From Rikenellaceae bacterium (GTDB taxonomy: Bacteria > Bacteroidota > Bacteroidia > Bacteroidales > Rikenellaceae), in assembly GCA_021201795.1 (NCBI GenBank), contig JAJQEF010000020.1:1-64000 (forward strand): a stretch of 64,000 nt of DNA. The letters are read 5' to 3'. A model generated the notes under the pieces. That model ran no database searches and was not told where the DNA came from. It saw only the letters and a program-made list of their open reading frames with translations. The translations under genes were made by a program, and so were the position numbers. This document shows, piece by piece, positions 1 through 64,000 of the stretch (position 1 is its first letter; each line of letters begins with the position of its first letter).

Positions 1-36
1 CCCCCCCCCCCCCCGCCCCCCCCCCCCCCCCCCCCC
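1..36. repeat. poly-C tract at window edge
   Basis: Thirty-five of the first 36 bases are C, with one G at position 15. Nothing similar occurs elsewhere in the window. A tract this pure at the very end of a sequence is typical of a contig-edge artefact, so it is probably not biological. The bases 37-174 that follow look like ordinary AT-rich leader sequence in front of rny. Confidence 0.7.
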
Positions 37-174
37 ATTGGACGTTTGCGATTTATATGGAGTCCTCATAAATGACGATATAGAGATTTTCGTCGAACCA
101 TAAAAGGAATCCAATGCGGGATTATTATTTTTAAATGACACTAACCAATAATATATATAAAATGAGTTAAAACT

Positions 175-1716
175 ATGGGAATAGTAACTATTGTAATATT
201 AGCTATTGTCATTTCAGCCGCTACAGGATTCGCAACATATTTTGCCGTAATGAAAACCACTGAAAAACGTCGGTTGAATATGGTAAAAGAAGCGGAAGTA
301 GAGGGGGAAATGATAAAAAAGGAAAAGATCCTTCAAGCTAAAGAACGCTTTATACAACTTAAAGCGGAACATGAAAAAACAGTTAACGACAGGAATTCAA
401 AGATCGTACAGATCGAGGCTAAACTCAAGGAAAAAGAGCGCAGCTTGTCCCAACAGATCGATGAAGTCCACAAAAAAGATAAGGATCTTAATTCCCAAAG
501 GGATAAGCTGGAGGCGCAGTTGCAGAACATTGAGTCTAAAAAAGAAGAACTCGATAAGAAATTTAAAGAGCAGATTACCATGCTTGAACAAATTAGCAGT
601 ATGAGCTCCGAAGATGCGAAGAACTCCCTGATGGAATCCATGAAAGCGGAAGCTGAATCGAGTGCCATGACCTATATTAACGAAGTCATGGAAGAGGCGA
701 AAATGACTGCCAGCAAAGAAGCGAAAAAGGTAGTTATACAAACTATCCAAAGGGTTGCGACCGAAGCTGCAATCGAGAATTCCGTCACGGTTTTCAATAT
801 CGACAGCGATGAAGTCAAAGGTCGTATAATCGGACGTGAAGGACGTAATATACGTACACTCGAGGCTGCTACGGGAGTTGAAATAATAGTAGACGATACG
901 CCGGAAGCTATTGTTCTTTCAGGCTTCGATCCTGTAAGAAGAGAGATTGCAAGACTTGCGCTCCACCAACTTGTTACGGACGGACGTATTCATCCTGCCC
1001 GTATCGAAGAGGTTGTTGCTAAGGTTCAGAAACAGATAGAAGAAGAGATCGTCGAAGTCGGAAAGCGTACTGCTATCGATCTCGGAATACACGGATTGCA
1101 TCCGGAACTTATCAGACTTATCGGTAAGATGAAATACCGTTCTTCCTATGGACAGAATCTTTTGCAGCACTCGCGCGAAACTGCTAACCTTTGCGGTATA
1201 ATGGCTGCCGAGCTCGGACTAAATCCGAAAATCGCACGACGGGCAGGGTTGCTTCATGATATAGGTAAGGTGCCAGATGACGAACCGGAATTGCCGCACG
1301 CTATTATCGGTATGAAACTCGCTGAAAAGTATAAAGAAAAACCGGAAGTCGTAAATGCCATCGGTGCTCACCATGATGAAACCGAAATGACTTCGTTGAT
1401 AGCTCCGATAGTTCAGGTTTGTGACGCTATTTCAGGTGCGAGACCGGGAGCAAGGCGGGAAGTTGTGGAGTCATATATAAAACGCCTTAAGGAAATGGAA
1501 GATACGGCTATGGCCTATCCGGGCGTTATGAAGACTTATGCTATCCAGGCAGGACGCGAACTGCGTGTTATCGTAGGAAGTGAAAAAATAACGGATCAGA
1601 AAGCCGAACAGTTATCGCACGATATCGCTAAAAAGATCCAGGACGAAATGACTTATCCCGGACAGGTTAAGATCACTGTAATCCGTGAAACCAGATCGAT
1701 TAGTTACGCTAAATAG
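175..1716 (+). CDS. rny: Ribonuclease Y
   Basis: Membrane-anchored endoribonuclease that starts mRNA decay. The 513 residues show the family order: an N-terminal membrane helix (about residues 2-22), a long charged coiled coil (about 30-190), a KH RNA-binding domain with the GREGRN loop (about 215-280), and an HD phosphohydrolase domain with the metal-binding pair H361-D362 in LLHDIGK. Length is normal for the family. The gene stands alone, convergent with uvrC, and shares the terminator that follows. The ATG at 175 places the membrane helix at the extreme N-terminus, as expected. The start of the gene lies close to the artefactual window edge but is complete. Confidence 0.97.
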
Positions 1717-1734
1717 AAAGTTATATTAAATAAT

Positions 1735-1768
1735 AAAAAAGGCATCCCAACCGGAGTGCCTTTTTTAT
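1735..1768. terminator. Bidirectional terminator rny/uvrC
   Basis: An A-rich run, an imperfect stem (GGCAT..CC pairing with GG..GTGCC, one mismatch) and a T run lie between the two convergent stop codons. The A and T runs on either side allow use by both strands. Confidence 0.8.
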
Positions 1769-1791
1769 TATTTATGGATATTCTGAAATAT

Positions 1792-3609
1792 TTATTCTTT
1801 AGGAAAATATTCTTTAACAGCTCCGGCTTTAGCATTCCCGATAACTTCGGATATTTCCTCCAGCGTTGCGGATTTTATCTTTGAAATCGTTTTGAACTTT
1901 TTTAAAAGTTTCTCAATGGTTTTCGGGCCGAGTCCAGGAATAAGTTCCAGTTCTGATTTGATGAAATTGATGGAACGTTTCTGCCTGTGAAAAGTTATTC
2001 CAAAACGATGAGCCTCATCGCGAATGTGCATAAGTATCCGAAGTGTTTCGGAATTTTTGTCCAGATAGAGCGGAACACTGTCATTCGGATAAAATACTTC
2101 TTCAAGTCTTTTAGCCAATCCTATAATGGCTATTCTGCCATCCAATCCCAGTCGTTTTATAGTATTGTATGCAATGCTGAGTTGTCCCTTACCGCCGTCC
2201 ACTACTATTAATTGAGGAAGATCGCCTCCTTCCTCGAGAAGTCTTTTGTATCGTCTGAAAATTACCTCTTCCATCGAAGCGAAGTCGTTCGGACCGATGA
2301 CGGTTTTAATATTGAAGTGTCGATATTCTTTTTTCGACGGTTTGCCGTTCCGGAACACTACGCAGGCTGCTACCGGATTGGTACCCTGAATATTAGAGTT
2401 ATCAAAACATTCGATATGATATGGTGGAACATCCAGATAAAGGTCTTTCTGCATTTGTGACATTATCCGGTTGGTATGTCGCTGAGGGTCGGTTTTTTCA
2501 ATATATTTTATCTTTTCTATTCGATATAGACGACAGTTTTTTTCCGCGAGCTCCAGTAGTTTGAGCCTGTCTCCTTTTTTCGGAACAGAAAATTGTTTTT
2601 CCGGAAAAAGCTCGGTATTAGGTATGAATGGAACAAGTATTTCTTTTTGAATACCGCCTTCCAGCTGCCTGTCGAATTCCGAGATAGCGAAAGATAAAAC
2701 ATCCTCTTCGGTCTCTTCCACACCCAATTCCATTTCTATGGAATAGGAATTTATTACGGCGCCGTTCTTTATTCTCATAAAGCTGCTGTAGGCATTCCCG
2801 TCTTCCATCAAAAGAGCAAAAACATCCAGGTTTATCAATGCATTGTTTACGATCACCGTTTTGCTCTGATAATTGCGTACCTCCTCGATCCTGTTCTTTA
2901 TTTTCTGTGCAAGTTCGAAATTCATATTAGCTGCGGCCAGGTTCATTTCCTCTGTCATGTAATTTATGACGTTTTTCATGTTACCTTTAAGAATGTCTGC
3001 CGTTAAAGAAATATTTTTGCCGTAATCTTCTTCCGATTGATTTCCCACACACGGGCCTTTGCAGTTGCCGAGATGATACTCGAGGCAAACGCTGTATTTA
3101 CCATTACGTATTTTTTCTGGATCCAAATTAAGCGAACACGTTCTTATGGTGTGAACATTTCTTATCAGCTCCAATATTTGTTTTTGTATATATACGGAAG
3201 AGTAAGGGCCGAAATAACGTGAACCGTCGCGGACGAATTTTCTGGTCATAAATACACGGGGAAATGGTTCGTTCTTTATACATATCCACGGATAGGTCTT
3301 ATCGTCCTTAAGGAGAATGTTATACCTCGGTTTGAGCGTTTTGATGAGATTGTTTTCGAGAAAAAGTGCATCTCTTTCGGACTCGACAACCGTGTGTTCT
3401 ATGTCATGGATATTTTTTACGAGTACAACGAGTTTGCGGTTCTCTTTATGACGGGAGTCCACAAAATAAGAACTGACTCTTTTTTTAAGGTTCTTTGCTT
3501 TGCCTACATAAATAACCTTACCGTCTTTATTTATAAAACGGTAAACTCCCGGAAGATCCGGCAGGACAGCAAGTTTGCCTTTTATGTTCTCCGTTCGGTT
3601 TTCTGCCAT
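1792..3609 (-). CDS. uvrC: Excinuclease ABC subunit C
   Basis: Nuclease subunit of UvrABC nucleotide excision repair, which makes both incisions around a lesion. The 605-residue protein has the N-terminal GIY-YIG nuclease domain (LPGVYRF...VIYVGKAKNL, about 15-95), a UVR motif that contacts UvrB (about 205-240), the RNase H-like C-terminal nuclease domain (IECFDNSNIQGTNPVA..., about 385-540), and C-terminal helix-hairpin-helix motifs (IPGLGPKTIEKLLKKF). Length is typical and nothing appears missing. It is a single-gene unit, convergent with rny. Confidence 0.97.
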   Translation of the reverse strand: MAENRTENIKGKLAVLPDLPGVYRFINKDGKVIYVGKAKNLKKRVSSYFVDSRHKENRKLVVLVKNIHDIEHTVVESERDALFLENNLIKTLKPRYNILLKDDKTYPWICIKNEPFPRVFMTRKFVRDGSRYFGPYSSVYIQKQILELIRNVHTIRTCSLNLDPEKIRNGKYSVCLEYHLGNCKGPCVGNQSEEDYGKNISLTADILKGNMKNVINYMTEEMNLAAANMNFELAQKIKNRIEEVRNYQSKTVIVNNALINLDVFALLMEDGNAYSSFMRIKNGAVINSYSIEMELGVEETEEDVLSFAISEFDRQLEGGIQKEILVPFIPNTELFPEKQFSVPKKGDRLKLLELAEKNCRLYRIEKIKYIEKTDPQRHTNRIMSQMQKDLYLDVPPYHIECFDNSNIQGTNPVAACVVFRNGKPSKKEYRHFNIKTVIGPNDFASMEEVIFRRYKRLLEEGGDLPQLIVVDGGKGQLSIAYNTIKRLGLDGRIAIIGLAKRLEEVFYPNDSVPLYLDKNSETLRILMHIRDEAHRFGITFHRQKRSINFIKSELELIPGLGPKTIEKLLKKFKTISKIKSATLEEISEVIGNAKAGAVKEYFPKE

Positions 3610-3786
3610 AAGGCGATAAAATTACTAAAACTTTTAAGATAGGTGATTTACTAACGGTCTCTCTCTGTCTTTTTATGGTGTTATTACCAAAAGTGATACC
3701 TTAAATCCAGCGTTATCCCGAAAATAAGAATGCACCGAAATCACTTAAGGATAATTCCGGCGCATTTGTTTAATCAGATACACTAA
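3610..3786. other. Intergenic, 177 bp, no gene seen
   Basis: This stretch separates the 5' end of uvrC from the 3' end of the next minus-strand gene. No ORF, tRNA or clear promoter box was recognised. It should hold the uvrC promoter. Confidence 0.5.
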
Positions 3787-4752
3787 TTACATCATCGTTT
3801 CTACGAGTTCCCTTTGAGTGTCGAAGAATAAAATTCTTTGTTGTTCGCCACTTTCGGAAATGAGGGTAGATACTCTTTTCACTGTGCTGATATTACTTTT
3901 TATGGTTTCATAAGCATAGTCGTCGACTGTTGTAACTGCATTTAAGGTGAAAGTTTTTATCATTCCTAAATTATACATTTCATTTTCTGCATAAACTGCT
4001 GTAGTATCGAAATTTATGTTGGATATGTAAAAATCCACTTTTGTACCGGAGTCGAATTTTCCTTTCTCCGTAAGAATTTCCATATCGTCTATCAGTTTTT
4101 TTATGTCTTCTTTTAAAAGATTTTTTTCTTCTTTAGGTACCAGTCTTATCGTAGAAAAATAATTTATATCTGTTATTAAGTTTTTAAGTATGTTCTTGTC
4201 CCATATCATTACAAGGTGATCCAAGCGGCGATAAGCGCGATGGTGTTCTTCCTGTATGTTTTTCATTCTGTCTGTAAAAACGAGTTTGGACATCGGACGT
4301 GTTTCTTTTGTCTTGCTATATAGGGACTTCCATTTGAAAAATATAAATTTAGTGATATGTTCGTATCCAAGATATATACATTGTGGAAGGATGTTGCAGC
4401 ACATACCTATTTCATTTTTATTGTATACCTGGTTCATGCTGAAGAGATCCAGAAGATTCTCCATCATTTTATAGTTTACTTCATCAGGTTCGATGAATTC
4501 ATTGATAATAAATTGGCAAGGTCTGGATGTGCTTGGGAGAGACTCGATTATGCAATCCAAAGAAATTCTCATTTTGGTGCATATCGCGGCAATTTCAGAG
4601 AACGTGAACGGAACTTCCCGCCTTAGTCGCCGGTAAACGGCTTCTTTCTCTATAAGAAGAATATCGGCAAGTACATTGGATATTTTTTCGTTTTCTGGTA
4701 CTCTACACCGGACTTCTTCAATAAAATTATCATACAACAATTCGTTTTTCAT
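3787..4752 (-). CDS. Putative HTH transcriptional regulator, unknown ligand
   Basis: I do not recognise a named family. Residues about 15-70 read as a helix-turn-helix of the lambda-repressor-like kind (KISNVLADILLIEKEAVYRRLR, then FTFSEIAAICTKMRISLDCII), similar to N-terminal domains of Bacteroidales orphan regulators. The remaining 250 residues are mainly helical and polar, without a receiver, kinase or obvious ligand-binding signature. There is no signal peptide or membrane segment. The gene stands alone between uvrC and an MscS gene, so context gives no target. Confidence 0.6.
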   Translation of the reverse strand: MKNELLYDNFIEEVRCRVPENEKISNVLADILLIEKEAVYRRLRREVPFTFSEIAAICTKMRISLDCIIESLPSTSRPCQFIINEFIEPDEVNYKMMENLLDLFSMNQVYNKNEIGMCCNILPQCIYLGYEHITKFIFFKWKSLYSKTKETRPMSKLVFTDRMKNIQEEHHRAYRRLDHLVMIWDKNILKNLITDINYFSTIRLVPKEEKNLLKEDIKKLIDDMEILTEKGKFDSGTKVDFYISNINFDTTAVYAENEMYNLGMIKTFTLNAVTTVDDYAYETIKSNISTVKRVSTLISESGEQQRILFFDTQRELVETMM

Positions 4753-4896
4753 TTCCTGCTATTTATTTATGAACTTTATAAAAAGTCTATGGTATAATCA
4801 ATTGGTGTGGGATAAGCCATTCTATAATGTAAATGTAACAAAAAGTTTATTTTTAAATGATGTTTTTTATTAGAAAATATTTAGAACATAATTAAA

Positions 4897-4918
4897 AAAG
4901 GCGGTATTTACCGCCTTT
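4897..4918 (-). terminator. Terminator after the MscS gene
   Basis: A perfect hairpin with AAAGGCGGTA and TACCGCCTTT arms and a two-base loop lies about 80 bases past the stop codon of the minus-strand channel gene. An A run on the plus strand provides the minus-strand T tract. Confidence 0.75.
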
Positions 4919-4999
4919 AAACTTGTTTTAACTCTGTATGTCAGTATCTTAAAATAGAAAAATAAATTTTTTTAATATTGAATATTATTATGTAATTTT

Positions 5000-6121
5000 T
5001 TATTCATGGTTTGATTTATTATTTTGCGGGAATCCATTTTCAGCAAGGGGAGATTCATTGTTTTGAAATTCCAGCACTTTTCTTTTGACAAAATACTGCG
5101 GATAGTTCTGTTGTATGAATTTTATCATCTCTTCCCTAACATAGAATTGAAGATCAGCGCTTTTGCCTGAATCCGGACTGCTTAGTAATATACGAAGTTC
5201 CATGGAATCTTCGCGCATATTGGTTACATTTATATTTGCCACTGTTTTATCCCAAAGAGGATTATTGGATATGATTTCCTGTAGATGTGTCCTTAGAGGT
5301 TCTATAGGCATCAAAAAATCAACATATAAAAATACGGAGCCAAGTAAGTCGGATGAGTTTCTTGTCCAGTTTTCGATAGGATTTTCGAGAAAATAATTAA
5401 TCGGTAATATGAGCCTTCTTTTGTCCCAGATTTTTACAACTACATAAGTTGTATTGATCTCTTCTACTGTACCGTTCTGTCCTTCGATAACAACTACGTA
5501 GTTCAGTTTTATCGGTTGGGTTATTGCGATCTGAATGCCGGCCATTATGGAGGAGAGACTTTTTTGAGCGGCAAGACCTGCCACAGCGGTGAGTATACCG
5601 GCAGATGTCAGGAGACTGATGCCGACGGAACGAATCTGGTCGAAGGTCATAAGACAGATAGCTACTGTGATGACTGCTATTAAACTTATGATTATGCGTT
5701 CGAAAATAGAGAATTTAGTTACACTGCTCTGGGCTTCGAGACCGGTTTTAGCTTCTTCTTTTACTTTACGTTCGAGATAATAAAATAAAATGCGTATCCC
5801 TTTGATAACGATCCAACCTATGGTAATTATAAGCAGGATCTCCATTGCATGGTCGATTAGGTGCTGATACTGGGTGTCGAAAAAACTTGTTTTGGTGTAA
5901 ATTTTCAACATTATCCATAAAAGCAGAAATAATATCGGCATTTTAAGCATATCCACTACGAAGTTATCGACTTGGCTCTCTGTTTTTGCCGCTCTTTTAT
6001 TAAGACGTTTAACCAGGTATCTATATAAAAATATCACTATTATAACAGCTCCAATAAATACCAGTGCGCTTATTATGAATCTTGTCGAACCACTGTTTAC
6101 TATCTCCTCAATATTTTCCAT
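5000..6121 (-). CDS. Mechanosensitive channel, MscS family
   Basis: Predicted inner-membrane channel of the small-conductance mechanosensitive type, which opens on hypo-osmotic stress. The 373-residue protein has four likely membrane helices: about 15-35, 65-85, 95-112 and 145-170. A pore-helix region rich in Gly, Ala and Ser follows (LLTSAGILTAVAGLAAQKSLSSIMAGIQIAI, about 172-202). The MscS beta domain comes next (VVIEGQNGTVEEINTTYVVVKIWDKRRLILP), then the C-terminal alpha/beta domain. The last 20 residues are polar and low in complexity. The next upstream gene on the same strand starts only 12 bases away, so the two may be cotranscribed. Confidence 0.92.
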   Translation of the reverse strand: MENIEEIVNSGSTRFIISALVFIGAVIIVIFLYRYLVKRLNKRAAKTESQVDNFVVDMLKMPILFLLLWIMLKIYTKTSFFDTQYQHLIDHAMEILLIITIGWIVIKGIRILFYYLERKVKEEAKTGLEAQSSVTKFSIFERIIISLIAVITVAICLMTFDQIRSVGISLLTSAGILTAVAGLAAQKSLSSIMAGIQIAITQPIKLNYVVVIEGQNGTVEEINTTYVVVKIWDKRRLILPINYFLENPIENWTRNSSDLLGSVFLYVDFLMPIEPLRTHLQEIISNNPLWDKTVANINVTNMREDSMELRILLSSPDSGKSADLQFYVREEMIKFIQQNYPQYFVKRKVLEFQNNESPLAENGFPQNNKSNHE

Positions 6122-6132
6122 AAGTCCATTAT

Positions 6133-6546
6133 TTAATACATATATCTGTCTTCACCACATCCATGACTCTTGCATATGCAGTCGTCGTCACACTGGCAAT
6201 CATCTCCACAGCTGCAATTCTCGGAACAATTGCATTCCGTATTATCATTCAGATATTTATCGCAAAGATTTATAGTTGTATTTAATGCGTTCTGTAAATC
6301 TTCAGGGATATCTGCATATTCCTTACATTTTATGTATTCTTCTCTTAAGTCCATTATAGTTCTTTTGGTTTGGGATTCTGACCTGTAACCGAAATTCCTT
6401 AAAGCATCAAGAGATGAGTCCTTGCATTTTTCCAAAGAAGATTCTTTTTTGTTGCCGTTAGTTTTAATGTAGGTATTAAAATAGTAGACGCTTTCTGCAA
6501 GCGCGCTGACAATTTGTAGTATTAATTTTTGTTCCATAATAACCAT
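6133..6546 (-). CDS. Small protein with CxC-repeat (metallothionein-like) tail
   Basis: Unrecognised 137-residue protein in two parts. Residues 1-100 look like a soluble helical bundle (LILQIVSALAESVYYFNTYI ... SSLDALRNFGYRSESQTKRTI), resembling small four-helix proteins. Residues 104-130 hold nine cysteines at C105, C107, C111, C113, C117, C119, C123, C125 and C130: four CxC pairs at a six-residue period, with acidic residues between them. This pattern suggests thiolate metal binding, which is inference. There is no signal peptide. A second ATG at 6537 (MEQKL) could be the real start. It lies 12 bases upstream of the MscS gene. Confidence 0.7.
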   Translation of the reverse strand: MVIMEQKLILQIVSALAESVYYFNTYIKTNGNKKESSLEKCKDSSLDALRNFGYRSESQTKRTIMDLREEYIKCKEYADIPEDLQNALNTTINLCDKYLNDNTECNCSENCSCGDDCQCDDDCICKSHGCGEDRYMY

Positions 6547-6547
6547 T

Positions 6548-6578
6548 TTGGTACTCTTTTTTGCAAAAAGAATACCAA
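6548..6578 (-). promoter_or_regulatory. Inverted repeat just upstream of the CxC-tail gene
   Basis: Arms TTGGTA.TCTTTTT and AAAAAGA.TACCAA, with one C/A mismatch and a three-base loop, sit directly in front of the ATG at 6546. It may be a terminator for the upstream gene ending at 6650, or a structure occluding initiation of the downstream gene. The sequence does not decide. Confidence 0.5.
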
Positions 6579-6649
6579 TGGATAACGCAATGAAATCAAT
6601 AAAATGTCAATCTAAAAATAAATAGAGTAAATTGTCTGGATTTGCCGGA

Positions 6650-7051
6650 TTAAAAAGTTTTTTTTAATGATATAATGTAATTATCATTTCCTGTTACTTC
6701 TCGGATTTTATTCCGCAAAAATTTTAAATAATCCACAGGATTTTCGGAAAATATTCCTTTGTTCCTGAAGTAATCGCTTACTATAGACTCGATTCCCATA
6801 TTGATAATTACCTGCCGTTCAGAAAACTTTTCTGTGATCCTGATATTGATCTGATAATTGTTGAATATATCAGAAGCCTTTGAGATGCAGTTTACTGCGG
6901 GAATTTCGATTTTATTCGTTCCGGTATTAAGCAGAAGATTTCCGTCTTTGGTTATGGATTCTATAATAGAATAGAACTCTTCGTTGTTGCTCATTACTTT
7001 GATCACTTCGCCTGGCAAGAGTGAATCGGAACGCAAGAGGGTTGCTTTCAT
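6650..7051 (-). CDS. Hypothetical protein downstream of a small HTH gene
   Basis: Unrecognised 133-residue soluble protein. The first half looks like a beta-rich domain (SLLPGEVIKVMSNNEEFYSIIESITKDGNLLLNTG) and the second half is helical (IESIVSDYFRNKGIFSENPVDYLKFLRNKIREV). It follows the 69-residue HTH gene by 13 bases on the same strand, so the two are almost certainly one transcript. No signal peptide or membrane helix. Confidence 0.6.
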   Translation of the reverse strand: MKATLLRSDSLLPGEVIKVMSNNEEFYSIIESITKDGNLLLNTGTNKIEIPAVNCISKASDIFNNYQINIRITEKFSERQVIINMGIESIVSDYFRNKGIFSENPVDYLKFLRNKIREVTGNDNYIISLKKTF

Positions 7052-7064
7052 AATTAAGTTATTT

Positions 7065-7274
7065 TTATTCAGGGAAAAGTAATTCCGAGGGTATTCCTAA
7101 TTCTTGGGCAATAATCTTTTTTGCCAGTTCATCCGGTTTTTGCCGGCCGGATAGCCACATTCTGACCGTAGCTTCCGAGCGACAGGTTAATTTCGCAATT
7201 CTTTTTACAAACCTGCCCTTTGGCGATTCGGTAGATAAAGAATCGTAATATTCTTTAAATGTAGTTTTAACCAT
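7065..7274 (-). CDS. Small HTH DNA-binding protein
   Basis: A 69-residue protein that is essentially one helix-turn-helix: PKGRFVKRIAKLTCRSEATVRMWLSGRQKPDELAKKIIAQELG reads as the four to five helices of a Cro/CI-like fold, with RSEATVRMWLSGRQKP as turn and recognition helix. It is divergent from the longer HTH regulator at 7422 across a short promoter region, an arrangement common for paired regulators. Target unknown. Confidence 0.75.
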   Translation of the reverse strand: MVKTTFKEYYDSLSTESPKGRFVKRIAKLTCRSEATVRMWLSGRQKPDELAKKIIAQELGIPSELLFPE

Positions 7275-7299
7275 AATTATTGTTATTTAGGTGCATAAT

Positions 7300-7331
7300 T
7301 TTGTTTTTGTGGCGCACAAATATTATATTTG
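7300..7331 (+). promoter_or_regulatory. Bacteroidota promoter for the HTH gene at 7422
   Basis: TTTG at 7300-7303, a 20-base spacer and TATATTTG at 7324-7331 match the Bacteroidota -33/-7 consensus exactly. Transcription would start near 7338. That lies downstream of a possible TTG start at 7329 and therefore supports the ATG at 7422. Confidence 0.7.
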
Positions 7332-7421
7332 GTCGCAAACAATTTTGTTAATACATTTTTACAAGACAAATTTATACGCATTCGAGTAAATATACAAATT
7401 TTAGTTAGATTATTTACTCAA

Positions 7422-8105
7422 ATGCATAAGAAAAAAATAAGCAAAATGATCCAGGATAGGGTTAAATTTTTAATAAAGAAATATAGTAATGGAGTCAAAA
7501 GCGCATTTGCAAGTCGTGTCGGACTCTCTCCTTCTGTGATCGAGAATATGGTAGGAATACGCGGAGGTAATCCACGTTTCGATGTATTGGTTAAAATTCT
7601 GACGAGTTTTCCAGAATTGGATGCCAATTGGCTTGTGTTGGGTGAACGTAGGAACCTAAATGATGAGGTGGCGATAGGAAACGAACTGCGTGAATATTTT
7701 GCCGAATTATCTATAACCGAACAGCAGGCTGCGGATAGTTTGGGCGTGGATCTAACCGTGGTCAGAGAGCATCTCAATGGAAAACCGTTCGATGAGGAAA
7801 GTGCTGAAATATGGAGTGAAACCTTTGGTATACAGGAGAAATGGCTATTTTCCGGGAAAGGAAATATGTTCAAAAAGATACAGGGGCCGATCAATATAAA
7901 TCTGGAGAGTTTAAAATATGTAGCGGAATCCAGGACAGGTTATCAGGCAGAAGAAATCCGGAAATTAAGGAGCCAGCTTGCAGAACTTGATGAACGCATT
8001 GAAAACCTCTCGGCACAAAACAAAACGCTACATTCCGATAATGCCGCTATTCAGGAAAAGTGCGAAATAATGCTGGAAAAGATAAATAAACTCTTAAGTA
8101 GATAA
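7422..8105 (+). CDS. XRE-type transcriptional regulator with coiled-coil tail
   Basis: A 227-residue regulator starting MHKKKISKMIQDRV. Residues about 5-75 form an HTH of the phage-repressor type (FASRVGLSPSVIENMVGIRGGNPRFDVLVKILTSFPELDANWLVLGE), ending in the WLVLGE motif usual for this Bacteroidales class. A second HTH-like repeat follows (LSITEQQAADSLGVDLTVVREHLNG ... WLFSGKGNMFK). The last 50 residues are a heptad-rich coiled coil (LRSQLAELDERIENLSAQNKTL), presumably for oligomerisation. The frame is open from a TTG at 7329, but the promoter boxes argue for the ATG at 7422. It diverges from the small HTH gene. Confidence 0.8.
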   Translation: MHKKKISKMIQDRVKFLIKKYSNGVKSAFASRVGLSPSVIENMVGIRGGNPRFDVLVKILTSFPELDANWLVLGERRNLNDEVAIGNELREYFAELSITEQQAADSLGVDLTVVREHLNGKPFDEESAEIWSETFGIQEKWLFSGKGNMFKKIQGPININLESLKYVAESRTGYQAEEIRKLRSQLAELDERIENLSAQNKTLHSDNAAIQEKCEIMLEKINKLLSR

Positions 8106-8108
8106 AAT

Positions 8109-8138
8109 AAAAAATGCTCCGTATATGGAGCATTTTTT
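8109..8138. terminator. Bidirectional terminator HTH gene/aquaporin
   Basis: Perfect 12-base arms (AAAAAATGCTCC and its complement) around a six-base loop lie between convergent stop codons. Confidence 0.9.
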
Positions 8139-8140
8139 TA

Positions 8141-8803
8141 TTATTTACTATTGTCTAAAGCCTTCCATAATACGGCTGCCAGCGAACCGCCTACCAAAGG
8201 TGCTACTATAAACAACCATAGCTGCGACAGGGCTTTGCCGCCTTCGAATACGGCAGGCCCGAAGCTTCTTGCCGGATTTACGGAAGTACCTGTGATCGGA
8301 ATACATACGATGTGTATCATAACCAGAGCCAAACCTATTGCCAAACCGGCAAATTTATTCTCGGCACCCTTGGACGTGGAGCCTAATACAACCGTTACGA
8401 AAATACAGGTAAAAACAATTTCTGCCACTAAAGCCGGAAGGAGGTTGGTGTAGCCGTTAGCTCCGGTATAAGTCGTTGATGATCCGGAATCTTTTGCGAT
8501 AATAAACAAGATTGCCGATCCGATCAATGCTCCCAGGAACTGAAAGATCATGTAATTGCAGGCCGTCCTTCCGTTTATCCTTCCTGAAAGAAGCATCCCC
8601 AATGTTATTGCCGGATTAATATGGCATCCGGAAATCTTCCCTATTGTATAAACCATAGTGACCACGGCAAGACCGAATGCAAATGCTACTCCCAATGTTC
8701 CTACGGAAAAGAACGGTTGTACAGTTCCTGCGAATACGGCGCTTCCGCATCCTATAAGTACAAGTACCGCTGTACCTATCATTTCAGCTAAATAATTTTT
8801 CAT
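8141..8803 (-). CDS. aqpZ: Aquaporin (MIP family)
   Basis: Inner-membrane water channel of the aquaporin Z type. Six hydrophobic membrane segments and the two half-helix motifs HINPAITLG and SVNPARSFGP are intact. I chose the ATG at 8803 (MKNYLAEMIGTAVLV) because the first helix then begins where it does in the family; the open frame extends 13 codons further upstream to 8842. The 220-residue length is normal. It is a single gene that shares the terminator at 8109 with the convergent HTH gene. Water rather than glycerol selectivity is inferred from similarity to AqpZ. Confidence 0.93.
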   Translation of the reverse strand: MKNYLAEMIGTAVLVLIGCGSAVFAGTVQPFFSVGTLGVAFAFGLAVVTMVYTIGKISGCHINPAITLGMLLSGRINGRTACNYMIFQFLGALIGSAILFIIAKDSGSSTTYTGANGYTNLLPALVAEIVFTCIFVTVVLGSTSKGAENKFAGLAIGLALVMIHIVCIPITGTSVNPARSFGPAVFEGGKALSQLWLFIVAPLVGGSLAAVLWKALDNSK

Positions 8804-8842
8804 AGGTTTAAGTTTAATTTTTGTAAATAAATTTTTATGCAA

Positions 8843-9249
8843 CTTATGTATTCATTTTTAAAATATCAATTCTTTTTAAGTAAATGTTGGTGCTTAATGC
8901 CTCTTATATCGTAACAAGCGGATATTCCTGTTGCTCCATTAAATTAATCTTATCACTGCAATATGCGGTTCTGTTTGGTATTATTTGGGGATATTTTAAA
9001 TTGCAAGGCTTCAGGACATTAATTGCCGTTATAACACATCTGATTTGAAAAAAAGTTTTCAGAGATCCGTAAAGTATATTTCATATCTATAAATTTAGGA
9101 CTGTATAGATTATATCCATAGACTTTAATATTGTGAAAATGGGACCTTTTAACGTTAATTTTAGCTCCATAGAACTCTTGTAGCCGTGTTGACATCTTCC
9201 GCACACCGATTAATGGTTAAGTTTGTAATTCTATTTTCCCGGGCGGCAC
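8843..9249. other. Intergenic region without a supported gene
   Basis: About 400 bases between the aquaporin and the oleate hydratase remnant. A 61-codon minus-strand frame (9019-9204) has no recognisable features and is not supported. No tRNA or known motif was seen. The aquaporin promoter should lie near 8804-8950. Confidence 0.5.
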
Positions 9250-9285
9250 TGTCTTTGTTCGGTAATTAATTGCCGAACAAAGACA
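9250..9285. promoter_or_regulatory. 36-base palindrome upstream of the oleate hydratase remnant
   Basis: An 18 + 18 base inverted repeat with a single T/G mismatch. The outer arms are TGTCTTTGTTCGG and CCGAACAAAGACA around an AATTAATT centre. It ends 18 bases before the ATG at 9304. It could be a dimeric repressor operator or an RNA hairpin in the leader. No strong T tract follows, so a terminator role is less likely. Confidence 0.6.
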
Positions 9286-9303
9286 ATTTTAAACCAAAAT
9301 ATT

Positions 9304-11079
9304 ATGTATTACAGCAACGGAAATTACGAAGCCTTCGCAAGACCTAAAAAACCTGCGGGAGTCGATGGAAAAAAAACGTATCTTATCGGTTCTGGACTGG
9401 CTTCTATGGCAGCCGCGGCGTTCCTCATTCGGGACGGGCAGATGAAGGGAGATAAGATCCATATCTTTGAAGAACTTAAATTGCCCGGCGGCTCCCTCGA
9501 CGGCATATATGATCCTTCGCGCGGATTTATTATCCGGGGAGGGCGTGAAATGGAAAATCATTTCGAATGCTTATGAGATCTCTTCCGGTCCGTGCCTTCG
9601 CTCGAAGTGGAGGAAGCATCGGTACTCGATGAGTTTTACTGGCTGAATAAGGAAGATCCTAATTTCTCTTATATGCGCGCCATAGAAAAAAGAGGTCAGG
9701 ACGGTCATACGGAGGGTAAGTTCACTCTGACTGAAAAATCACTCGAAGAGATAACTAAATTATTTCTCACATAGGAAGAAGAGCTTAAAGACAAAAAGAT
9801 CACCGATGTTTTTTCTAAGGATTTTTTCAAATCGAACTTCTGGATGTATTGGCGCACGATGTTCGCTTTCGAAGATTGGCACAGTGCTATGGAGATGCGC
9901 CGTTACATTGCCCGGTTCATTCACCATGTGGACGGTCTGCCGGATTTATCTGCATTGAAATTTACAAAATATAACCAATATGAGTCGCTGGTTCTGCCTT
10001 TGGTTAAATTCCTCGAGAGTCATGGTGTGAATTTTTATTACGAGACACGCGTCGTCAATATCGAAATAGAAATTGCCCCCGGTAAAAAAACTGCGAAAAA
10101 AAATTATTCTGGAGAAAGGAAGCACCACGAAGGATGAAATATTGTTAACGGATAACGATCTTGTTTTCGTTACGAACGGAAGCATTACCGAGAGTTCCAC
10201 ATACGGTGACCAGAATAATCCTGCCGTCCTGAACAATTCTCCCGGAGGAAGCTGGACGCTTTGGAAGAATATTGCGGCACAGGACGCAGCATTCGGCAAA
10301 CCGGAAAAATTCTGCTCCAATATTCCGCAGACCTCCTTCGCTTCCGCAACGGTTACTACCCTTGATAATAAAATACCTTCATATATTCAGAAAATTTCAA
10401 AACGGGATCCATTTGCCGGCAAAGTTGTGACAGGAGGAATCGTGACGGTAAAAGATTCGAACTGGTTGATGAGTTATACGCTCAACCGCCAGCCTCATTT
10501 CAGGTCCCAGCCTAAAAACGATCTTGTAGTGTGGGTTTACGGATTATTCTCTGATAAGCCGGGAAATTACGTTAAGAAACCGATGCAGGATTGTACTGGT
10601 ATAGAGATTGCCGAAGAATGGCTGTACCATATGGGTGTTCCGGAAGCGGAAATACATGATCTCGCAATGAATTCAGCCAACACGGGCCCCTGTATGATGC
10701 CGTACGTAATGTCTTACTTTATGCCACGCGCAATAGGTGACCGACCGCTGGTTGTTCCTGACGGTTCTGTGAATCTGGCGTTTATAGGGAATTTTGCCGA
10801 AACTTCCAGGGACACGGTCTTCACTACGGAATATTCCGTACGTACCGCCATGGAAGCGGTATACACACTCTTGAATATAGATCGGGGGGGGTGCCGGAAG
10901 TTTTTGCTTCGGCATTCGATGTGAGGGAACTTATAAGGGGATCGGCCTGTTTGACGGACGGTAAAAAGCTGACTGAGATGAAACAGCCGTTCCTCCTGAA
11001 AAGGATTGAGAAACGACTGATAGAAAAAAGTAAAGGAACGATAATTTACGAATTGCTGAAAGAGAATAACCTTATATAA
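9304..11079 (+). pseudogene. ohyA: Oleate hydratase (MCRA family), disrupted
   Basis: FAD-dependent fatty acid double-bond hydratase of the myosin-cross-reactive-antigen family, recognised from [20 protein letters not shown] (FAD-binding), [36 protein letters not shown] and [14 protein letters not shown]. The coding sequence is broken four times. There is a TGA at 9574-9576, where the family has Trp, and a TAG at 9772-9774. One frame change lies in the A8 run at 10096-10103 and another in the G8 run at 10884-10891. Concatenating the pieces restores a product of about 590 residues, near the family length. Two nonsense codons make a simple sequencing error unlikely to account for everything. 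Confidence 0.88.
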
Positions 11080-11107
11080 AAAAGAGAAGCGCGAGCTTCT
11101 CTTTTTT
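11078..11107. terminator. Bidirectional terminator, ohyA remnant/fimbrial operon
   Basis: Perfect 13-base arms (AAAAAAGAGAAGC and complement) with a GCGA tetraloop lie between the convergent ends at 11079 and 11118. Confidence 0.92.
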
Positions 11108-11117
11108 CTTCGAGTTA

Positions 11118-12057
11118 TTATGAAATGATTTTACCGTTGCCGTCGTACACGGTTATTTCCGTTTTTATCCGGTAGTTTCTGCGCATGGTCCTGGTGTCGT
11201 TATCTTCGTATATCTGTACTATGATGTCGTAGAAATAGTTTCGGACCGGCAGCGGTAAAGTAGTTATGAATGTTTGTTCCTCTGTAGAACCGCTGAAATG
11301 TGTGTAAAAATATACTGTGGGCTTGGAGGAAGCTTCGTATACGTACGTTGTTCCGATATATTCCCCGTTGACGTTGGATACAAGCTCTAACGGAGCTGCG
11401 AAATTGAAATATGATTCGGACGGAAGGGCTATTCCGCCAATTGTCTCGATAATATAAGTATAGCTCGCCGCATTGGTTATCAGGAATGAATTATCGGTAC
11501 TTAGATCAGGGTCGTCAGGAAAGGACATGGTAAATCTCATCTTGGCACAGGTCCGTTCTACCGTAACATTCACGTAAGAATCTTCCGAATTGACAAAATC
11601 ATAAGCGGATGTCATCCCGTACATACAGAATCCCGTTGCGGTATTAAGATTGTTAGTTTTATTTACTGCCGGGGTTTTGGTCTCTTTGAGTTGGCTGATG
11701 GTGGTTATAGAAGCCAGGTCTACATTGCCGTAGTTGGTAACTACGTGAATGTCTTTCGTCCCCAATTCCTCGGGTTCTAATGGAAGCGATACTATGCAGT
11801 GGTCGTCACCCCTGCTGAAAACCTATTCCTATAAAACTATGGGTAATCTCGTCGCTAGACGGTTCGGTCATCATTATGGCGACGCTGTTAATTATCTGCT
11901 CGGATGCAGGATTATCTTCGTCCACTGTTTTTGTGGAGAATTCCGAACCGGATAGCCTTATAGTTAAAGCGTTGTCATCCGGAATCTCAACGAGAGGAGA
12001 TTCTTTCGTACATCCGTATATTAATAGCAATAACGTTATGTAAATTATTTTACGCAT
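11118..12057 (-). pseudogene. Fimbrial accessory lipoprotein, frameshifted
   Basis: Last gene of the fimbrial operon. The N-terminal piece has a lipoprotein signal (MRKIIYITLLLLIYGCTKE, lipobox Cys16) and a start of the fimbrillin type (LTIRLSGSEFSTKTVDEDN). The reading frame is lost in the run of four C's (plus strand) at 11809-11812. Removing one base joins ...GFQQG to DDHCIVSLPLEPEE and opens the frame to 11118, giving about 312 residues. It probably encodes a minor fimbrial subunit like those that follow the anchor gene in mfa-type loci; that role is inferred from position. The single homopolymer change could be a sequencing error or phase variation. Confidence 0.72.
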
Positions 12058-12063
12058 ATTATT

Positions 12064-13830
12064 TTAATCTACTGTCCTTACGCATCTCGATACGGTACTA
12101 CTGTAATCGTATCTTCGGAATTCGTGATAAAGTACCAGATACCAGTTGTCCCGGTCGGCAAGTGTGATATATTCCGAAGCGCCGTACCAATATGCCTTTA
12201 CTTGTATCGATACCTCGTTGTAATACCAGGATTCGTTTGCCGATGTTCCCGGAGGGGATTCGAACGGGCATCCGCCGGGAAAATCTTCTTCTCGGATCAT
12301 GATATCGCCGGGGGTAAAATAGTTGTCGATTATACCTACTTTTTCGTCCGCGAGTACATCCTGATGATTATTCACATCGTAAAGAACCGAGCTGGAGAGG
12401 TCCGTTCCGGTAAGTAATTCCAGAAGGGACTGTGCTTCCTGCCTGAACGGAAGGGAATAATACGGCATGTCGTATCCATCTGCGAGCCAGGTGTTCGATG
12501 TCCATATGTTATATGCGATGTCGCAGTATGCAAGGTAGGAGAGTAGTTCGCAGGAGTTTATCAGCCTCCATCCTTCTCCGTATTTCTGTTCGCAGTAGTA
12601 CGGAGGGTCACCGCGTTGGATCCTCGGACCGCCTGTTTCCGGATCGTACCATATGATTTGGTCGTTGTATGCACCCAGTAACCCTTGTGAAAGATGTTCG
12701 AGATTGTTGTGCATCTCTATCTTACCGCATTCGGTAGGGAATATGATACTTGAGTCCGTCGGAATAACGGGAGGAATCGTGATATGCTGATCCCCATGGA
12801 AGATATACAGATACGAGTCTTTGCTCCACGGTTCGACATATATGTATATTTGTATACCTCCTTCTGCATTTATGTAGGCGTTAATAATATAGTGGTAATT
12901 GCGGATCACGCTATTATTAGACAATGAGGCCACTGTGCGTCTTTGTTCTGCCAGGCCTCCCTTCTCGTCGTCGGTCTCTATGGGGAAAAGATTGTTGTTG
13001 ATGTTAAGTTCCGTGAAGGACGTACTGCCTTCCTGAACAAGGAATTCAGGAATATAAAACACGACGGAACCGATGCTGTCGTTACTGTAGTCGAAATTTT
13101 CCAATGATGCGGGACCGGATGTTTCGGTGTTTCCGGTATAAAATTCATCCAGAGGAGGAACTGAAAATGCGGACGCCACATTGTCAAGGTAAACGGATGT
13201 TATGGTTCCTTCCGGTATCGTACTGCCGGAAACCCTTTTACGGAAGATCCCCTCTATTTTAGCGAGAGAGCGTACAAGTTCTACCCTTGCCGTGGGCAGT
13301 GGAAGCGGAAGTGGATTGGCTTCAGTACCTCCGCTGACTATAGTAATGTCTTCGTATACTGCCGACATCAGGAATCGTCCCCCGTCGCTTGTACCGTCAG
13401 GAATAAAATCCGGAACGTAATCGAGATTCAGAAATCTACTGTCGGATGTGAAATCCGTTTTATTGGTTATCGAAAGTAACGCGTTCACAAAATTCCCGGG
13501 GTAAACGGTCTCGTTGGCTATAAAATAAAAATCATAATTTCCGGGATCTATCGCTATCGATCTGCTCCTTTCACCGAATCCGTTGGGGAAATATACTTTG
13601 TCGTTATATACGACATCTCCGCCGTCCGCTTCGAAAATAATCATACGAAGTTCATCCACGCGGTCTTCCCAATAGATGTCGTCTTCGTTGATGCTGTACG
13701 TCGCAGCCCTGATAGTCAGGAACAAAGATGTCTTATTATTGTCCTGTTCAATGTGCGATTTTTCCGAGCATCCGGCAATCAATAAGACTGCTGTTAACGG
13801 TAAAAATATATTTTTTATACTGATTCTCAT
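12064..13830 (-). CDS. Fimbrial tip/accessory lipoprotein (Mfa-type)
   Basis: A 588-residue secreted lipoprotein (MRISIKNIFLPLTAVLLIAGCSEK, lipobox Cys21). Residues about 30-330 resemble the two-part fimbrillin fold: VDELRMIIFEADGG... in the N-terminal domain and a section ending in YHYIINAYINAEGGIQIYIYVEPWSKDSY. A 230-residue C-terminal domain then carries CGKIEMHN...GWRLINSCELLSYLAYCDIAYN and ends in SRCVRTVD. That tail is typical of large fimbrial tip proteins in Bacteroidales and may be an adhesin domain. It lies 17 bases after the preceding gene and 6 bases before the next, within one operon. Confidence 0.75.
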   Translation of the reverse strand: MRISIKNIFLPLTAVLLIAGCSEKSHIEQDNNKTSLFLTIRAATYSINEDDIYWEDRVDELRMIIFEADGGDVVYNDKVYFPNGFGERSRSIAIDPGNYDFYFIANETVYPGNFVNALLSITNKTDFTSDSRFLNLDYVPDFIPDGTSDGGRFLMSAVYEDITIVSGGTEANPLPLPLPTARVELVRSLAKIEGIFRKRVSGSTIPEGTITSVYLDNVASAFSVPPLDEFYTGNTETSGPASLENFDYSNDSIGSVVFYIPEFLVQEGSTSFTELNINNNLFPIETDDEKGGLAEQRRTVASLSNNSVIRNYHYIINAYINAEGGIQIYIYVEPWSKDSYLYIFHGDQHITIPPVIPTDSSIIFPTECGKIEMHNNLEHLSQGLLGAYNDQIIWYDPETGGPRIQRGDPPYYCEQKYGEGWRLINSCELLSYLAYCDIAYNIWTSNTWLADGYDMPYYSLPFRQEAQSLLELLTGTDLSSSVLYDVNNHQDVLADEKVGIIDNYFTPGDIMIREEDFPGGCPFESPPGTSANESWYYNEVSIQVKAYWYGASEYITLADRDNWYLVLYHEFRRYDYSSTVSRCVRTVD

Positions 13831-13847
13831 TTTTCAGGTGGTTCCGG

Positions 13848-14783
13848 TTACATCTCGGTTTCATAACTGTGCACAAGCCAGTTGTTTACCCATATCTCTG
13901 CTATGGTATAAGTGCCGCAGTCGCACTGATCGTGTGCTGTGAAGTTTATGGTGAAATCGTGGTCGCAGTTAAGATTGACGTATGGATTTTTCAGGATCAG
14001 AGCTCCCAGAAGGCTGCCTCTGTAAAGTTCGCTGTCTTCGGTAATATTTCTAATAATAATGGTATATTCTGGTCCTGTTTCCAGTTTTAAAAGAGTAAAT
14101 CTCGATTTCAGTATCTCTGAATCTAAGATCTCTTCAGGATTGTATATAATTGTTTCATCTTCTGCGATCTCTCCATCGATATTCATCGAACCGTTGCCCG
14201 ACTCGATGAGAATTTCATATTCGTCTTCAGCCGGCAGTCCCTCGACGGTGATTGTAATGCGGTTGGTTACTTCCAGAATGTTTACCGCAATGTTATCATA
14301 TACCGATCCGCTGGTTTTTTCTTGCACATATACGGTATTGCTCTCTCCGAAATAAACGTTTATATTTTCCAGAGACACCGCTTGGTTTCCGTTTCTTTCA
14401 AGACTGAATAATAAGTCTTCTTTACTGGTAGCGCCTTCTTCGACCTCGTTTATAAAGAAATGATAATCGTTCAGTCCCGACCAGGCTGTTACGGTATAAA
14501 GACCGCTTTCGAGATCCTCCGTATGAGTGAATCCGGAACCGGTGTTTATATCGTTAAGTTGACTGTATCTTACCAGGATGTCATTCTTGTCGAAGATGAA
14601 TACCATAAGATCGTTAACCTCCGGATAGGTCGCTTCAGCCTGGCATTTGGTCCGGGAATAGAATGAGATAGAAAGCCCCTGACTGCACTCTTCCATCGAA
14701 TCGTTATCATCGTTTATGCACGATTGAAAGAAAATAAATGCCAGTGAGAATGTTAAAATTATGAATCTTAAGCGGGATATCAT
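13848..14783 (-). CDS. Mfa2/FimB-family fimbrial subunit
   Basis: A 311-residue lipoprotein (MISRLRFIILTFSLAFIFFQSCINDD, lipobox Cys22) with a FimB/Mfa2-type fold: VNDLMVFIFDKNDILVRYSQLNDI followed by LESGLYTVTAWSGLNDYHFF, the usual 'body' signature of these subunits. In the family such proteins anchor the fimbria to the outer membrane and limit its length. The C-terminus (EIWVNNWLVHSYETEM) closely resembles the end of the stalk protein encoded upstream. It is the second gene of the operon, 63 bases after the stalk gene. Confidence 0.8.
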   Translation of the reverse strand: MISRLRFIILTFSLAFIFFQSCINDDNDSMEECSQGLSISFYSRTKCQAEATYPEVNDLMVFIFDKNDILVRYSQLNDINTGSGFTHTEDLESGLYTVTAWSGLNDYHFFINEVEEGATSKEDLLFSLERNGNQAVSLENINVYFGESNTVYVQEKTSGSVYDNIAVNILEVTNRITITVEGLPAEDEYEILIESGNGSMNIDGEIAEDETIIYNPEEILDSEILKSRFTLLKLETGPEYTIIIRNITEDSELYRGSLLGALILKNPYVNLNCDHDFTINFTAHDQCDCGTYTIAEIWVNNWLVHSYETEM

Positions 14784-14846
14784 CTGAAACCTTTATTAAT
14801 AAGATCCCTACGGAGAGATGTTCCTCTCCGTAGGGATAAGTGTATT

Positions 14847-16256
14847 TTAGAATTCTATATCGTATGAATGAACATGCCAGTCGGTAACTGTGACTTCAAC
14901 GGTCATATATGTTTCCTCCGGAGTCAAAGGATCGATAGGGTCGATAGGAATTTCCGGTTCGTCCGGATTTCCCGGTTTAGGATCCGGATTTTCAGGAGTA
15001 GTTGTGTCAGGATCTTCCGGATAGAGAGGGTTCCAGTTATATCCGAGCGAACTGAATCCTGTTATATTTATATGGTAAATATTGTTCCTTATAACAGGCG
15101 AATTTAAAGGATTGGTTATACTGTCCGGGTTCAGCAATGCATAATAAAGCATCTTGCCTCCTGAATAAACGGAAACCTTCTGGTTTTGTACTGCATCCTG
15201 TGCAGCTTGTTTCGACGAATAAATATTTCCGTCAGCAGCTCCTACGTAGAACGTCCCGTTCGTAAGCGTTCCGCCGTCTGCTATCTGCGCCGGGTCGGGA
15301 GTGAAAACAGTTTTTACAAGTACATATGCCGTGTTGCCTTTTCTATATCCGGTCGTTCTGGTATCCGCTCCGTAAAGGTGAGTATTCTCGAAAACGAATT
15401 TACCCGTAAGCGATTTATATCCGTCGCCGGCCGCAGGAAGAGCTGGTACGGGTACAGGAGTCGAAAGGTCCGAGTAGTCGTAGTACGTATCCGCCTGGTT
15501 AATATATTCGCCCAATGCAGGTACGTAATTATAACCGTAACTAACATAATTCGGCTGTGAGATCCAATATATCTCGGTAGTTCCCTGGGCTACGGACCAT
15601 GTAACGTTAGAAACAGTTCCGAGAGTTACTCCGTCTCCATTCACTATCGTAGATGCAGCAGAAGAAGTTACTATTACGCGTGACGCTACACGATTCACGG
15701 CGACTGATATCCTGTTCGCACCGTTGTTTACAGCCTGGACCGTTATGTCAGGCTCGATATATATCTGGCTGTCGCTTTTACCCGTCATAGTTATGATGTC
15801 GTAATTGACGCCGTTAACTGTTCGTGTGCGTGCAAGGCCTGTTACATCGACCAGATCGTCTTCCGAAGTAATGGATGTTTCAAGAGGATTAGGGTCGTTC
15901 AGAACGATATATACAGTTTTGTAACCGGATGTCGTTCTGAATGGTTGGCTCGGAGAAACCGTGCTTCCTGTCGATGAGATGTCAGTTCCGGAGAATCGTT
16001 TGCCCTCTATGGTGCCATCGGCACTCAGCATGTAAATGTCGAGAGTTTCAACCCCGTCGTTGCCTTCGTATATACCGTCGGGGTTATAATCATCCGGCAG
16101 CGCTTTGCCCAAGGCAGGTCCCGGAAGGGAGATCGTAAGATTCAAGTAGGTAGGAACACCTTCCGGTTTCGATTCTTCCACATTTTCCGATTTGTTACTG
16201 CATGAAAACAGCAAGACACCGGCAGTTATTGAAAACAGTAATGATTTAAAATTCAT
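14847..16256 (-). CDS. Mfa1-family major fimbrillin (stalk subunit)
   Basis: A 469-residue lipoprotein precursor (MNFKSLLFSITAGVLLFSCSNK, lipobox Cys19) resembling Porphyromonas Mfa1. Features include LNLTISLPGPALGKALPDDYNPDG near the N-terminus, GVETLDIYMLSADG, a repeated beta-sandwich pattern with NRISVAVNRVASRVIV, and a Pro/Asp/Glu-rich linker (about 405-445). The final strand is YMTVEVTVTDWHVHSYDIEF. In the family, exported precursors are cleaved by an arginine-specific protease and polymerise by strand exchange; the terminal strand may serve as the donor. First gene of the minus-strand fimbrial operon. Confidence 0.85.
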   Translation of the reverse strand: MNFKSLLFSITAGVLLFSCSNKSENVEESKPEGVPTYLNLTISLPGPALGKALPDDYNPDGIYEGNDGVETLDIYMLSADGTIEGKRFSGTDISSTGSTVSPSQPFRTTSGYKTVYIVLNDPNPLETSITSEDDLVDVTGLARTRTVNGVNYDIITMTGKSDSQIYIEPDITVQAVNNGANRISVAVNRVASRVIVTSSAASTIVNGDGVTLGTVSNVTWSVAQGTTEIYWISQPNYVSYGYNYVPALGEYINQADTYYDYSDLSTPVPVPALPAAGDGYKSLTGKFVFENTHLYGADTRTTGYRKGNTAYVLVKTVFTPDPAQIADGGTLTNGTFYVGAADGNIYSSKQAAQDAVQNQKVSVYSGGKMLYYALLNPDSITNPLNSPVIRNNIYHINITGFSSLGYNWNPLYPEDPDTTTPENPDPKPGNPDEPEIPIDPIDPLTPEETYMTVEVTVTDWHVHSYDIEF

Positions 16257-16460
16257 AGATTTGGATTTTTTGTTAAACTATTACCGTACCGTAAAGCAAT
16301 GATTATACCCGGTGTTTCCCGTTTATATGAAAAAAGGTCCGTTTTTGAGAAATTACGGTCCGTTTTTAGATTTAAATATGCAAGTAAAATACACAACCGC
16401 CGGTTGCGGTCGGCGGCTGCGGTGAAAATTGTTAAACCTGTGTTATTTGATTAGAATGTT
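16257..16460. other. Fimbrial leader region with short repeats
   Basis: About 200 bases between the fimbrillin start and the MgtC-like gene. It contains two direct copies of GGTCCGTTTTT (about 16336 and 16360) and a GC-rich inverted repeat (CCGCCG/CGGCGG, about 16401-16420) that may end the mgtC transcript. No exact Bacteroidota promoter box was found for the fimbrial operon. Confidence 0.45.
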
Positions 16461-17168
16461 TTACTCTTCTGCCTGTTCGTTTATCTCCCAGCTGACCTGG
16501 GTGACTCCGTATTCCATTGTCAGTTTTGCCGCGAGTTTTTCTATTATAATATCATGCTTGCCTGTGGAGAATATTTCCGCTTTTATAAAACTGTAAGAGG
16601 GATCCTGGTCGTCGCAACTCTTTAGGGAACGTAACTGGAGATGTGGGTCCAGACTTATGGTGTTAAGCATCATTATCCGGATATGGTTCTCGATCTGTGC
16701 CTTGCAGCGTATCCTGAACCTGTAATATATATTGGTGTTGTCTTCCTTGAAAGAGAAATGTTTACCTACCATAAAACCGAGAGGGCGGAATAGCACATGG
16801 GTTGCTATAACGAATGCTACCATTACCATTGCCTGTACTGTTAGGCCGAGCCCGGCAAAGGTGCCTACCGAAGCCGAACACCATATTGTCGCGGCAGTAT
16901 TCAGACCCCTGACGCTGAATCCGTCTTTTAATATTAGTCCGCCGCCCAGAAAGCCTACGCCGGTTACTATCTGTGAAGCAATGCGGCTGGGATCTCCGGT
17001 ACTTCCGGTTAAAGAAACGGATAATAAAATGAAAGCAGCGGAACCCAGGGCAACCAGGGTGTTGGTACGCAGTCCTGCATTTTTCTGGCGGAACTGCCGT
17101 TCTATGCCTATCATTCCTCCGCAGATGAATGCAATTAGGAGTCTTAATGTAAATGTGTAAACAGTCAT
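16461..17168 (-). CDS. MgtC/SapB family membrane protein
   Basis: An inner-membrane protein with the MgtC N-terminal domain: LRLLIAFICGGMIGIERQFRQKNAGLRTNTLVALGSAAFILLS, then GVGFLGGGLILKDGFSVRGLNTAATIWCSASVG, about 4-5 membrane helices. A C-terminal cytoplasmic domain of about 80 residues looks ACT-like (FSFKEDNTN ... EYGVTQVSWEI). The family affects survival in low magnesium or inhibits F-type ATP synthase in some bacteria; the role here is not shown. I use the ATG at 17168 (MTVYTFTLRLL) because it starts just before the first helix; the frame is open to 17210. Confidence 0.85.
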   Translation of the reverse strand: MTVYTFTLRLLIAFICGGMIGIERQFRQKNAGLRTNTLVALGSAAFILLSVSLTGSTGDPSRIASQIVTGVGFLGGGLILKDGFSVRGLNTAATIWCSASVGTFAGLGLTVQAMVMVAFVIATHVLFRPLGFMVGKHFSFKEDNTNIYYRFRIRCKAQIENHIRIMMLNTISLDPHLQLRSLKSCDDQDPSYSFIKAEIFSTGKHDIIIEKLAAKLTMEYGVTQVSWEINEQAEE

Positions 17169-17441
17169 GGTTTGAAGTTTTGCGCAGTCCGGTACCCGCA
17201 GCTTACGCAAAACGGATCACTCTATCTGCCGATTCTGAAATAATGATGATCTTCCATTTCCTTTTTAATTACGATGCAAAAATAGTGTGTGATTTATATC
17301 ATCTGCAGTAGAAAACCGTTAGAGCATAATTAGAAGATAATTAGTGTCTGATTTGACGGATTTTAATTAAATTGTTTAGAAAAATATTGCATAAAGATTT
17401 TAATTGTTTATATTTATACTACAATCCAATTATTTAATTAT

Positions 17442-17900
17442 ATGAAAGAAACTTTTACCTATAAGCCCAAAATGGCTTTTTCTAACATTTTTTGGGGAAT
17501 TGTTGCTCCGCTGCTGCTGATTATTGTTCCGATAGTTTATCCCTTTAATATAGTTTTCGGATCCGTAAAGATACTTAATTATCCATGGAGCATGCTATTG
17601 TTCATTGCTATCGGGATCGGGCTTTTCGTCTCTTTTCTGGCTAAAACTAAAAAAGAGTCCAAATTGAAAACTGCTGACGGATCAATAGTGATCGAGGAAG
17701 GCACTGTGAGTTATAAAGATGTGGTGAAAGGTGCCGTGAAAAATGTATCGTTCAAATTATCGGAAATAAACAACGTCAAATATGTTGAGGACGATGAAGA
17801 ATTGGTTGTTACTACAGCCGATTCTAAAGAACATACTTTTGATAAAACTTATTTCGAGAACGAAAGTGAATTTGCGCGTTTTCAGGGAATTTTAAAATAA
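17442..17900 (+). CDS. Small membrane protein with PH-like domain
   Basis: A 152-residue protein with two hydrophobic helices (about 12-35 and 47-66) and a C-terminal soluble domain of about 80 residues (ADGSIVIEEGTVSYKDVVKGAVKNVSFKLSEINNVKYV...). Its alternating strands and final helix (ESEFARFQGILK) suggest a bacterial PH-like domain. I do not recognise a named family. It stands alone, convergent with the AraC gene, with its own terminator. Confidence 0.65.
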   Translation: MKETFTYKPKMAFSNIFWGIVAPLLLIIVPIVYPFNIVFGSVKILNYPWSMLLFIAIGIGLFVSFLAKTKKESKLKTADGSIVIEEGTVSYKDVVKGAVKNVSFKLSEINNVKYVEDDEELVVTTADSKEHTFDKTYFENESEFARFQGILK

Positions 17901-17909
17901 TTAAGAGTA

Positions 17910-17940
17910 AATAACCGGTGTGAATTTCATACCGGTTATT
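17910..17940. terminator. Bidirectional terminator
   Basis: Ten-base arms (AATAACCGGT and complement) around an 11-base loop, followed by a T-rich run, lie between the convergent stops at 17900 and 17943. Confidence 0.9.
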
Positions 17941-17942
17941 TT

Positions 17943-18812
17943 TTATTTTAACATATTGTTTCGATAGGTGGTGGGACTGTAACCTGTAATTCTTTTGAAA
18001 ATCCGGTTAAAATGAGATACTGTTTCGAATCCGCATTCGATACATATCTGTGATATGTTCATATCTTTCAACAGTAATAGTTTACAAGCATAACCCACAC
18101 GTAGTTCCAGTAAGTATTCGGTGAAAGTTTTACCGGTGCTGTCTTTGAAAAATCTGCAGAAGGCAGTAGGTTTCATGGCTATTACCGATGCCACTTCATT
18201 AAGTTTGATTTTTTTCGTGTAATTCGAATTTATATAAGAAAGTATTTTATTAAGTCTGGTATTGATGACATTCGTTAAAGTGCTGGCGTAATGCTGTGAA
18301 CTCAAAAAACTCTTGTCATTGATCCCCGATATTTCATTCAACAACAACAATAAATTCGTTATCTGCTCTATACCGCTGTTTAACGGCATCTCCTCAGTTA
18401 GTTTAGCTATCGTAGGTGAATATGCCGTTTTTATTTTCACTCCACGTGAAGAATCCTCAAGAAGGTTTTTAATCTTTCTGAACTGTGGGTAATGCTTTAT
18501 AGAATGCTGCATAAAATCATATTCGAATTGAATGATGGTTCCCTCGGTTCTCAATATGCATTCTCTTTTTTTATATAGTTCGTCGCTGCTCATATAGTGG
18601 GGAAGGCTCGGCCCGAATAATATAAGGTCACCGTCGGAATACGGTACTATATTATCACCGACAAAACATTTGCCGAATCCTTTTTTTACATACATTATTT
18701 CATATTCCCGGTGAAAGTGCCATGGATATTTAAAGTAATCATAATTGTAAAAGCGGGCCTTTACGGGATTATTCTCCGAAATAACCAGTTTTTCATTCAT
18801 TATATGTCTCAT
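17943..18812 (-). CDS. AraC-family transcriptional regulator
   Basis: A regulator of about 290 residues. The N-terminal half is a cupin-type sensing domain (YPWHFHREYEIMYVKKGFGKCFVGDNIVPYSDGDLILFGPSLPHYM). The last 100 residues are the paired AraC HTH domain (INSNYTKKIKLNEVASVIAMKPTAFCRFFKDSTGKTFTEYL ... ISQICIECGFETVSHFNRIFKRITGYSPTTYR). The frame is open to 18866, but the promoter boxes at 18854-18884 place the transcript start near 18847, so I use the ATG at 18812; 18800 is an alternative. It precedes the pectin-related lyase region divergently and may control it, which is inference. Confidence 0.88.
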   Translation of the reverse strand: MRHIMNEKLVISENNPVKARFYNYDYFKYPWHFHREYEIMYVKKGFGKCFVGDNIVPYSDGDLILFGPSLPHYMSSDELYKKRECILRTEGTIIQFEYDFMQHSIKHYPQFRKIKNLLEDSSRGVKIKTAYSPTIAKLTEEMPLNSGIEQITNLLLLLNEISGINDKSFLSSQHYASTLTNVINTRLNKILSYINSNYTKKIKLNEVASVIAMKPTAFCRFFKDSTGKTFTEYLLELRVGYACKLLLLKDMNISQICIECGFETVSHFNRIFKRITGYSPTTYRNNMLK

Positions 18813-18853
18813 GGCATAAAATAATTTTTTTGCAAAAAAAAGATAACTGTTCG

Positions 18854-18884
18854 CAAAGATAAGCAAATCATTTGTAACGTTAAA
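18854..18884 (-). promoter_or_regulatory. Promoter of the AraC gene
   Basis: On the minus strand, TATCTTTG (plus 18854-18861) is preceded by a 19-base spacer and TTTA (18881-18884), close to the TTTG/TAnnTTTG consensus. Confidence 0.55.
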
Positions 18885-19260
18885 GAGATTTAGACTTTTG
18901 TTGTTATTTCATATGTTTGTTTCCGACATAATTTTAAAATCAATCCAATTAAAATACGCATAGAACATGCAAATATGTGCAAATTGATAAGTTCTTTATG
19001 CATTTTATTTTTAATGCATTTAAGTTAAAAATTGCCGCTGAATAAAGGTTATTGCTTTTACTTTTTTATTTAATTTGGTTAAGGGGTTATATAATGTGAG
19101 TTAAGGTAAAATATAACTATTTTGCTTAAACTTCGGGTTTGCGGTAATATCCGCAATATATATGCAAAAATAAGCGGTGATATATTTTTAATTTCACTTT
19201 AATTTTGTCGTATACATTTAAAATTTAAAAACCGCCAATAGTTAATTTAAAACTTTTAAT
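18885..19260. other. Intergenic AT-rich region, no gene seen
   Basis: About 375 bases between the AraC promoter and the first lyase remnant. It is AT-rich and holds no supported ORF or RNA. An AAACTTTTAATA stretch just before 19261 resembles the leaders of the lyase copies. Confidence 0.45.
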
Positions 19261-19443
19261 AATGAAGAGAGGTACTTATATTCTTAATTTCGATGAAGAA
19301 TACGTTGTACGGATATAACAAGCCGAATCATTTAGGTTCAGATATGTTCGATTATCGATAATGAAGGAGATTAAACACACATAGCTAGTTTCATAATTTT
19401 CAAATTTTCGAACACGAAGGAAGCCTCTTGCAGGGGAGGCTTT
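19261..19443 (+). pseudogene. Remnant of PL11-type lyase gene, copy A (leader and 3' end only)
   Basis: An ATG-headed fragment runs into a sequence matching the last codons and 3' flank of the intact lyase gene. The shared pieces are the words agccgaatca and ttaggttcagatatgttcga, then gagattaa followed by catatagct-like sequence. A terminator hairpin ends it (AAGCCTC/GAGGCTT, 19421-19442). Nearly the whole body of the gene is missing. The fragment looks like an internally deleted tandem copy. Confidence 0.7.
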
Positions 19444-19574
19444 CTTTCAAAACTTCAGATTGCTACAAATGTTACAATCAATGTAACATTTGAACTATAA
19501 AAATTAAAACGGATTAATTTTTTTGTGAAAAAATATGATTTAATATTTACTGACTTAAGCTAACTAAATTAAAT

Positions 19575-22500
19575 ATGAGACGATTTTTATTATTTATCGC
19601 GTCTTTTGCCGTGCTGTTTGCTGCATGTACAAAGGACGAAACAGAAACCGGAGTTAAGACTTCGAATGTGGAATTAAATGTAAATTCCCTGGGATTTTTC
19701 AGCTCGGGAGGGACGAAAACTTTTATTCTGACCGCCGACGGTGATTGGAAAATCGAAGGCGGTACAGACTGGTGTAACGTTTACCCGACCAGCGGAGGAA
19801 GCGGAACGCATACTATCAGTGTAACTGTAGATTCAAAAGAGCTTACTGAGGATCGTAATACTGTACTTACTATAGGAGATAAAAATTTTACGGTTACGCA
19901 GAAAAGAACTGGAGCGATGACTCTTACCCCAGCCAAATTCGAGGTGGGGCCTGAAGGTGGAACTATAGTTATAGAGGTTGACCATAATATGGATTTTAAT
20001 GTTATCATTCCGGAACAACACACCTGGTTGACCCGTGTTGAGAGTAAATCGCAAAAATCAAATGTTTATATAGAAGTCGGTGCATCCAGGGAATACGAAA
20101 AACGTGACGGTAGTCTGGTTATCGAAACCGAAGACGGGAACATTTCTGAAACGATCTATATCTATCAGGCGCAGAACGATTATTTGGTGCTTGGAAAAAA
20201 CCACCAAACACTTAATAATGAGGCACAGGTATATTCTGTAGAACTGCGTACCAATATAAATTATGATGTAGAGATCGAAGACGAACCGGAGTGGATCAGT
20301 GTTTCCGAAACAAAGGCAATACGCACGGACGTGGTTCGCTTCGATGTAAAAGCTTTGTCTGAAGAAGACGGTAACCGTGAAGCAATAATAACATTTATCG
20401 ACAAAAACTCGGGCAAATCCGATAAACTCGTTCTTTGCCAGCTGGCTGATGGAACGCTTATCGTTTCTAAATCCGTATTCGAATTCGATGCCAAAGGCGG
20501 CGCTGTCTATGCAATTCTTCTCGATACGGATTATACTACTGAGGTAATAAAAGGTATGAGCTGGCTTACTCCGGTTACGGAAGAGGAGGCTGCTGTCCTT
20601 GCGAAATCGGAATCATCTCAATTGGCTACTCAGAAATTATGGTTCCAGGCATTCCCTAACTATTCCAAAGAAGACAGGTACGGTGAAATAATGATTACCG
20701 ACGAATATAATGGAGTTACCGATGTTATTAAAGTATATCAGGATGCTAAGGATTTTTCGACGAATGATGAACGCACCAGCAGATTGATGGTTGCTTCGAT
20801 AAACAAATCGACAGGCAATACTTATCACAGATACGATAACGGCAAGATTCTTATTAGCTGGAGGATGCTGTTAAATGATACTCAGGAGACAGCGTTCGAC
20901 CTGTATCGGATGGTGGGAGGCGAGACAGTGAAGCTCAACAGTAGTCCGATCGTTAACACTACTAATTTCCAGGATACTGATTTCCCGACAGCGGATATAA
21001 CTTACATACTGAAATATGCAGATGACGATGTTGAACTGGATCGTTATACCATTACTCAGGAAAGGGTATCAGGTGGTCTTTGCTATACCAGATTCGATCT
21101 TAAAGAGACAGCATCCGATCCTAATTTAGGAGGAGGCAGTATAAAATATGTGGCTAACGATGCTACTGTGGGACATCTTCTCGGAAGAGACGATTACCAG
21201 ATGGTTATCAGGCGTAATGCATCTGCAACAGGTCAGGATGGCGACGATGATGAAGACGGAGGTACTTCGGATACTGATATATATAGTCCGGTTATTCTCG
21301 AGGCTTACGAACTTGACGGAACATTCCTGTGGAGCGTTATTCTTGGACCTAATATAGTAAGTTATAATGGCGTTTGCTTCCCTACAATAGATATGAATGG
21401 TGACGGTGTTGATGAAATAATCGTAAAAACCTCCGAAGGAACCATATTCGGAGACGGTAAGAAAATCGGTGACGTAAATAAAGGCGGTATAATAGATTAC
21501 AGACCGCAGATTCCGGCAGGTCAAACGTTCCCTCGCGGACAGGTGGACTTCCTGTCTATACTCGACGGCCGTACCGGAGCTGAAATCGCAAGAGCGCCTT
21601 ATATCCCTCTGGGAGACAGTAGTACGGCTTGGGGAGATAATTATTGGAAACGAGCGAACAGTATCCGTATTACAGCCGGTTTGCTGCCTACTCCCCGCGG
21701 ACCTAAGATGTGTGCAATGGCATGTAGGGGTATCTATGCGAAGTCTGTGGTCGAAGCATGGGAATATAATCCCAAAGGCGACGTCATCGATGATAATACC
21801 ACACTTGCCAATATGGAAAAATTATGGAAGTTCGATTCGGATGATTATCCTAAAACTTATGACGGACAGGGCTGCCATAGTGTGAGTGTCGGTGACGTCG
21901 ACGGAGATGGTTGCGATGAATTGGTTTACGGAGGTATGACAATAGATCATGACGGTACGGGATTGAATACGAGCGGATTGGGGCATGGCGACCAGTTACA
22001 CCTCGGAGATTTCGATCCACGCAATGCAGGACTTGAGATATATCAGTGTTACGAAACGGGCCTTACACAGTCGTCATTGAGGGACGCGCGTACGAACCGT
22101 AACCTGGTAAGATTTATGGGCTCTTCTAACGGAGATATGGGACGTGCTATTATCGGGGACTTCCATCCGGACTTCTATGGCTGCGAGATGTTCCAGTATG
22201 AGGCTTCAGGTCCTAAGAAATTGTACGATATCGATGGTAATTATACGGGGTATGATGTAAATACTGCTCCTAATATGGCTATATGGTTTACCGGTTCATT
22301 AAACAGACAGACATATAACGGTAATACGATAGACCATGCGTTCACATATAATTCCGTTAACGGTAACAGTAACGGTACGAGGGTGCTTACATTGAATTCG
22401 GTGCATTTCGATGTTACTACCATAAACAGTACCAAGAGCAATCCTTGCTGGTACGGCGACATAATGGGAGACTGGAGGGAAGAGATCATCATGCCGAGCC

Positions 22501-22673
22501 AGGACCTTCAAAGTATCCTGATCTTCTCATCCTGGTTCTACACGGAATATAAGATACCGTATCTTATGAGTGACCATGTTTACAAAATGAGTGCGATGAA
22601 CCAGCATGTAGGGTACAACCAGCCGAATCACGTAGGTTATTACTTAGGTTCAGATATGTTCGATAATAAATAA
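19575..22673 (+). CDS. Rhamnogalacturonan lyase (PL11-like) with BACON domains
   Basis: A 1032-residue secreted lipoprotein (MRRFLLFIASFAVLFAACTKDE, lipobox Cys18). Residues about 28-395 are four BACON-type beta-sandwich repeats (e.g. FFSSGGTKTFILTADGDWKIE and GPEGGTIVIEVDHNMDFNV). From about 400 a catalytic region like family 11 rhamnogalacturonan lyases begins: GKILISWRMLLNDTQETAFDLYR, then a calcium-binding beta-propeller with DMNGDGVDEIIVKTSEGT, DVDGDGCDELVYGG and GDWREEIIMPS. The family cleaves rhamnogalacturonan I by beta-elimination; BACON repeats usually hold the enzyme off the surface. An Asp-rich insert (GDDDEDGG, about 556) is unusual. No SusC/SusD pair lies in the window. Confidence 0.88.
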   Translation: MRRFLLFIASFAVLFAACTKDETETGVKTSNVELNVNSLGFFSSGGTKTFILTADGDWKIEGGTDWCNVYPTSGGSGTHTISVTVDSKELTEDRNTVLTIGDKNFTVTQKRTGAMTLTPAKFEVGPEGGTIVIEVDHNMDFNVIIPEQHTWLTRVESKSQKSNVYIEVGASREYEKRDGSLVIETEDGNISETIYIYQAQNDYLVLGKNHQTLNNEAQVYSVELRTNINYDVEIEDEPEWISVSETKAIRTDVVRFDVKALSEEDGNREAIITFIDKNSGKSDKLVLCQLADGTLIVSKSVFEFDAKGGAVYAILLDTDYTTEVIKGMSWLTPVTEEEAAVLAKSESSQLATQKLWFQAFPNYSKEDRYGEIMITDEYNGVTDVIKVYQDAKDFSTNDERTSRLMVASINKSTGNTYHRYDNGKILISWRMLLNDTQETAFDLYRMVGGETVKLNSSPIVNTTNFQDTDFPTADITYILKYADDDVELDRYTITQERVSGGLCYTRFDLKETASDPNLGGGSIKYVANDATVGHLLGRDDYQMVIRRNASATGQDGDDDEDGGTSDTDIYSPVILEAYELDGTFLWSVILGPNIVSYNGVCFPTIDMNGDGVDEIIVKTSEGTIFGDGKKIGDVNKGGIIDYRPQIPAGQTFPRGQVDFLSILDGRTGAEIARAPYIPLGDSSTAWGDNYWKRANSIRITAGLLPTPRGPKMCAMACRGIYAKSVVEAWEYNPKGDVIDDNTTLANMEKLWKFDSDDYPKTYDGQGCHSVSVGDVDGDGCDELVYGGMTIDHDGTGLNTSGLGHGDQLHLGDFDPRNAGLEIYQCYETGLTQSSLRDARTNRNLVRFMGSSNGDMGRAIIGDFHPDFYGCEMFQYEASGPKKLYDIDGNYTGYDVNTAPNMAIWFTGSLNRQTYNGNTIDHAFTYNSVNGNSNGTRVLTLNSVHFDVTTINSTKSNPCWYGDIMGDWREEIIMPSQDLQSILIFSSWFYTEYKIPYLMSDHVYKMSAMNQHVGYNQPNHVGYYLGSDMFDNK

Positions 22674-22732
22674 TTGACGGAGATTAACCCATATAGCTAA
22701 ATTTCATAATTTTCAATCTTCGAATAAAGAGA

Positions 22733-22764
22733 GAAGCCCTGTAGAGGTAAAGGGCTTCTTTATT
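22733..22764 (+). terminator. Terminator of the lyase gene
   Basis: GAAGCCCT and AGGGCTTC arms with a 10-base loop, then TTTATT, about 60 bases past the stop codon. Confidence 0.85.
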
Positions 22765-22849
22765 GGCAAATGTTTAGAAGCATGTAAAGAAAATACAGAT
22801 TTACTTTTTAGATAAGTTTGGATGCCAAATGGGTAAGGGCTGAGTATGA

Positions 22850-22998
22850 TTTTATGTATAACCAGCCTGCCCCATGCGGGATCTAACGAGAATAAGAATG
22901 TCCGGATAACAGTACTTTGATTGAGATTAAACCCACATAGCTAATTTCATAATTTCAGTTTCGGACATTGAGAGAGCCTTCTGAAATGGAAGGCTCTA
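22850..22998 (+). pseudogene. Remnant of lyase gene, copy C (3' end and terminator)
   Basis: The words taaccagcctg and catgcgggat match the coding segment for YNQP(T)HTGF near the end of the lyase and of copy D. They are followed by the shared 3' flank (gagattaaacccacatagct) and a hairpin (AGAGCCTTC/GAAGGCTCT, 22973-22997). Only a few dozen coding bases survive. Confidence 0.6.
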
Positions 22999-23127
22999 TT
23001 TTTATAATACGTCTGGTATTGCAGCAGTTGTTGTGTGGTTTTGCAGCATTAGAATCATAATGAATAAATATTTATTTCATTTGAGAAATTATTTTAATGT
23101 TTCAAATCTTGCTAACTTAAAACTATA

Positions 23128-23386
23128 ATTAAATGAATCGTAAACGGAACCAAAGCGAATCCTTCCTTTTATGGCGATATATTCGGTGACTGGAGGAAAG
23201 AAATAATAATGCCGAGCTACGGATCTGCTGACGCTTCAGATCTTCTCGACATGGTTCCCTACGGATCATAAAATACCTTATCTGATGAACGACCATGTTT
23301 ACAAACTCAGTGCGATGAATTCGCATGTAGGTTATAACCAGCCGACTCATACGGGATTCTATCTCGGCTCGGGAATGTTCGATTAA
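23128..23386 (+). pseudogene. Remnant of lyase gene, copy D (last ~80 codons, frameshifted)
   Basis: Reading across a frame change near 23230-23245 gives a peptide aligned to the intact lyase C-terminus: NPSFYGDIFGDWRKEIIMPS, then IFSTWFPTDHKIPYLMNDHV, then YNQPTHTGFYLGSGMFD and a stop at 23384-23386. The intact gene reads NPCWYGDIMGDWREEIIMPS and KIPYLMSDHVYKMSAMN. Upstream, an ATG preceded by an AT-rich leader sits directly against the C-terminal segment, again as if the middle had been deleted. Confidence 0.8.
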
Positions 23387-23404
23387 ATATCCGACCGAAC
23401 AGAC

Positions 23405-23443
23405 TAATAATAAAACCGTCCGTTTAGGGAAGGTTTTATTATT
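23405..23443 (+). terminator. Terminator after remnant D
   Basis: TAATAATAAAACC and GGTTTTATTATT arms with a loop of about 14 bases, then a T run. Confidence 0.7.
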
Positions 23444-23625
23444 TTTATGGGTATTTATCCTATTTTAATCTTATTTTACCGGAAAACTCAAGTTCCGCAA
23501 AAAATATGCAAAGATACGCATAGTGTTCGTATGAGATTAAGGTAATTTTGCATTTAAGGAGATATAGTTCCAATAATAAAGGTTTTAGGCTTAATAAGGA
23601 AAATAAATAAACTAACTTTAAGAGA

Positions 23626-26601
23626 ATGAAAAAACTACTGGTTTTAATGCTGTGTTCGGTCTTTATACTGAATATCGATGCATTTGCAAATGAGTCGGGA
23701 AGGAAACGATACAATTTCAATTCCGAATGGAAGGTTTTTGTAGGCGATACTCTCGGTGCTGAAACTAAACAATTCAACGATGCCCAGTGGAAAGGCGTCA
23801 CACTTCCTCATTCATGGAACGAAGACGATGCATTTCGTCTCGCTTTAAACCGACTTCCTAAGGGCATTGCATGGTACAGAAAAACTTTCAACCTGCCTGA
23901 ATCTGCGAGCGGACAGAAAATATTTTTTGAATTCGAGGGATTGAGGCAAGCCGGAACAGTATACGTGAACGGACAGGAAGTCATTCTCCATGAAAACGGG
24001 GTTATGGCGTTCGGTATCGATGTTACGGATGTGGTAAATTTCGGTAATGAGCCTAATATTATTGCAGTAAGGACTGATAATGCCGGTAATTATAGGGGAA
24101 AGGCTACCGGAGTAAACTTCCAGTGGAACCACAGTTCTTTCTTTTATGTAAGTTACGGAGGGCTTAATAAAAACGTGATCCTTCATACTGTTCCGCGTAC
24201 ATATCAGACTCTTCCGTTATACAGCAATCTCGGAACTACCGGAGTTTATGTTTATGCTACTGATATAGATATTAAGGGTGCAACGGCAATTATAAATGCC
24301 GAATCCGAGGTCAAGAATGAAACGGACGCTACCCGCACGCTCCAGTATGCTGTACAGATCAGGGATATGGCTAATAAAGTAGTTGCCGAATTCAATGGTG
24401 AAACTTTGACTATTAACGCAGGCGCTACGAAAACCTTCCGTGCTTCCCAAAAAGTAAAAGGTCTTAACTTCTGGAGCTGGGGTTACGGATATCTTTATGA
24501 TGTAGTGACCGTGCTTAAAGAGAATGGGAAAATTATAGATGAGGTTACGACAAAGACCGGATTCCGCAAAACTAAATTCGGAGAAGGTCAGGTATGGCTT
24601 AACGACCGTGTTCTTCAGTTTAAAGGTTTTGCCCAGAGAACTACCAATGAATGGCCTGCGATAGGCAACAGTGTGCCTGCGTGGCTGAGCGATTATTCTA
24701 ATCAGCTTATGGTCGAGACTAACGCCAATCTTGTAAGATGGATGCATGTGACTCCATGGAAACAGGATGTGGAATCTTGCGACAGGGTAGGTTTGATACA
24801 GGCCATACCTGCCGGTGACTCGGAAAAAGATGTGCAAGGGAGACAGTGGGAGCAGCGTGTGGAACTGATGAGGGACGCGATTATTTATAACCGCAACAAT
24901 CCGAGTGTGCTTATGTACGAATGCGGAAACCACCGTATATCATATGAACATATGAACGACATGAAGGCTCTGCGTGATATGTACGATCCTTACGGAGGGC
25001 GTGCCATAGGATCCCGTGAAATGCTCGATGTGGATAATGCGGAATGGGGCGGTGAAATGCTCTATGTAAATCATAGTGCCAAGCACCCTATGTGGGCTAC
25101 TGAATATATGCGCGACGAAGGACTCAGGAAATACTGGGACGAATACTCGTATCCTTACCATAAAGAAGGCGATGGCCCATTGTATCGCGATGCTCCCGCT
25201 CCTGAATATAACCATAACCAGGATGTGATGACTGTGGAAATGATCCGCCGCTGGTTCGATTATTTCGAAGCACGTCCGGGTACCGGACATCGCGTAAGCT
25301 CCGGCGGTACTAAAATTATATTCTCGGATACCAACACCCATTACAGGGGCGCGGAAAATTACCGAAGAAGCGGTGTGGTGGATCCGATGCGTATAGCGAA
25401 AGACGGTTACGGAGCTCATAAGGTAATGTGGGACGGTTGGGTCGATATCGAAAATTACCGTACTTATATTATCGGACACTGGAATTATGATAATAATGTA
25501 GTTAAGGATCTTTATGTGATATCCGCTGCTCCAAAGGTGGAACTGTATCTGAACGGTAGATCTTTAGGAGAAGCCGTAAGGGATTACCATTTCCTCCATA
25601 CATTCAAAGAAGTAAAATTCGAAGCAGGTACGCTGCGTGCCGTTAGCTACGATGAAAAAGGAAAAGAATTGAGTTCTTACGAATTGCAAACCGCAGGCGA
25701 ACCTGCTGCGATCCGTATGAAGTCTATGATGTCCCCTGCTGGTTGGATGGCTGACGGACACGACCTTACTCTCGTTGAAATAGAAGTCGTAGATGCCGAA
25801 GGACGCCGTTGTCCGCTTGCAAACGATCTTATTAGTTTCGACCTTCAAGGTCCGGCTGAATGGCGCGGCGGTATAGCTCAGGGTCCTGGTAATTTTATAC
25901 TTTCAAAAGATCTTCCGGTAGAGTGCGGGGTGAACAGGGCATTGATACGTTCGACTCCACAGGCAGGAAGGGTAAAACTTACCGCTACGGGTAAAGGTTT
26001 GAAATCTGCTTCTTTGGAATTCGAAACTGTTCCTGTGAAGGTCGACGGAGGACTCAGCGAAACGTTCCAGGCTGATTATCTCGAGTCTTATCTCGACAGA
26101 GGGCCGACTCCGAAAACCGCTTCATATAAAGTCAGCCGTAATGCTGTCGAAGTAACTTCCGTAACGGCAGTCTCTGGTCAGGAAAATGCTTATAAAAGTT
26201 ACGACGACAATGAAAACTCATTATAGGAGAACGACGGACAGTTGTCTACCGCATGGATACAATACACTCTCGAGCGCGAAGCTGAACTGTCCGAGGTTTG
26301 TGTGAAACTTGCCGGATGGAGAGCTACAAGTTATCCTATCGAAGTTTATATGGACGGTAAGAAAGTATGGTCGGGAACGACGAAGAGAAGTCTCGGTTAT
26401 GTCACATTGAAATTCGAACCTGTGAAAGGAAAGAACGTAATGGTAAGGCTTACCGGTGAAAGTTCCGAAGAAGATGCTTTTGCTGGAATCGTCGAGGTGG
26501 ATCCTAATGTGGTAATGGATATATTTAAAAATTCGGCTAATAAAGATGCTAAAGGGCAGCTCAGAATTGTAGAAATAGAATTTTACGAAAAAGCTCAATA
26601 A
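23626..26601 (+). pseudogene. GH2-family glycoside hydrolase, interrupted by in-frame TAG
   Basis: Secreted glycosidase (signal MKKLLVLMLCSVFILNIDAFA). Order: GH2 sugar-binding jelly roll (about 30-200), Ig-like domain (about 210-310), TIM barrel (about 315-590), a DUF4982-like domain (VELYLNGRSLGEAV...), and a further Ig-like domain. A TAG at 26224-26226 interrupts the frame, which stays open to 26601 with a discoidin-like C-terminal module (LSTAWIQYTLEREAELSEVCVKLAGW). Related proteins have Trp near this point. The first 866 residues hold every catalytic domain and could work alone. The barrel shows YECGNH (E432, N435) where classical members have GNE, and WATEYM (E493) as the likely nucleophile. 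Substrate unknown; pectic side chains are plausible. Confidence 0.82.
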
Positions 26602-26615
26602 GATTAGTTAGTTTG

Positions 26616-26655
26616 TTAGGAAGGGCCGGTCTTGAAAAAGACCGGCCCTTCCTAA
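26616..26655. terminator. Long perfect hairpin after the GH2 gene
   Basis: Eighteen-base perfectly paired arms (TTAGGAAGGGCCGGTCTT and complement) with a four-base loop, starting 14 bases past the stop. No T tract follows, so it may act as an mRNA 3' stabiliser as well as, or instead of, an intrinsic terminator. Confidence 0.7.
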
Positions 26656-26828
26656 TGCCCGGAGTTTTACGGAAAAACTCAGATGCGGAAGTCAATCTTA
26701 AAGAACTTGAAAACGGAATGAAAATAAAAAAATAAAGAATGGAGATTGATGACTTAAAGCATGGAATTGTGGTTTATTTTTCGACCCGGTAACTTCCGTG
26801 TCGTTTTTTTACATACATTTGTTTTATT

Positions 26829-27418
26829 ATGGAATATACATGCAAGTACCTCGAGGAATCGCGAAGATTGACAGTAGAGGCCAATAAGATAATCCGGGAG
26901 CTTCGCATCCGGGAGATATGGGAAGAGTCAGGTGCGGAAGTGAATCAGGTCGGATCTCTCCGCATGGGACTGTTAGGTAAGAACCGGGATATGGATTTTC
27001 ACGTTTATACCGATATTCTGAATGTGGAGCGGAGCTTTTCCGTGGTGGGAAAATAGCCGAACATCCCGCAGTCGTGAAAACTGCCTTTATTAATCTGCAA
27101 CATACGGAGGAAAAATGTGTCGAATGGCACCTTTGGTATAACGATAACTCAGAGAAACTTTGGCAGATCGATATAATACAAATACTGAAAGACTCGAAAT
27201 ACGACGGTTATTTTGAAAAGGTCGCTGATGATATTTTAGCGACTTCCACTCCGGAACAACGCGAACTTATAATTAAAATGAAGCATGAAACTCCGGATGA
27301 AATCAAAATTCCGGGAATGGAATATTATATTGCCGTAATCAAACACGGAATAAAAAATTACAGTGATTTTACCGATTGGAGAAATGAACATAAATTCGAC
27401 GGAATAATAGAATGGTAA
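26829..27418 (+). pseudogene. Nucleotidyltransferase-like protein, frameshifted
   Basis: Two frames together encode a protein of about 195 residues. The first part carries EVNQVGSLRMGLLGKNRDMDFHVYTD, a GS...(x)DxD pattern of the polymerase-beta-like nucleotidyltransferase fold. The second part (IAEHPAVVKTAFINLQHTEEKCVEWHLWY...) continues as expected. The frame is lost in the A4 run at 27050-27053; one added A joins VVGK to IAEHP. The substrate is not recognisable. Either a recent mutation or a sequencing indel would explain it. Confidence 0.65.
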
Positions 27419-27472
27419 TTTCTTTAATTAACAGTAATTTTGCATTTTAAGGTATGATTTTGGAATAAAGTT

Positions 27473-27994
27473 ATGGAAAACAGTTTCTTTTCCTCTATAA
27501 ACATGGAAGATTGTTTACTTCAGATAATAAGTACAGTCATAGCGATCCTGTTGCTGTGGATGTTTAAGTATTTGGCTCATAAGCTGACCAATAGTTACGG
27601 TACTAAACTGAGAAAATCCGAGATCAGAAAAAAACAGATCCGACAGTTGATTTCGATTTCTCTCAACCTATTGTTTATTATTATCATAGCTATTATATGG
27701 GGGGTGCAGACGCGTAATCTGTTCGTTGCCCTGTCTTCTATTTTTGCCGTGATCGGAGTTGCATTGTTTGCACAGTGGTCAGTACTCAGTAATGTAACCG
27801 CAGGAGTTATTATGTACTTCAGCGCTCCGTTCCGTGTGGGAGATAACATAAGGATCATCGATAAGGATGCTCCGATAGAAGCCGTAATTGAGAATATCCA
27901 GACATTTTATACGCATATCCGTACGAAGGATAACGAGCTCATCGTCCTTCCCAATAACCTCTTCCTGCAAAAAATCGTTTCTATAAAGGAGTAG
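27473..27994 (+). CDS. Small MscS-type channel protein
   Basis: A 173-residue membrane protein. There are three hydrophobic segments (about 15-37, 58-80 and 85-100), then the MscS pore helix and beta domain (IFAVIGVALFAQWSVLSNVTAGVIMYFSAPFRVGDNIRIID ... DNELIVLPNNLFLQKIV). It lacks the C-terminal alpha/beta domain of full-length MscS and ends just after the beta domain, a known short architecture in Bacteroidota. A TAATTTTG box at 27435-27442 is a plausible -7 element. Confidence 0.88.
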   Translation: MENSFFSSINMEDCLLQIISTVIAILLLWMFKYLAHKLTNSYGTKLRKSEIRKKQIRQLISISLNLLFIIIIAIIWGVQTRNLFVALSSIFAVIGVALFAQWSVLSNVTAGVIMYFSAPFRVGDNIRIIDKDAPIEAVIENIQTFYTHIRTKDNELIVLPNNLFLQKIVSIKE

Positions 27995-28041
27995 GAATAA
28001 TTTTCGCATACGATTAAACCTGTCGTGTTCGTTTTATTATT

Positions 28042-28968
28042 ATGATTTTAAGTGTAAGCCGTAGAACGGATATACCTGCCTTTTACCCGGACTGGTTCTA
28101 TAACAGGATTGGCGAGGGGTTTCTGTGTGTCCGTAATCCGATGAATTATCATCAGGTAAGCAAGGTTGCTTTGAACTCTGATGTGGTCGACTGCATCTCT
28201 TTCGGGACAAAGGACCCGGGGCCGATGATCCCGAGATTAAACGAATTGGACAGCTATAAATATTATTTTCAGGTGACGGTTAATCCTTACGGTTCTGTAT
28301 TGGAACGTTCGGTGCCGGAAATGGAAAAAGTTACTGAATCAATGATCGATATATCTGTAAAGACAGACACCAGCCGTGTCATCTGGCGTTATGATCCTGT
28401 TTTTTATACCGACAAGTTAGGTTTGGAAGAGCATCTCGGTTTTTTTGCAGAAACGGCTAAACGTTTGAGCGGATATGTACGCAGATGTATTATAGGATAT
28501 CTGCATCTATATAATAAAACGACAAGGAATATCCAAGGACTTCCCGTAAGGGCGCTGTCCCCGGAAGAAGCGGTTGATATCTCATGCAGGCTTAAGGAAA
28601 TTGCAGAGCAGTACGGTATCGAGCTAATGTCGTGTTCGGATTCTTTGGGTTTGGAGAAATACGGTATAGGAAAAGCTGCCTGTATCGATCCGGTATTGAT
28701 ATCGGAAATATGCGGTTATACCGTATCTGTTAAAAAAGACCGCAACCAGCGTCCGGTATGTAATTGTGCAGAAAGTATAGATATCGGAGAATACGGTTCC
28801 TGTCCCCATGGATGCCTCTATTGCTATGCTAATAAAACCCCCGGTGAAGCGGACAGGAATCACAGGCTTCACGATCCGGATTCCCCTTTATTGCTGGGAA
28901 ATATAATGGAGGACGATATTGTCAAAGTCAGAAAAATAGTTTCTTTTAGAACCAATACTTTGTTTTAG
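28042..28968 (+). CDS. DUF1848 family protein
   Basis: A 308-residue protein of the DUF1848 family, recognised by its start (ILSVSRRTDIPAFYPDWFYNRI) and by a C-terminal cysteine cluster (CNCAESIDIGEYGSCPHGCLYCYAN) that resembles a metal or iron-sulfur site. The family has a TIM-barrel-like fold related to radical SAM or spore photoproduct lyase-like proteins; its reaction is unknown to me. The gene is convergent with the nitroreductase gene. Confidence 0.85.
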   Translation: MILSVSRRTDIPAFYPDWFYNRIGEGFLCVRNPMNYHQVSKVALNSDVVDCISFGTKDPGPMIPRLNELDSYKYYFQVTVNPYGSVLERSVPEMEKVTESMIDISVKTDTSRVIWRYDPVFYTDKLGLEEHLGFFAETAKRLSGYVRRCIIGYLHLYNKTTRNIQGLPVRALSPEEAVDISCRLKEIAEQYGIELMSCSDSLGLEKYGIGKAACIDPVLISEICGYTVSVKKDRNQRPVCNCAESIDIGEYGSCPHGCLYCYANKTPGEADRNHRLHDPDSPLLLGNIMEDDIVKVRKIVSFRTNTLF

Positions 28969-28979
28969 ATAATAAAAAA

Positions 28980-29003
28980 GCACCGGTTTGGAAGTTCCGG
29001 TGC
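28980..29003. terminator. Terminator between DUF1848 gene and nitroreductase gene
   Basis: GCACCGG and CCGGTGC arms with a 10-base loop and an A run upstream; it lies between convergent stop codons. Confidence 0.8.
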
Positions 29004-29010
29004 CTGATCT

Positions 29011-29622
29011 TTACCATTTATTATAGCGTACCTTATTTTCGTCGTACTTATCTTTAGGTGAATTTTCTCCGGATGGATATCCTACCGGTACCAATGCCAG
29101 CGGAATAACGTTGTCCGGAAGCGATAATGCCGATTTCACCAGTTCGACCCTGTCTTCCGAAGGATAAACTCCCGTCCATACGGCTCCGAGATCGAGGGCT
29201 TCTGCCGCAAGTAGTATATTCTGGGTTACAGCGGAACAGTCGATGTACCATATGCCGGAAGCCTCCTCGTTACCGCAAACAACGATTGCCATTGGAGCCT
29301 CTTTGAGCATTTGCGCATAAGGAAGTTTTTCCGCCAGGCTGTCCATAGCTTCCCGGTTATCGAACACCACGATCTCCCATGGTCTGCGGTCCATCGCCGA
29401 AGGTGCGGCCATTCCCGCTTTGACCATAAGCTCTATTTTTTCCTGTTCTACAGGCTGCGCCGTAAAACTTCTGACGCTCTTACGTTCGAAAATATTTGCG
29501 ATAGCTTCCTTGTCGCTGTATCCGTCCACAGATACAGTTTTTTCCTGATTATTGCAGCATGATGCTAATATAAAAGCGGTTGCAATTCCGGATAAAATAT
29601 AACTTCCGATTCTTTTTTTCAT
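29011..29622 (-). CDS. Lipoprotein-type nitroreductase
   Basis: A 203-residue FMN-dependent nitroreductase fold (IFERKSVRSFTAQPVEQEKIELMVKAGMAAPSAMDRRPWEIVVF ... AVTQNILLAAEALDLGAVWTGVYP). Unusually, it begins with a lipoprotein-like signal peptide (MKKRIGSYILSGIATAFILASCC, Cys22/23), so the enzyme is predicted outside the cytoplasm. Substrates of the family include nitro compounds, quinones and flavins; none can be assigned here. It is divergent from a second nitroreductase gene at 29726, with about 100 bases between them. Confidence 0.88.
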   Translation of the reverse strand: MKKRIGSYILSGIATAFILASCCNNQEKTVSVDGYSDKEAIANIFERKSVRSFTAQPVEQEKIELMVKAGMAAPSAMDRRPWEIVVFDNREAMDSLAEKLPYAQMLKEAPMAIVVCGNEEASGIWYIDCSAVTQNILLAAEALDLGAVWTGVYPSEDRVELVKSALSLPDNVIPLALVPVGYPSGENSPKDKYDENKVRYNKW

Positions 29623-29725
29623 AATTCACAATTATTGGTTAAAAGTTTGTTCTGTAATCATTAATTACAAAATTATAAATAATTTACGTAATTATTGGAA
29701 AATAATATGTAATAAATTTTATAAA

Positions 29726-30589
29726 ATGATAGTTTCATTGAAGGTTATAGAAGAAACGTGTATACGTTGTCTGCGATGTGTTAAGGTTTGTCCCTCATCT
29801 ATTTTTTATAAAGACGAGGCGGAGAATCTTATAAAAACAAGGAATAAACAGTACTGCATAAAATGCGGACACTGTGTTGCAGTATGTCCGACCGATTCGG
29901 TGGATCATGGAGATTTCCCTGAATCGAAGGTGCATCATATCGACCGCGGACTTCTTCCGACTCCGGAACAAATGATGCTCCTTATAAAATCGAGAAGGTC
30001 TAACCGCGCTTTTATTAAGGAACCCGTACCGGAAGAAAAATTAGATATGATTATCGAAGCCGCACACAGGGCTCCCACGGCCAGCAACATGCAGAAAGTT
30101 AATTTTACACTCATTACCGATCCGGGGAGGCTTCATGCCGTGTCTGCTGCGACCATAGATATCTTCGATTCATTAGCTAAAAAACTTAATAAACCGTTAA
30201 TCAAACCTATCGTAAAAAAGTTGATGCCGGAGGTGTACGGTTATCTTCCGAGATTTGAAAAACTTGTCGGAGAGTTTAGGAACGGTAATGACATTATTTT
30301 GAGAAATGCTACTACTCTTCTGTTTATACATTCCCCGAAGGAAAGTCGTTTTGGCGCGGAAGACTGTAATCTGGCCTACCAGAATGCGTCCCTTATGGCG
30401 GAAAGTCTTGGAGTCAGCCAGTTTTATACCGGATTCGTGTGTAACGCCATCAAACAGGATAAAGAAAAAAGGATACAGAAACTTATCGGTCCCGATGAAA
30501 AAATTTATGCCGGAATGGCAATGGGATTAACTTCATTTCAATATCCTAATTATATAGATAAAATGGATGCAAAAATTAAAAAATTATAG
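29726..30589 (+). CDS. Ferredoxin-nitroreductase fusion protein
   Basis: A 287-residue cytoplasmic oxidoreductase. Two 4Fe-4S motifs occupy the N-terminus (C12-C15-C18-C22 and C44-C47-C50-C54). They are followed by a nitroreductase domain (IKSRRSNRAFIKEPVPEEKLDMIIEAAHRAPTASNMQKVNFTLI). Such fusions are thought to pass electrons from ferredoxin-type clusters to FMN. The next gene begins 5 bases after the stop, so both form an operon. Confidence 0.9.
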   Translation: MIVSLKVIEETCIRCLRCVKVCPSSIFYKDEAENLIKTRNKQYCIKCGHCVAVCPTDSVDHGDFPESKVHHIDRGLLPTPEQMMLLIKSRRSNRAFIKEPVPEEKLDMIIEAAHRAPTASNMQKVNFTLITDPGRLHAVSAATIDIFDSLAKKLNKPLIKPIVKKLMPEVYGYLPRFEKLVGEFRNGNDIILRNATTLLFIHSPKESRFGAEDCNLAYQNASLMAESLGVSQFYTGFVCNAIKQDKEKRIQKLIGPDEKIYAGMAMGLTSFQYPNYIDKMDAKIKKL

Positions 30590-30594
30590 ATGTT

Positions 30595-30999
30595 ATGAAA
30601 GAAAAAGCTCTTGAATTACTAAATGTCAATGCGGATATAGCTATTGCTACCGTGGGTCTGGACAATAAGCCTAAATTACGGGTTTTTCAGATAATGAGAA
30701 TATCGGATAACACCCTTTATTTTGCGACAGGATCGGAAAAAGAAATTTACCAACAACTTAAGAATAATCCTTATGTGGAAATCCTTGCAATGGATGGAAA
30801 TATATTCGTACGCCTTGCAGGTAAAGCTGAATTCAATGTTCCCGACGAGGTTCGTTCTTCTATATACGATGACAATGAAATTCTTCAAAGACTATATCTT
30901 AATTATTCGGATCTGGAATATTTCAGTGTAGATGTAGACAAAATGGAATATTATAACCTCGACACTCAGCCGCCTACACAGGAGACTTACGAACTATAA
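30595..30999 (+). CDS. Pyridoxamine 5'-phosphate oxidase-fold flavoprotein
   Basis: A 134-residue split-barrel flavin-binding protein of the PNPOx-like superfamily (NADIAIATVGLDNKPKLRVFQIMRISDNTLYFATGSEKEIYQQLKNNPYVEILAMDG). Members of this size often bind FMN or F420 and reduce small molecules; the actual substrate is unknown. It is cotranscribed with the ferredoxin-nitroreductase fusion (5-base gap), suggesting a shared redox role. Confidence 0.82.
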   Translation: MKEKALELLNVNADIAIATVGLDNKPKLRVFQIMRISDNTLYFATGSEKEIYQQLKNNPYVEILAMDGNIFVRLAGKAEFNVPDEVRSSIYDDNEILQRLYLNYSDLEYFSVDVDKMEYYNLDTQPPTQETYEL

Positions 31000-31004
31000 T
31001 TATA

Positions 31005-31027
31005 AACCTTTCCGCAACGGAAAGGTT
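31005..31027 (+). terminator. Terminator before the polysaccharide operon
   Basis: Ten-base arms (AACCTTTCCG and complement) with a three-base loop followed by a T-rich run. Confidence 0.9.
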
Positions 31028-31089
31028 TTGTTTTTTTGATGAATAATGATAATTATTTGCCATTTCGAGGATTTGTTCTTTTTTAAGGC

Positions 31090-31097
31090 TAAATTTG
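31090..31097 (+). promoter_or_regulatory. Possible -7 box of the polysaccharide operon
   Basis: TAAATTTG fits the TAnnTTTG consensus, 20 bases before the flippase ATG. No TTTG lies at the usual 19-21 base distance upstream, so this is tentative. Confidence 0.4.
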
Positions 31098-31116
31098 CAG
31101 GATTATTTAAGATTAA

Positions 31117-32601
31117 ATGAGCGAATCAGGTTGCATATCTTATAGGCAGATATTCAGGGCAACCAGCATTTTCGGAGGGGTACAGGTCTTCTCCGTTGTT
31201 ATTAATTTGCTCAGAGCCAAGGTAATCGCTTTATTTCTCGGACCTGAAGGTATGGGAATATTCTATCTTTTTCAACAACCACTTACCATAATAAATCAGT
31301 TGTTCGGATTGGGAATAGGTTCCAGCGGTATACGTGATGTTGCAAAGGCGGAATCATCCGGTAACCAGCTTGAAATATCGCAAACCATTGAAACAGTCAA
31401 AAAATGGACATTTCTGGGCGGATTAGCCGGGACTTTTTTCACCCTTGTTTTTGCCCGCCGGTTGAGTCTATGGTCATTCGGGAACGAAGAATTCGCGTGG
31501 TCGTTCGTATGGCTCTCGGGAACGGTTTTTCTTACGACTGTAAGCAACGGATATGACGCTGTATTAAAAGGAACCAGAAGGATTAAACAGATCGCCAAAG
31601 CGGGGATTGTGAGCTCTTCGATAGGGCTCGTGGCTTCCGTGCCGTTATATTACTATCTTGGACTTAAAGGTATCGTATTCGGTATAATTGCGACCACTAT
31701 AGCGTTGTTTACCGCTAACCGTTACTATACATCCAGGCTGAAATACGAACATTCGGAACAATCTGTTTCCGAGATTTACGGAAGAGGAAAAAAGATGGCC
31801 TCCCTCGGAATTATGATGGTCCTCGCTTCAATAATGGAAACTTTTGCAATGTATATCGTTAGTATGTACATAAGAAGTAAAGGCGACGCGGGGGATGTCG
31901 GATTGTTTCAGGCTGCCTTGCAAATAACAAACGTTTCAGTAGGATTGGTATATACGGCAATGGCAGGGGATTACTATCCCAGATTGTCTGCTGTCTGCGG
32001 AGTGAGAAGCAAGGTAAACGAATTGGTTAACCAGCAGGCGGAGATCGCCGCGATTATAACAGCTCCGATACTCATAGGATTGATGATATTCTCACCGTTT
32101 CTTATACGGATACTCTTGTCGTCCGAGTTTATTCCGGTAACCGGATTCGTTAACTGGATACTGTTCGCATCGTTGCTCCGCTCGCTTTACTGGACGATAC
32201 ACTGGATAATGCTCGCTCATGGAGATACACGTATGTTCTTCTATATGTGTCTTATCCCGAACATTCTTACGGTCGCCTTATATCTTCCCCTGTATAATTA
32301 TGCAGGTATAAATGCTCTCGGTATAGGTTATCTCGTACAAAACCTGATAACTGCCGTGGTATTGTATTTCGCGTTGAGGAAAAAATATTTCCTTATAATC
32401 CACACAGGATTCTTCAGGATATTTTTCATAGGTATATTATCGGGAATAATTGTTTTATTGTCGCTCGTTTATCCGGGAGGATATTATGGATACGCGATCG
32501 GTATATCTGTTATGGCTGCGCTTTCATGGTATTCGTTCCGGGAACTTGACAGAAGGGTGGAGATAAGCAGTATCATTTCTAAATTCAGGAAGCATGGGTA
32601 A
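31117..32601 (+). CDS. Polysaccharide flippase (Wzx-like)
   Basis: A 494-residue inner-membrane protein of the MATE/polysaccharide-transporter superfamily, with about 12-14 hydrophobic segments and an O-antigen translocase-like start (SIFGGVQVFSVVINLLRAKVIALFLGPEGMGIFYL). It is predicted to flip lipid-linked oligosaccharide repeat units to the periplasm. First gene of a tightly packed operon of eight genes; its stop overlaps the next start by 8 bases. A polymerase gene in the same operon supports a Wzx/Wzy-type pathway. Confidence 0.88.
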   Translation: MSESGCISYRQIFRATSIFGGVQVFSVVINLLRAKVIALFLGPEGMGIFYLFQQPLTIINQLFGLGIGSSGIRDVAKAESSGNQLEISQTIETVKKWTFLGGLAGTFFTLVFARRLSLWSFGNEEFAWSFVWLSGTVFLTTVSNGYDAVLKGTRRIKQIAKAGIVSSSIGLVASVPLYYYLGLKGIVFGIIATTIALFTANRYYTSRLKYEHSEQSVSEIYGRGKKMASLGIMMVLASIMETFAMYIVSMYIRSKGDAGDVGLFQAALQITNVSVGLVYTAMAGDYYPRLSAVCGVRSKVNELVNQQAEIAAIITAPILIGLMIFSPFLIRILLSSEFIPVTGFVNWILFASLLRSLYWTIHWIMLAHGDTRMFFYMCLIPNILTVALYLPLYNYAGINALGIGYLVQNLITAVVLYFALRKKYFLIIHTGFFRIFFIGILSGIIVLLSLVYPGGYYGYAIGISVMAALSWYSFRELDRRVEISSIISKFRKHG

Positions 32602-33298
32602 ATTGACGGTATTTTTACAAAAGACATCAGGGATACTATATCCGTTGAAATATGCATTCCGCAAAATAAATGTGTCGGATAAATGTTTATTTGGAAAAGG
32701 TTCTGTTCCTGTGAACAGCGTGTTCGAAGGTAGGAACGTGATTAAGGAAAATGTGCGGGTGATCGATAGTCGGATAGGCGAAGGAACTTATATCAGTAAA
32801 AATTCGGAATTAAATAAAACCTCTGTCGGACGATATTGCAGTATAGCCGATAATGTAAAAGTGATTGTAGGCAAACATCCTACAGAAAAATTCGTATCGA
32901 CCTATCCCTCATTTTATTATGATACCCGGGAACAGCTGGGATTCACATTTTACGATGGACGGATTCCCCTGTACGATATTGTTGATATTGTCGACGGTAA
33001 ATTCTCGGTTATTATCGGGAACGATGTATGGATCGGTTCGGGTGTTATTATTACCGGAGGAATTACCATCGGAGACGGAGCGGTGATTGCTGCGGGATCT
33101 GTTGTAAATAAAGATGTGGAACCTTATTCCATTGTAGGAGGTGTCCCGGCAAAAGAAATACGTAAGAGATACAGCCCTGAGGTTATCGAAAAATTATTAT
33201 CCTCAAAATGGTGGAACCGTGGTTATGAATGGATAAATAATAATAGGGGAAAATTCACGGATATAGAATTATTTCTAAAAGAAACGGAGAATGAGTAA
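32594..33298 (+). CDS. Hexapeptide-repeat acyltransferase
   Basis: A 234-residue left-handed beta-helix transferase (GRYCSIADNVKVIVGKHPTEKFVSTYPSFY, then IGNDVWIGSGVIITGGITIGDGAVIAAGSVVNKDVEPYSIVGGVPAKEIRKRY). The pattern is that of xenobiotic/O-acetyltransferases that use acetyl-CoA and a conserved His (H in KHPT). It probably O-acetylates a sugar of the repeat unit. It overlaps both neighbours by 8 bases. Confidence 0.87.
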   Translation: MGKLTVFLQKTSGILYPLKYAFRKINVSDKCLFGKGSVPVNSVFEGRNVIKENVRVIDSRIGEGTYISKNSELNKTSVGRYCSIADNVKVIVGKHPTEKFVSTYPSFYYDTREQLGFTFYDGRIPLYDIVDIVDGKFSVIIGNDVWIGSGVIITGGITIGDGAVIAAGSVVNKDVEPYSIVGGVPAKEIRKRYSPEVIEKLLSSKWWNRGYEWINNNRGKFTDIELFLKETENE

Positions 33299-34193
33299 AA
33301 TAGGAATAGTTACGGTACTATATAACAGCGAGACTGTTCTGACAGAATTTTTCGAAACTCTGAATGTACAGACCTTTACTGATTTTACCCTATACGTCGT
33401 AGATAATAAATCTCCGGATAACTCTCTCGAGCTTACCAAATCTTTATCTTCAAAAATGGATTTCCGTACTGTTGTTATCGAAAACGAGGATAATTACGGA
33501 GTGGCGAAAGGTAATAATATCGGGATCAAAGAAGCCCTGAAAGACGGATGCGAATATATTTTATTATCCAATAATGATGTCGTGCTGGAGCCGCAAACGA
33601 TAGAATCGCTCCTATCAGGGTTAGAGAACTCGGAAACTGACATGGCGGTGCCTAAGATATTTTATCATGGGACTGATCTTATATGGGCCGCCGGCGGTAA
33701 GTTTACATATTATAACGGTTCTACAAAACATTTTGGGGGAAGGAAGAAGGATGACGGACGTTACGACAAGCAAAGAAAGGTTTCATATTCGCCTACCTGT
33801 TTTATGATTATTAAAAGAGAAGTTTTTGAAAAGGTCGGATTTATGGATGAAAATTATTTCGTTTATTACGACGATACCGATTTTATCTGGCGATGCCGCG
33901 AAAACGGTGTCGAACTGTTTTATTTACCCCAGTCGGTTGTGTATCATAAGGAAAGTACATCTACCGGTGGGCAGAAAAGTGATTTTGTTATTTATTATAT
34001 GGAGCGTAACCGTATATATTTCACTTTGAAAAATATTGGTGGTTTGCAGTCTGTAATGGTAAAATTATATAATGTGGTTCACAATAACCTCAGAAAACCT
34101 TTCGTTTTGGATAAAAAGCAACTGGAACTGGCAAGAAAGGCGCAGAAAGAAGGTAGAGAATTGCACAAGAAATTTGTAAATGGACGCAGTTAA
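33291..34193 (+). CDS. Glycosyltransferase family 2
   Basis: A 300-residue GT-A fold enzyme (IGIVTVLYNSETVLTEFFETLNVQTFTDFTLYVVDNKSPDNSLE) with DNYGVAKGNNIGIKEALKDGCEYILLSNNDVVLEP as the DxD-like region (NNDV). A rhamnosyltransferase-like C-terminal part follows (FVYYDDTDFIWRCRENG). It probably adds one sugar to the lipid-linked repeat unit at the cytoplasmic face. Donor sugar unknown. Overlaps the next gene by 14 bases. Confidence 0.9.
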   Translation: MSKIGIVTVLYNSETVLTEFFETLNVQTFTDFTLYVVDNKSPDNSLELTKSLSSKMDFRTVVIENEDNYGVAKGNNIGIKEALKDGCEYILLSNNDVVLEPQTIESLLSGLENSETDMAVPKIFYHGTDLIWAAGGKFTYYNGSTKHFGGRKKDDGRYDKQRKVSYSPTCFMIIKREVFEKVGFMDENYFVYYDDTDFIWRCRENGVELFYLPQSVVYHKESTSTGGQKSDFVIYYMERNRIYFTLKNIGGLQSVMVKLYNVVHNNLRKPFVLDKKQLELARKAQKEGRELHKKFVNGRS

Positions 34194-35373
34194 TTTTATA
34201 TATTCCGGACCATATTTGTTTTTGCTGGCCGCATATTTAGTATTGGCTTTTGCAGAACAGAATTTCACCGGAAGAATGGCCCAAAATACCGTAAGGTGTG
34301 TGTGTGTCCTCATATTTTTGTTTTTTTTCGGACTAAGGGGATATATCGGATGGGACTGGCATTCTTATGTAGGTATTTTTGATAATGTTAAACCTTTGTT
34401 CAGTGGAGATTATGTTTCAAATTATAATATGAGCCAGGAAGCAGGCTTTATAACTTATATCTCTGTTATAAAATGGTTCACGTCCGATTACCATGTCTTT
34501 ATTTTTATTTCCTCCCTGATAGATGTGGTGTTATTAGGTATTGTATTTAAACGGTATTCTGTATCGTTTGCGATGAGTTTTGCTGTGTTCGTTGCTTTTT
34601 CTATTATACTTGAAGTCAATCTTTTACGTAATATTAAAAGTATACTGATTTTTTTGCTGGCTGTACCGTATTTGCAGCAGCGGAAAATAATCCCGTATAT
34701 GCTGTTAATTGCTTTGGCTATGACTTTTCATTCTTCCGCTATTGTTTATGTTCCGCTTTATTTTATATTGAACAGGAAATTTTCTGAAAAAACGATAATA
34801 GTAACACTCGGATTAGGACTGATAATTTATTTTGTTCAACTTCCGATCTGGAAAACCGTATTATTTTGGGTGACGGATTTGCTGGATGGAATCCTTCCCG
34901 TCATAAAAAAGAGCTCTGTTACAAGTGGTATTTACGGAACCGGAAGAGGTATTACCCCTAGGATTTTTGAAACTATTTTATTTTCAGCCTTCGTCCTTAT
35001 GAATTATAAAAAACTTGTTAAACAATCCGAGTCAAATCTTATATTTATAAATTTATTTTTCGGATATCAGATCGTATATCTTTATTTCTCGGAAATGGTG
35101 ATTATCGTAGACCGTATAGGGAATCTTTTTAATATTTCATATTGGATAATAATACCTGTCCTTATGCAACAAAAATGGACCTTTAGGCATCTTATAAAAA
35201 GTTTTCATTGGTATTTAGCAAGAATCTTGATAGTTTCGTACATGTTTGCAGTGCTTACAGTGAGAACGAACAATATATTGTATGAGTATGACAACATACT
35301 GTTCAAACATAAAAGTATAGAATACAGGAAAGATATATTTAATAAAAATGCGTCAAAATTATTAGTTGGTTAA
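34180..35373 (+). CDS. EpsG-like polysaccharide polymerase (Wzy role)
   Basis: A 397-residue protein with about ten membrane helices, resembling the EpsG family: VLIFLFFFGLRGYIGWDWHSYVGIFDNVKPLF near the N-terminus, followed by a periplasmic loop and a late loop with conserved Arg residues. EpsG-type proteins polymerise flipped repeat units. It starts inside the GT2 gene and is followed within 10 bases by the next glycosyltransferase. Confidence 0.8.
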   Translation: MDAVNFIYSGPYLFLLAAYLVLAFAEQNFTGRMAQNTVRCVCVLIFLFFFGLRGYIGWDWHSYVGIFDNVKPLFSGDYVSNYNMSQEAGFITYISVIKWFTSDYHVFIFISSLIDVVLLGIVFKRYSVSFAMSFAVFVAFSIILEVNLLRNIKSILIFLLAVPYLQQRKIIPYMLLIALAMTFHSSAIVYVPLYFILNRKFSEKTIIVTLGLGLIIYFVQLPIWKTVLFWVTDLLDGILPVIKKSSVTSGIYGTGRGITPRIFETILFSAFVLMNYKKLVKQSESNLIFINLFFGYQIVYLYFSEMVIIVDRIGNLFNISYWIIIPVLMQQKWTFRHLIKSFHWYLARILIVSYMFAVLTVRTNNILYEYDNILFKHKSIEYRKDIFNKNASKLLVG

Positions 35374-35382
35374 CTTCTGTTT

Positions 35383-36420
35383 ATGAAATCTGTTATGATT
35401 ACCGGAGCTTATCCTCCTGATATTTGCGGAGTGGGCGATTATACTTTCCGGTTGATGAATTCTTCTGTTGCAAAAAATTCCGGATGTACTTTGTACTTAT
35501 CCAGGAAATGGTCCTTATTTTCTTTTTATAGCAGGGTCCGTGACGTAAAAAAAATGGGCGTCGATGTTTTGTTTATGCAATCTCCGACAAAATGGTATGG
35601 CTGGAGCATAATGCCGCACCTGTTCGCCGCCTATTTTTCATGGTTCACGAAGAAAAAGTATATAATAATGCTTCACGAATATCTGCAATTAAGCATGAAG
35701 TCCAGAATGGCTACGAAAATTATGCTGATGTCTGCGGATCATGTTATATTCTCCAACGATACCGATAGGTTGGCTGCTGTAAAACATTTTCCGCGATTGA
35801 ATTCAAGAAGCTCGGTGATTAAAATCTTTTCCAATATTCCTCGTTCCGGGACTTTAAAACCGATCACGGAACGGAATATAGATATTGTGAATTTCGGACA
35901 GATACGTCCGGGAAGAGGAATACTCGAATATATATCAGTTGCGGAAAAATTGAAAAAAGAACATCCGAAACTTCGAATAGCCCTGGCAGGACAGGTAAGA
36001 CCCGAATACGGGAAATTTTATGAGGAAATAAAGGCATTGTGTGAAGAAGCATCGATAGAACTTCATATCGATTATGACGATCAGAGGACTTCGGAATTAT
36101 TGAACGACTGCAAGATTGCCTATCTTCCTTTCCCGGACGGAATATCCGAACGCAGGGGAAGTTTTCTTGCCGCATCCTATAACGGAGCTATCGTCGTCTC
36201 GAATGAGGGTCGATTTACGACTGACGAGTTGATGAGGTCAGTTGTAATAGCATCAAAAGAGGATACAGATAAAATTATTATGGATATTCTTTCGTTTGAT
36301 AAAGAAGAACTATCGAAATACCAGAAAAAATGCGTAAATTTCATTTTTGAAAATATGCACTCTTCATGGGATAGTGTTATGGAAAAATATATTGAGGTTG
36401 CGCAAAAATGCAAAAAGTAA
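35383..36420 (+). CDS. Glycosyltransferase, GT4-like
   Basis: A 345-residue GT-B fold protein: GAYPPDICGVGDYTFRLMNSS at the N-terminus is a glycine-rich acceptor-side loop. VNFGQIRPGRGILEYISVAEKLKKEHPKLRIALAGQV marks the donor domain, and LPFPDGISERRGSFLAASYNGAIVVSNEG is the E(x)7E-like region. Family placement is by pattern only. Donor and acceptor sugars cannot be read from sequence. Confidence 0.82.
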   Translation: MKSVMITGAYPPDICGVGDYTFRLMNSSVAKNSGCTLYLSRKWSLFSFYSRVRDVKKMGVDVLFMQSPTKWYGWSIMPHLFAAYFSWFTKKKYIIMLHEYLQLSMKSRMATKIMLMSADHVIFSNDTDRLAAVKHFPRLNSRSSVIKIFSNIPRSGTLKPITERNIDIVNFGQIRPGRGILEYISVAEKLKKEHPKLRIALAGQVRPEYGKFYEEIKALCEEASIELHIDYDDQRTSELLNDCKIAYLPFPDGISERRGSFLAASYNGAIVVSNEGRFTTDELMRSVVIASKEDTDKIIMDILSFDKEELSKYQKKCVNFIFENMHSSWDSVMEKYIEVAQKCKK

Positions 36421-36427
36421 ATAGTAA

Positions 36428-37558
36428 ATGAAACAGATTACAATAATCAGCGACTTTTGTTATCCGAATTTTGCAGGGGGATCGAGTAAACATGTTTTCG
36501 ATCTGCTTATGAATTTCCCCGAAGAGGAGTTTAATCTGAAATTGGTTACCCGTTCTAAAAATCCAGGAAGCGATTATTTTGCAAAAGATGAGAAGGCTGA
36601 GGAGCATTATGTTCGTTTTTTTCAGAAGGGTAATGTAAAAGAAATGTCTCTGGGCTCTATTATCAACCCTTTCCGGTATATCGGTTCTTTAAAGAATACC
36701 GATTATGTACTATTGCAGTATCCTGTTATGGGAGTAGTCGGCGGACTGGTTGCTAAATTGATGGGGAAAAAAATATACTACCACTATCACGGTCCTGTAC
36801 ATATCGAATATAAGTATAAGACAGGAAAGGAAGGATTCCGATATAAATTGATGTGGGGAATACAGAAGATCACAGCTATGCTGTCGGATAGAGTATTGGT
36901 ACATTCCGACTATATGAAGGATATTGCAATAAAGGAACATAAGATCAGGGAATCTAAATTCGGTTTTGTTCCTCCATATATAGACAAAACTCTGACTTCC
37001 GATAAAAAGGAAATAACAAGATCAGAAAATGAAAAAATACAGTTATTGATACCGCGTCGCCTGACAGCCAGAACGGGTGTTATAGAATTCCTTGACCAGT
37101 TCCTTAAATCAGATAAGAATTTTAGAGATAAATTTATTATTTATGTCACCGGTTGCGGAGAACTGGCGCCTGAAGTGACCAAACTGGCGGATAGCAATCC
37201 CGAGCATATAAAGTTCCTCGGTTTTGTTAGCTATGATGAATTAAAAGAGCTTTATCATCAGGTAGATGGAGTAATAGTGCCTACCCTTGATTTGGAGGGA
37301 TGCGGACTGGTGATACTCGAGGCACTTTCTTGCGGAACTTCCGTGATTGTTTCTAAAACTTGCGGAGGAGGATATGAATTTGTAAGAAAAAATATGGGTA
37401 AAGATTTTATATTTGATGTATTTGATCACGAAAGTGTGATTCGTACACTCGAATTTATTGCAAAAAAATCTTATGATCCGGAGTATTATAAAGATATCGC
37501 TTCCCGGTACGATATAAAGAAAATGATAAAACATTATACTAACGATATCCTTAATTGA
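36428..37558 (+). CDS. Glycosyltransferase, GT4-like
   Basis: A 376-residue GT-B enzyme. ISDFCYPNFAGGSSKHVFDLLMNFP forms the N-terminal glycine-rich loop and VDGVIVPTLDLEGCGLVILEALSCGTSVIVSKTCGG gives the C-terminal E(x)7E motif typical of GT4. Begins 7 bases after the previous stop; its TGA overlaps the TTG start of the next gene. Confidence 0.9.
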   Translation: MKQITIISDFCYPNFAGGSSKHVFDLLMNFPEEEFNLKLVTRSKNPGSDYFAKDEKAEEHYVRFFQKGNVKEMSLGSIINPFRYIGSLKNTDYVLLQYPVMGVVGGLVAKLMGKKIYYHYHGPVHIEYKYKTGKEGFRYKLMWGIQKITAMLSDRVLVHSDYMKDIAIKEHKIRESKFGFVPPYIDKTLTSDKKEITRSENEKIQLLIPRRLTARTGVIEFLDQFLKSDKNFRDKFIIYVTGCGELAPEVTKLADSNPEHIKFLGFVSYDELKELYHQVDGVIVPTLDLEGCGLVILEALSCGTSVIVSKTCGGGYEFVRKNMGKDFIFDVFDHESVIRTLEFIAKKSYDPEYYKDIASRYDIKKMIKHYTNDILN

Positions 37559-38685
37559 AAAAAAGAATCCTTCATATACAAGTTTTACCTTTAATGTCCG
37601 GAGTCCAGAAAATCTCATTGGAGATAATGAGAAATCTAGATGAAAAAGAATATGAAAAATATATTCTTTTCAGTGATACCGATACAGGAGAGAAGAAAGC
37701 CGTATGTACACGGCTTTTTACCGAAGCAGGCGTGAACGTTATATTCTCGGAAAAACTCAAACGTTCTATAGGGTTATGGGATTTTAAGGCGCTTATCGAA
37801 ATATACCGTTTGTGTAAAAAACAAAAATTCGATATAGTTCATACCAATTCCACGAAACCTGGTATTGTGGGCCGTATAGCGGCAACTATGGCAGGTGTGC
37901 CCGTGGTTGTTCACACCGTTCATGGAATCGCGTTTCATGACTTTGAGAAATTTCCCAAGAGACAGTTTTACTGTATGTGCGAAATGATTGCTTCTTTCTT
38001 TTGCGACAGTATAGTTACCGTAAACAAATATTATCTGAAATATTTTAAGCTATTTAAAAAGAAAATGTCCGTGATCTACAACGGATTGGATTTTTCATTA
38101 TTCCCGGAAAAACAAGTATCCACAGATGATAATGTAAGAGTTTTATTTGTAGGGAGGTTGGAATTTCAGAAGGACCCCCTTACAGTTCTCAAGACAGCGA
38201 AACTTGTTCTGGAGAAGTGTCCGGATGCCGTATTTACTATTGTAGGCGATGGAACCCTTTATGAGCCATGTCGTAAATTTATAGAAGAAAATCATCTGGA
38301 TGATAAAATCATTCTTGTAAAATGGCAGAAAAATGTTGCTGATTTTTATTCTTCACATGATATTTTCCTGACCGCTTCACTTTACGAATCTTTCGGTCTT
38401 ACTTTCCTTGAGGCCGGGTTTTATGAATTGTCTGTCGTTACTACGAATGTGGAGGGTATTCCGGAAGTCGTTATTGACGGAGAAACAGGATTTTTATCCA
38501 ACCCTGCCGATGCTGCTGCGTTGGCCGGTAATGTTGTCCGGCTGATTGAAGATAAAAACCTTCGCGAGAGTATGGGTAGATCAGGAAAGAAGCGTGTAAC
38601 TGAATTGTTTACCGAGGAGAAAATGGTGGGAAAATATAAGGATCTCTATGAATCATTATACGAAAAAAAAGTTCCTCGAAGATAA
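37555..38685 (+). CDS. Glycosyltransferase, GT4-like (TTG start)
   Basis: A 376-residue GT-B enzyme with RILHIQVLPLMSGVQKISLEIMRNL at the N-terminus, FDIVHTNSTKPGIVGRIAATMAGVPVVVHTVHGIAFHDFE, and SLYESFGLTFLEAGFYELSVVTTNVEGIPEVV as the E(x)7E region. The start is TTG at 37555, overlapping the preceding TGA (TTGA). The next in-frame ATG lies 13 codons in and would remove the first strand of the Rossmann fold, so TTG is preferred. Confidence 0.88.
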   Translation: MKKRILHIQVLPLMSGVQKISLEIMRNLDEKEYEKYILFSDTDTGEKKAVCTRLFTEAGVNVIFSEKLKRSIGLWDFKALIEIYRLCKKQKFDIVHTNSTKPGIVGRIAATMAGVPVVVHTVHGIAFHDFEKFPKRQFYCMCEMIASFFCDSIVTVNKYYLKYFKLFKKKMSVIYNGLDFSLFPEKQVSTDDNVRVLFVGRLEFQKDPLTVLKTAKLVLEKCPDAVFTIVGDGTLYEPCRKFIEENHLDDKIILVKWQKNVADFYSSHDIFLTASLYESFGLTFLEAGFYELSVVTTNVEGIPEVVIDGETGFLSNPADAAALAGNVVRLIEDKNLRESMGRSGKKRVTELFTEEKMVGKYKDLYESLYEKKVPRR

Positions 38686-39490
38686 AAACCGGAGGAATCA
38701 AAAACCGGAAATAGTTCCGCAAGGCGACGATACCTTCAGGATCGACTACCCTGCATTTTATCGTGACGATATAAGATCTGTTAAATCAGCTGATCTGGCT
38801 GGTGCTTATGCAGCAAAGCTTTCGGAGATTATTGATAAAACTCCGTATAATTTTGAAGCCGTGTTATTGCTTACTGACTTTTTTACGGATAATGGCATGA
38901 TAGAAAAGGCTTGTGAGATGCGTTTCGATGCTTGCCAGAGAATTATCGAACTTCTTCCTGAAGATGAAGAAGTGGAACTTTCATGGAACGTACCAGAAAA
39001 TCATACGCTTATTTTTTTGCTGAATTATTCCGCTATCGATCATTTTCTTGCAGGCGAATTCGGGATTTCCTCGGCGCTACTTGAAACGTGTCTGGATGTA
39101 GATCCGGAAGATCATATGGAATGTTCGAAGATTCTTTCCTATTGTTATGTTGCTTTAAAAGACGAAGATTCTTTTCGCGCGGAGATTATAAATATCGATC
39201 CAAAGGATATGGAGAGGGCACTGCTCGAGCTTTGGGCATCGTTCCGTTTCACAGGACGTATAGACGATAAACAATTACTGGATTTTGTCCGCTCTTATCC
39301 GTTCCTTTTTGAGGAGCTTACTGCGGAGTCCCATCATGCGGATGAACAATTTATTGCCGAGACTGATAGCGGTAAAATGTCCCGTCAGGCGAAGGCACGC
39401 CAGATATGGTTAAAAACCGAACCGCTCTGGGAACGGTTCGGCGATTTTATAGATATTTTAAAAACGGGAGTCGGTAAGTTTAAGCTCTGA
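38648..39490 (+). CDS. Hypothetical helical protein ending the polysaccharide operon
   Basis: A 280-residue soluble protein with helical-repeat character, possibly TPR-like ([40 protein letters not shown] ... [41 protein letters not shown]). I recognise no family. It starts 38 bases inside the previous glycosyltransferase gene and ends 11 bases inside the 3' end of the convergent proA gene. Its role may be unrelated to polysaccharide synthesis. Confidence 0.65.
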
Positions 39491-40724
39491 CTTGTCCGTC
39501 ACCTTCTATTATAAATTTATAGCTTGTCAGTTCCCTTAATGCCATAGGGCCCCGTGCGTGGAGCTTCTGTGTGCTGATTCCTATTTCCGCCCCCAATCCG
39601 AATTGCGCACCATCCGTAAATGCTGTGGATACGTTGGCATAAACACACGCTGCATCTATCGTACGTTCATACATATCTATCATTTCACGATTCGTACTTA
39701 TTATCGCTTCACTGTGTTTCGAAGAATGTTTGGTTACATGGTTGATGGCTTCGTAAATATCGCGTACTGTTTTAAGTGCCATTTTGTAATCCTGGAATTC
39801 CGTGCCGAAACTGTCTTCCGTAGCTTTTTCCAGAAATTCCGAAGGGTAATTGCCGGAAAGCGCCGAATATGCTTCTTCATCCGCGTATATTATTACATTC
39901 TTTTCAGCAAGTTTACTGCATATCTCCGGAAGATCGGACAGCCTGTCCCTATGTATTACTACACAATCCAGTGCGTTACATACGCTTACCCGGCGAGTCT
40001 TGGCATTGAATATAACTTCCGCTCCGGTTTTCGTATCGCCATATCTATCGAAATAGGTGTGGCATATTCCAGCCCCTGTTTCTATAACCGGAACACGGGA
40101 ATTATCCCTCACGAAATTTATCAGTCCCTGGCTGCCTCTCGGTATGATAAGGTCGACGAAACCTACGGCGTTCAGTAGTTCTGCGGTAGCCTCTCTTCCC
40201 GCAGGCATAAGTGTTACGATATCAGTATCCAGCCCGTTGTTTTCAAGTACCCTTTTAATGACCGATACGATTGCCGCATTGGAGTTATATGCGTCTGTTC
40301 CGCCTTTTAAAATACAGACGTTCCCCGATTTAAGACATAGTGAAAATACGTCGAAACTTACATTCGGGCGCGCCTCGTAAATTATTCCTATTACTCCAAA
40401 AGGTACGGTTACTTTTTTTATGACCATGCCGTTGGGGCGTATATTCTCCTCTAAAAGAATATTGAGGGGAGATGGTAGGATCGCAACTTTTCTTATATCA
40501 CCCGCAATATCTTTTATACGTTGTTCGGTTAGCATCAGCCTGTCGTACATCGGATTCGCTTTATCCATAAGTGCGAGATCCTTTGCATTCTCTTCCAGAA
40601 TGTAATCTGTGTTTGTTTCGGCAGCGTCGGCAAGGTCGTTAAGCACCTTGTTGATTTTGTCGTTGTCGACAAGTTTAAGTTTACGGCTCGCTTCGAGCGC
40701 AGTTTCGAAAAGTTGCATATTCAT
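39480..40724 (-). CDS. proA: Gamma-glutamyl phosphate reductase
   Basis: NADPH-dependent reductase of proline biosynthesis, converting gamma-glutamyl phosphate to glutamate semialdehyde. The aldehyde-dehydrogenase-like fold is complete: [36 protein letters not shown] (cofactor region), [33 protein letters not shown], and [19 protein letters not shown] with the catalytic Cys (first Cys). I use the ATG at 40724 ([16 protein letters not shown]). The frame is open to 40790, but the TATATTTG box at 40739-40746 (minus strand) lies between. No proB is seen nearby. Confidence 0.94.
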
Positions 40725-40738
40725 AGATTTTACGATTA

Positions 40739-40746
40739 CAAATATA
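40739..40746 (-). promoter_or_regulatory. -7 box of proA
   Basis: TATATTTG on the minus strand fits TAnnTTTG and implies a very short leader before the ATG at 40724. No good -33 box was found. Confidence 0.45.
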
Positions 40747-40808
40747 ACTCTTTTTGTTTTATTATGATTATTGGACAATTTGCATTCCACGTGTAAGATT
40801 AAAATTGT

Positions 40809-40816
40809 TATATTTG
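40809..40816 (+). promoter_or_regulatory. -7 box of the topoisomerase IV A gene
   Basis: TATATTTG matches TAnnTTTG and lies 41 bases before the ATG at 40858. The nearest TTTG upstream (40779) is 26 bases away, longer than the usual spacer. Confidence 0.45.
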
Positions 40817-40857
40817 TGTGGCATAAAGCGGATTTATAAAAATACTACGTATTCCAC

Positions 40858-43533
40858 ATGAGTGAAGAGATCGAAATTGGCGGAGGGAACAGGGAAAATA
40901 TAGAAAATGAACCTGAAATTCTTCCTGTGAAGGACAACAGCGATTACAAATATAACAAACTGACGGACGATACGTCTATGAACAGGCATAAGCTCACCGG
41001 TATGTACATGGACTGGTTTCTGGATTATGCTTCTTATGTTATTCTCGAACGTGCGGTTCCGCATATCGACGATGGGCTAAAACCCGTGCAGAGACGTATT
41101 CTCCATTCTATGAAAAGGATGGACGACGGACGGTATAACAAGGTAGCCAATATCATCGGTAGTACCATGCAGTTTCACCCGCACGGCGACGCTTCGATCG
41201 GTGACGCCCTGGTGCAGCTTGGACAAAAGGATCTTCTCGTCGATTGTCAGGGAAACTGGGGAAACATTCTCACCGGAGACAGTGCCGCAGCTCCGCGTTA
41301 TATTGAGGCCAGACTGTCGAAATTTGCGTTAGACGTGGTATACAATCCCAAAACGACGGAATGGATGTTGTCATATGACGGGCGTAATCAGGAGCCTGTA
41401 GCGCTTCCCGTCAAATTTCCGCTGCTGTTAGCCCAAGGGGTGGAAGGTATTGCTGTAGGTCTTGCGTCTAAAATTCTTCCTCATAATTTTATTGAACTTA
41501 TCGATGCTGCTATAGCTCATCTCAAAGGGGAAGATTTCGAACTTTATCCGGATTTCCCTACCGGTGGGATGGCGGACTGTTCCAAATATAACGACGGACT
41601 CAGGGGCGGTGTAGTAAAAGTCAGGGCGAAGATTACGAAACTCGATAAAAAAACTCTAGTTATTACTGAAATACCGTACGGGAAGACTACTTCTACGGTT
41701 ATCGATTCTATTATAAAAGCAAATGATAAAGGCAAGATCAAAGTCAAAAGCGTCGATGATAATACTGCTGCCGAGGTGGAAATCCGGGTTCATCTCCCAA
41801 ATGATGTGTCCGCGGATAAAACCATAGACGCACTGTATGCTTTTACCGATTGCGAGGTGTCGATATCTCCTAATTCCTGTGTGATCCAGAACGATAAACC
41901 ACTATTTGCAGGCGTAAGTAAAATACTCGTCCATAGTGTAGAACATACGCGGTACCTCTTAAAGCGCGAGCTCGAAATAAAATTAGTTGAACTCGAGGAC
42001 GACTGGCATTATTCGAGTCTTGAAAGAATATTTATCGAAAATAAAATATATAGCGATATCGAGGAGTGTACCACGTGGGAAGAGATACTTGAGACTATCG
42101 ATAAAGGACTCGAACCGTTTAAAAAATTGCTCAGACGTGAAATTACGGAAGAGGATCTTACGAGATTAACGGAGATAAAGATCAAGCGTATTTCGAGATT
42201 CGACGCGTTCAAGGCGGATGAACATATACGTTCTCTGGAAGATAAAATGGAAGAGGTGCGTAAGAATCTTGAAACATTAACCGAATATACTATCGATTAC
42301 TTCCAGCGTCTCAGGGATAAATATCATAAAGGCAAGGAACGTAAGACCGAACTTCGCAGTTTCGATTCTATCGAGGCTACAAAAGTTGTGGTAGCTAATG
42401 CTAAATTATATGTAGACAGAGAAGAAGGATTCTTCGGTATCGGCAACAGTATGAAAAAGGCTGAATATGTGTGCGACTGTTCGGATATCGACGATGTGAT
42501 TATTTTCAATAAAGAAGGTAAATATATCGTCACGAAAGTTTCGGATAAAGCATTCTTCAGTAAAGGAATTTATTATATCGGTGTGTTCAAGAAAAACGAC
42601 GACCGTAAAATATACAACGTAATTTACAGGGACGGGAAAAACGGATACATAATGATGAAGCGTTGCGCCATAACAAGCATTACACGCGACAGGGAATACG
42701 ATATAACCAAAGGAACCCCGGGTTCGGCAATACTGTATATGAGCGTTAATCCCAACGGGGAGGCAGAAGTGCTGAAGGTTTATTTCAAACCTCGTCCGAG
42801 ACTGAAAAAACGAATCGTTGATCTCGACTTCAGCGAGCTGGCAATAAAAGGAAGGCAATCGCAGGGTAATCTGTTTACAAGATACGGTATCCATAAAATA
42901 GTTCTCAAAGAACAGGGAACCTCTACTCTCGGAGGACAGAACATCTGGTATGATGAGGATATAAGACGTCTTAATGTCGATGGCAGGGGAACGCTTCTGG
43001 GAGAATTTGCAGGAGACGACAAAATAATAGTAATAACATCGGGCGGAAGCTACTATACTTCTGGTTTCGATCTTTCACAGCATTTCCCGGAAGATACTAT
43101 GACCGTCGAGCGTTACGATGCAGCGAAAACTTATACGGTTATTTATTACGATGCCAACCAGAAATACTATTATCTTAAACGTTTTATTGCCGAACTTAAC
43201 GAGAAACCACAGGTTTTCATCGATGAAACGGAAGGCTCTTATATGGTGAGTATATCGGATGATGATTATCCGCAGGTGAAGATAATATTCGGAGGACAGA
43301 ACGAAGGACGTCCGGATGAATTGATAGATGCGGAAGAATTCATCGGAGTTAAAAGCCATAGGGCTAAGGGCAAGCGCCTGACGACATATGAAACAGTCAA
43401 AATCGAATTTATCGAACCATTGCAGAAGGATACTGTTGTCGAAGATGAACAAGCGGAAGAAACCGATGAAGATGTTAATCCGGAGATCGAAGTTGAAGAT
43501 GACGACGACAATTCACAAATGGAATTATTTTAA
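40858..43533 (+). CDS. parC: DNA topoisomerase IV subunit A (Bacteroidota type)
   Basis: Type IIA topoisomerase breakage-reunion subunit, 891 residues. The catalytic tyrosine is Y148 in AAAPRYIEARLS. The winged-helix region shows GLKPVQRRILHSMKRMDDGRYNKVANIIGSTMQFHPHGDASIGDALV. A long coiled-coil gate region (about 370-470) is followed by a beta-propeller C-terminal domain and an acidic tail (DEDVNPEIEVEDDDDNSQ). The short acidic N-terminal extension before MNRHKLTGMYMDWF is usual in this phylum. No parE lies nearby. Followed by aroK after 6 bases. Confidence 0.93.
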   Translation: MSEEIEIGGGNRENIENEPEILPVKDNSDYKYNKLTDDTSMNRHKLTGMYMDWFLDYASYVILERAVPHIDDGLKPVQRRILHSMKRMDDGRYNKVANIIGSTMQFHPHGDASIGDALVQLGQKDLLVDCQGNWGNILTGDSAAAPRYIEARLSKFALDVVYNPKTTEWMLSYDGRNQEPVALPVKFPLLLAQGVEGIAVGLASKILPHNFIELIDAAIAHLKGEDFELYPDFPTGGMADCSKYNDGLRGGVVKVRAKITKLDKKTLVITEIPYGKTTSTVIDSIIKANDKGKIKVKSVDDNTAAEVEIRVHLPNDVSADKTIDALYAFTDCEVSISPNSCVIQNDKPLFAGVSKILVHSVEHTRYLLKRELEIKLVELEDDWHYSSLERIFIENKIYSDIEECTTWEEILETIDKGLEPFKKLLRREITEEDLTRLTEIKIKRISRFDAFKADEHIRSLEDKMEEVRKNLETLTEYTIDYFQRLRDKYHKGKERKTELRSFDSIEATKVVVANAKLYVDREEGFFGIGNSMKKAEYVCDCSDIDDVIIFNKEGKYIVTKVSDKAFFSKGIYYIGVFKKNDDRKIYNVIYRDGKNGYIMMKRCAITSITRDREYDITKGTPGSAILYMSVNPNGEAEVLKVYFKPRPRLKKRIVDLDFSELAIKGRQSQGNLFTRYGIHKIVLKEQGTSTLGGQNIWYDEDIRRLNVDGRGTLLGEFAGDDKIIVITSGGSYYTSGFDLSQHFPEDTMTVERYDAAKTYTVIYYDANQKYYYLKRFIAELNEKPQVFIDETEGSYMVSISDDDYPQVKIIFGGQNEGRPDELIDAEEFIGVKSHRAKGKRLTTYETVKIEFIEPLQKDTVVEDEQAEETDEDVNPEIEVEDDDDNSQMELF

Positions 43534-43539
43534 ACGGGC

Positions 43540-44058
43540 ATGAATATTTTTCTGGTAGGATATATGGGGTCCGGTAAAACTACCGTCGGTAAGCCTCTGG
43601 CTAAAAAGCTGAATATGGATTTTGTAGATATGGACAATTATTTTGTCGATAAACACAACCGTACCATAAACGAAATTTTTGCCGCAGACGGGGAAGAAGC
43701 ATTTAGACAGCTGGAACAGGAACTTCTCCATGAACTTTGTGCCCGGGAGAATTGTATTATTGCTACCGGAGGCGGTGCGCCTTGTTTTTTCGACAATATG
43801 GATAGAATGAATGAATCCGGATTGACCGTATATCTTAAGGTTACTCCGAAAGGATTGCTCAAACGTCTTCAGCACGGGCTCGATAAAAGACCTCTGCTAA
43901 GGGGAAAAACGGAAGCTGAATTGCTGGATTATATAACCGATATGCTGGGGAAAAGAGACGTACATTATTCTAAAGCGAAGATGATAGTCGGATGCGACGG
44001 TTATACGGATGTACAGATCATAGATCGGCTTGCCGACATTATAAAAAACGAATATTAA
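43540..44058 (+). CDS. aroK: Shikimate kinase
   Basis: Phosphorylates shikimate at O3 in chorismate synthesis. The 172-residue protein shows Walker A (GYMGSGKTT, about 7-15), the shikimate-binding region DMDNYFVDKHNRTINEIFAADGEEAFRQLE, GGGAP (about 76-80) and the lid arginines (KRPLLRGKTEAEL). Family length is normal. It lies 6 bases after parC, so the pair is probably one transcript. Confidence 0.95.
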   Translation: MNIFLVGYMGSGKTTVGKPLAKKLNMDFVDMDNYFVDKHNRTINEIFAADGEEAFRQLEQELLHELCARENCIIATGGGAPCFFDNMDRMNESGLTVYLKVTPKGLLKRLQHGLDKRPLLRGKTEAELLDYITDMLGKRDVHYSKAKMIVGCDGYTDVQIIDRLADIIKNEY

Positions 44059-44075
44059 CTGAAAACTCAAATGCT

Positions 44076-45125
44076 ATGAAGATTTCAAAGACCGAATGGT
44101 TCGGCATGGAAGCAGTGGAAATGGAGGCCGGAGGCTATCAGGCACTGTTGATCCCCGAAGTGGGAGCCAACCTTATAAAACTATCGATCCCGGAAAAAAA
44201 TATTGAAATATTCAGAACCCCCAAAGAGGAAGGAATCGAGAATTTCCTTAAAACTCCTCAGTTGTTCGGTCTTCCGATATTGTTCCCTCCTAACCGTATA
44301 GAGGATGGTACATTCACTTACAACGGAATAAAATATGAATATCCCATAACCATACCGCATCAGAATAACCATCATCACGGGCTTCTTAAAGTTCAGAAGT
44401 TCATTGTCACGCACACAGGAATAGGGGCGGATCATGTGAAAGTTTCAGCTTCGTTTTTCTCGAATCGTGTGAATAATGAAATATATAAAGGATTTCCACA
44501 TGAATTCGAGTGCCGTATGGATTTTAAATTATCTGCGCAGGGATTGGAACATACGGTTACATTTATAAATAACAGCGATCAGCCGATGCCGCTCGGAGTA
44601 GGGTACCACACTCCTGTAATGGTGCCGTTCGTTAAAGGTGCCGATCCACAGAAATACAGTCTTAAAATGTCAGTGGGCAAGAGATGGGAATTGACAGAAA
44701 GAACGCTTCCTACCGGAAATCTTCTCGAACTGAATGAAGAAGAAGTGCAGTTGAAAGAAGAAGGAATGGCGCCTGTGGGCAAAGGTATGGAAATGTCGAT
44801 GACATCGGAACCGTTAGTTGTGGACGGTAAAGAATATAACGGAGCGATATTTACCGATAATGCGAACAATGTAAGCGTTTATTATGAAACGGATAGGGAG
44901 TTCGGACACTGGACGTTCTGGAACAACGGAGGAGGAGTGCCATGGGCATGTGCCGAACCGCAGACATGGGCAATAAATGCTCCTAATCTTGACCTCCCGG
45001 ATGAAACAACCGGATTTAAAACAGTTGCTCCCCATGGAGAATGGAGCGCAGTCAGCAAAATATATGCTAAGCAAGTAAAAAAGACCGGGAAACCGGTCTT
45101 TTTTATTGTTTGTATCTACGGTTGA
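44076..45125 (+). CDS. Aldose 1-epimerase family protein
   Basis: A galactose mutarotase-like beta-sandwich enzyme of 349 residues starting MKISKTEWFGMEAVEM. Features include PILFPPNRIEDGTFTYNG, HQNNHHHGLLKVQKF (catalytic His region), PLGVGYHTPVMV and VPWACAEPQTWAINAPN with the catalytic Glu. The frame opens upstream to 43992 inside aroK; the ATG at 44076 gives the usual N-terminus. The last 16 codons are read through the hairpin at 45077-45104, and the stop overlaps the 3' end of cstA. Substrate probably a hexose; not determined. Confidence 0.87.
   Translation: MKISKTEWFGMEAVEMEAGGYQALLIPEVGANLIKLSIPEKNIEIFRTPKEEGIENFLKTPQLFGLPILFPPNRIEDGTFTYNGIKYEYPITIPHQNNHHHGLLKVQKFIVTHTGIGADHVKVSASFFSNRVNNEIYKGFPHEFECRMDFKLSAQGLEHTVTFINNSDQPMPLGVGYHTPVMVPFVKGADPQKYSLKMSVGKRWELTERTLPTGNLLELNEEEVQLKEEGMAPVGKGMEMSMTSEPLVVDGKEYNGAIFTDNANNVSVYYETDREFGHWTFWNNGGGVPWACAEPQTWAINAPNLDLPDETTGFKTVAPHGEWSAVSKIYAKQVKKTGKPVFFIVCIYG
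45077..45104. terminator. Terminator hairpin inside the epimerase 3' end
   Basis: Perfect 12-base arms (AAAAAAGACCGG and complement) with a GAAA loop. It lies before the epimerase stop at 45123 and just after the cstA stop at 45103-45105, so it should work well for the minus strand; for the plus strand it lies within coding sequence. Confidence 0.85.
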
Positions 45126-46524
45126 TGAGCCGCCATATTCCTGCCATAATCACCAGAGTGATTACGGTAGATATTATCAAACCTGCATAATAAGACAGAC
45201 CGAGCATTTGTTCCGAAGTAAAGAAATAAACCGATACGACCATTGTCATGAAAACTCCGGGAATGAATGTAAGGTAAATATTTTTCCTCTTTTCTGCCAG
45301 ATATACAGTGATGGCCCAGAGTGTTGCTGCTGCAAGTGCCTGATTCGCCCATGCGAAATATCTCCACACTACATCGAAGTCCAGGAACGTAATAATGAAT
45401 CCTGCTGCAAGAAGCGGGATGCTTACATACATTCTTTTACGCAAGGTTTTTTGTTCGATTTTCAGGAAGTCCGCAACGATAAGCCGCGCACTTCTGAATG
45501 CAGTATCGCCGCTGGTGATAGGAGCGAATACCACTCCCAATAAGGCTAGTACCGCCCCGAATTTTCCTAAAGTGGTATTGGCAATGGTATCTACTATCCA
45601 CGCCGCATTATTACCGTGCTCTGCAAGACTCTCATTCAGTTGAAATACACCCCCGAAGAATGCCAGACCTATCGCAGCCCAAATCAGTGCAACTATACTT
45701 TCAGTGATCATAGCTCCGAAAAACACGGGTTTGCCCTGCGTCTCACACTTTACGCATCGAGCCATAAGAGGCGACTGAGTCGCATGAAAACCTGATATAG
45801 CACCGCATGCCACGGTTATAAAGAGAGTGGGGAATATGGGGAACGTCTCTGCATCCATTTTCATATTCGTAAATGTCGCAACAGACAATTCCGGTATATG
45901 GTAGCTTCCGAAAAATAATACCATAAGAATGCTAACCGCCATAAAAAGGAGTGCGAATCCGAAGGCCGGATAAATTCGTCCTATTATTTTATCTATAGGC
46001 ATCAGCGTGGTCAGTATGTAGTAGAAAAGGATTATATATATCCATATCGTGGAGTTCAAACCGGTTATTCCCTGTAGCAAACCAGCCGGACCGACCATAA
46101 ATACCGCACCCACAAGGATCATAAGAAATACGGTAAACACCCTGAGTATTTGTTTTATATTATTACCCAGATATTTGCCGATAATCTCAGGATAGCTTAA
46201 ACCGTTGTTTTTTATGGATATAATTCCTGAAGCGTAATCATGGACAGCTCCTACCAATATTCCTCCGAAGGTTATCCAAAGGAATACCACAGGACCGTAT
46301 GCCGCACCGAGAATTGCCCCGAAAATAGGGCCTAAGCCTGCAATATTCAGGAATTGGATTAAAAAAGTCTTCCACATCGGCATCGGTATATAATCGATCC
46401 CGTCGTAACTCGTTTTCGATGGAACTTCTCTGTTTTTGTCTGCGCCGAATATCTTTTCAATATATCTTCCGTAAAAGAAATATGATAAAATAAGCAGTAA
46501 TAAACAAATACAGAATGTTATCAT
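45103..46524 (-). CDS. cstA: Carbon starvation CstA-family transporter
   Basis: A 473-residue inner-membrane transporter of the CstA family with about 12 hydrophobic segments. Signature stretches are NREVPSKTSYDGIDYIPMPMWKTFLIQFLNIAGLGPIFGAILGAAYGPVVFLWI and ISGFHATQSPLMARC. It is the short form (about 470-480 residues) common in Bacteroidota. Characterised relatives take up pyruvate or peptides; substrate here is inferred only by family. The gene is monocistronic on the minus strand, followed upstream by the SLBB gene 3 bases away, so they may be cotranscribed. Confidence 0.9.
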   Translation of the reverse strand: MITFCICLLLLILSYFFYGRYIEKIFGADKNREVPSKTSYDGIDYIPMPMWKTFLIQFLNIAGLGPIFGAILGAAYGPVVFLWITFGGILVGAVHDYASGIISIKNNGLSYPEIIGKYLGNNIKQILRVFTVFLMILVGAVFMVGPAGLLQGITGLNSTIWIYIILFYYILTTLMPIDKIIGRIYPAFGFALLFMAVSILMVLFFGSYHIPELSVATFTNMKMDAETFPIFPTLFITVACGAISGFHATQSPLMARCVKCETQGKPVFFGAMITESIVALIWAAIGLAFFGGVFQLNESLAEHGNNAAWIVDTIANTTLGKFGAVLALLGVVFAPITSGDTAFRSARLIVADFLKIEQKTLRKRMYVSIPLLAAGFIITFLDFDVVWRYFAWANQALAAATLWAITVYLAEKRKNIYLTFIPGVFMTMVVSVYFFTSEQMLGLSYYAGLIISTVITLVIMAGIWRLINRRYKQ

Positions 46525-46527
46525 ATA

Positions 46528-48897
46528 TTATTTAATAATGTTTGCAATCAGTGCTGCGGTTGAAGCCGTAGACATAGACAAACCTATTATTCCCGCAGCT
46601 CCCAAATTGTTGTTTCTTGGCTGTTTTGTAGGTACTACAATTTCACAGCCCGGTTCAATTTTGGGGTATTTTTTGTGTAGGAAACCCTTGCGTGTGGAAC
46701 TTACGGTTCCGTTCATGTAAATTATGAAAGGACGTTTACGTGCATTATTCGCGTATTCCCCTGCCTGTGATATATATTCATTAATATTTTTTTTGGGCAT
46801 AAAGGGTACGGTGTTGGAATAAAGCACTGCACCTGATATTTTTACAGTACTGTTCATTTTAGGTATGAACAACCTGTCTCCTTCACGCAAAATGAGGTCC
46901 TCTACACTGCCCGGATTTTTAAGTATTTTTTCGAGATCGATACCTACAGGGTAGTAATCCGATATATCGAGTGATCTTACAGAAATAGAGTCGGTTCCGT
47001 CACCGCGGTTTATTTCAGCGACTTTGAGAACCGCTTCTACGCGCGCTCTTTCCTCTACCGTCATTCTTCTTTTGAGGCTGGCGCCTTTCACGTATGCTTC
47101 AGGAGTTATTCCGCCAGCTTCTTTTACGAGTTCCGTTATTCTTTGGCCGGCCTTCGATATTACATATTCCCCGCCGAACAGAATCTCTCCGGAAATATAA
47201 ACGGATTGCTGAGCATTATATGCAGGCGATCTTCTTACGTATATTTCATCAAACGGTTTTAATAGGAATTTGTTGGCCTCTTCTGTGAGCCCCAGGTCCT
47301 CGAAAATCGAAAATGTGAAATTCTCTGCTGTATGAGGGCTGTATTCGATTGATCGCGGATCCTTAATCCTTCTGGATACTTCTATTTTAGATGTAGAGGC
47401 GGATTCCTTCAAACCGCCGCTTATTAATATAACGTCCTCAATGGTTAGATTGTCCCTGAACGGTATTGTCATCGGATGGATTACTTCACCTTTTACCGTT
47501 ACGTAATAATTCTCTCTCATATCGAATATGGTCGGGATATAAACATAGTCTTCAGGTCTTAATGTAATGTCTGCAGTTCCGGATGCAATACTTAAAACGT
47601 CAAATGGAATTATTTCATAGGTAAGATCCGGTTTGAGTCTGGTTATTTGTCCCCTTGATGAAAATTCGCTGCCGAGAAGACCGTCTGCCTGTTCGATTAA
47701 TTGGGATAGGGTGAACATTTGTGTTGAATATTCATACTCTCCCGGACGATGAACCGCTCCACGGATTGTAACCCGGTTTGCATACGATTCTATGATCTTA
47801 TCGACATGGATATCATCTCCGTCTTCCATTATTATATTTGGGAGGTCTTCCAGTTTGACAGTAAGGATTTCAAATTGTACACCTCCGGATTTTCTCCTGA
47901 TACGTATATTGTCCATATAAGCGTCACCCTTGAAGCCGCCTGCGTATTCTATCAGGTTTTCAAGAGTTTCCCCTTCGATAAGCTCGTATGTCATAGGGCG
48001 TTTGACATGTCCTGTTATCCTGACGAGTTTTGAATACGGGTTAACGATTATCATATCGTTGTCTTCGAGCCGGATATTTGTTTCGTACTTCCCGTTGATA
48101 AGATAATCGTATACATCTAAAGAGGCTATCTCTTTGCTCGAGCGGTAAACTTTGATGTTTCTTAAAGAACCTATCGAATTAACGCCTCCCGCGGAGTATA
48201 ATGCGTTAAAAAGTGTTGCAAGTGAAGGCAGGGTATAAGTTCCGGGAGTACTCACTTCACCCACCATATTTATTTTTATACTTCTTATTTGTCCGAGAGA
48301 TACTTTTACTTCGGATTCTTCGGTGCTGATATTGCCTATTATCTGGCTAAGGCTGTTTTTGATCCGGTTCTCTGCTTCTTCTATAGTAAGACCGTTAAGA
48401 TAAATAAGCCCTACTTTACTGATATTAATAGTTCCTTCTGTGGAAATCTTTGTTTTAATATTCAACTCTGATAATCCCCATGTTTCTATGATTATTTCGT
48501 CTCCTGCAGCCAGAATGTAATCTTTAGGGGTAGGCATATTGTAATTCGGTGAAAATGTCAGCCTGCTGTTTCTGAAAATGCTCCTTCCGAATACTCTGCT
48601 GCCTGTTCCGAATCCATCTGTCCTTTTATATAGTTCGTCATCGTCTTCTTCACCCCATTCATCGACATCCCTGTCCTCATTTTCGGTAGCTTCAATTTCC
48701 TGAGTTCCGATCTCCGTTTCTACCTGCATTCCTTCACCCGCATTTTTAAGAGCAGCTTCTATATGGTCCGATATAGTACCAGGTGTATTACCGCCTACGG
48801 TCTGTTGTATAACAGGAGCTGTGATCTGTGCGTTCGAGTGTGTGCATATAAACAATATCGCAAATAATATAAAAAAGGAAATTAGCCTGTTCTTCAT
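46528..48897 (-). CDS. SLBB-domain polysaccharide export protein
   Basis: A 789-residue outer-membrane or periplasmic export protein. Signal peptide MKNRLISFFILFAILFICTHSNA, an acidic stretch (about 70-90), then a PES domain (DYILAAGDEIIIETWGLSELNIKTKISTEGTINISKVGLIYLNGLT, about 130-180) and at least five SLBB repeats (e.g. INMVGEVSTPGTYTLPS, VRITGHVKRPMTYELIEG and VTIRGAVHRPGEYEYS). It ends in a hydrophobic helix (GAAGIIGLSMSTASTAALIANIIK). The family forms the outer-membrane channel for capsule or O-antigen. It is 7 kb from the polysaccharide operon, on the other strand. Confidence 0.9.
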   Translation of the reverse strand: MKNRLISFFILFAILFICTHSNAQITAPVIQQTVGGNTPGTISDHIEAALKNAGEGMQVETEIGTQEIEATENEDRDVDEWGEEDDDELYKRTDGFGTGSRVFGRSIFRNSRLTFSPNYNMPTPKDYILAAGDEIIIETWGLSELNIKTKISTEGTINISKVGLIYLNGLTIEEAENRIKNSLSQIIGNISTEESEVKVSLGQIRSIKINMVGEVSTPGTYTLPSLATLFNALYSAGGVNSIGSLRNIKVYRSSKEIASLDVYDYLINGKYETNIRLEDNDMIIVNPYSKLVRITGHVKRPMTYELIEGETLENLIEYAGGFKGDAYMDNIRIRRKSGGVQFEILTVKLEDLPNIIMEDGDDIHVDKIIESYANRVTIRGAVHRPGEYEYSTQMFTLSQLIEQADGLLGSEFSSRGQITRLKPDLTYEIIPFDVLSIASGTADITLRPEDYVYIPTIFDMRENYYVTVKGEVIHPMTIPFRDNLTIEDVILISGGLKESASTSKIEVSRRIKDPRSIEYSPHTAENFTFSIFEDLGLTEEANKFLLKPFDEIYVRRSPAYNAQQSVYISGEILFGGEYVISKAGQRITELVKEAGGITPEAYVKGASLKRRMTVEERARVEAVLKVAEINRGDGTDSISVRSLDISDYYPVGIDLEKILKNPGSVEDLILREGDRLFIPKMNSTVKISGAVLYSNTVPFMPKKNINEYISQAGEYANNARKRPFIIYMNGTVSSTRKGFLHKKYPKIEPGCEIVVPTKQPRNNNLGAAGIIGLSMSTASTAALIANIIK

Positions 48898-48932
48898 ATA
48901 TAAAAAATTTACAAGTTGAGTTAAATAGGGTA

Positions 48933-48965
48933 CAAATATAAGAATATTATTCTTAATCGTATAAA
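48933..48965 (-). promoter_or_regulatory. Promoter of the SLBB gene
   Basis: Minus-strand TTTA (48962-48965), a 21-base spacer and TATATTTG (48933-48940) resemble the Bacteroidota consensus. Confidence 0.5.
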
Positions 48966-48983
48966 AGTTTAAGACTCATAAAA

Positions 48984-49019
48984 ATAAACAAAGGATCGCG
49001 CATGCGATCCTTTGTTTAT
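48984..49019. terminator. Terminator of tig
   Basis: A perfect hairpin with 16-base arms (ATAAACAAAGGATCGC and complement) around a GCAT loop, 17 bases past the tig stop codon. Confidence 0.9.
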
Positions 49020-49035
49020 TTTACTCAATATTGAT

Positions 49036-50358
49036 TTATTGGAATAATTTATTGAAATCCTCTGCCGATATTTTTTTCTTGCTTATAGATAAGTTTTCAC
49101 TTGCGGCATCCACAATTTTTTTCTCGAAAACCTTGTCGTGAATTTTTTTCAATTCCTCTTTATTCGAGAGTATCTGCTCAGCGTAGTTCTCTAGCATATC
49201 GTCTGCAACTGAAGGCATGCCGTAATACGCGAACTGCATTGCAGCCATAGCTTTGGCTTCTTCTTTCAATTCATCCTGAGTAACTTCCAGATTTAATTTC
49301 TCAACGAAGTATCTCTGGATAAGATACCAACGCATCATATCAGCGAATGCAGGAAATTCTTTTTCAATGTCTTCTTTTGAAAATTTCCCGTCATTAACAG
49401 CGTATAACCAATTTTTAAGGAATTCTTCAGGAAGGCTTAGATTTGCTTTTTTCAGGAGATAATCCTTGACGTCAATGGCAAATTTATAATCCGTTTCACG
49501 GCTAAGTTCAGATTCTATCTGTTGCTCTACGTATTTGTTAAATTCGTCTTCATTATTAACATTGCCTTCAGGGAACGCCATCTTGAAGAATTCTTCGTTC
49601 AGTTCAGAAGTTATGAATTGGCGTATTTTTGTGATTTCGAGCGAAAATTCAGGATTTATACCGTCGAGTTCGTCTTCTTTAACACCAAGAATGGAAGCTC
49701 TCTGTGAAGGAGTTTTGTAAAGTTCGTTGACGTTGACTTCCATTTTATCCCAGACTTTTTTACCGATGAACGGAGCGCGTTCTTCCTCACTCATACCGAC
49801 CAATCCCACGTAAGCCTCTTCGATTTTCATTTCTTCCTGGTCCAAGGTGACTGTAAGAGCCTCGTCTTTAGAAACTACGTCTACGTCTTCGAGTTTGCCG
49901 AAACGACGGAGGTAGTTTTCTTTGTAGCCGCTGGTCATGTCGTCAGCAATCTTGATCGAATATTTTGTAACTTTATCTTCTTTTTTATCGAGCTCTATAT
50001 TAACTTCCGGAGCAATACCTATTTCGAAAAGGAATTCGAATTCTGTGCTGTTTTCGAAATCGATAGGTTCCTGTTTGCTGCTCGGCATAAGTTCTCCGAG
50101 TGTTTTGGTGTTGCTCTCGTTCAGGTTGTCGACACTCGCTTTAGTTGCGACCCTGTAAGCCTCTTCTGCGACGGTGCTCTTCCTGTACATTTTATTGATG
50201 ATCCCCATGGGAACCATTCCCGGGCGGAAACCTGGTACGTTCGCTTTTTTCCTGTAATTGCGGAGCGCTTTGTCTACTGCTTCTGTATAATCCTGTTCTC
50301 CTACGGAAACTTTCAGTAAAGCGGTTTGGTTGTCGAGGTTTTCTCTTACGATGTTCAT
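49036..50358 (-). CDS. tig: Trigger factor
   Basis: Ribosome-associated chaperone, 440 residues. The N-terminal ribosome-binding domain carries YRKKANVPGFRPGMVPMGIINKMY (the FRxGxxP signature is present). The middle PPIase domain is degenerate, as in Bacteroidota, and the C-terminal helical chaperone domain (about 270-440) is complete. Its exact promoter (TTTG-N19-TATCTTTG) lies upstream at 50410-50440. Confidence 0.93.
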   Translation of the reverse strand: MNIVRENLDNQTALLKVSVGEQDYTEAVDKALRNYRKKANVPGFRPGMVPMGIINKMYRKSTVAEEAYRVATKASVDNLNESNTKTLGELMPSSKQEPIDFENSTEFEFLFEIGIAPEVNIELDKKEDKVTKYSIKIADDMTSGYKENYLRRFGKLEDVDVVSKDEALTVTLDQEEMKIEEAYVGLVGMSEEERAPFIGKKVWDKMEVNVNELYKTPSQRASILGVKEDELDGINPEFSLEITKIRQFITSELNEEFFKMAFPEGNVNNEDEFNKYVEQQIESELSRETDYKFAIDVKDYLLKKANLSLPEEFLKNWLYAVNDGKFSKEDIEKEFPAFADMMRWYLIQRYFVEKLNLEVTQDELKEEAKAMAAMQFAYYGMPSVADDMLENYAEQILSNKEELKKIHDKVFEKKIVDAASENLSISKKKISAEDFNKLFQ

Positions 50359-50409
50359 TTTATGTTATTTATATTGTTATTCAAGGCTAAAGTCATGAAT
50401 TTTAAGGCA

Positions 50410-50440
50410 CAAAGATACAGTATTTAAAATATATAACAAA
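50410..50440 (-). promoter_or_regulatory. Promoter of tig
   Basis: On the minus strand, TTTG (50437-50440), a 19-base spacer and TATCTTTG (50410-50417) match the Bacteroidota consensus exactly. The transcript would start about 45 bases before the ATG. Confidence 0.75.
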
Positions 50441-50536
50441 TTTGGGCGAATAAAAAAATATTTTACCTCTGCAGTTTAAATCCTTGTAAATCAATTAATT
50501 GAATCTTAATATTTATTAAAATCAACTAAAGCTGAC

Positions 50537-51214
50537 ATGAAAAAATTATTAATTGCGACATCTGTAGTGCTTGTATGCGTTTTTGTAGCGTGCGCCCAAA
50601 ACAAAGAAGAAAAAGTTACGATGCAGGGTATACCTTATCCGTTGGAGTGGGTCAATACACCTTTAAGTTGGGATGTCGATGGAAGTGACTTTACTTTGGT
50701 AGGAGGTAAAGGCTCGCGTTTGTTCGTAGATCCACGCAAGGAGAGTCGCGACGATACGGGACCAATGCTGCTGTTTCAGCCGGATGAAACATTCCTGTTC
50801 AGTTGTAAAATGAAAGTGGAATTCGGAGCGGTGTTCGATGCAGGTGTGCTGATGATCTACGATAATACGGATCTTTGGGCTAAACTGTGTTTCGAGTATG
50901 CGCCTGATCCTGAGCAGAGGCCTACTATGGTATCTGTTATCAATAAAAAATATTCAGATGACAGCAATCACCATTATGTGGATGGCGATGAGGTTTATGC
51001 AAGGATTGCAGGACTCGGGGGCGGAGCGTATGCGTTCCATTATTCTATGGATGGTGAAACATGGTATCTGCTTCGTTATTTCGAAATGGGAACGGACAAG
51101 AAATTGAGGATCGGGTTCCTTTCTCAATCGCCGCGCGGAGAACAGTGTAAAACCGTATTCTCGGAAATTAAATACTCTTCGGATAAGCTGGGGAATATTA
51201 GAAGCGGTGAGTAA
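50537..51214 (+). CDS. DUF1349 lipoprotein
   Basis: A 225-residue secreted protein with a lipoprotein signal (MKKLLIATSVVLVCVFVACAQ, Cys19) and a concanavalin-like DUF1349 domain (DTGPMLLFQPDETFLFSCKMKVEFGAVFDAGVLMIYDNTDLWAKLCFE ... YSMDGETWYLLRYFEMG). The family has a beta-sandwich that may bind carbohydrate; function is unknown. It stands alone and ends before a shared terminator next to tRNA-Leu. Confidence 0.82.
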   Translation: MKKLLIATSVVLVCVFVACAQNKEEKVTMQGIPYPLEWVNTPLSWDVDGSDFTLVGGKGSRLFVDPRKESRDDTGPMLLFQPDETFLFSCKMKVEFGAVFDAGVLMIYDNTDLWAKLCFEYAPDPEQRPTMVSVINKKYSDDSNHHYVDGDEVYARIAGLGGGAYAFHYSMDGETWYLLRYFEMGTDKKLRIGFLSQSPRGEQCKTVFSEIKYSSDKLGNIRSGE

Positions 51215-51230
51215 AAGAGGACATATTTTA

Positions 51231-51272
51231 AAACAAAAGAACCTTAAACATCAGTTTAAGGTTCTTTTGTTT
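51231..51272. terminator. Terminator between DUF1349 gene and tRNA-Leu
   Basis: Perfect 18-base arms (AAACAAAAGAACCTTAAA and complement) with a six-base loop; convergent transcription units on both sides. Confidence 0.9.
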
Positions 51273-51273
51273 G

Positions 51274-51355
51274 TGCGGGTGGAGGGACTCGAACCCCCAC
51301 GCCGTGAAGCACTAGATCCTAAGTCTAGCGTGACTACCAATTACACCACACCCGC
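51274..51355 (-). tRNA. tRNA-Leu (anticodon TAG)
   Basis: The minus strand reads GCGGGTG...CACCCGC-A: a seven-base-pair acceptor stem with discriminator A, a D arm (TGTAATTGGTAGTCACGC), the anticodon loop CTTAGGA with TAG, a long variable arm region (TGCTTCACGGCGT), and a T arm with GGTTCGAGTCC. Length is 82 bases, fitting a class II tRNA. CCA is not encoded. Confidence 0.95.
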
Positions 51356-51413
51356 ATTGGATGATGCAAATGTAATGAAAATTTTTTATTTGCAAATTTT
51401 TGATGTTAAATTT

Positions 51414-52121
51414 TTAAAAAGTTACCGTTAAGCCGTACCCCTGAGTGACGCAGAATACCTGGCTGTAAATGAAAAAGTCTTCCCGTGTAGTCTCGATCCT
51501 GCGATTAAGCTGTAATACCGGGCTTCCGGGCGTCGTGTGGAAAAAATCACTCAGTCGTTTATCTGCTTTTATCGCGAATAACTGCTGGGTTCCCCCTGTC
51601 ACGGTGATCCTGTAATTTTTACGCAGGGAATCGAAGAGGGATTCGTTCTCCAGATCGAGATCGTAAAATCCCGGTAGTCCCTTGTCCTGCAGCATTGTGA
51701 TATCGAAGAACATTGGCGAACCGTTCATTTCCCTGAGCCGTTCGAAATATATACACCCTGAATTTCTTTCATCACGAGTGATATGAAAAGAGAAGGCTTC
51801 GGTCCATTCGCGGTGGTCCGGTTTGACTATGATTTTTGTCTTTAAGAGTTCTTTACCGACAGCGGTAGTGGTTCCGGATAGCGAGAGTATCCCTATGCCC
51901 TTTGGAGCGCCTTTGACGATACTGCCTTTGCCGTGGTGCTTCATAACCATTCCTTCATCCACCAATGCCTGCACAGCCTTACGGACCGTAGGGCGCGTAG
52001 TGTTGAATTCTTCGCATAGCTCGTTTTCAGACGGAAGTATGTCTCCTGCGCGGTACCTGCCTCCGGCGATGTCTTTGCGAAGCGTCTCGTAAACGAGTTT
52101 ATATATAGGCAGATCTTTCAT
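51414..52121 (-). CDS. GntR-family regulator with UTRA domain
   Basis: A 235-residue regulator. N-terminal winged HTH of the HutC subfamily (IYKLVYETLRKDIAGGRYRAGDILPSENELCEEFNTTRPTVRKAVQALVDEGMVMKHHGKGSIV), then a UTRA effector-binding domain that usually binds a small sugar or phosphorylated metabolite (CIYFERLREMNGSPMFFDITML ... SPVLQLNRRIETTREDFFIYSQVFC). It is divergent from the dehydrogenase operon, with palindromes between. That makes it the likely local regulator of the operon and of itself; inference from position. Confidence 0.9.
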   Translation of the reverse strand: MKDLPIYKLVYETLRKDIAGGRYRAGDILPSENELCEEFNTTRPTVRKAVQALVDEGMVMKHHGKGSIVKGAPKGIGILSLSGTTTAVGKELLKTKIIVKPDHREWTEAFSFHITRDERNSGCIYFERLREMNGSPMFFDITMLQDKGLPGFYDLDLENESLFDSLRKNYRITVTGGTQQLFAIKADKRLSDFFHTTPGSPVLQLNRRIETTREDFFIYSQVFCVTQGYGLTVTF

Positions 52122-52186
52122 CCTGTAATTCTTTTTTAAATTTGATATAGACCGTTTATAACGGCAAAATCCGAATCTCTACATGA

Positions 52187-52219
52187 CAAATATAAAATAA
52201 AACCCAAAAACTATACAAG
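52187..52219 (-). promoter_or_regulatory. Predicted promoter of the GntR gene
   Basis: On the minus strand, CTTG (52216-52219), a 21-base spacer and TATATTTG (52187-52194). The -33-like box falls within the palindrome at 52214-52232, which would allow autoregulation. Confidence 0.5.
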
Positions 52220-52232
52220 TTGTAAACTTGTA
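52214..52232. promoter_or_regulatory. Operator candidate 1 (palindrome)
   Basis: TACAAGTT-GTA-AACTTGTA: perfect 8-base arms with a three-base spacer. The half-site AACTTGTA recurs in part at 52290 and at 52315. It overlaps the -33-like box of the GntR promoter. Confidence 0.65.
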
Positions 52233-52290
52233 AATATTAAAATATTGTGTAACTATTTGATATACAGTCATAAAAATATTTAAAAATTTA

Positions 52291-52321
52291 CTTGTATATA
52301 TTGAATTAAGTTGTAACTTTG
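52291..52321 (+). promoter_or_regulatory. Promoter of the dehydrogenase operon with operator candidate 2
   Basis: CTTG (52291-52294), a 19-base spacer and TAACTTTG (52314-52321) fit the Bacteroidota consensus apart from C in -33. A second palindrome, AAGTT-GT-AACTT (52308-52319), overlaps the -7 box, where a bound repressor would block RNA polymerase. The E2 ATG is 52 bases downstream. Confidence 0.6.
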
Positions 52322-52373
52322 TAAAAACAGTATTTTGCGAAATCTTTAAAAATAAATATATACTAACTAATTT

Positions 52374-53708
52374 ATGGTAACAGTAGTAATTATGCCCAAA
52401 CAGGGACAATCGGTAGAGAGCTGTATTGTTTCCGAATTCAAAAAGAAAAAGGGCGACAAAGTGTCCAAAGGGGATATTCTTTTCGCTTACGAAACCGACA
52501 AGGCTTCGTTCGAAGAAGAATCGCAGGTCGAAGGAACGGTTCTCGACGTATTTTACAGCGACGGAGATGAAATTCCGGTTCTTACTAACGTGATGGTTAT
52601 CGGTAACGAAGGAGAATCCACAGCTGAATTCAATCCTAACGGAGGAGGAGTTCATGTGTCGGAGCCTGAACCGGTACAACCTGTAAAAGAAGAGATCGCG
52701 GAAGTTAAAACGGAAGATATTAAGTCCGCTCCTCAGGTGCAGACTTTGGGAGAGAAATCTATCGGAGTGTCGCCTCGTGCGCGCGCCCTTGCGGATAAAG
52801 AAGCGGTAAGCCTCTCCGATGTTCAGGGAACAGGACCAAAAGGAAGGATCATCGAACGCGACGTTAAGGCTGTTGTTCAGTCAAGACCTAAAATGACGCC
52901 CCTTGCTAAAGAAGTCGCTAAAGAGACGGGAAGCACACCTCAGACAGGAACAGGGCTTGCAGGCAAGATCACAGGTGCGGACGTGGTGTCTAAAAATCCT
53001 GTTTATTCAGGCGACTTCGAGATCAAACCGCTCACTAATATGCGTAAACTCATTGCAAAAGCAATGCACGCTTCGCTTCAGAATTCCGCACAGCTTACGC
53101 ATCACCTAAGTGCGGACGCACGAAGAATGCTGGAACTCAGGAAAAAAGTCAAAGCTGCTATGGATAAGGGAGTCGGTGCTAATATCACGCTTAACGATAT
53201 GGTGTGCTTCGCAGTTATCAAGGCGCTTAAAAAATTCCCACAGGTCAATGCGCAACTGCTCGGCGACAGTATGAAATATTTCAACAAGGTACATCTTGCT
53301 CTTGCGGTAGATACCGACAGAGGACTGATGGTTCCTGTGGTTAAGAACGCGGACGATCTCTCTATACAGGGACTCTCTAATCAATTTAAGGAAATAGCTA
53401 ACGCTTGTAAAAAAGGAAGTATCGATCCCGATCTTCTTGCAGCGGATGCAGCTTCATTCACCGTATCTAATCTCGGAAATTACGGTGTGGAGATATTTAC
53501 CCCTGTTATAAACCTTCCGCAGGTTGCGATTCTCGGTGTGAATACAATCGTTCCGCGTCCTAAGGATCTGGGCGACGGTGTGTACGGATTCGTTCCCCAT
53601 ATCGGACTCAGCCTTACTTACGATCACCGCGCACTCGATGGAGGAGAAGCTACGAGATTCGTTAAACAGGTTGCGATAGAAATAGAAAATCTGGAATTCG
53701 AAGTATAA
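52374..53708 (+). CDS. 2-oxoacid dehydrogenase E2 (dihydrolipoyl acyltransferase)
   Basis: Core acyltransferase of a 2-oxoacid dehydrogenase complex, 444 residues. A lipoyl domain with the modifiable lysine K43 (YETDKASF) comes first. Two peripheral-subunit-binding-like segments follow: SPRARALADKEA...GPKGRI (about 132-168) and TPLAKEVAKETG...LAGKIT (about 174-207). The acyltransferase domain ends in DHRALDGG with catalytic H418 and D422. Pyruvate is the likely default substrate but the sequence does not settle it. First gene of the operon; the small membrane-protein gene starts 1 base after its stop. Confidence 0.92.
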   Translation: MVTVVIMPKQGQSVESCIVSEFKKKKGDKVSKGDILFAYETDKASFEEESQVEGTVLDVFYSDGDEIPVLTNVMVIGNEGESTAEFNPNGGGVHVSEPEPVQPVKEEIAEVKTEDIKSAPQVQTLGEKSIGVSPRARALADKEAVSLSDVQGTGPKGRIIERDVKAVVQSRPKMTPLAKEVAKETGSTPQTGTGLAGKITGADVVSKNPVYSGDFEIKPLTNMRKLIAKAMHASLQNSAQLTHHLSADARRMLELRKKVKAAMDKGVGANITLNDMVCFAVIKALKKFPQVNAQLLGDSMKYFNKVHLALAVDTDRGLMVPVVKNADDLSIQGLSNQFKEIANACKKGSIDPDLLAADAASFTVSNLGNYGVEIFTPVINLPQVAILGVNTIVPRPKDLGDGVYGFVPHIGLSLTYDHRALDGGEATRFVKQVAIEIENLEFEV

Positions 53709-53709
53709 G

Positions 53710-54039
53710 ATGACACTGTCGGTAATCGATAAAGCTATCCGTATAAGCGGAATAACGATGATCTGTTTAGGGATTCTCGTTGTTCTGTGCGAATTCGGAA
53801 CGATACGTCTCGCAGGAACAGGCGGGATGTTATTGATGTCCGGAGCAATTAATTTATACTATTATAAAAATTCCACTCTTGCCGCATATCGAAGGCTGGT
53901 GATAATGAATTTAATGGTTTGCTTTATAGGGTTATTTATCACTATTGGGGGTACGGGTCGTGTAATTTCGATACTATTGATCGCGATCTCAGTCCTAATG
54001 GTTTGTCTTCTTTTAAAAAAGAAAAAAATAAACAAATAA
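53710..54039 (+). CDS. Small membrane protein within the dehydrogenase operon
   Basis: Unrecognised 109-residue protein with four hydrophobic segments (about 12-28, 32-48, 62-78 and 82-102) and a short Lys-rich C-terminus (LKKKKINK). It lies between the E2 and E3 genes with gaps of 1 and 3 bases, so it is translated as part of the operon. No known dehydrogenase complex subunit matches this size and topology. Confidence 0.75.
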   Translation: MTLSVIDKAIRISGITMICLGILVVLCEFGTIRLAGTGGMLLMSGAINLYYYKNSTLAAYRRLVIMNLMVCFIGLFITIGGTGRVISILLIAISVLMVCLLLKKKKINK

Positions 54040-54042
54040 TTT

Positions 54043-55398
54043 ATGATAGATTTAGCAATTATAGGCGCAGGGCCTGCTGGATATGTTGCTGCCGAGAGAG
54101 CAGGAGCTAAAGGGCTGAAGGTCGTGCTCTTCGAGAAAAAAGAACTCGGTGGAGTGTGTCTTAACGAGGGATGTATCCCAACCAAGACGCTTCTTTACAG
54201 CGCAAAAGTTTACGACACTGCTAAGCATGGTGACAAATACGGAGTATTTGCACCGGACGTAACGTTCGATTTCAAAAAAATAACCGATCGCAAAAACAAA
54301 GTAGTTAAAAAACTCGTAGGCGGTGTTGGTGCTAAAATGAAGGCACACCATGTAGAAGTCATTAAAGGCAACGCTTATATTAAAGAGCGCGGTTCCGAAG
54401 GAATCGAGATCGAATCTGCCGGACAGAGTTACTTCGCTAAGAACCTGCTGGTCTGCACCGGTTCTGAGGCATTCGTTCCGCCGATTCCCGGATTGGAGTC
54501 TACAGGAGACGTTATCCTTACCAACAGGGAGATACTCGCACTTACCGAAAAACCGGAATCGCTGGTTATAATCGGAGGCGGTGTTATCGGAATGGAGTTC
54601 GCAAGTTTCTTTAACAGCATGGGCACTAAGGTCACTGTTATCGAGATGCTCGATGAGATACTTACCGGCATGGATAAAGGCATGAGCGCTATGCTCCGCG
54701 ATATGTACGCGAAGAAAGGAGTGGAATTCAACCTGCAGGCCAAAGTCGTGGAAATAAAGGGTAATGAAGTGGTCTTCGAAAAAGACGGACAGAAACAGTC
54801 CGTTAAAGGCGATAAAATTCTTGTCAGTGTCGGAAGGCGCGCGGTTATAGCAGGATTCGGACTGGAGAACTTAGGTGTGGAACTGTACCGCGGAGGTATT
54901 AAAGTCGACGAGAAAATGAAGACCAACGTACCTAACGTATATGCGGCAGGAGACGTTACCGGATTCTCTCTTCTTGCTCACACTGCGAGCCGTGAGGGCG
55001 AAGTCGTCGTCAATAACCTAACAGGACGTAATGATATAATGAGATATAACGCTATTCCTGGCGTAGTTTATACCAATCCGGAAATTGCAGGCGTAGGACT
55101 TACCGAAGAAGCTGCCAAAGCTAAAGATATCCCTTACAGGGTGGCATCGCTTCCTATGGCTTACGCGGGGCGCTTCATCGCTGAGAATGAAGGCGGAAGC
55201 GGCGTCTGTAAGGTACTTGTAGGTGAAAAATACGGTGAAATATTAGGTGTCCATATGCTCGGAAATCCGTCTAGCGAGATGATATACGGAGCCTGTATGG
55301 CTATCGAGCAGGAGATGACGTTGAAAGAGATGGAAGAAGTCGTCTTCCCTCATCCTACTGTTTCCGAGATATTTAAAGAGACCGTATTCTCGTTTTAA
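54043..55398 (+). CDS. lpdA: Dihydrolipoyl dehydrogenase (E3)
   Basis: FAD flavoenzyme that reoxidises the E2 lipoyl group with NAD+. The 451 residues show the FAD-binding GAGPAGYVAAERA, the redox disulfide C39/C44 (GGVCLNEGCIPTK), a second Rossmann motif (IIGGGVIGMEF), AAGDVTGFSLLAHTASREG, and the C-terminal catalytic HPTVSE pair. Complete and of normal length. Third gene of the operon. Confidence 0.96.
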   Translation: MIDLAIIGAGPAGYVAAERAGAKGLKVVLFEKKELGGVCLNEGCIPTKTLLYSAKVYDTAKHGDKYGVFAPDVTFDFKKITDRKNKVVKKLVGGVGAKMKAHHVEVIKGNAYIKERGSEGIEIESAGQSYFAKNLLVCTGSEAFVPPIPGLESTGDVILTNREILALTEKPESLVIIGGGVIGMEFASFFNSMGTKVTVIEMLDEILTGMDKGMSAMLRDMYAKKGVEFNLQAKVVEIKGNEVVFEKDGQKQSVKGDKILVSVGRRAVIAGFGLENLGVELYRGGIKVDEKMKTNVPNVYAAGDVTGFSLLAHTASREGEVVVNNLTGRNDIMRYNAIPGVVYTNPEIAGVGLTEEAAKAKDIPYRVASLPMAYAGRFIAENEGGSGVCKVLVGEKYGEILGVHMLGNPSSEMIYGACMAIEQEMTLKEMEEVVFPHPTVSEIFKETVFSF

Positions 55399-55447
55399 AC
55401 AAACAATTAACAAAGTTATTAACAGAAAATTTTAAAAATATAAAGTT

Positions 55448-57922
55448 ATGCCTAAATCGCAATACATCGACCCGGATAAAATGAGACAGGCTGGGGAAAT
55501 CAAATTTACACCGATACCTGTAAATCAGTATAAAAAATCCGTAAAGGACGAGCTCAAGGATAAAAATTTCACTAAAGAAGACCTCAAAAGAATCTACCAT
55601 GACATGGTAGTGATCCGTGAATTCGAAACCATGCTCAACCTTGTTAAAACAACAGGTGGATACAAGGGTGTCGAATACAATAACCCTGGACCTGCACATT
55701 TATCTGCCGGACAGGAAGCTGCTGCCGTAGGTATGGCTTACAATCTAACTATCGACGACTTTATCTTCGGTTCCCACAGAAGTCACGGAGAAATTCTCGC
55801 TAAGGGTCTGCGCGCAATCGAACTTCTCAGCGATGAGAAGCTTAGTGAAATTATGAACGGATTCTGGGATGGTGCTACGGTTAAAGTGGTCGAAGCCGGA
55901 TTTAAAGGTTCTGTTAAGGATCTTGCTAAAAGATTCCTTGTTTACGGTGCGATGGCAGAGGTGTTCGCTCGCGTAACAGGGTTCAATAAAGGGCTCGGCG
56001 GAAGTATGCACGCGTTCTTCACACCGTTCGGGATTTATCCTAACAATGCTATCGTGGGCGGTAGCGGCGATATAGCGGTAGGTGCTGCACTGTATAAAAA
56101 AGTTAACCGCAAACCCGGTATCGTAGTTGCTAATATCGGTGACGCTTCTATGGCCTGTGGACCTGTATGGGAAGGACTCGTATTCGCTGCAATGGACCAG
56201 TTTAAAACCCTATGGGAAGGTGATATGAAAGGTGGGCTGCCAATCATCATCAACATAATGAACAACCAGTACGGTATGGGCGGACAGACCTGCGGAGAGA
56301 CTATGGGCTACGGACAGGCAGCGCGTATCGGTGCGGGTGTGAACCCTGAGCAGATGCATGCTGAGCGTGTGGACGGATACAATCCTCTCGCGGTTATCGA
56401 CGCTTACAAACGTAAGATGAAGGTTCTCGAAGAGAAGAACGGTCCTGTACTTTTAGACGTTCTTACATACCGTTACAGCGGACACTCTCCATCTGACGCG
56501 TCTTCTTATCGTACCAAAGAGGAAGTGGAAGCATGGGAAGCTCACGACTGTATCAAAGGGTTTGCTAAACAGCTTATAGACGGTAAAGTCGCTACGCAGA
56601 AAGAACTGGATGAAATTTCAAATCAGGTAGGCGACCTTATCTTCGATATATTCAAACTTGCTATCGACGAGGAGAAATCTCCGAGAATGGATCTTAAAAA
56701 AGAACCGGGACTTATCGGAACAATGATGTTCTCGAACGAGTCCGTAGATTCTTTATCCGACGCTAAACCGGATGTGAACCATCCTATGGAAGAAAACTTC
56801 CGTGTTCAGCAAATAGCTAAAAAAGAACGCTTCGCATTCGATAAAGATGGCAAACCGTTCTCTAAAATGAAACAATATCAGTTGAGGGACGGTCTCTTCG
56901 AAGCGATTATCGACAGGTTCTACAAGGATGCCTCTCTCGTCGCTTACGGCGAAGAAAATCGCGACTGGGGCGGAGCGTTCGCAGTTTACCGCGGACTTAC
57001 CGAGGCTCTTCCGTATCACAGGCTGTTCAATTCGCCTATATCGGAAGCGTCTATCGTGGGAACAGCTATCGGTTACGCTATGTGCGGAGGACGTGTAATT
57101 TCTGAAATAATGTACTGTGACTTCATCGGAAGGTGCGGAGACGAAATATTCAATCAGATGCCTAAATGGCAGGCTATGAGCGGTAATGTTATCAAAATGC
57201 CAGTCGTGGTACGTGTATCTGTAGGTTCGAAATACGGTGCACAGCACTCTCAGGACTGGACTTCGCTCGTGGCTCATATCCCCGGACTTAAAGTCGTATT
57301 CCCTGTAACACCATACGATGCGAAGGGGCTTATGAACAGTGCGCTTCAGGGAACAGATCCGGTAATCTTCTTCGAGAGCCAGAGAATTTACGATATAGGC
57401 GAACAGTTCCATGAAGGCGGTGTACCGGAAGGATACTATGAAATACCTATGGGTGAACCCGATATCAAACGCAAGGGCGATGATGTAACTATCCTTACGA
57501 TAGGTTCCACTTTATATCCTGCATTGCAGGCTGCCGATATTCTTCAGGAAAAATACGGCATGAGCGCGGAAGTTATCGATGCACGTTCGCTCGTTCCGTT
57601 CAATTACGAGAAGGTTCTCGAATCGGTTAAGAAAACCGGCCGCATTCTCCTCGCGAGCGACGCTAACTCGCGCGGATCGTTCCTTAACGAGATGGCTCGC
57701 AATATAACGGAACTTGCGTTCGATTACCTCGACGCACCTGCGGTGGTTGTAGGTTCGCGCAACTGGATCACTCCGTGCTACGAACTCGAAGACGCATTCT
57801 TCCCTCAGCCGGACTGGTTCCTGGATGCTATCCATGAGAAAATAGTTCCTCTTAACGGTCATGTACCTTCTCGGAATTTCACCGACGCGGAACAGTTAAG
57901 AAGGGCAAAGGAAGGTATCTAA
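55448..57922 (+). CDS. Fused E1 alpha-beta 2-oxoacid dehydrogenase
   Basis: TPP-dependent decarboxylase with alpha and beta subunits joined in one 824-residue chain. The alpha half (about 30-430) carries VIREFETML, GGSMHAFF, the TPP/metal loop GDASMACGPVWEG...IIINIMNNQYG and the phosphorylation-loop-like YSGHSPSD. The beta half (about 475-810) carries the GEENRDWGGAF start, SPISEASIVGTAIGYA and YGAQHSQDW. Fused E1 proteins with this layout occur in gut Bacteroidota and Firmicutes; the 2-oxoacid is not fixed by sequence. It starts 49 bases after E3. Confidence 0.92.
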   Translation: MPKSQYIDPDKMRQAGEIKFTPIPVNQYKKSVKDELKDKNFTKEDLKRIYHDMVVIREFETMLNLVKTTGGYKGVEYNNPGPAHLSAGQEAAAVGMAYNLTIDDFIFGSHRSHGEILAKGLRAIELLSDEKLSEIMNGFWDGATVKVVEAGFKGSVKDLAKRFLVYGAMAEVFARVTGFNKGLGGSMHAFFTPFGIYPNNAIVGGSGDIAVGAALYKKVNRKPGIVVANIGDASMACGPVWEGLVFAAMDQFKTLWEGDMKGGLPIIINIMNNQYGMGGQTCGETMGYGQAARIGAGVNPEQMHAERVDGYNPLAVIDAYKRKMKVLEEKNGPVLLDVLTYRYSGHSPSDASSYRTKEEVEAWEAHDCIKGFAKQLIDGKVATQKELDEISNQVGDLIFDIFKLAIDEEKSPRMDLKKEPGLIGTMMFSNESVDSLSDAKPDVNHPMEENFRVQQIAKKERFAFDKDGKPFSKMKQYQLRDGLFEAIIDRFYKDASLVAYGEENRDWGGAFAVYRGLTEALPYHRLFNSPISEASIVGTAIGYAMCGGRVISEIMYCDFIGRCGDEIFNQMPKWQAMSGNVIKMPVVVRVSVGSKYGAQHSQDWTSLVAHIPGLKVVFPVTPYDAKGLMNSALQGTDPVIFFESQRIYDIGEQFHEGGVPEGYYEIPMGEPDIKRKGDDVTILTIGSTLYPALQAADILQEKYGMSAEVIDARSLVPFNYEKVLESVKKTGRILLASDANSRGSFLNEMARNITELAFDYLDAPAVVVGSRNWITPCYELEDAFFPQPDWFLDAIHEKIVPLNGHVPSRNFTDAEQLRRAKEGI

Positions 57923-57957
57923 TATACACGACTATTAACTGACTTAAAACTAATTTA

Positions 57958-59139
57958 ATGGCAAATAATAATAAACCGGAGGTGGTGAAGGTTAACGCCC
58001 ACCTCCACACGCCATACTCGTTCAGCGCCTTCGACGGAATTCCGCAGGCTCTGGATATGGCCGTGAAAGAAAATGTGAAGGTGGTCGGCATCAACGACTT
58101 CTATTCGATGGACGGTTATGCCGAATGGAACGATGAATGCCGTAAAAGGAAGCTCGCACCCCTGTTCAATATAGAATTTATCAGTCTCAATAAAGAGGAT
58201 CAGGATGCCGGAGTAAGGGTAAACGATCCCAACAATCCCGGAAGAACCTATCTGAGCGGTAAGGGGCTTGCATTCCCGGTTAATCTTCCGGAACCTTACG
58301 TATCGCAACTGGCGGACGTGAGGGCGGAATCCAACGGACACGTAAAAAAGATGTGCGATAAACTTAATAGTATACTTGCTGAGAAAAATACTAACATTAC
58401 CCTCGACTTCAATGATATAGAACAACGCCTTACTAAAGGTTCTATCCGTGAACGTCATCTTGCCAAAGCTCTGCGCGAAGCGGTATACGCTGAGTGCGGT
58501 AACGACGAAGCGAAGATAAAAGAGATGTTCCGTGCGGTGTTCGGGGATAAAGAACTGAAATCTGCTGTTGGCGATCACGCTGCGGTAGAGAACGAGATTC
58601 GCGGAAATCTGCTCAAGGCAGGTGGCGGAGCCTTCGTTCCGGAAGATACTAAAGCGTTCCTTCCGATGGAGACTGTAAGACAAATCATCCTGGGCGCAGG
58701 GGGTATTCCGACATATCCGTTCCTTGCGGACGATGCAAAAGGCGGATTTACCGACTTCGAGGAAGACGTGGTTAAAACTGCGGAGATACTAAAAAAACGC
58801 GGGATCTATTCCGTTGAGTTCATAACAACCAGAAATAGCATTGAATGGCTCGAGAAATATGCCGGATACCTCAGTGAGAACGGATTCGCCGTTACGTTCG
58901 GAAGCGAACACAATACCCCTGCGATGGAGCCTGTGGAACTGTTCGCGCGCGGAGGAGCACCGCTTACGGATAAACTGCTTCGGATAAACTACGAGGGAGC
59001 GTGTATAACCGCTGCACATCAGGATTTGGTACGTCAGGGCAAACACGGATTCGTAGATAAAGAAGGCAATGCGGATACCGGTAATACGGCATACTATATC
59101 GAGTATGGAGATAAGGTAATTAAAGAAGCTATCGGATAG
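57958..59139 (+). CDS. PHP-domain protein, possible phosphoesterase
   Basis: A 393-residue protein of the PHP metal-dependent hydrolase fold: VNAHLHTPYSFSAFDGIPQAL (H15, H17), VVGINDFYSMDGYAEW, FNIEFIS, and a C-terminal GSEHNTPAMEP. These are the usual metal ligands in order. An inserted helical section (about 110-215) separates them. Members hydrolyse phosphate esters; the substrate here is unknown, though the neighbours suggest a sugar phosphate. It lies 35 bases after E1 and 11 bases before the aldolase-SDR fusion. Confidence 0.8.
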   Translation: MANNNKPEVVKVNAHLHTPYSFSAFDGIPQALDMAVKENVKVVGINDFYSMDGYAEWNDECRKRKLAPLFNIEFISLNKEDQDAGVRVNDPNNPGRTYLSGKGLAFPVNLPEPYVSQLADVRAESNGHVKKMCDKLNSILAEKNTNITLDFNDIEQRLTKGSIRERHLAKALREAVYAECGNDEAKIKEMFRAVFGDKELKSAVGDHAAVENEIRGNLLKAGGGAFVPEDTKAFLPMETVRQIILGAGGIPTYPFLADDAKGGFTDFEEDVVKTAEILKKRGIYSVEFITTRNSIEWLEKYAGYLSENGFAVTFGSEHNTPAMEPVELFARGGAPLTDKLLRINYEGACITAAHQDLVRQGKHGFVDKEGNADTGNTAYYIEYGDKVIKEAIG

Positions 59140-59150
59140 GAGGAACAGAA

Positions 59151-61112
59151 ATGGAAGAATTGAAAAAACTGATCGATATATCCAGGCATTACGGATGCGA
59201 CAGTAGGTACGTGATCGCTGGAGGAGGAAATACCTCATACAAGAACGAAGGTAAACTGTGGGTCAAAGCGAGCGGATATGCCCTTGCTACTATTGTCGAA
59301 GAAGGATTCGCCGTCCTCGACCGCGATAAACTCAACGCGATGGCCTTCAGGGAATACAGCCCGGATACAGCCGAACGCGAAGAGCAGGTTAAGAACGATC
59401 TTGCGGACGCATGTATAACCAAAGATAGAAGACCGTCCGTCGAGACCTCACTTCATAACGCCATGAGTGCGAGCTTCGTAATCCACCTGCATCCCACCCT
59501 TATCAACGGTCTGATGGGGGCGCAGAACGCAGAAGCCGACACCAAAAGGATTCTGGGCGAGGAAGTTCTATATATACCTTACATCGATCCGGGTTATGTC
59601 CTTTATAAAGAGGTCGATAACCGCGTGCGCGATTATAAGGAAAAATTCGGTAAAGAACCGGAAGTCATTCTTCTTCAGAACCACGGAGCCTTCGTAGGCG
59701 CGGACTGTCCTGAAAAAGTAAAGGAAATTTATACCGGAATTCTCGAAAAACTGGAAAAAGAGATCAAACAACCGCTTCCGGAAGGAGAGGTCGATGTTTG
59801 CCGCTGCGCGCAGAAAGTTGTTCCTGCGATAAGAATGATGTTATCCAAAGAGTCGCTTAAAACCCTGAAGGTTAAGAATAATGCTCTAATAGATTACTTC
59901 GTGTCCGATGCGGAGAACTATAAAAAAGTATCGAGACCGTTCTCACCTGACGCTATCGTTTACTGCAAATCGAACTATATTTATATAGGTTCCGAGTGTG
60001 AACCCGAGAATATAATATCTATCGCACAGGCGGAGATCGAAAAATTTACGGCTAAGTTCGGATACCAGCCTAAGGTAATACTTATCAAAGGACTGGGACT
60101 TATTGCCGTGGGGGACAATGCGGCGCAGTGCGACATTATTCTCGATGTATTCGAGGATATGATGAAAATAGCTTACTATGCGCAGTCGTTCGGCGGCGAG
60201 CACCCTATGACCCAGGAACAAATAGACTTTATCGATAACTGGGAAGTCGAAAACTACCGCCGTAAGATCAGCGCAGGAGCCGTAGCCGGGCGTGCCGAAA
60301 ATAAAAATATTGTAGTTACCGGTGCCGCGCAGGGATTTGGCGAAGGAATTGCACGCTGTCTTGTAGGGCAGGGAGCTAATATTATCGTTGCCGATCTTAA
60401 CGAAGAAGTAGGTAATGCGACCTCTTGCAGACTCAACGGAATGGCTAAGAGCAACCGCGCGATATTCGTTAAAACTAACGTCGCGGACCTGCAGAGCCTC
60501 GACGAACTTATGCACCAAAGCGTGTGTAGCTTCGGAGGGATCGACATATTTATCAGCAACGCAGGGGTTCTGCGTGCAGGAGGTCTGGAGGATATGACGC
60601 CTGAGAATTTCGAGTTCGTAACGAAGATAAACTACAACGCTTACTTCTATTGTGCTAAGGCGGTGTCGCCTATAATGAAGCTGCAGACTAAATATTCGGA
60701 CGATAAATACTGCGACATAATACAGGTAAATTCCAAATCCGGACTTCGTGGAAGCAAAGCCAACTTCGCTTATGCAGGAGGTAAATTCGGTGGAGTGGGG
60801 CTCACTCAGTCGTTCGCGCTGGAACTTGCACCGTTCAGGATCAAGGTAAATTCTATCTGTCCCGGCAACTTCTACGAGGGACCGCTATGGTCCGATCCGG
60901 AGAACGGATTGTTCGTACAATATCTCCGCGCAGGCAAGGTTCCCGGAGCTAAGACTATCGAGGATGTGAAGGAATTCTATATGGCTCAGGTTCCCATGCG
61001 CAAAGGGTGTTCGCCGGAGGATGTAACGAAGGCGGTGTTGTACCTTGTAGAACAGACTTGCGAAACAGGACAGGCGATCCCGATTACAGGCGGACAAGTT
61101 ATGCTTAATTAG
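59151..61112 (+). CDS. Class II aldolase-SDR fusion (RhaEW-like)
   Basis: A 653-residue bifunctional protein. The N-terminal class II aldolase domain (about 1-225) has GGGNTSYKNEGKLWVKASG, metal ligands H112/H114 (HLHP) and QNHGAF. A linking region (about 240-370) follows. The C-terminal short-chain dehydrogenase (about 383-653) carries TGAAQGFG (about 390-397), SNAG and Y541/K545 (YAGGK). It resembles the rhamnulose-phosphate aldolase/lactaldehyde dehydrogenase proteins of the RhaEW type. Products would be a triose derivative plus an oxidised or reduced aldehyde; exact substrate is inferred only by family. Start has a plausible AGGAGG upstream. Confidence 0.88.
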   Translation: MEELKKLIDISRHYGCDSRYVIAGGGNTSYKNEGKLWVKASGYALATIVEEGFAVLDRDKLNAMAFREYSPDTAEREEQVKNDLADACITKDRRPSVETSLHNAMSASFVIHLHPTLINGLMGAQNAEADTKRILGEEVLYIPYIDPGYVLYKEVDNRVRDYKEKFGKEPEVILLQNHGAFVGADCPEKVKEIYTGILEKLEKEIKQPLPEGEVDVCRCAQKVVPAIRMMLSKESLKTLKVKNNALIDYFVSDAENYKKVSRPFSPDAIVYCKSNYIYIGSECEPENIISIAQAEIEKFTAKFGYQPKVILIKGLGLIAVGDNAAQCDIILDVFEDMMKIAYYAQSFGGEHPMTQEQIDFIDNWEVENYRRKISAGAVAGRAENKNIVVTGAAQGFGEGIARCLVGQGANIIVADLNEEVGNATSCRLNGMAKSNRAIFVKTNVADLQSLDELMHQSVCSFGGIDIFISNAGVLRAGGLEDMTPENFEFVTKINYNAYFYCAKAVSPIMKLQTKYSDDKYCDIIQVNSKSGLRGSKANFAYAGGKFGGVGLTQSFALELAPFRIKVNSICPGNFYEGPLWSDPENGLFVQYLRAGKVPGAKTIEDVKEFYMAQVPMRKGCSPEDVTKAVLYLVEQTCETGQAIPITGGQVMLN

Positions 61113-61131
61113 AAATGTAAAAATTAAAGAT

Positions 61132-62409
61132 ATGAAAACTAAAGCGGTTAGATTGTACGGCAAGAAGGACCTTCGTCTCGAAGAGTTCGATCTGCCTCGG
61201 ATCAAAGACGACGAAATATTAGCCAAAGTGGTTTGCGACAGCCTTTGTATGTCATCATACAAGGCTTCCACCGAGGCGGACAAACATAAACGCGTACCGA
61301 GGGACATAGACAAAAATCCCGTCATCATAGGACATGAATTTGCCGGAGAGATCGTAGAAGTAGGCTCTAAATGGGCGGATGCGTTCAGGGCAGGGGATAA
61401 ATTCTCGATTCAGCCAGCGCTGAACTACGAGGATGGTCCGGTGGGAGTGCTGAGTGCACCGGGATATTCTTACCGATACGTAGGTGGAGATGCGACTTAT
61501 GTGATTATCCCTAAAGAAGTTATGGAGCAGTGGTGTTTGTTGAAGTACAACGGTGCCGGATATTATCCTGCTTCGCTGTCCGAACCTTTGTCATGCGTAA
61601 TAGGTGCAATGCACGCGAATTACCACACTACCCCGGGATCTTATATCCATAAAATGGAGATCGTCGAAGGAGGTAATATGGCGATCCTTGCAGGTGTGGG
61701 GCCAATGGGGCTCGCAGCTATAAATTATGTTATAAATCGGACCGACAGGAAGCCTAAACTTGTTATAGTTACAGATATCGATCAGACCCGTTTAGACAGG
61801 GCCGCTTCTTTATATACTCCTGAGCAGGCTGCAACAAATGGCATAGAATTACGTTATGTCAATACAGGTGCGATGAGTGATGCGGTTAAGGAACTGAGGG
61901 ATATTACGGAGGGCAAAGGCTACGACGACGTATTAGTGTTCGCCCCGGTGGCATCGGTCATACAACAGGCGGACGGTATACTCGCCTTCGACGGATGCCT
62001 TAATTTCTTCGCAGGTCCTTCGAATCCTGAATTTACCGCTCCGATGAATTTTTACAACGTTCACTACGCTTACACACACGTAGTCGGAACGAGCGGTGGA
62101 AATATGGACGATATGGTAGAGGCTCTCGATCTTATGGGCAAAGGACTCGATCCGGCAGGACTGGTTACACACATCGGAGGTTTGAACGCCGTTGCAGAGA
62201 CTACATTGAATCTGCCGAATATACCTGGAGGTAAGAAACTTATCTATACACATATAGATATGGAGTTGACCGCAATAGCCGATTTTGAAAAAAAGGGAGA
62301 AAAATGTCCGATATTCAAAAAACTTGCCGATATTTGCACCGGCAATAACGGACTTTGGAGTGTGGAAGCTGAAGAGTATCTGCTCGCCAATGCCGATAAA
62401 TTAGGATAG
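61132..62409 (+). CDS. Zinc-type dehydrogenase (sorbose-1-phosphate reductase-like)
   Basis: A medium-chain dehydrogenase of 425 residues: KVVCDSLCMSSYKAS, NPVIIGHEFAGEIVEVG (GHE), and NAD(P)-binding GVGPMGLAAINYV. Longer than classical alcohol dehydrogenases and similar in size to sorbose 1-phosphate reductases. It should oxidise or reduce a polyol or ketose derivative; substrate unknown. Twenty bases after the aldolase-SDR gene. Confidence 0.85.
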   Translation: MKTKAVRLYGKKDLRLEEFDLPRIKDDEILAKVVCDSLCMSSYKASTEADKHKRVPRDIDKNPVIIGHEFAGEIVEVGSKWADAFRAGDKFSIQPALNYEDGPVGVLSAPGYSYRYVGGDATYVIIPKEVMEQWCLLKYNGAGYYPASLSEPLSCVIGAMHANYHTTPGSYIHKMEIVEGGNMAILAGVGPMGLAAINYVINRTDRKPKLVIVTDIDQTRLDRAASLYTPEQAATNGIELRYVNTGAMSDAVKELRDITEGKGYDDVLVFAPVASVIQQADGILAFDGCLNFFAGPSNPEFTAPMNFYNVHYAYTHVVGTSGGNMDDMVEALDLMGKGLDPAGLVTHIGGLNAVAETTLNLPNIPGGKKLIYTHIDMELTAIADFEKKGEKCPIFKKLADICTGNNGLWSVEAEEYLLANADKLG

Positions 62410-62469
62410 TTAGTTCAAGTACGCATGTAATAGTTACGGCGTAAACCATAAATAAATTTTTTCAAGGAA

Positions 62470-63768
62470 ATGAAACAGTTGGATACGAAGTTTATGCACC
62501 CGGCAGAACAAATCACTGTCATAATCGGGCGCATATACCGTAGCGGAATGACTACCACTTCAGGTGGTAACATCTCCATCAAAGACGAGAACGGAGACAT
62601 CTGGATTACTCCCAGTGCAATCGACAAGGGTAATCTTACAGAGAAGGATATCGTTTGTATTAAAAAGGACGGAACGGTCGTAGGTCCTCACAAGCCCTCT
62701 TCGGAGCATCCTTTCCATAGGGCTATCTATGATATGAGGCCCGAGGTAACTGCGGTAATTCACGCACATCCGCCCGCACTCGTATCGTTCAGTATAGTAC
62801 ATGAGGTGCCGGATACCAACATAATCCCGCAAGCAAAAAGCATCTGTGGTAAAGTAGGGTTCGCTCCTTACGACGTACCGGGAAGCGCAGCACTTGGCGA
62901 AAAAATCGCTAAGGAGTTCAAAAACAACCCGGGAATTAAAGCCGTTATCATGGAGAACCATGGAGTAGTGCTTTGCGGTAAAGATATGATGGACGCTTAC
63001 GAGAGATTCGAAACACTCGAATTCTGTGCAAGAACGATCATCAAAGCCAAAACTCTCGGAGAACCAGCTTACCTTACTGACGACCAGATCGGACGGTTCG
63101 AAAAGTCTATACAGACCAACTACCATTATTTTATTGGTGTTACATACCCGTCCGACGAGCGTGCGATACGTACCGACATAGTAAGGATCGTAAGGCGTTC
63201 ATGCGACCAGGATCTTATGATCAGCACGTACGGAACCGTATCCGTCAGATGGAGAGGCAACGACTTCCTTATAACCCCTCCGGGAGTACCGCGTTGGGAC
63301 ATTCAGCCGGAGCAGATAGTGCAGGTGAAAGACGGAATGGTCGAAGCCGGTAAAGTGCCGAGCCGTTCGGTAGCGCTTCATCAGATGATATATCAGATGA
63401 ACCCGCATATAAACTCGATCATTATGACGCAGTCGCCTAACCTTATGGCATTTAGCACTTCAGGCGTGAAGTTCGATGTGAGGACGATACCTGAAAGCTG
63501 GATATTCCTTCAGGACATACCGAACGTACCGTTCGGTATGCACTTCGAAGAACCTGCTAAGATAGCTGAAATGCTCGGTAAAATACCTGCAGTACTCGTA
63601 GCCAACGACTCGGTAATCGTGACCGGAGATAAACTTCTCCAGACCTTCGATAAGCTGGAAGTTGCGGAGTTCAGTGCTAAATCGCTTATTCTTGCAGCAC
63701 CGATCGGTAAACTAAAACCTATTAACGACAAAGAGATCGAGAGATTGATGGTTGCGTTCAACGTTTAG
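62470..63768 (+). CDS. Tandem class II aldolase-like protein
   Basis: A 432-residue protein with two aldolase/adducin domains. The first (about 10-205) keeps the metal site: TSGGNISIKDENGDIWITPS, H98/H100 (IHAHPPAL) and ENHGVVL. The second (about 230-430) has the same fold pattern (STYGTVSVRWRGNDFLITPPG), but the HxH pair is replaced by T320-Q321-S322 (MTQSPN), so it is probably non-catalytic or structural. Last gene of the operon. A separate promoter for the following gene suggests the operon ends here. Confidence 0.83.
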   Translation: MKQLDTKFMHPAEQITVIIGRIYRSGMTTTSGGNISIKDENGDIWITPSAIDKGNLTEKDIVCIKKDGTVVGPHKPSSEHPFHRAIYDMRPEVTAVIHAHPPALVSFSIVHEVPDTNIIPQAKSICGKVGFAPYDVPGSAALGEKIAKEFKNNPGIKAVIMENHGVVLCGKDMMDAYERFETLEFCARTIIKAKTLGEPAYLTDDQIGRFEKSIQTNYHYFIGVTYPSDERAIRTDIVRIVRRSCDQDLMISTYGTVSVRWRGNDFLITPPGVPRWDIQPEQIVQVKDGMVEAGKVPSRSVALHQMIYQMNPHINSIIMTQSPNLMAFSTSGVKFDVRTIPESWIFLQDIPNVPFGMHFEEPAKIAEMLGKIPAVLVANDSVIVTGDKLLQTFDKLEVAEFSAKSLILAAPIGKLKPINDKEIERLMVAFNV

Positions 63769-63775
63769 TAATCCG

Positions 63776-63807
63776 TTTGCGGAAGAACGTTAATTTTGTT
63801 ATCTTTA
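63776..63807 (+). promoter_or_regulatory. Promoter of the lipoate ligase gene
   Basis: TTTG (63776-63779), a 20-base spacer and TATCTTTA (63800-63807) match the consensus except for the last base. A TAATTTTG box at 63791-63798 is an alternative. The ATG follows at 63840. Confidence 0.5.
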
Positions 63808-63839
63808 CGGTTGCAAATAAAACCTTAATCCGCTGAAAG

Positions 63840-64000
63840 ATGAAACTTATCGTTAGCAATAGTAATGATCCTTATTACAACATTGCTGCGGAGAAATATA
63901 TTCTGACAGAACGTCTTAATGAAGACGTTCTGTTTATTTATATAAATAATCCATGCGTCGTCGTGGGACGAAACCAGAACCCCGAAGCGGAAGTAGACAT
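63840..64000 (+). CDS. lplA: Lipoate-protein ligase A, 5' part only
   Basis: The first 53 residues (MKLIVSNSNDPYYNIAAEKY...ILTERLNEDVLFIYINNPC, then VVVGRKQNPEAEVD) match the N-terminus of lipoate-protein ligases, including the NPCVVVGRxQNP lipoate-binding motif. The gene is cut by the window end. It would attach lipoate to K43 of the E2 protein encoded 11 kb upstream, so its placement fits the operon. Confidence 0.88.
   Translation, partial: MKLIVSNSNDPYYNIAAEKYILTERLNEDVLFIYINNPCVVVGRNQNPEAEVD

Follow-up and report, generated by a model that had tools for sequence, protein, structure and literature searches.

An open reading frame (ORF) in a Rikenellaceae genome joins a predicted helical domain to a tail of regularly spaced cysteines, which raises the question of what such a protein does and from what it is derived. 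The ORF lies in the window (i.e., the whole 64,000-nucleotide stretch of contig JAJQEF010000020.1 that was analyzed). The genome containing the window is labeled G000, and G006 and G017 are other genomes with which it was compared.

The reading frame and its nine-cysteine tail

The ORF (positions 6133 to 6546, minus strand) encodes 137 aa from an ATG codon, comprising a predicted four-helix bundle and a Cys tail, with no signal peptide evident by eye. Translation probably starts at Met4 (ATG at 6537), which would give a protein of 134 aa. This start is the likelier one because a relative of the protein in G006 begins there and a 31-bp palindrome (6548 to 6578) ends just before the first ATG. 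The relative (G006:C19:4176-4592; JAJBUQ010000024.1, a Rikenellaceae MAG) is syntenic and 28% identical to the window protein. Both proteins end in the same nine residues, GCGEDRYMY (residues 129 to 137 in the window protein; codons at 6136 to 6162, minus strand), and a syntenic relative with this ending supports the reading frame and the end of the ORF. The codons of the nine residues show 4 synonymous and 0 nonsynonymous differences, and the chance of nine identical residues in a run is ~1.5e-6 at the background identity of 27/120. The last five codons, including the stop, are identical as DNA, so that a constraint at the DNA level is possible at the end of the ORF.

The tail carries four CxC pairs, with 3 residues between pairs and 4 before a ninth Cys, in the pattern (CxCxxx)3CxCxxxxC (residues 105 to 130; positions 6157 to 6234, minus strand). 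Its Cys residues are at positions 105, 107, 111, 113, 117, 119, 123, 125, and 130, i.e., nine within 26 residues, and the 35-residue tail has 9 D/E residues versus 2 K/R residues. Residue counting confirmed this arrangement, including the three-residue acidic spacers, as it was given in a preliminary description of the sequence; the corresponding 4xCxC DNA pattern occurs once in the window (6172 to 6234, minus strand) and is absent from all 100 dinucleotide shuffles. The four 18-nt units of the array share only 7 to 11 of 18 bases (2 to 5 of 12 outside the Cys codons). Because the units have diverged to this extent, the array is not a fresh product of slippage; low-complexity expansion, which was considered in the preliminary description, is a possible origin. 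Pfam gave no match to the tail at an E value of ≤10, and a conotoxin-like match (E values of 2.5 and 3.9) was dropped as Cys driven.

CxC arrays were also sought elsewhere. The 3xCxC DNA pattern matched in 90 of 268 family genomes and is therefore not discriminating by itself; by eye, many among the matches listed are low-complexity repeats. In viral contigs, the 4xCxC pattern matched at least 120 stretches, 96 of which contain an in-frame array. Forty viral arrays lie within 60 aa of the stop in ORFs of at least 60 aa, and regular acidic spacers were present in none of the 25 that were inspected by eye. The acid-spaced version of the 3xCxC pattern was found in 1 of 395 phylum genomes, the match being the window itself, and in 7 viral contigs. 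The ORF at L204:987-1127 (plus strand) and similar ORFs in L200 and L201 encode acidic mini-proteins of 42 to 46 aa with five CxC pairs; two of these mini-proteins are identical as listed. The L204 gene is located upstream of ORFs that resemble terminase and portal genes by eye, and its product is possibly a phage-borne metallothionein; this type of mini-protein had no match at an E value of ≤0.01 in 50,697 phage records. The viral mini-proteins share an acid-spaced CxC array of similar units with the window tail but stand alone, without a helical domain. Another ORF, L203:867-1643 (minus strand), encodes a lipoprotein-like protein of 258 aa in which an acidic CxC array is followed by a part that is thioredoxin-like by eye. 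Since the acid-spaced versions are rare and occur in unlike settings (i.e., a genome, mini-proteins, and a lipoprotein-like ORF), the array looks modular and convergent between contexts.

The predicted bundle and copper storage proteins

AlphaFold2, run on a two-row alignment, predicted four helices (residues 3 to 30, 36 to 51, 57 to 75, and 82 to 101) in the domain preceding the tail (residues 3 to 101; positions 6244 to 6540, minus strand), which bears out, as a prediction, the earlier suggestion that the Cys tail is attached to a helical domain. The pLDDT values of 10-residue blocks over residues 1 to 100 ranged from 66 to 91 (76 to 91 for 8 of 10 blocks), and the tail was of low confidence. 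The domain is copper storage protein (Csp)-like in VIA-align: the best match was Csp 6q58 (Z score of 13.3; root mean square deviation [rmsd] of 1.8 over 101 residues), and the top three were the Csps 6q58, 6ei0, and 6q6b (Z scores of 13.1 to 13.3; rmsd of 1.8 over 99 to 101 residues), at a Z score level (~13) that is attainable by unrelated helical bundles. Inhibitors of pectin methylesterase and of invertase, as well as designed bundles, also reached a Z score of ~12, within about 1 to 2 units of the Csps. Foldseek found no match in the PDB at an E value of ≤0.001, the best E values being ~0.1 for structures that include pectin methylesterase inhibitors and Csps, and BFVD likewise gave no match at ≤0.001. 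At E values of ≤10, the sole Pfam match to the window core was NUP210_Ig (E value of 0.047).

Csps have a Cys-lined core in which CXXXC pairs bind Cu(I), according to one report (PMC5171941). Both G000 and G006 encode a bona fide Csp (DUF326; E value of 3.5e-12 in G000), and 14 of 120 family genomes have a Csp at an E value of ≤1e-8. The DUF326 profile matched neither the window protein nor its G006 relative, and CxxxC motifs are absent from the bundles of both sequences; for these two reasons, the window protein was not filed as a Csp. The first 101 residues contain 3 Cys in the window protein and 5 in the G006 relative, and an alignment of 14 Csps has 13 invariant Cys columns. Two of the Csps, L182 and L185 from two other family genomes, are without several fourth-helix Cys present in the majority of the 14 aligned sequences, so that true Csps, too, seem to have lost some of their copper sites in places.

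Pairwise comparisons with Csps gave stronger scores for the G006 relative than for the window protein. BLASTP aligned the G006 relative with the Csp of G000 colinearly over 113 columns (27.7 bits; E value of 1e-5 for a single comparison), and the window protein alone reached 12.3 bits (E value of 2.3). Smith-Waterman scores of the G006 relative against two Csps were reached by 0 of 2,000 residue shuffles for either; when its Cys residues were masked, 8 and 237 of 2,000 shuffles reached the score. For the window protein, the corresponding numbers were 560 of 2,000 for one Csp and 6 of 2,000 for the other (293 and 24 after masking).

Profile comparisons by hhalign gave probabilities of only 38% for the profile pair and 31.6% for the core. 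The score of the core profile against the 14 Csps was 26.4 over 103 columns, compared with a mean of 10.4 and a maximum of 18.9 for column shuffles (n = 200); with Cys masked, it was 24.6, compared with a shuffle maximum of 16.3 (n = 200). The reversed profile scored 9.0. Block shuffles reached the observed score in 0 of 200 (7-residue blocks), 4 of 200 (14-residue blocks), and 3 of 200 (28-residue blocks) cases, and 72 rotated cores had a mean of 22.3 and a maximum of 24.1; preserving longer segments in the controls thus lessens the strength of the result, with the caveat for the large-block and rotation controls that the blocks would themselves carry true homology. The window protein alone scored 17.2 against Csp, and the maximum for 146 decoy pieces was 18.0. 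Among 264 ORF pieces, of which two were self, Csp was the top non-self match to the core (20.3, followed by 17.6). In the Cys-masked alignment, four of the five core Cys of the G006 relative fell on Csp Cys, which make up 15 of the 103 aligned positions (binomial probability of ~0.002); for the window core, these were 1 of 1 in the local alignment and 2 of 3 in the global one.

These similarities, which appear with the G006 relative and the profiles and hardly with the window protein alone, suggest that the bundle may well descend from Csp. The explanation that we favor, at about an even chance, is that the protein is a cytosolic and fast-evolving bundle, probably a diverged Csp without in-bundle copper sites, which in the window species has a tail of nine thiolates for Zn(II) or Cu(I). 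Here, the bundle is predicted, and we infer its descent, together with metal binding, the choice of metal, and the role of the protein. A possible but doubtful reading goes further and regards the protein as a Csp-metallothionein hybrid evolving rapidly in one genus, in which the interior would have been emptied of Cys, the metal sites would have moved to the external tail, and GCGEDRYMY would be a tip for docking or metal transfer.

Distribution, gene neighborhood, and alternative origins

Among the 268 family and 393 order genomes profiled, only two species yielded the gene. A homologue search of family genomes was positive in 2 of 200. The two-row profile matched in 11 of 268 family genomes at an E value of ≤0.1, and just two of these matches, in G000 and G006, are convincing; the other nine (E values of 0.0098 to 0.098) were dropped, and the only one inspected (L004) is, by eye, an unrelated secreted protein. 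Over the order, 3 of 393 genomes matched, and the two besides G000 (E values of 0.003 and 0.004), which covered 55 to 60 positions of the model within reading frames of 374 aa and 185 aa, were set aside. The window protein as a query had no homologue in genome or viral contigs, and the G006 relative had none in viral contigs. As exact DNA, the C-terminal motif occurred in one stretch of the genome contigs (the G006 record) and in none of the viral contigs.

The preliminary description took homologues lacking the Cys tail as evidence against its reading, and the sole homologue found does lack the array: in its place, the G006 relative has an acidic, Cys-poor linker. The ninth Cys is common to both proteins, and the array is found in the window protein alone, which, in a comparison of two species with no outgroup, would fit a gain in one lineage as well as a loss in the other. 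Together with the identical last nine residues and their low chance probability, this linker would fit a rather unlikely alternative, in which the conserved function resides in the bundle and GCGEDRYMY (e.g., partner docking), with the CxC array having expanded within the linker in one lineage, possibly as a near-neutral change. However, the four exact three-residue spacings, the alternating CxC pairs, and the diverged DNA units look maintained, and nine free thiols are seldom neutral.

The gene order repressor-like gene, 69-aa HTH-like gene (HTH69), 133-aa gene, 137-aa ORF, MscS gene, 321-aa gene, uvrC, and rny is common to the window and G006, where the last two are named by eye and G006 has additional genes inserted among the final members. 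The ORF lies upstream of an MscS-type channel gene (5000 to 6121, minus strand; Pfam MS_channel_2nd E value of 1.1e-12), with a gap of 11 nt in the window and 10 nt in G006. On its other side are the genes for a 133-aa protein (6650 to 7051, minus strand), for which β-strands and helices are predicted with only weak structural matches, some of them Tudor-like; for HTH69 (7065 to 7274, minus strand), which has only weak HTH matches; and for a divergent phage-type repressor-like protein (7329 to 8105, plus strand; phrog_8 E value of 1.3e-11, from position 7440 on). An aquaporin gene is also among the neighbors, and no metal gene was recognized among the neighbors examined. The two species have conserved versions of MscS (79% over 341 residues), HTH69 (78%), and the 321-aa protein (64%), whereas the 133-aa protein (33% over 101 aligned residues), the repressor (38% over 220 columns), and the 137-aa ORF (28%) are fast evolving.

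The near-perfect palindrome before the ORF (6548 to 6578, minus strand; 14-nt arms, 93% complementary) is a candidate operator or promoter. Its left 20 nt are present in G006 with 2 mismatches, and no inverted repeat was found there. A palindrome regulon was rejected, since the orthologous site is the only one with ≤2 mismatches in either genome. Three side observations were made as well. At G006:C19:4606-5715, an in-frame TAA within a longer similarity causes the G006 MscS ORF to end earlier than that of the window. A terminator-like stem of 9 pairs lies between the MscS and 321-aa genes (4897 to 4918, both strands). An oleate hydratase family gene (MCRA, PF06100; 9304 to 10924, plus strand) is split over several frames, with profile positions 2 to 69, 160 to 246, and 243 to 495 in separate ORFs, which reflects either a broken gene or assembly errors.

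An MscS orthologue was found in 5 of 150 genomes at an E value of ≤1e-60. Three of the orthologues are outside the genus; by eye, their 1.5-kb flanks contain no relative of the ORF, and the profile had no match in these genomes. An old partnership with MscS was rejected on this basis, and a partnership, if real, would be recent.

The small genes upstream of MscS could also be read as the remnant of a phage immunity region, i.e., a domesticated early-gene set of repressor, small HTH protein, 133-aa protein, and 137-aa protein, with a bundle unrelated to Csp. We consider this reading unlikely. The phrog_8 similarity of the divergent repressor to phage regulators speaks for it, as do an HTH69 relative in G017 (33%) whose gene, by eye, is oriented divergently from another repressor-like gene and precedes a LuxR-like gene, the absence by eye of such small upstream genes from the three MscS orthologues outside the genus, and two results for the G006 relative: a sub-threshold match of residues 20 to 41 to PF06971, a putative DNA-binding N terminus (E value of 0.068; 13.7 bits versus a cutoff of 27), and weak matches to PHROGs listed there without an assigned function (E values of 0.21 and 0.61). 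Against it, both species keep the locus in synteny next to the rny- and uvrC-like genes, no relative was found in phage or plasmid records at an E value of ≤0.1, and the window protein has no PHROG match at an E value of ≤1.

Probable metal binding by the tail and comparison with known systems

A thiol redox switch forming disulfides upon oxidation, in place of a metal site, would suit the dense vicinal Cys, and CxC can be redox active, but such a switch is very improbable, given that no redox partner was recognized beside the gene and that documented Cu(I)/Zn(II) sites have this same regular CxCxxxCxC arrangement. By analogy with such sites, the tail likely binds Zn(II) or Cu(I). In our favored explanation, i.e., a probably Csp-derived bundle with a thiolate tail, the reducing conditions of the cytosol would allow the tail to wrap, in the manner of a metallothionein, around approximately two to three Zn(II) ions or several Cu(I) ions, with its thiolates forming clusters. 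Solubility and the attraction of cations would come from the acidic spacers, stability or assembly from the bundle, and contact with a partner from the GCGEDRYMY tip. The tail may be a local buffer for metal or a metal-sensitive appendage of the bundle. If this explanation is correct, the protein represents one route by which the mode of metal storage can change from rigid in-bundle Cu(I) sites, as in Csp, to a flexible thiolate tail, as in metallothioneins and CopY, and the two species would provide a natural comparison with and without the array. A narrow search of the available portions of open-license literature, covering CxC motifs of bacterial metallothioneins, metallothioneins of Bacteroidetes, and Csps of Bacteroidota, yielded no description of a Csp-like bundle that ends in a CxC tail, which is no proof of absence in print.

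The preliminary description regarded the tail as metallothionein-like but its spacing as different from that of known families. The view of a helical domain, here a predicted bundle, with a thiolate tail of metallothionein type is supported; the claim about the spacing is not, since CopY, plant metallothioneins, and the β domain of human MT2 have such a CxC order. The C-terminal CxCxxxCxC of CopY coordinates either Zn(II) or two Cu(I) ions, as reported in two papers (PMC3817396 and PMC7558416), and the window tail, likewise C-terminal, corresponds to two tandem copies of this motif with one further Cys. In contrast, CopY is an HTH (winged-helix) repressor of copper export genes, described as exclusive to Gram-positive bacteria, whereas the window protein has a predicted four-helix bundle and no winged-helix domain, and no copper gene was recognized among its neighbors. 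Metallothioneins resemble the tail in the order and number of Cys. The human MT2 β domain (chain 2mhu) has (CxC)4 plus a ninth Cys in the order seen in the window tail, and plant metallothioneins also have the three-residue spacers, CXCXXXCXCXXXCXC being tabulated for them in PMC8836122 (and similarly in PMC3677015). Unlike metallothioneins, the window protein carries its tail on a predicted helical bundle of ~100 residues, has acidic spacers, and lacks a sequence-family match.

Csp1 and Csp3 (DUF326) resemble the window protein in the predicted four-helix bundle, which superposes on theirs (Z score of 13.3; rmsd of 1.8), and there is weak colinear sequence similarity when the G006 relative is included, hardly so for the window protein alone, with several residual core Cys at Csp Cys positions. 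In contrast to these Csps, with their in-bundle CxxxC, the window protein has its thiolates in an external tail, which is present in one of the two species. The spacing of this tail is already known from other metal proteins, and it is the scaffold carrying it that is unfamiliar.
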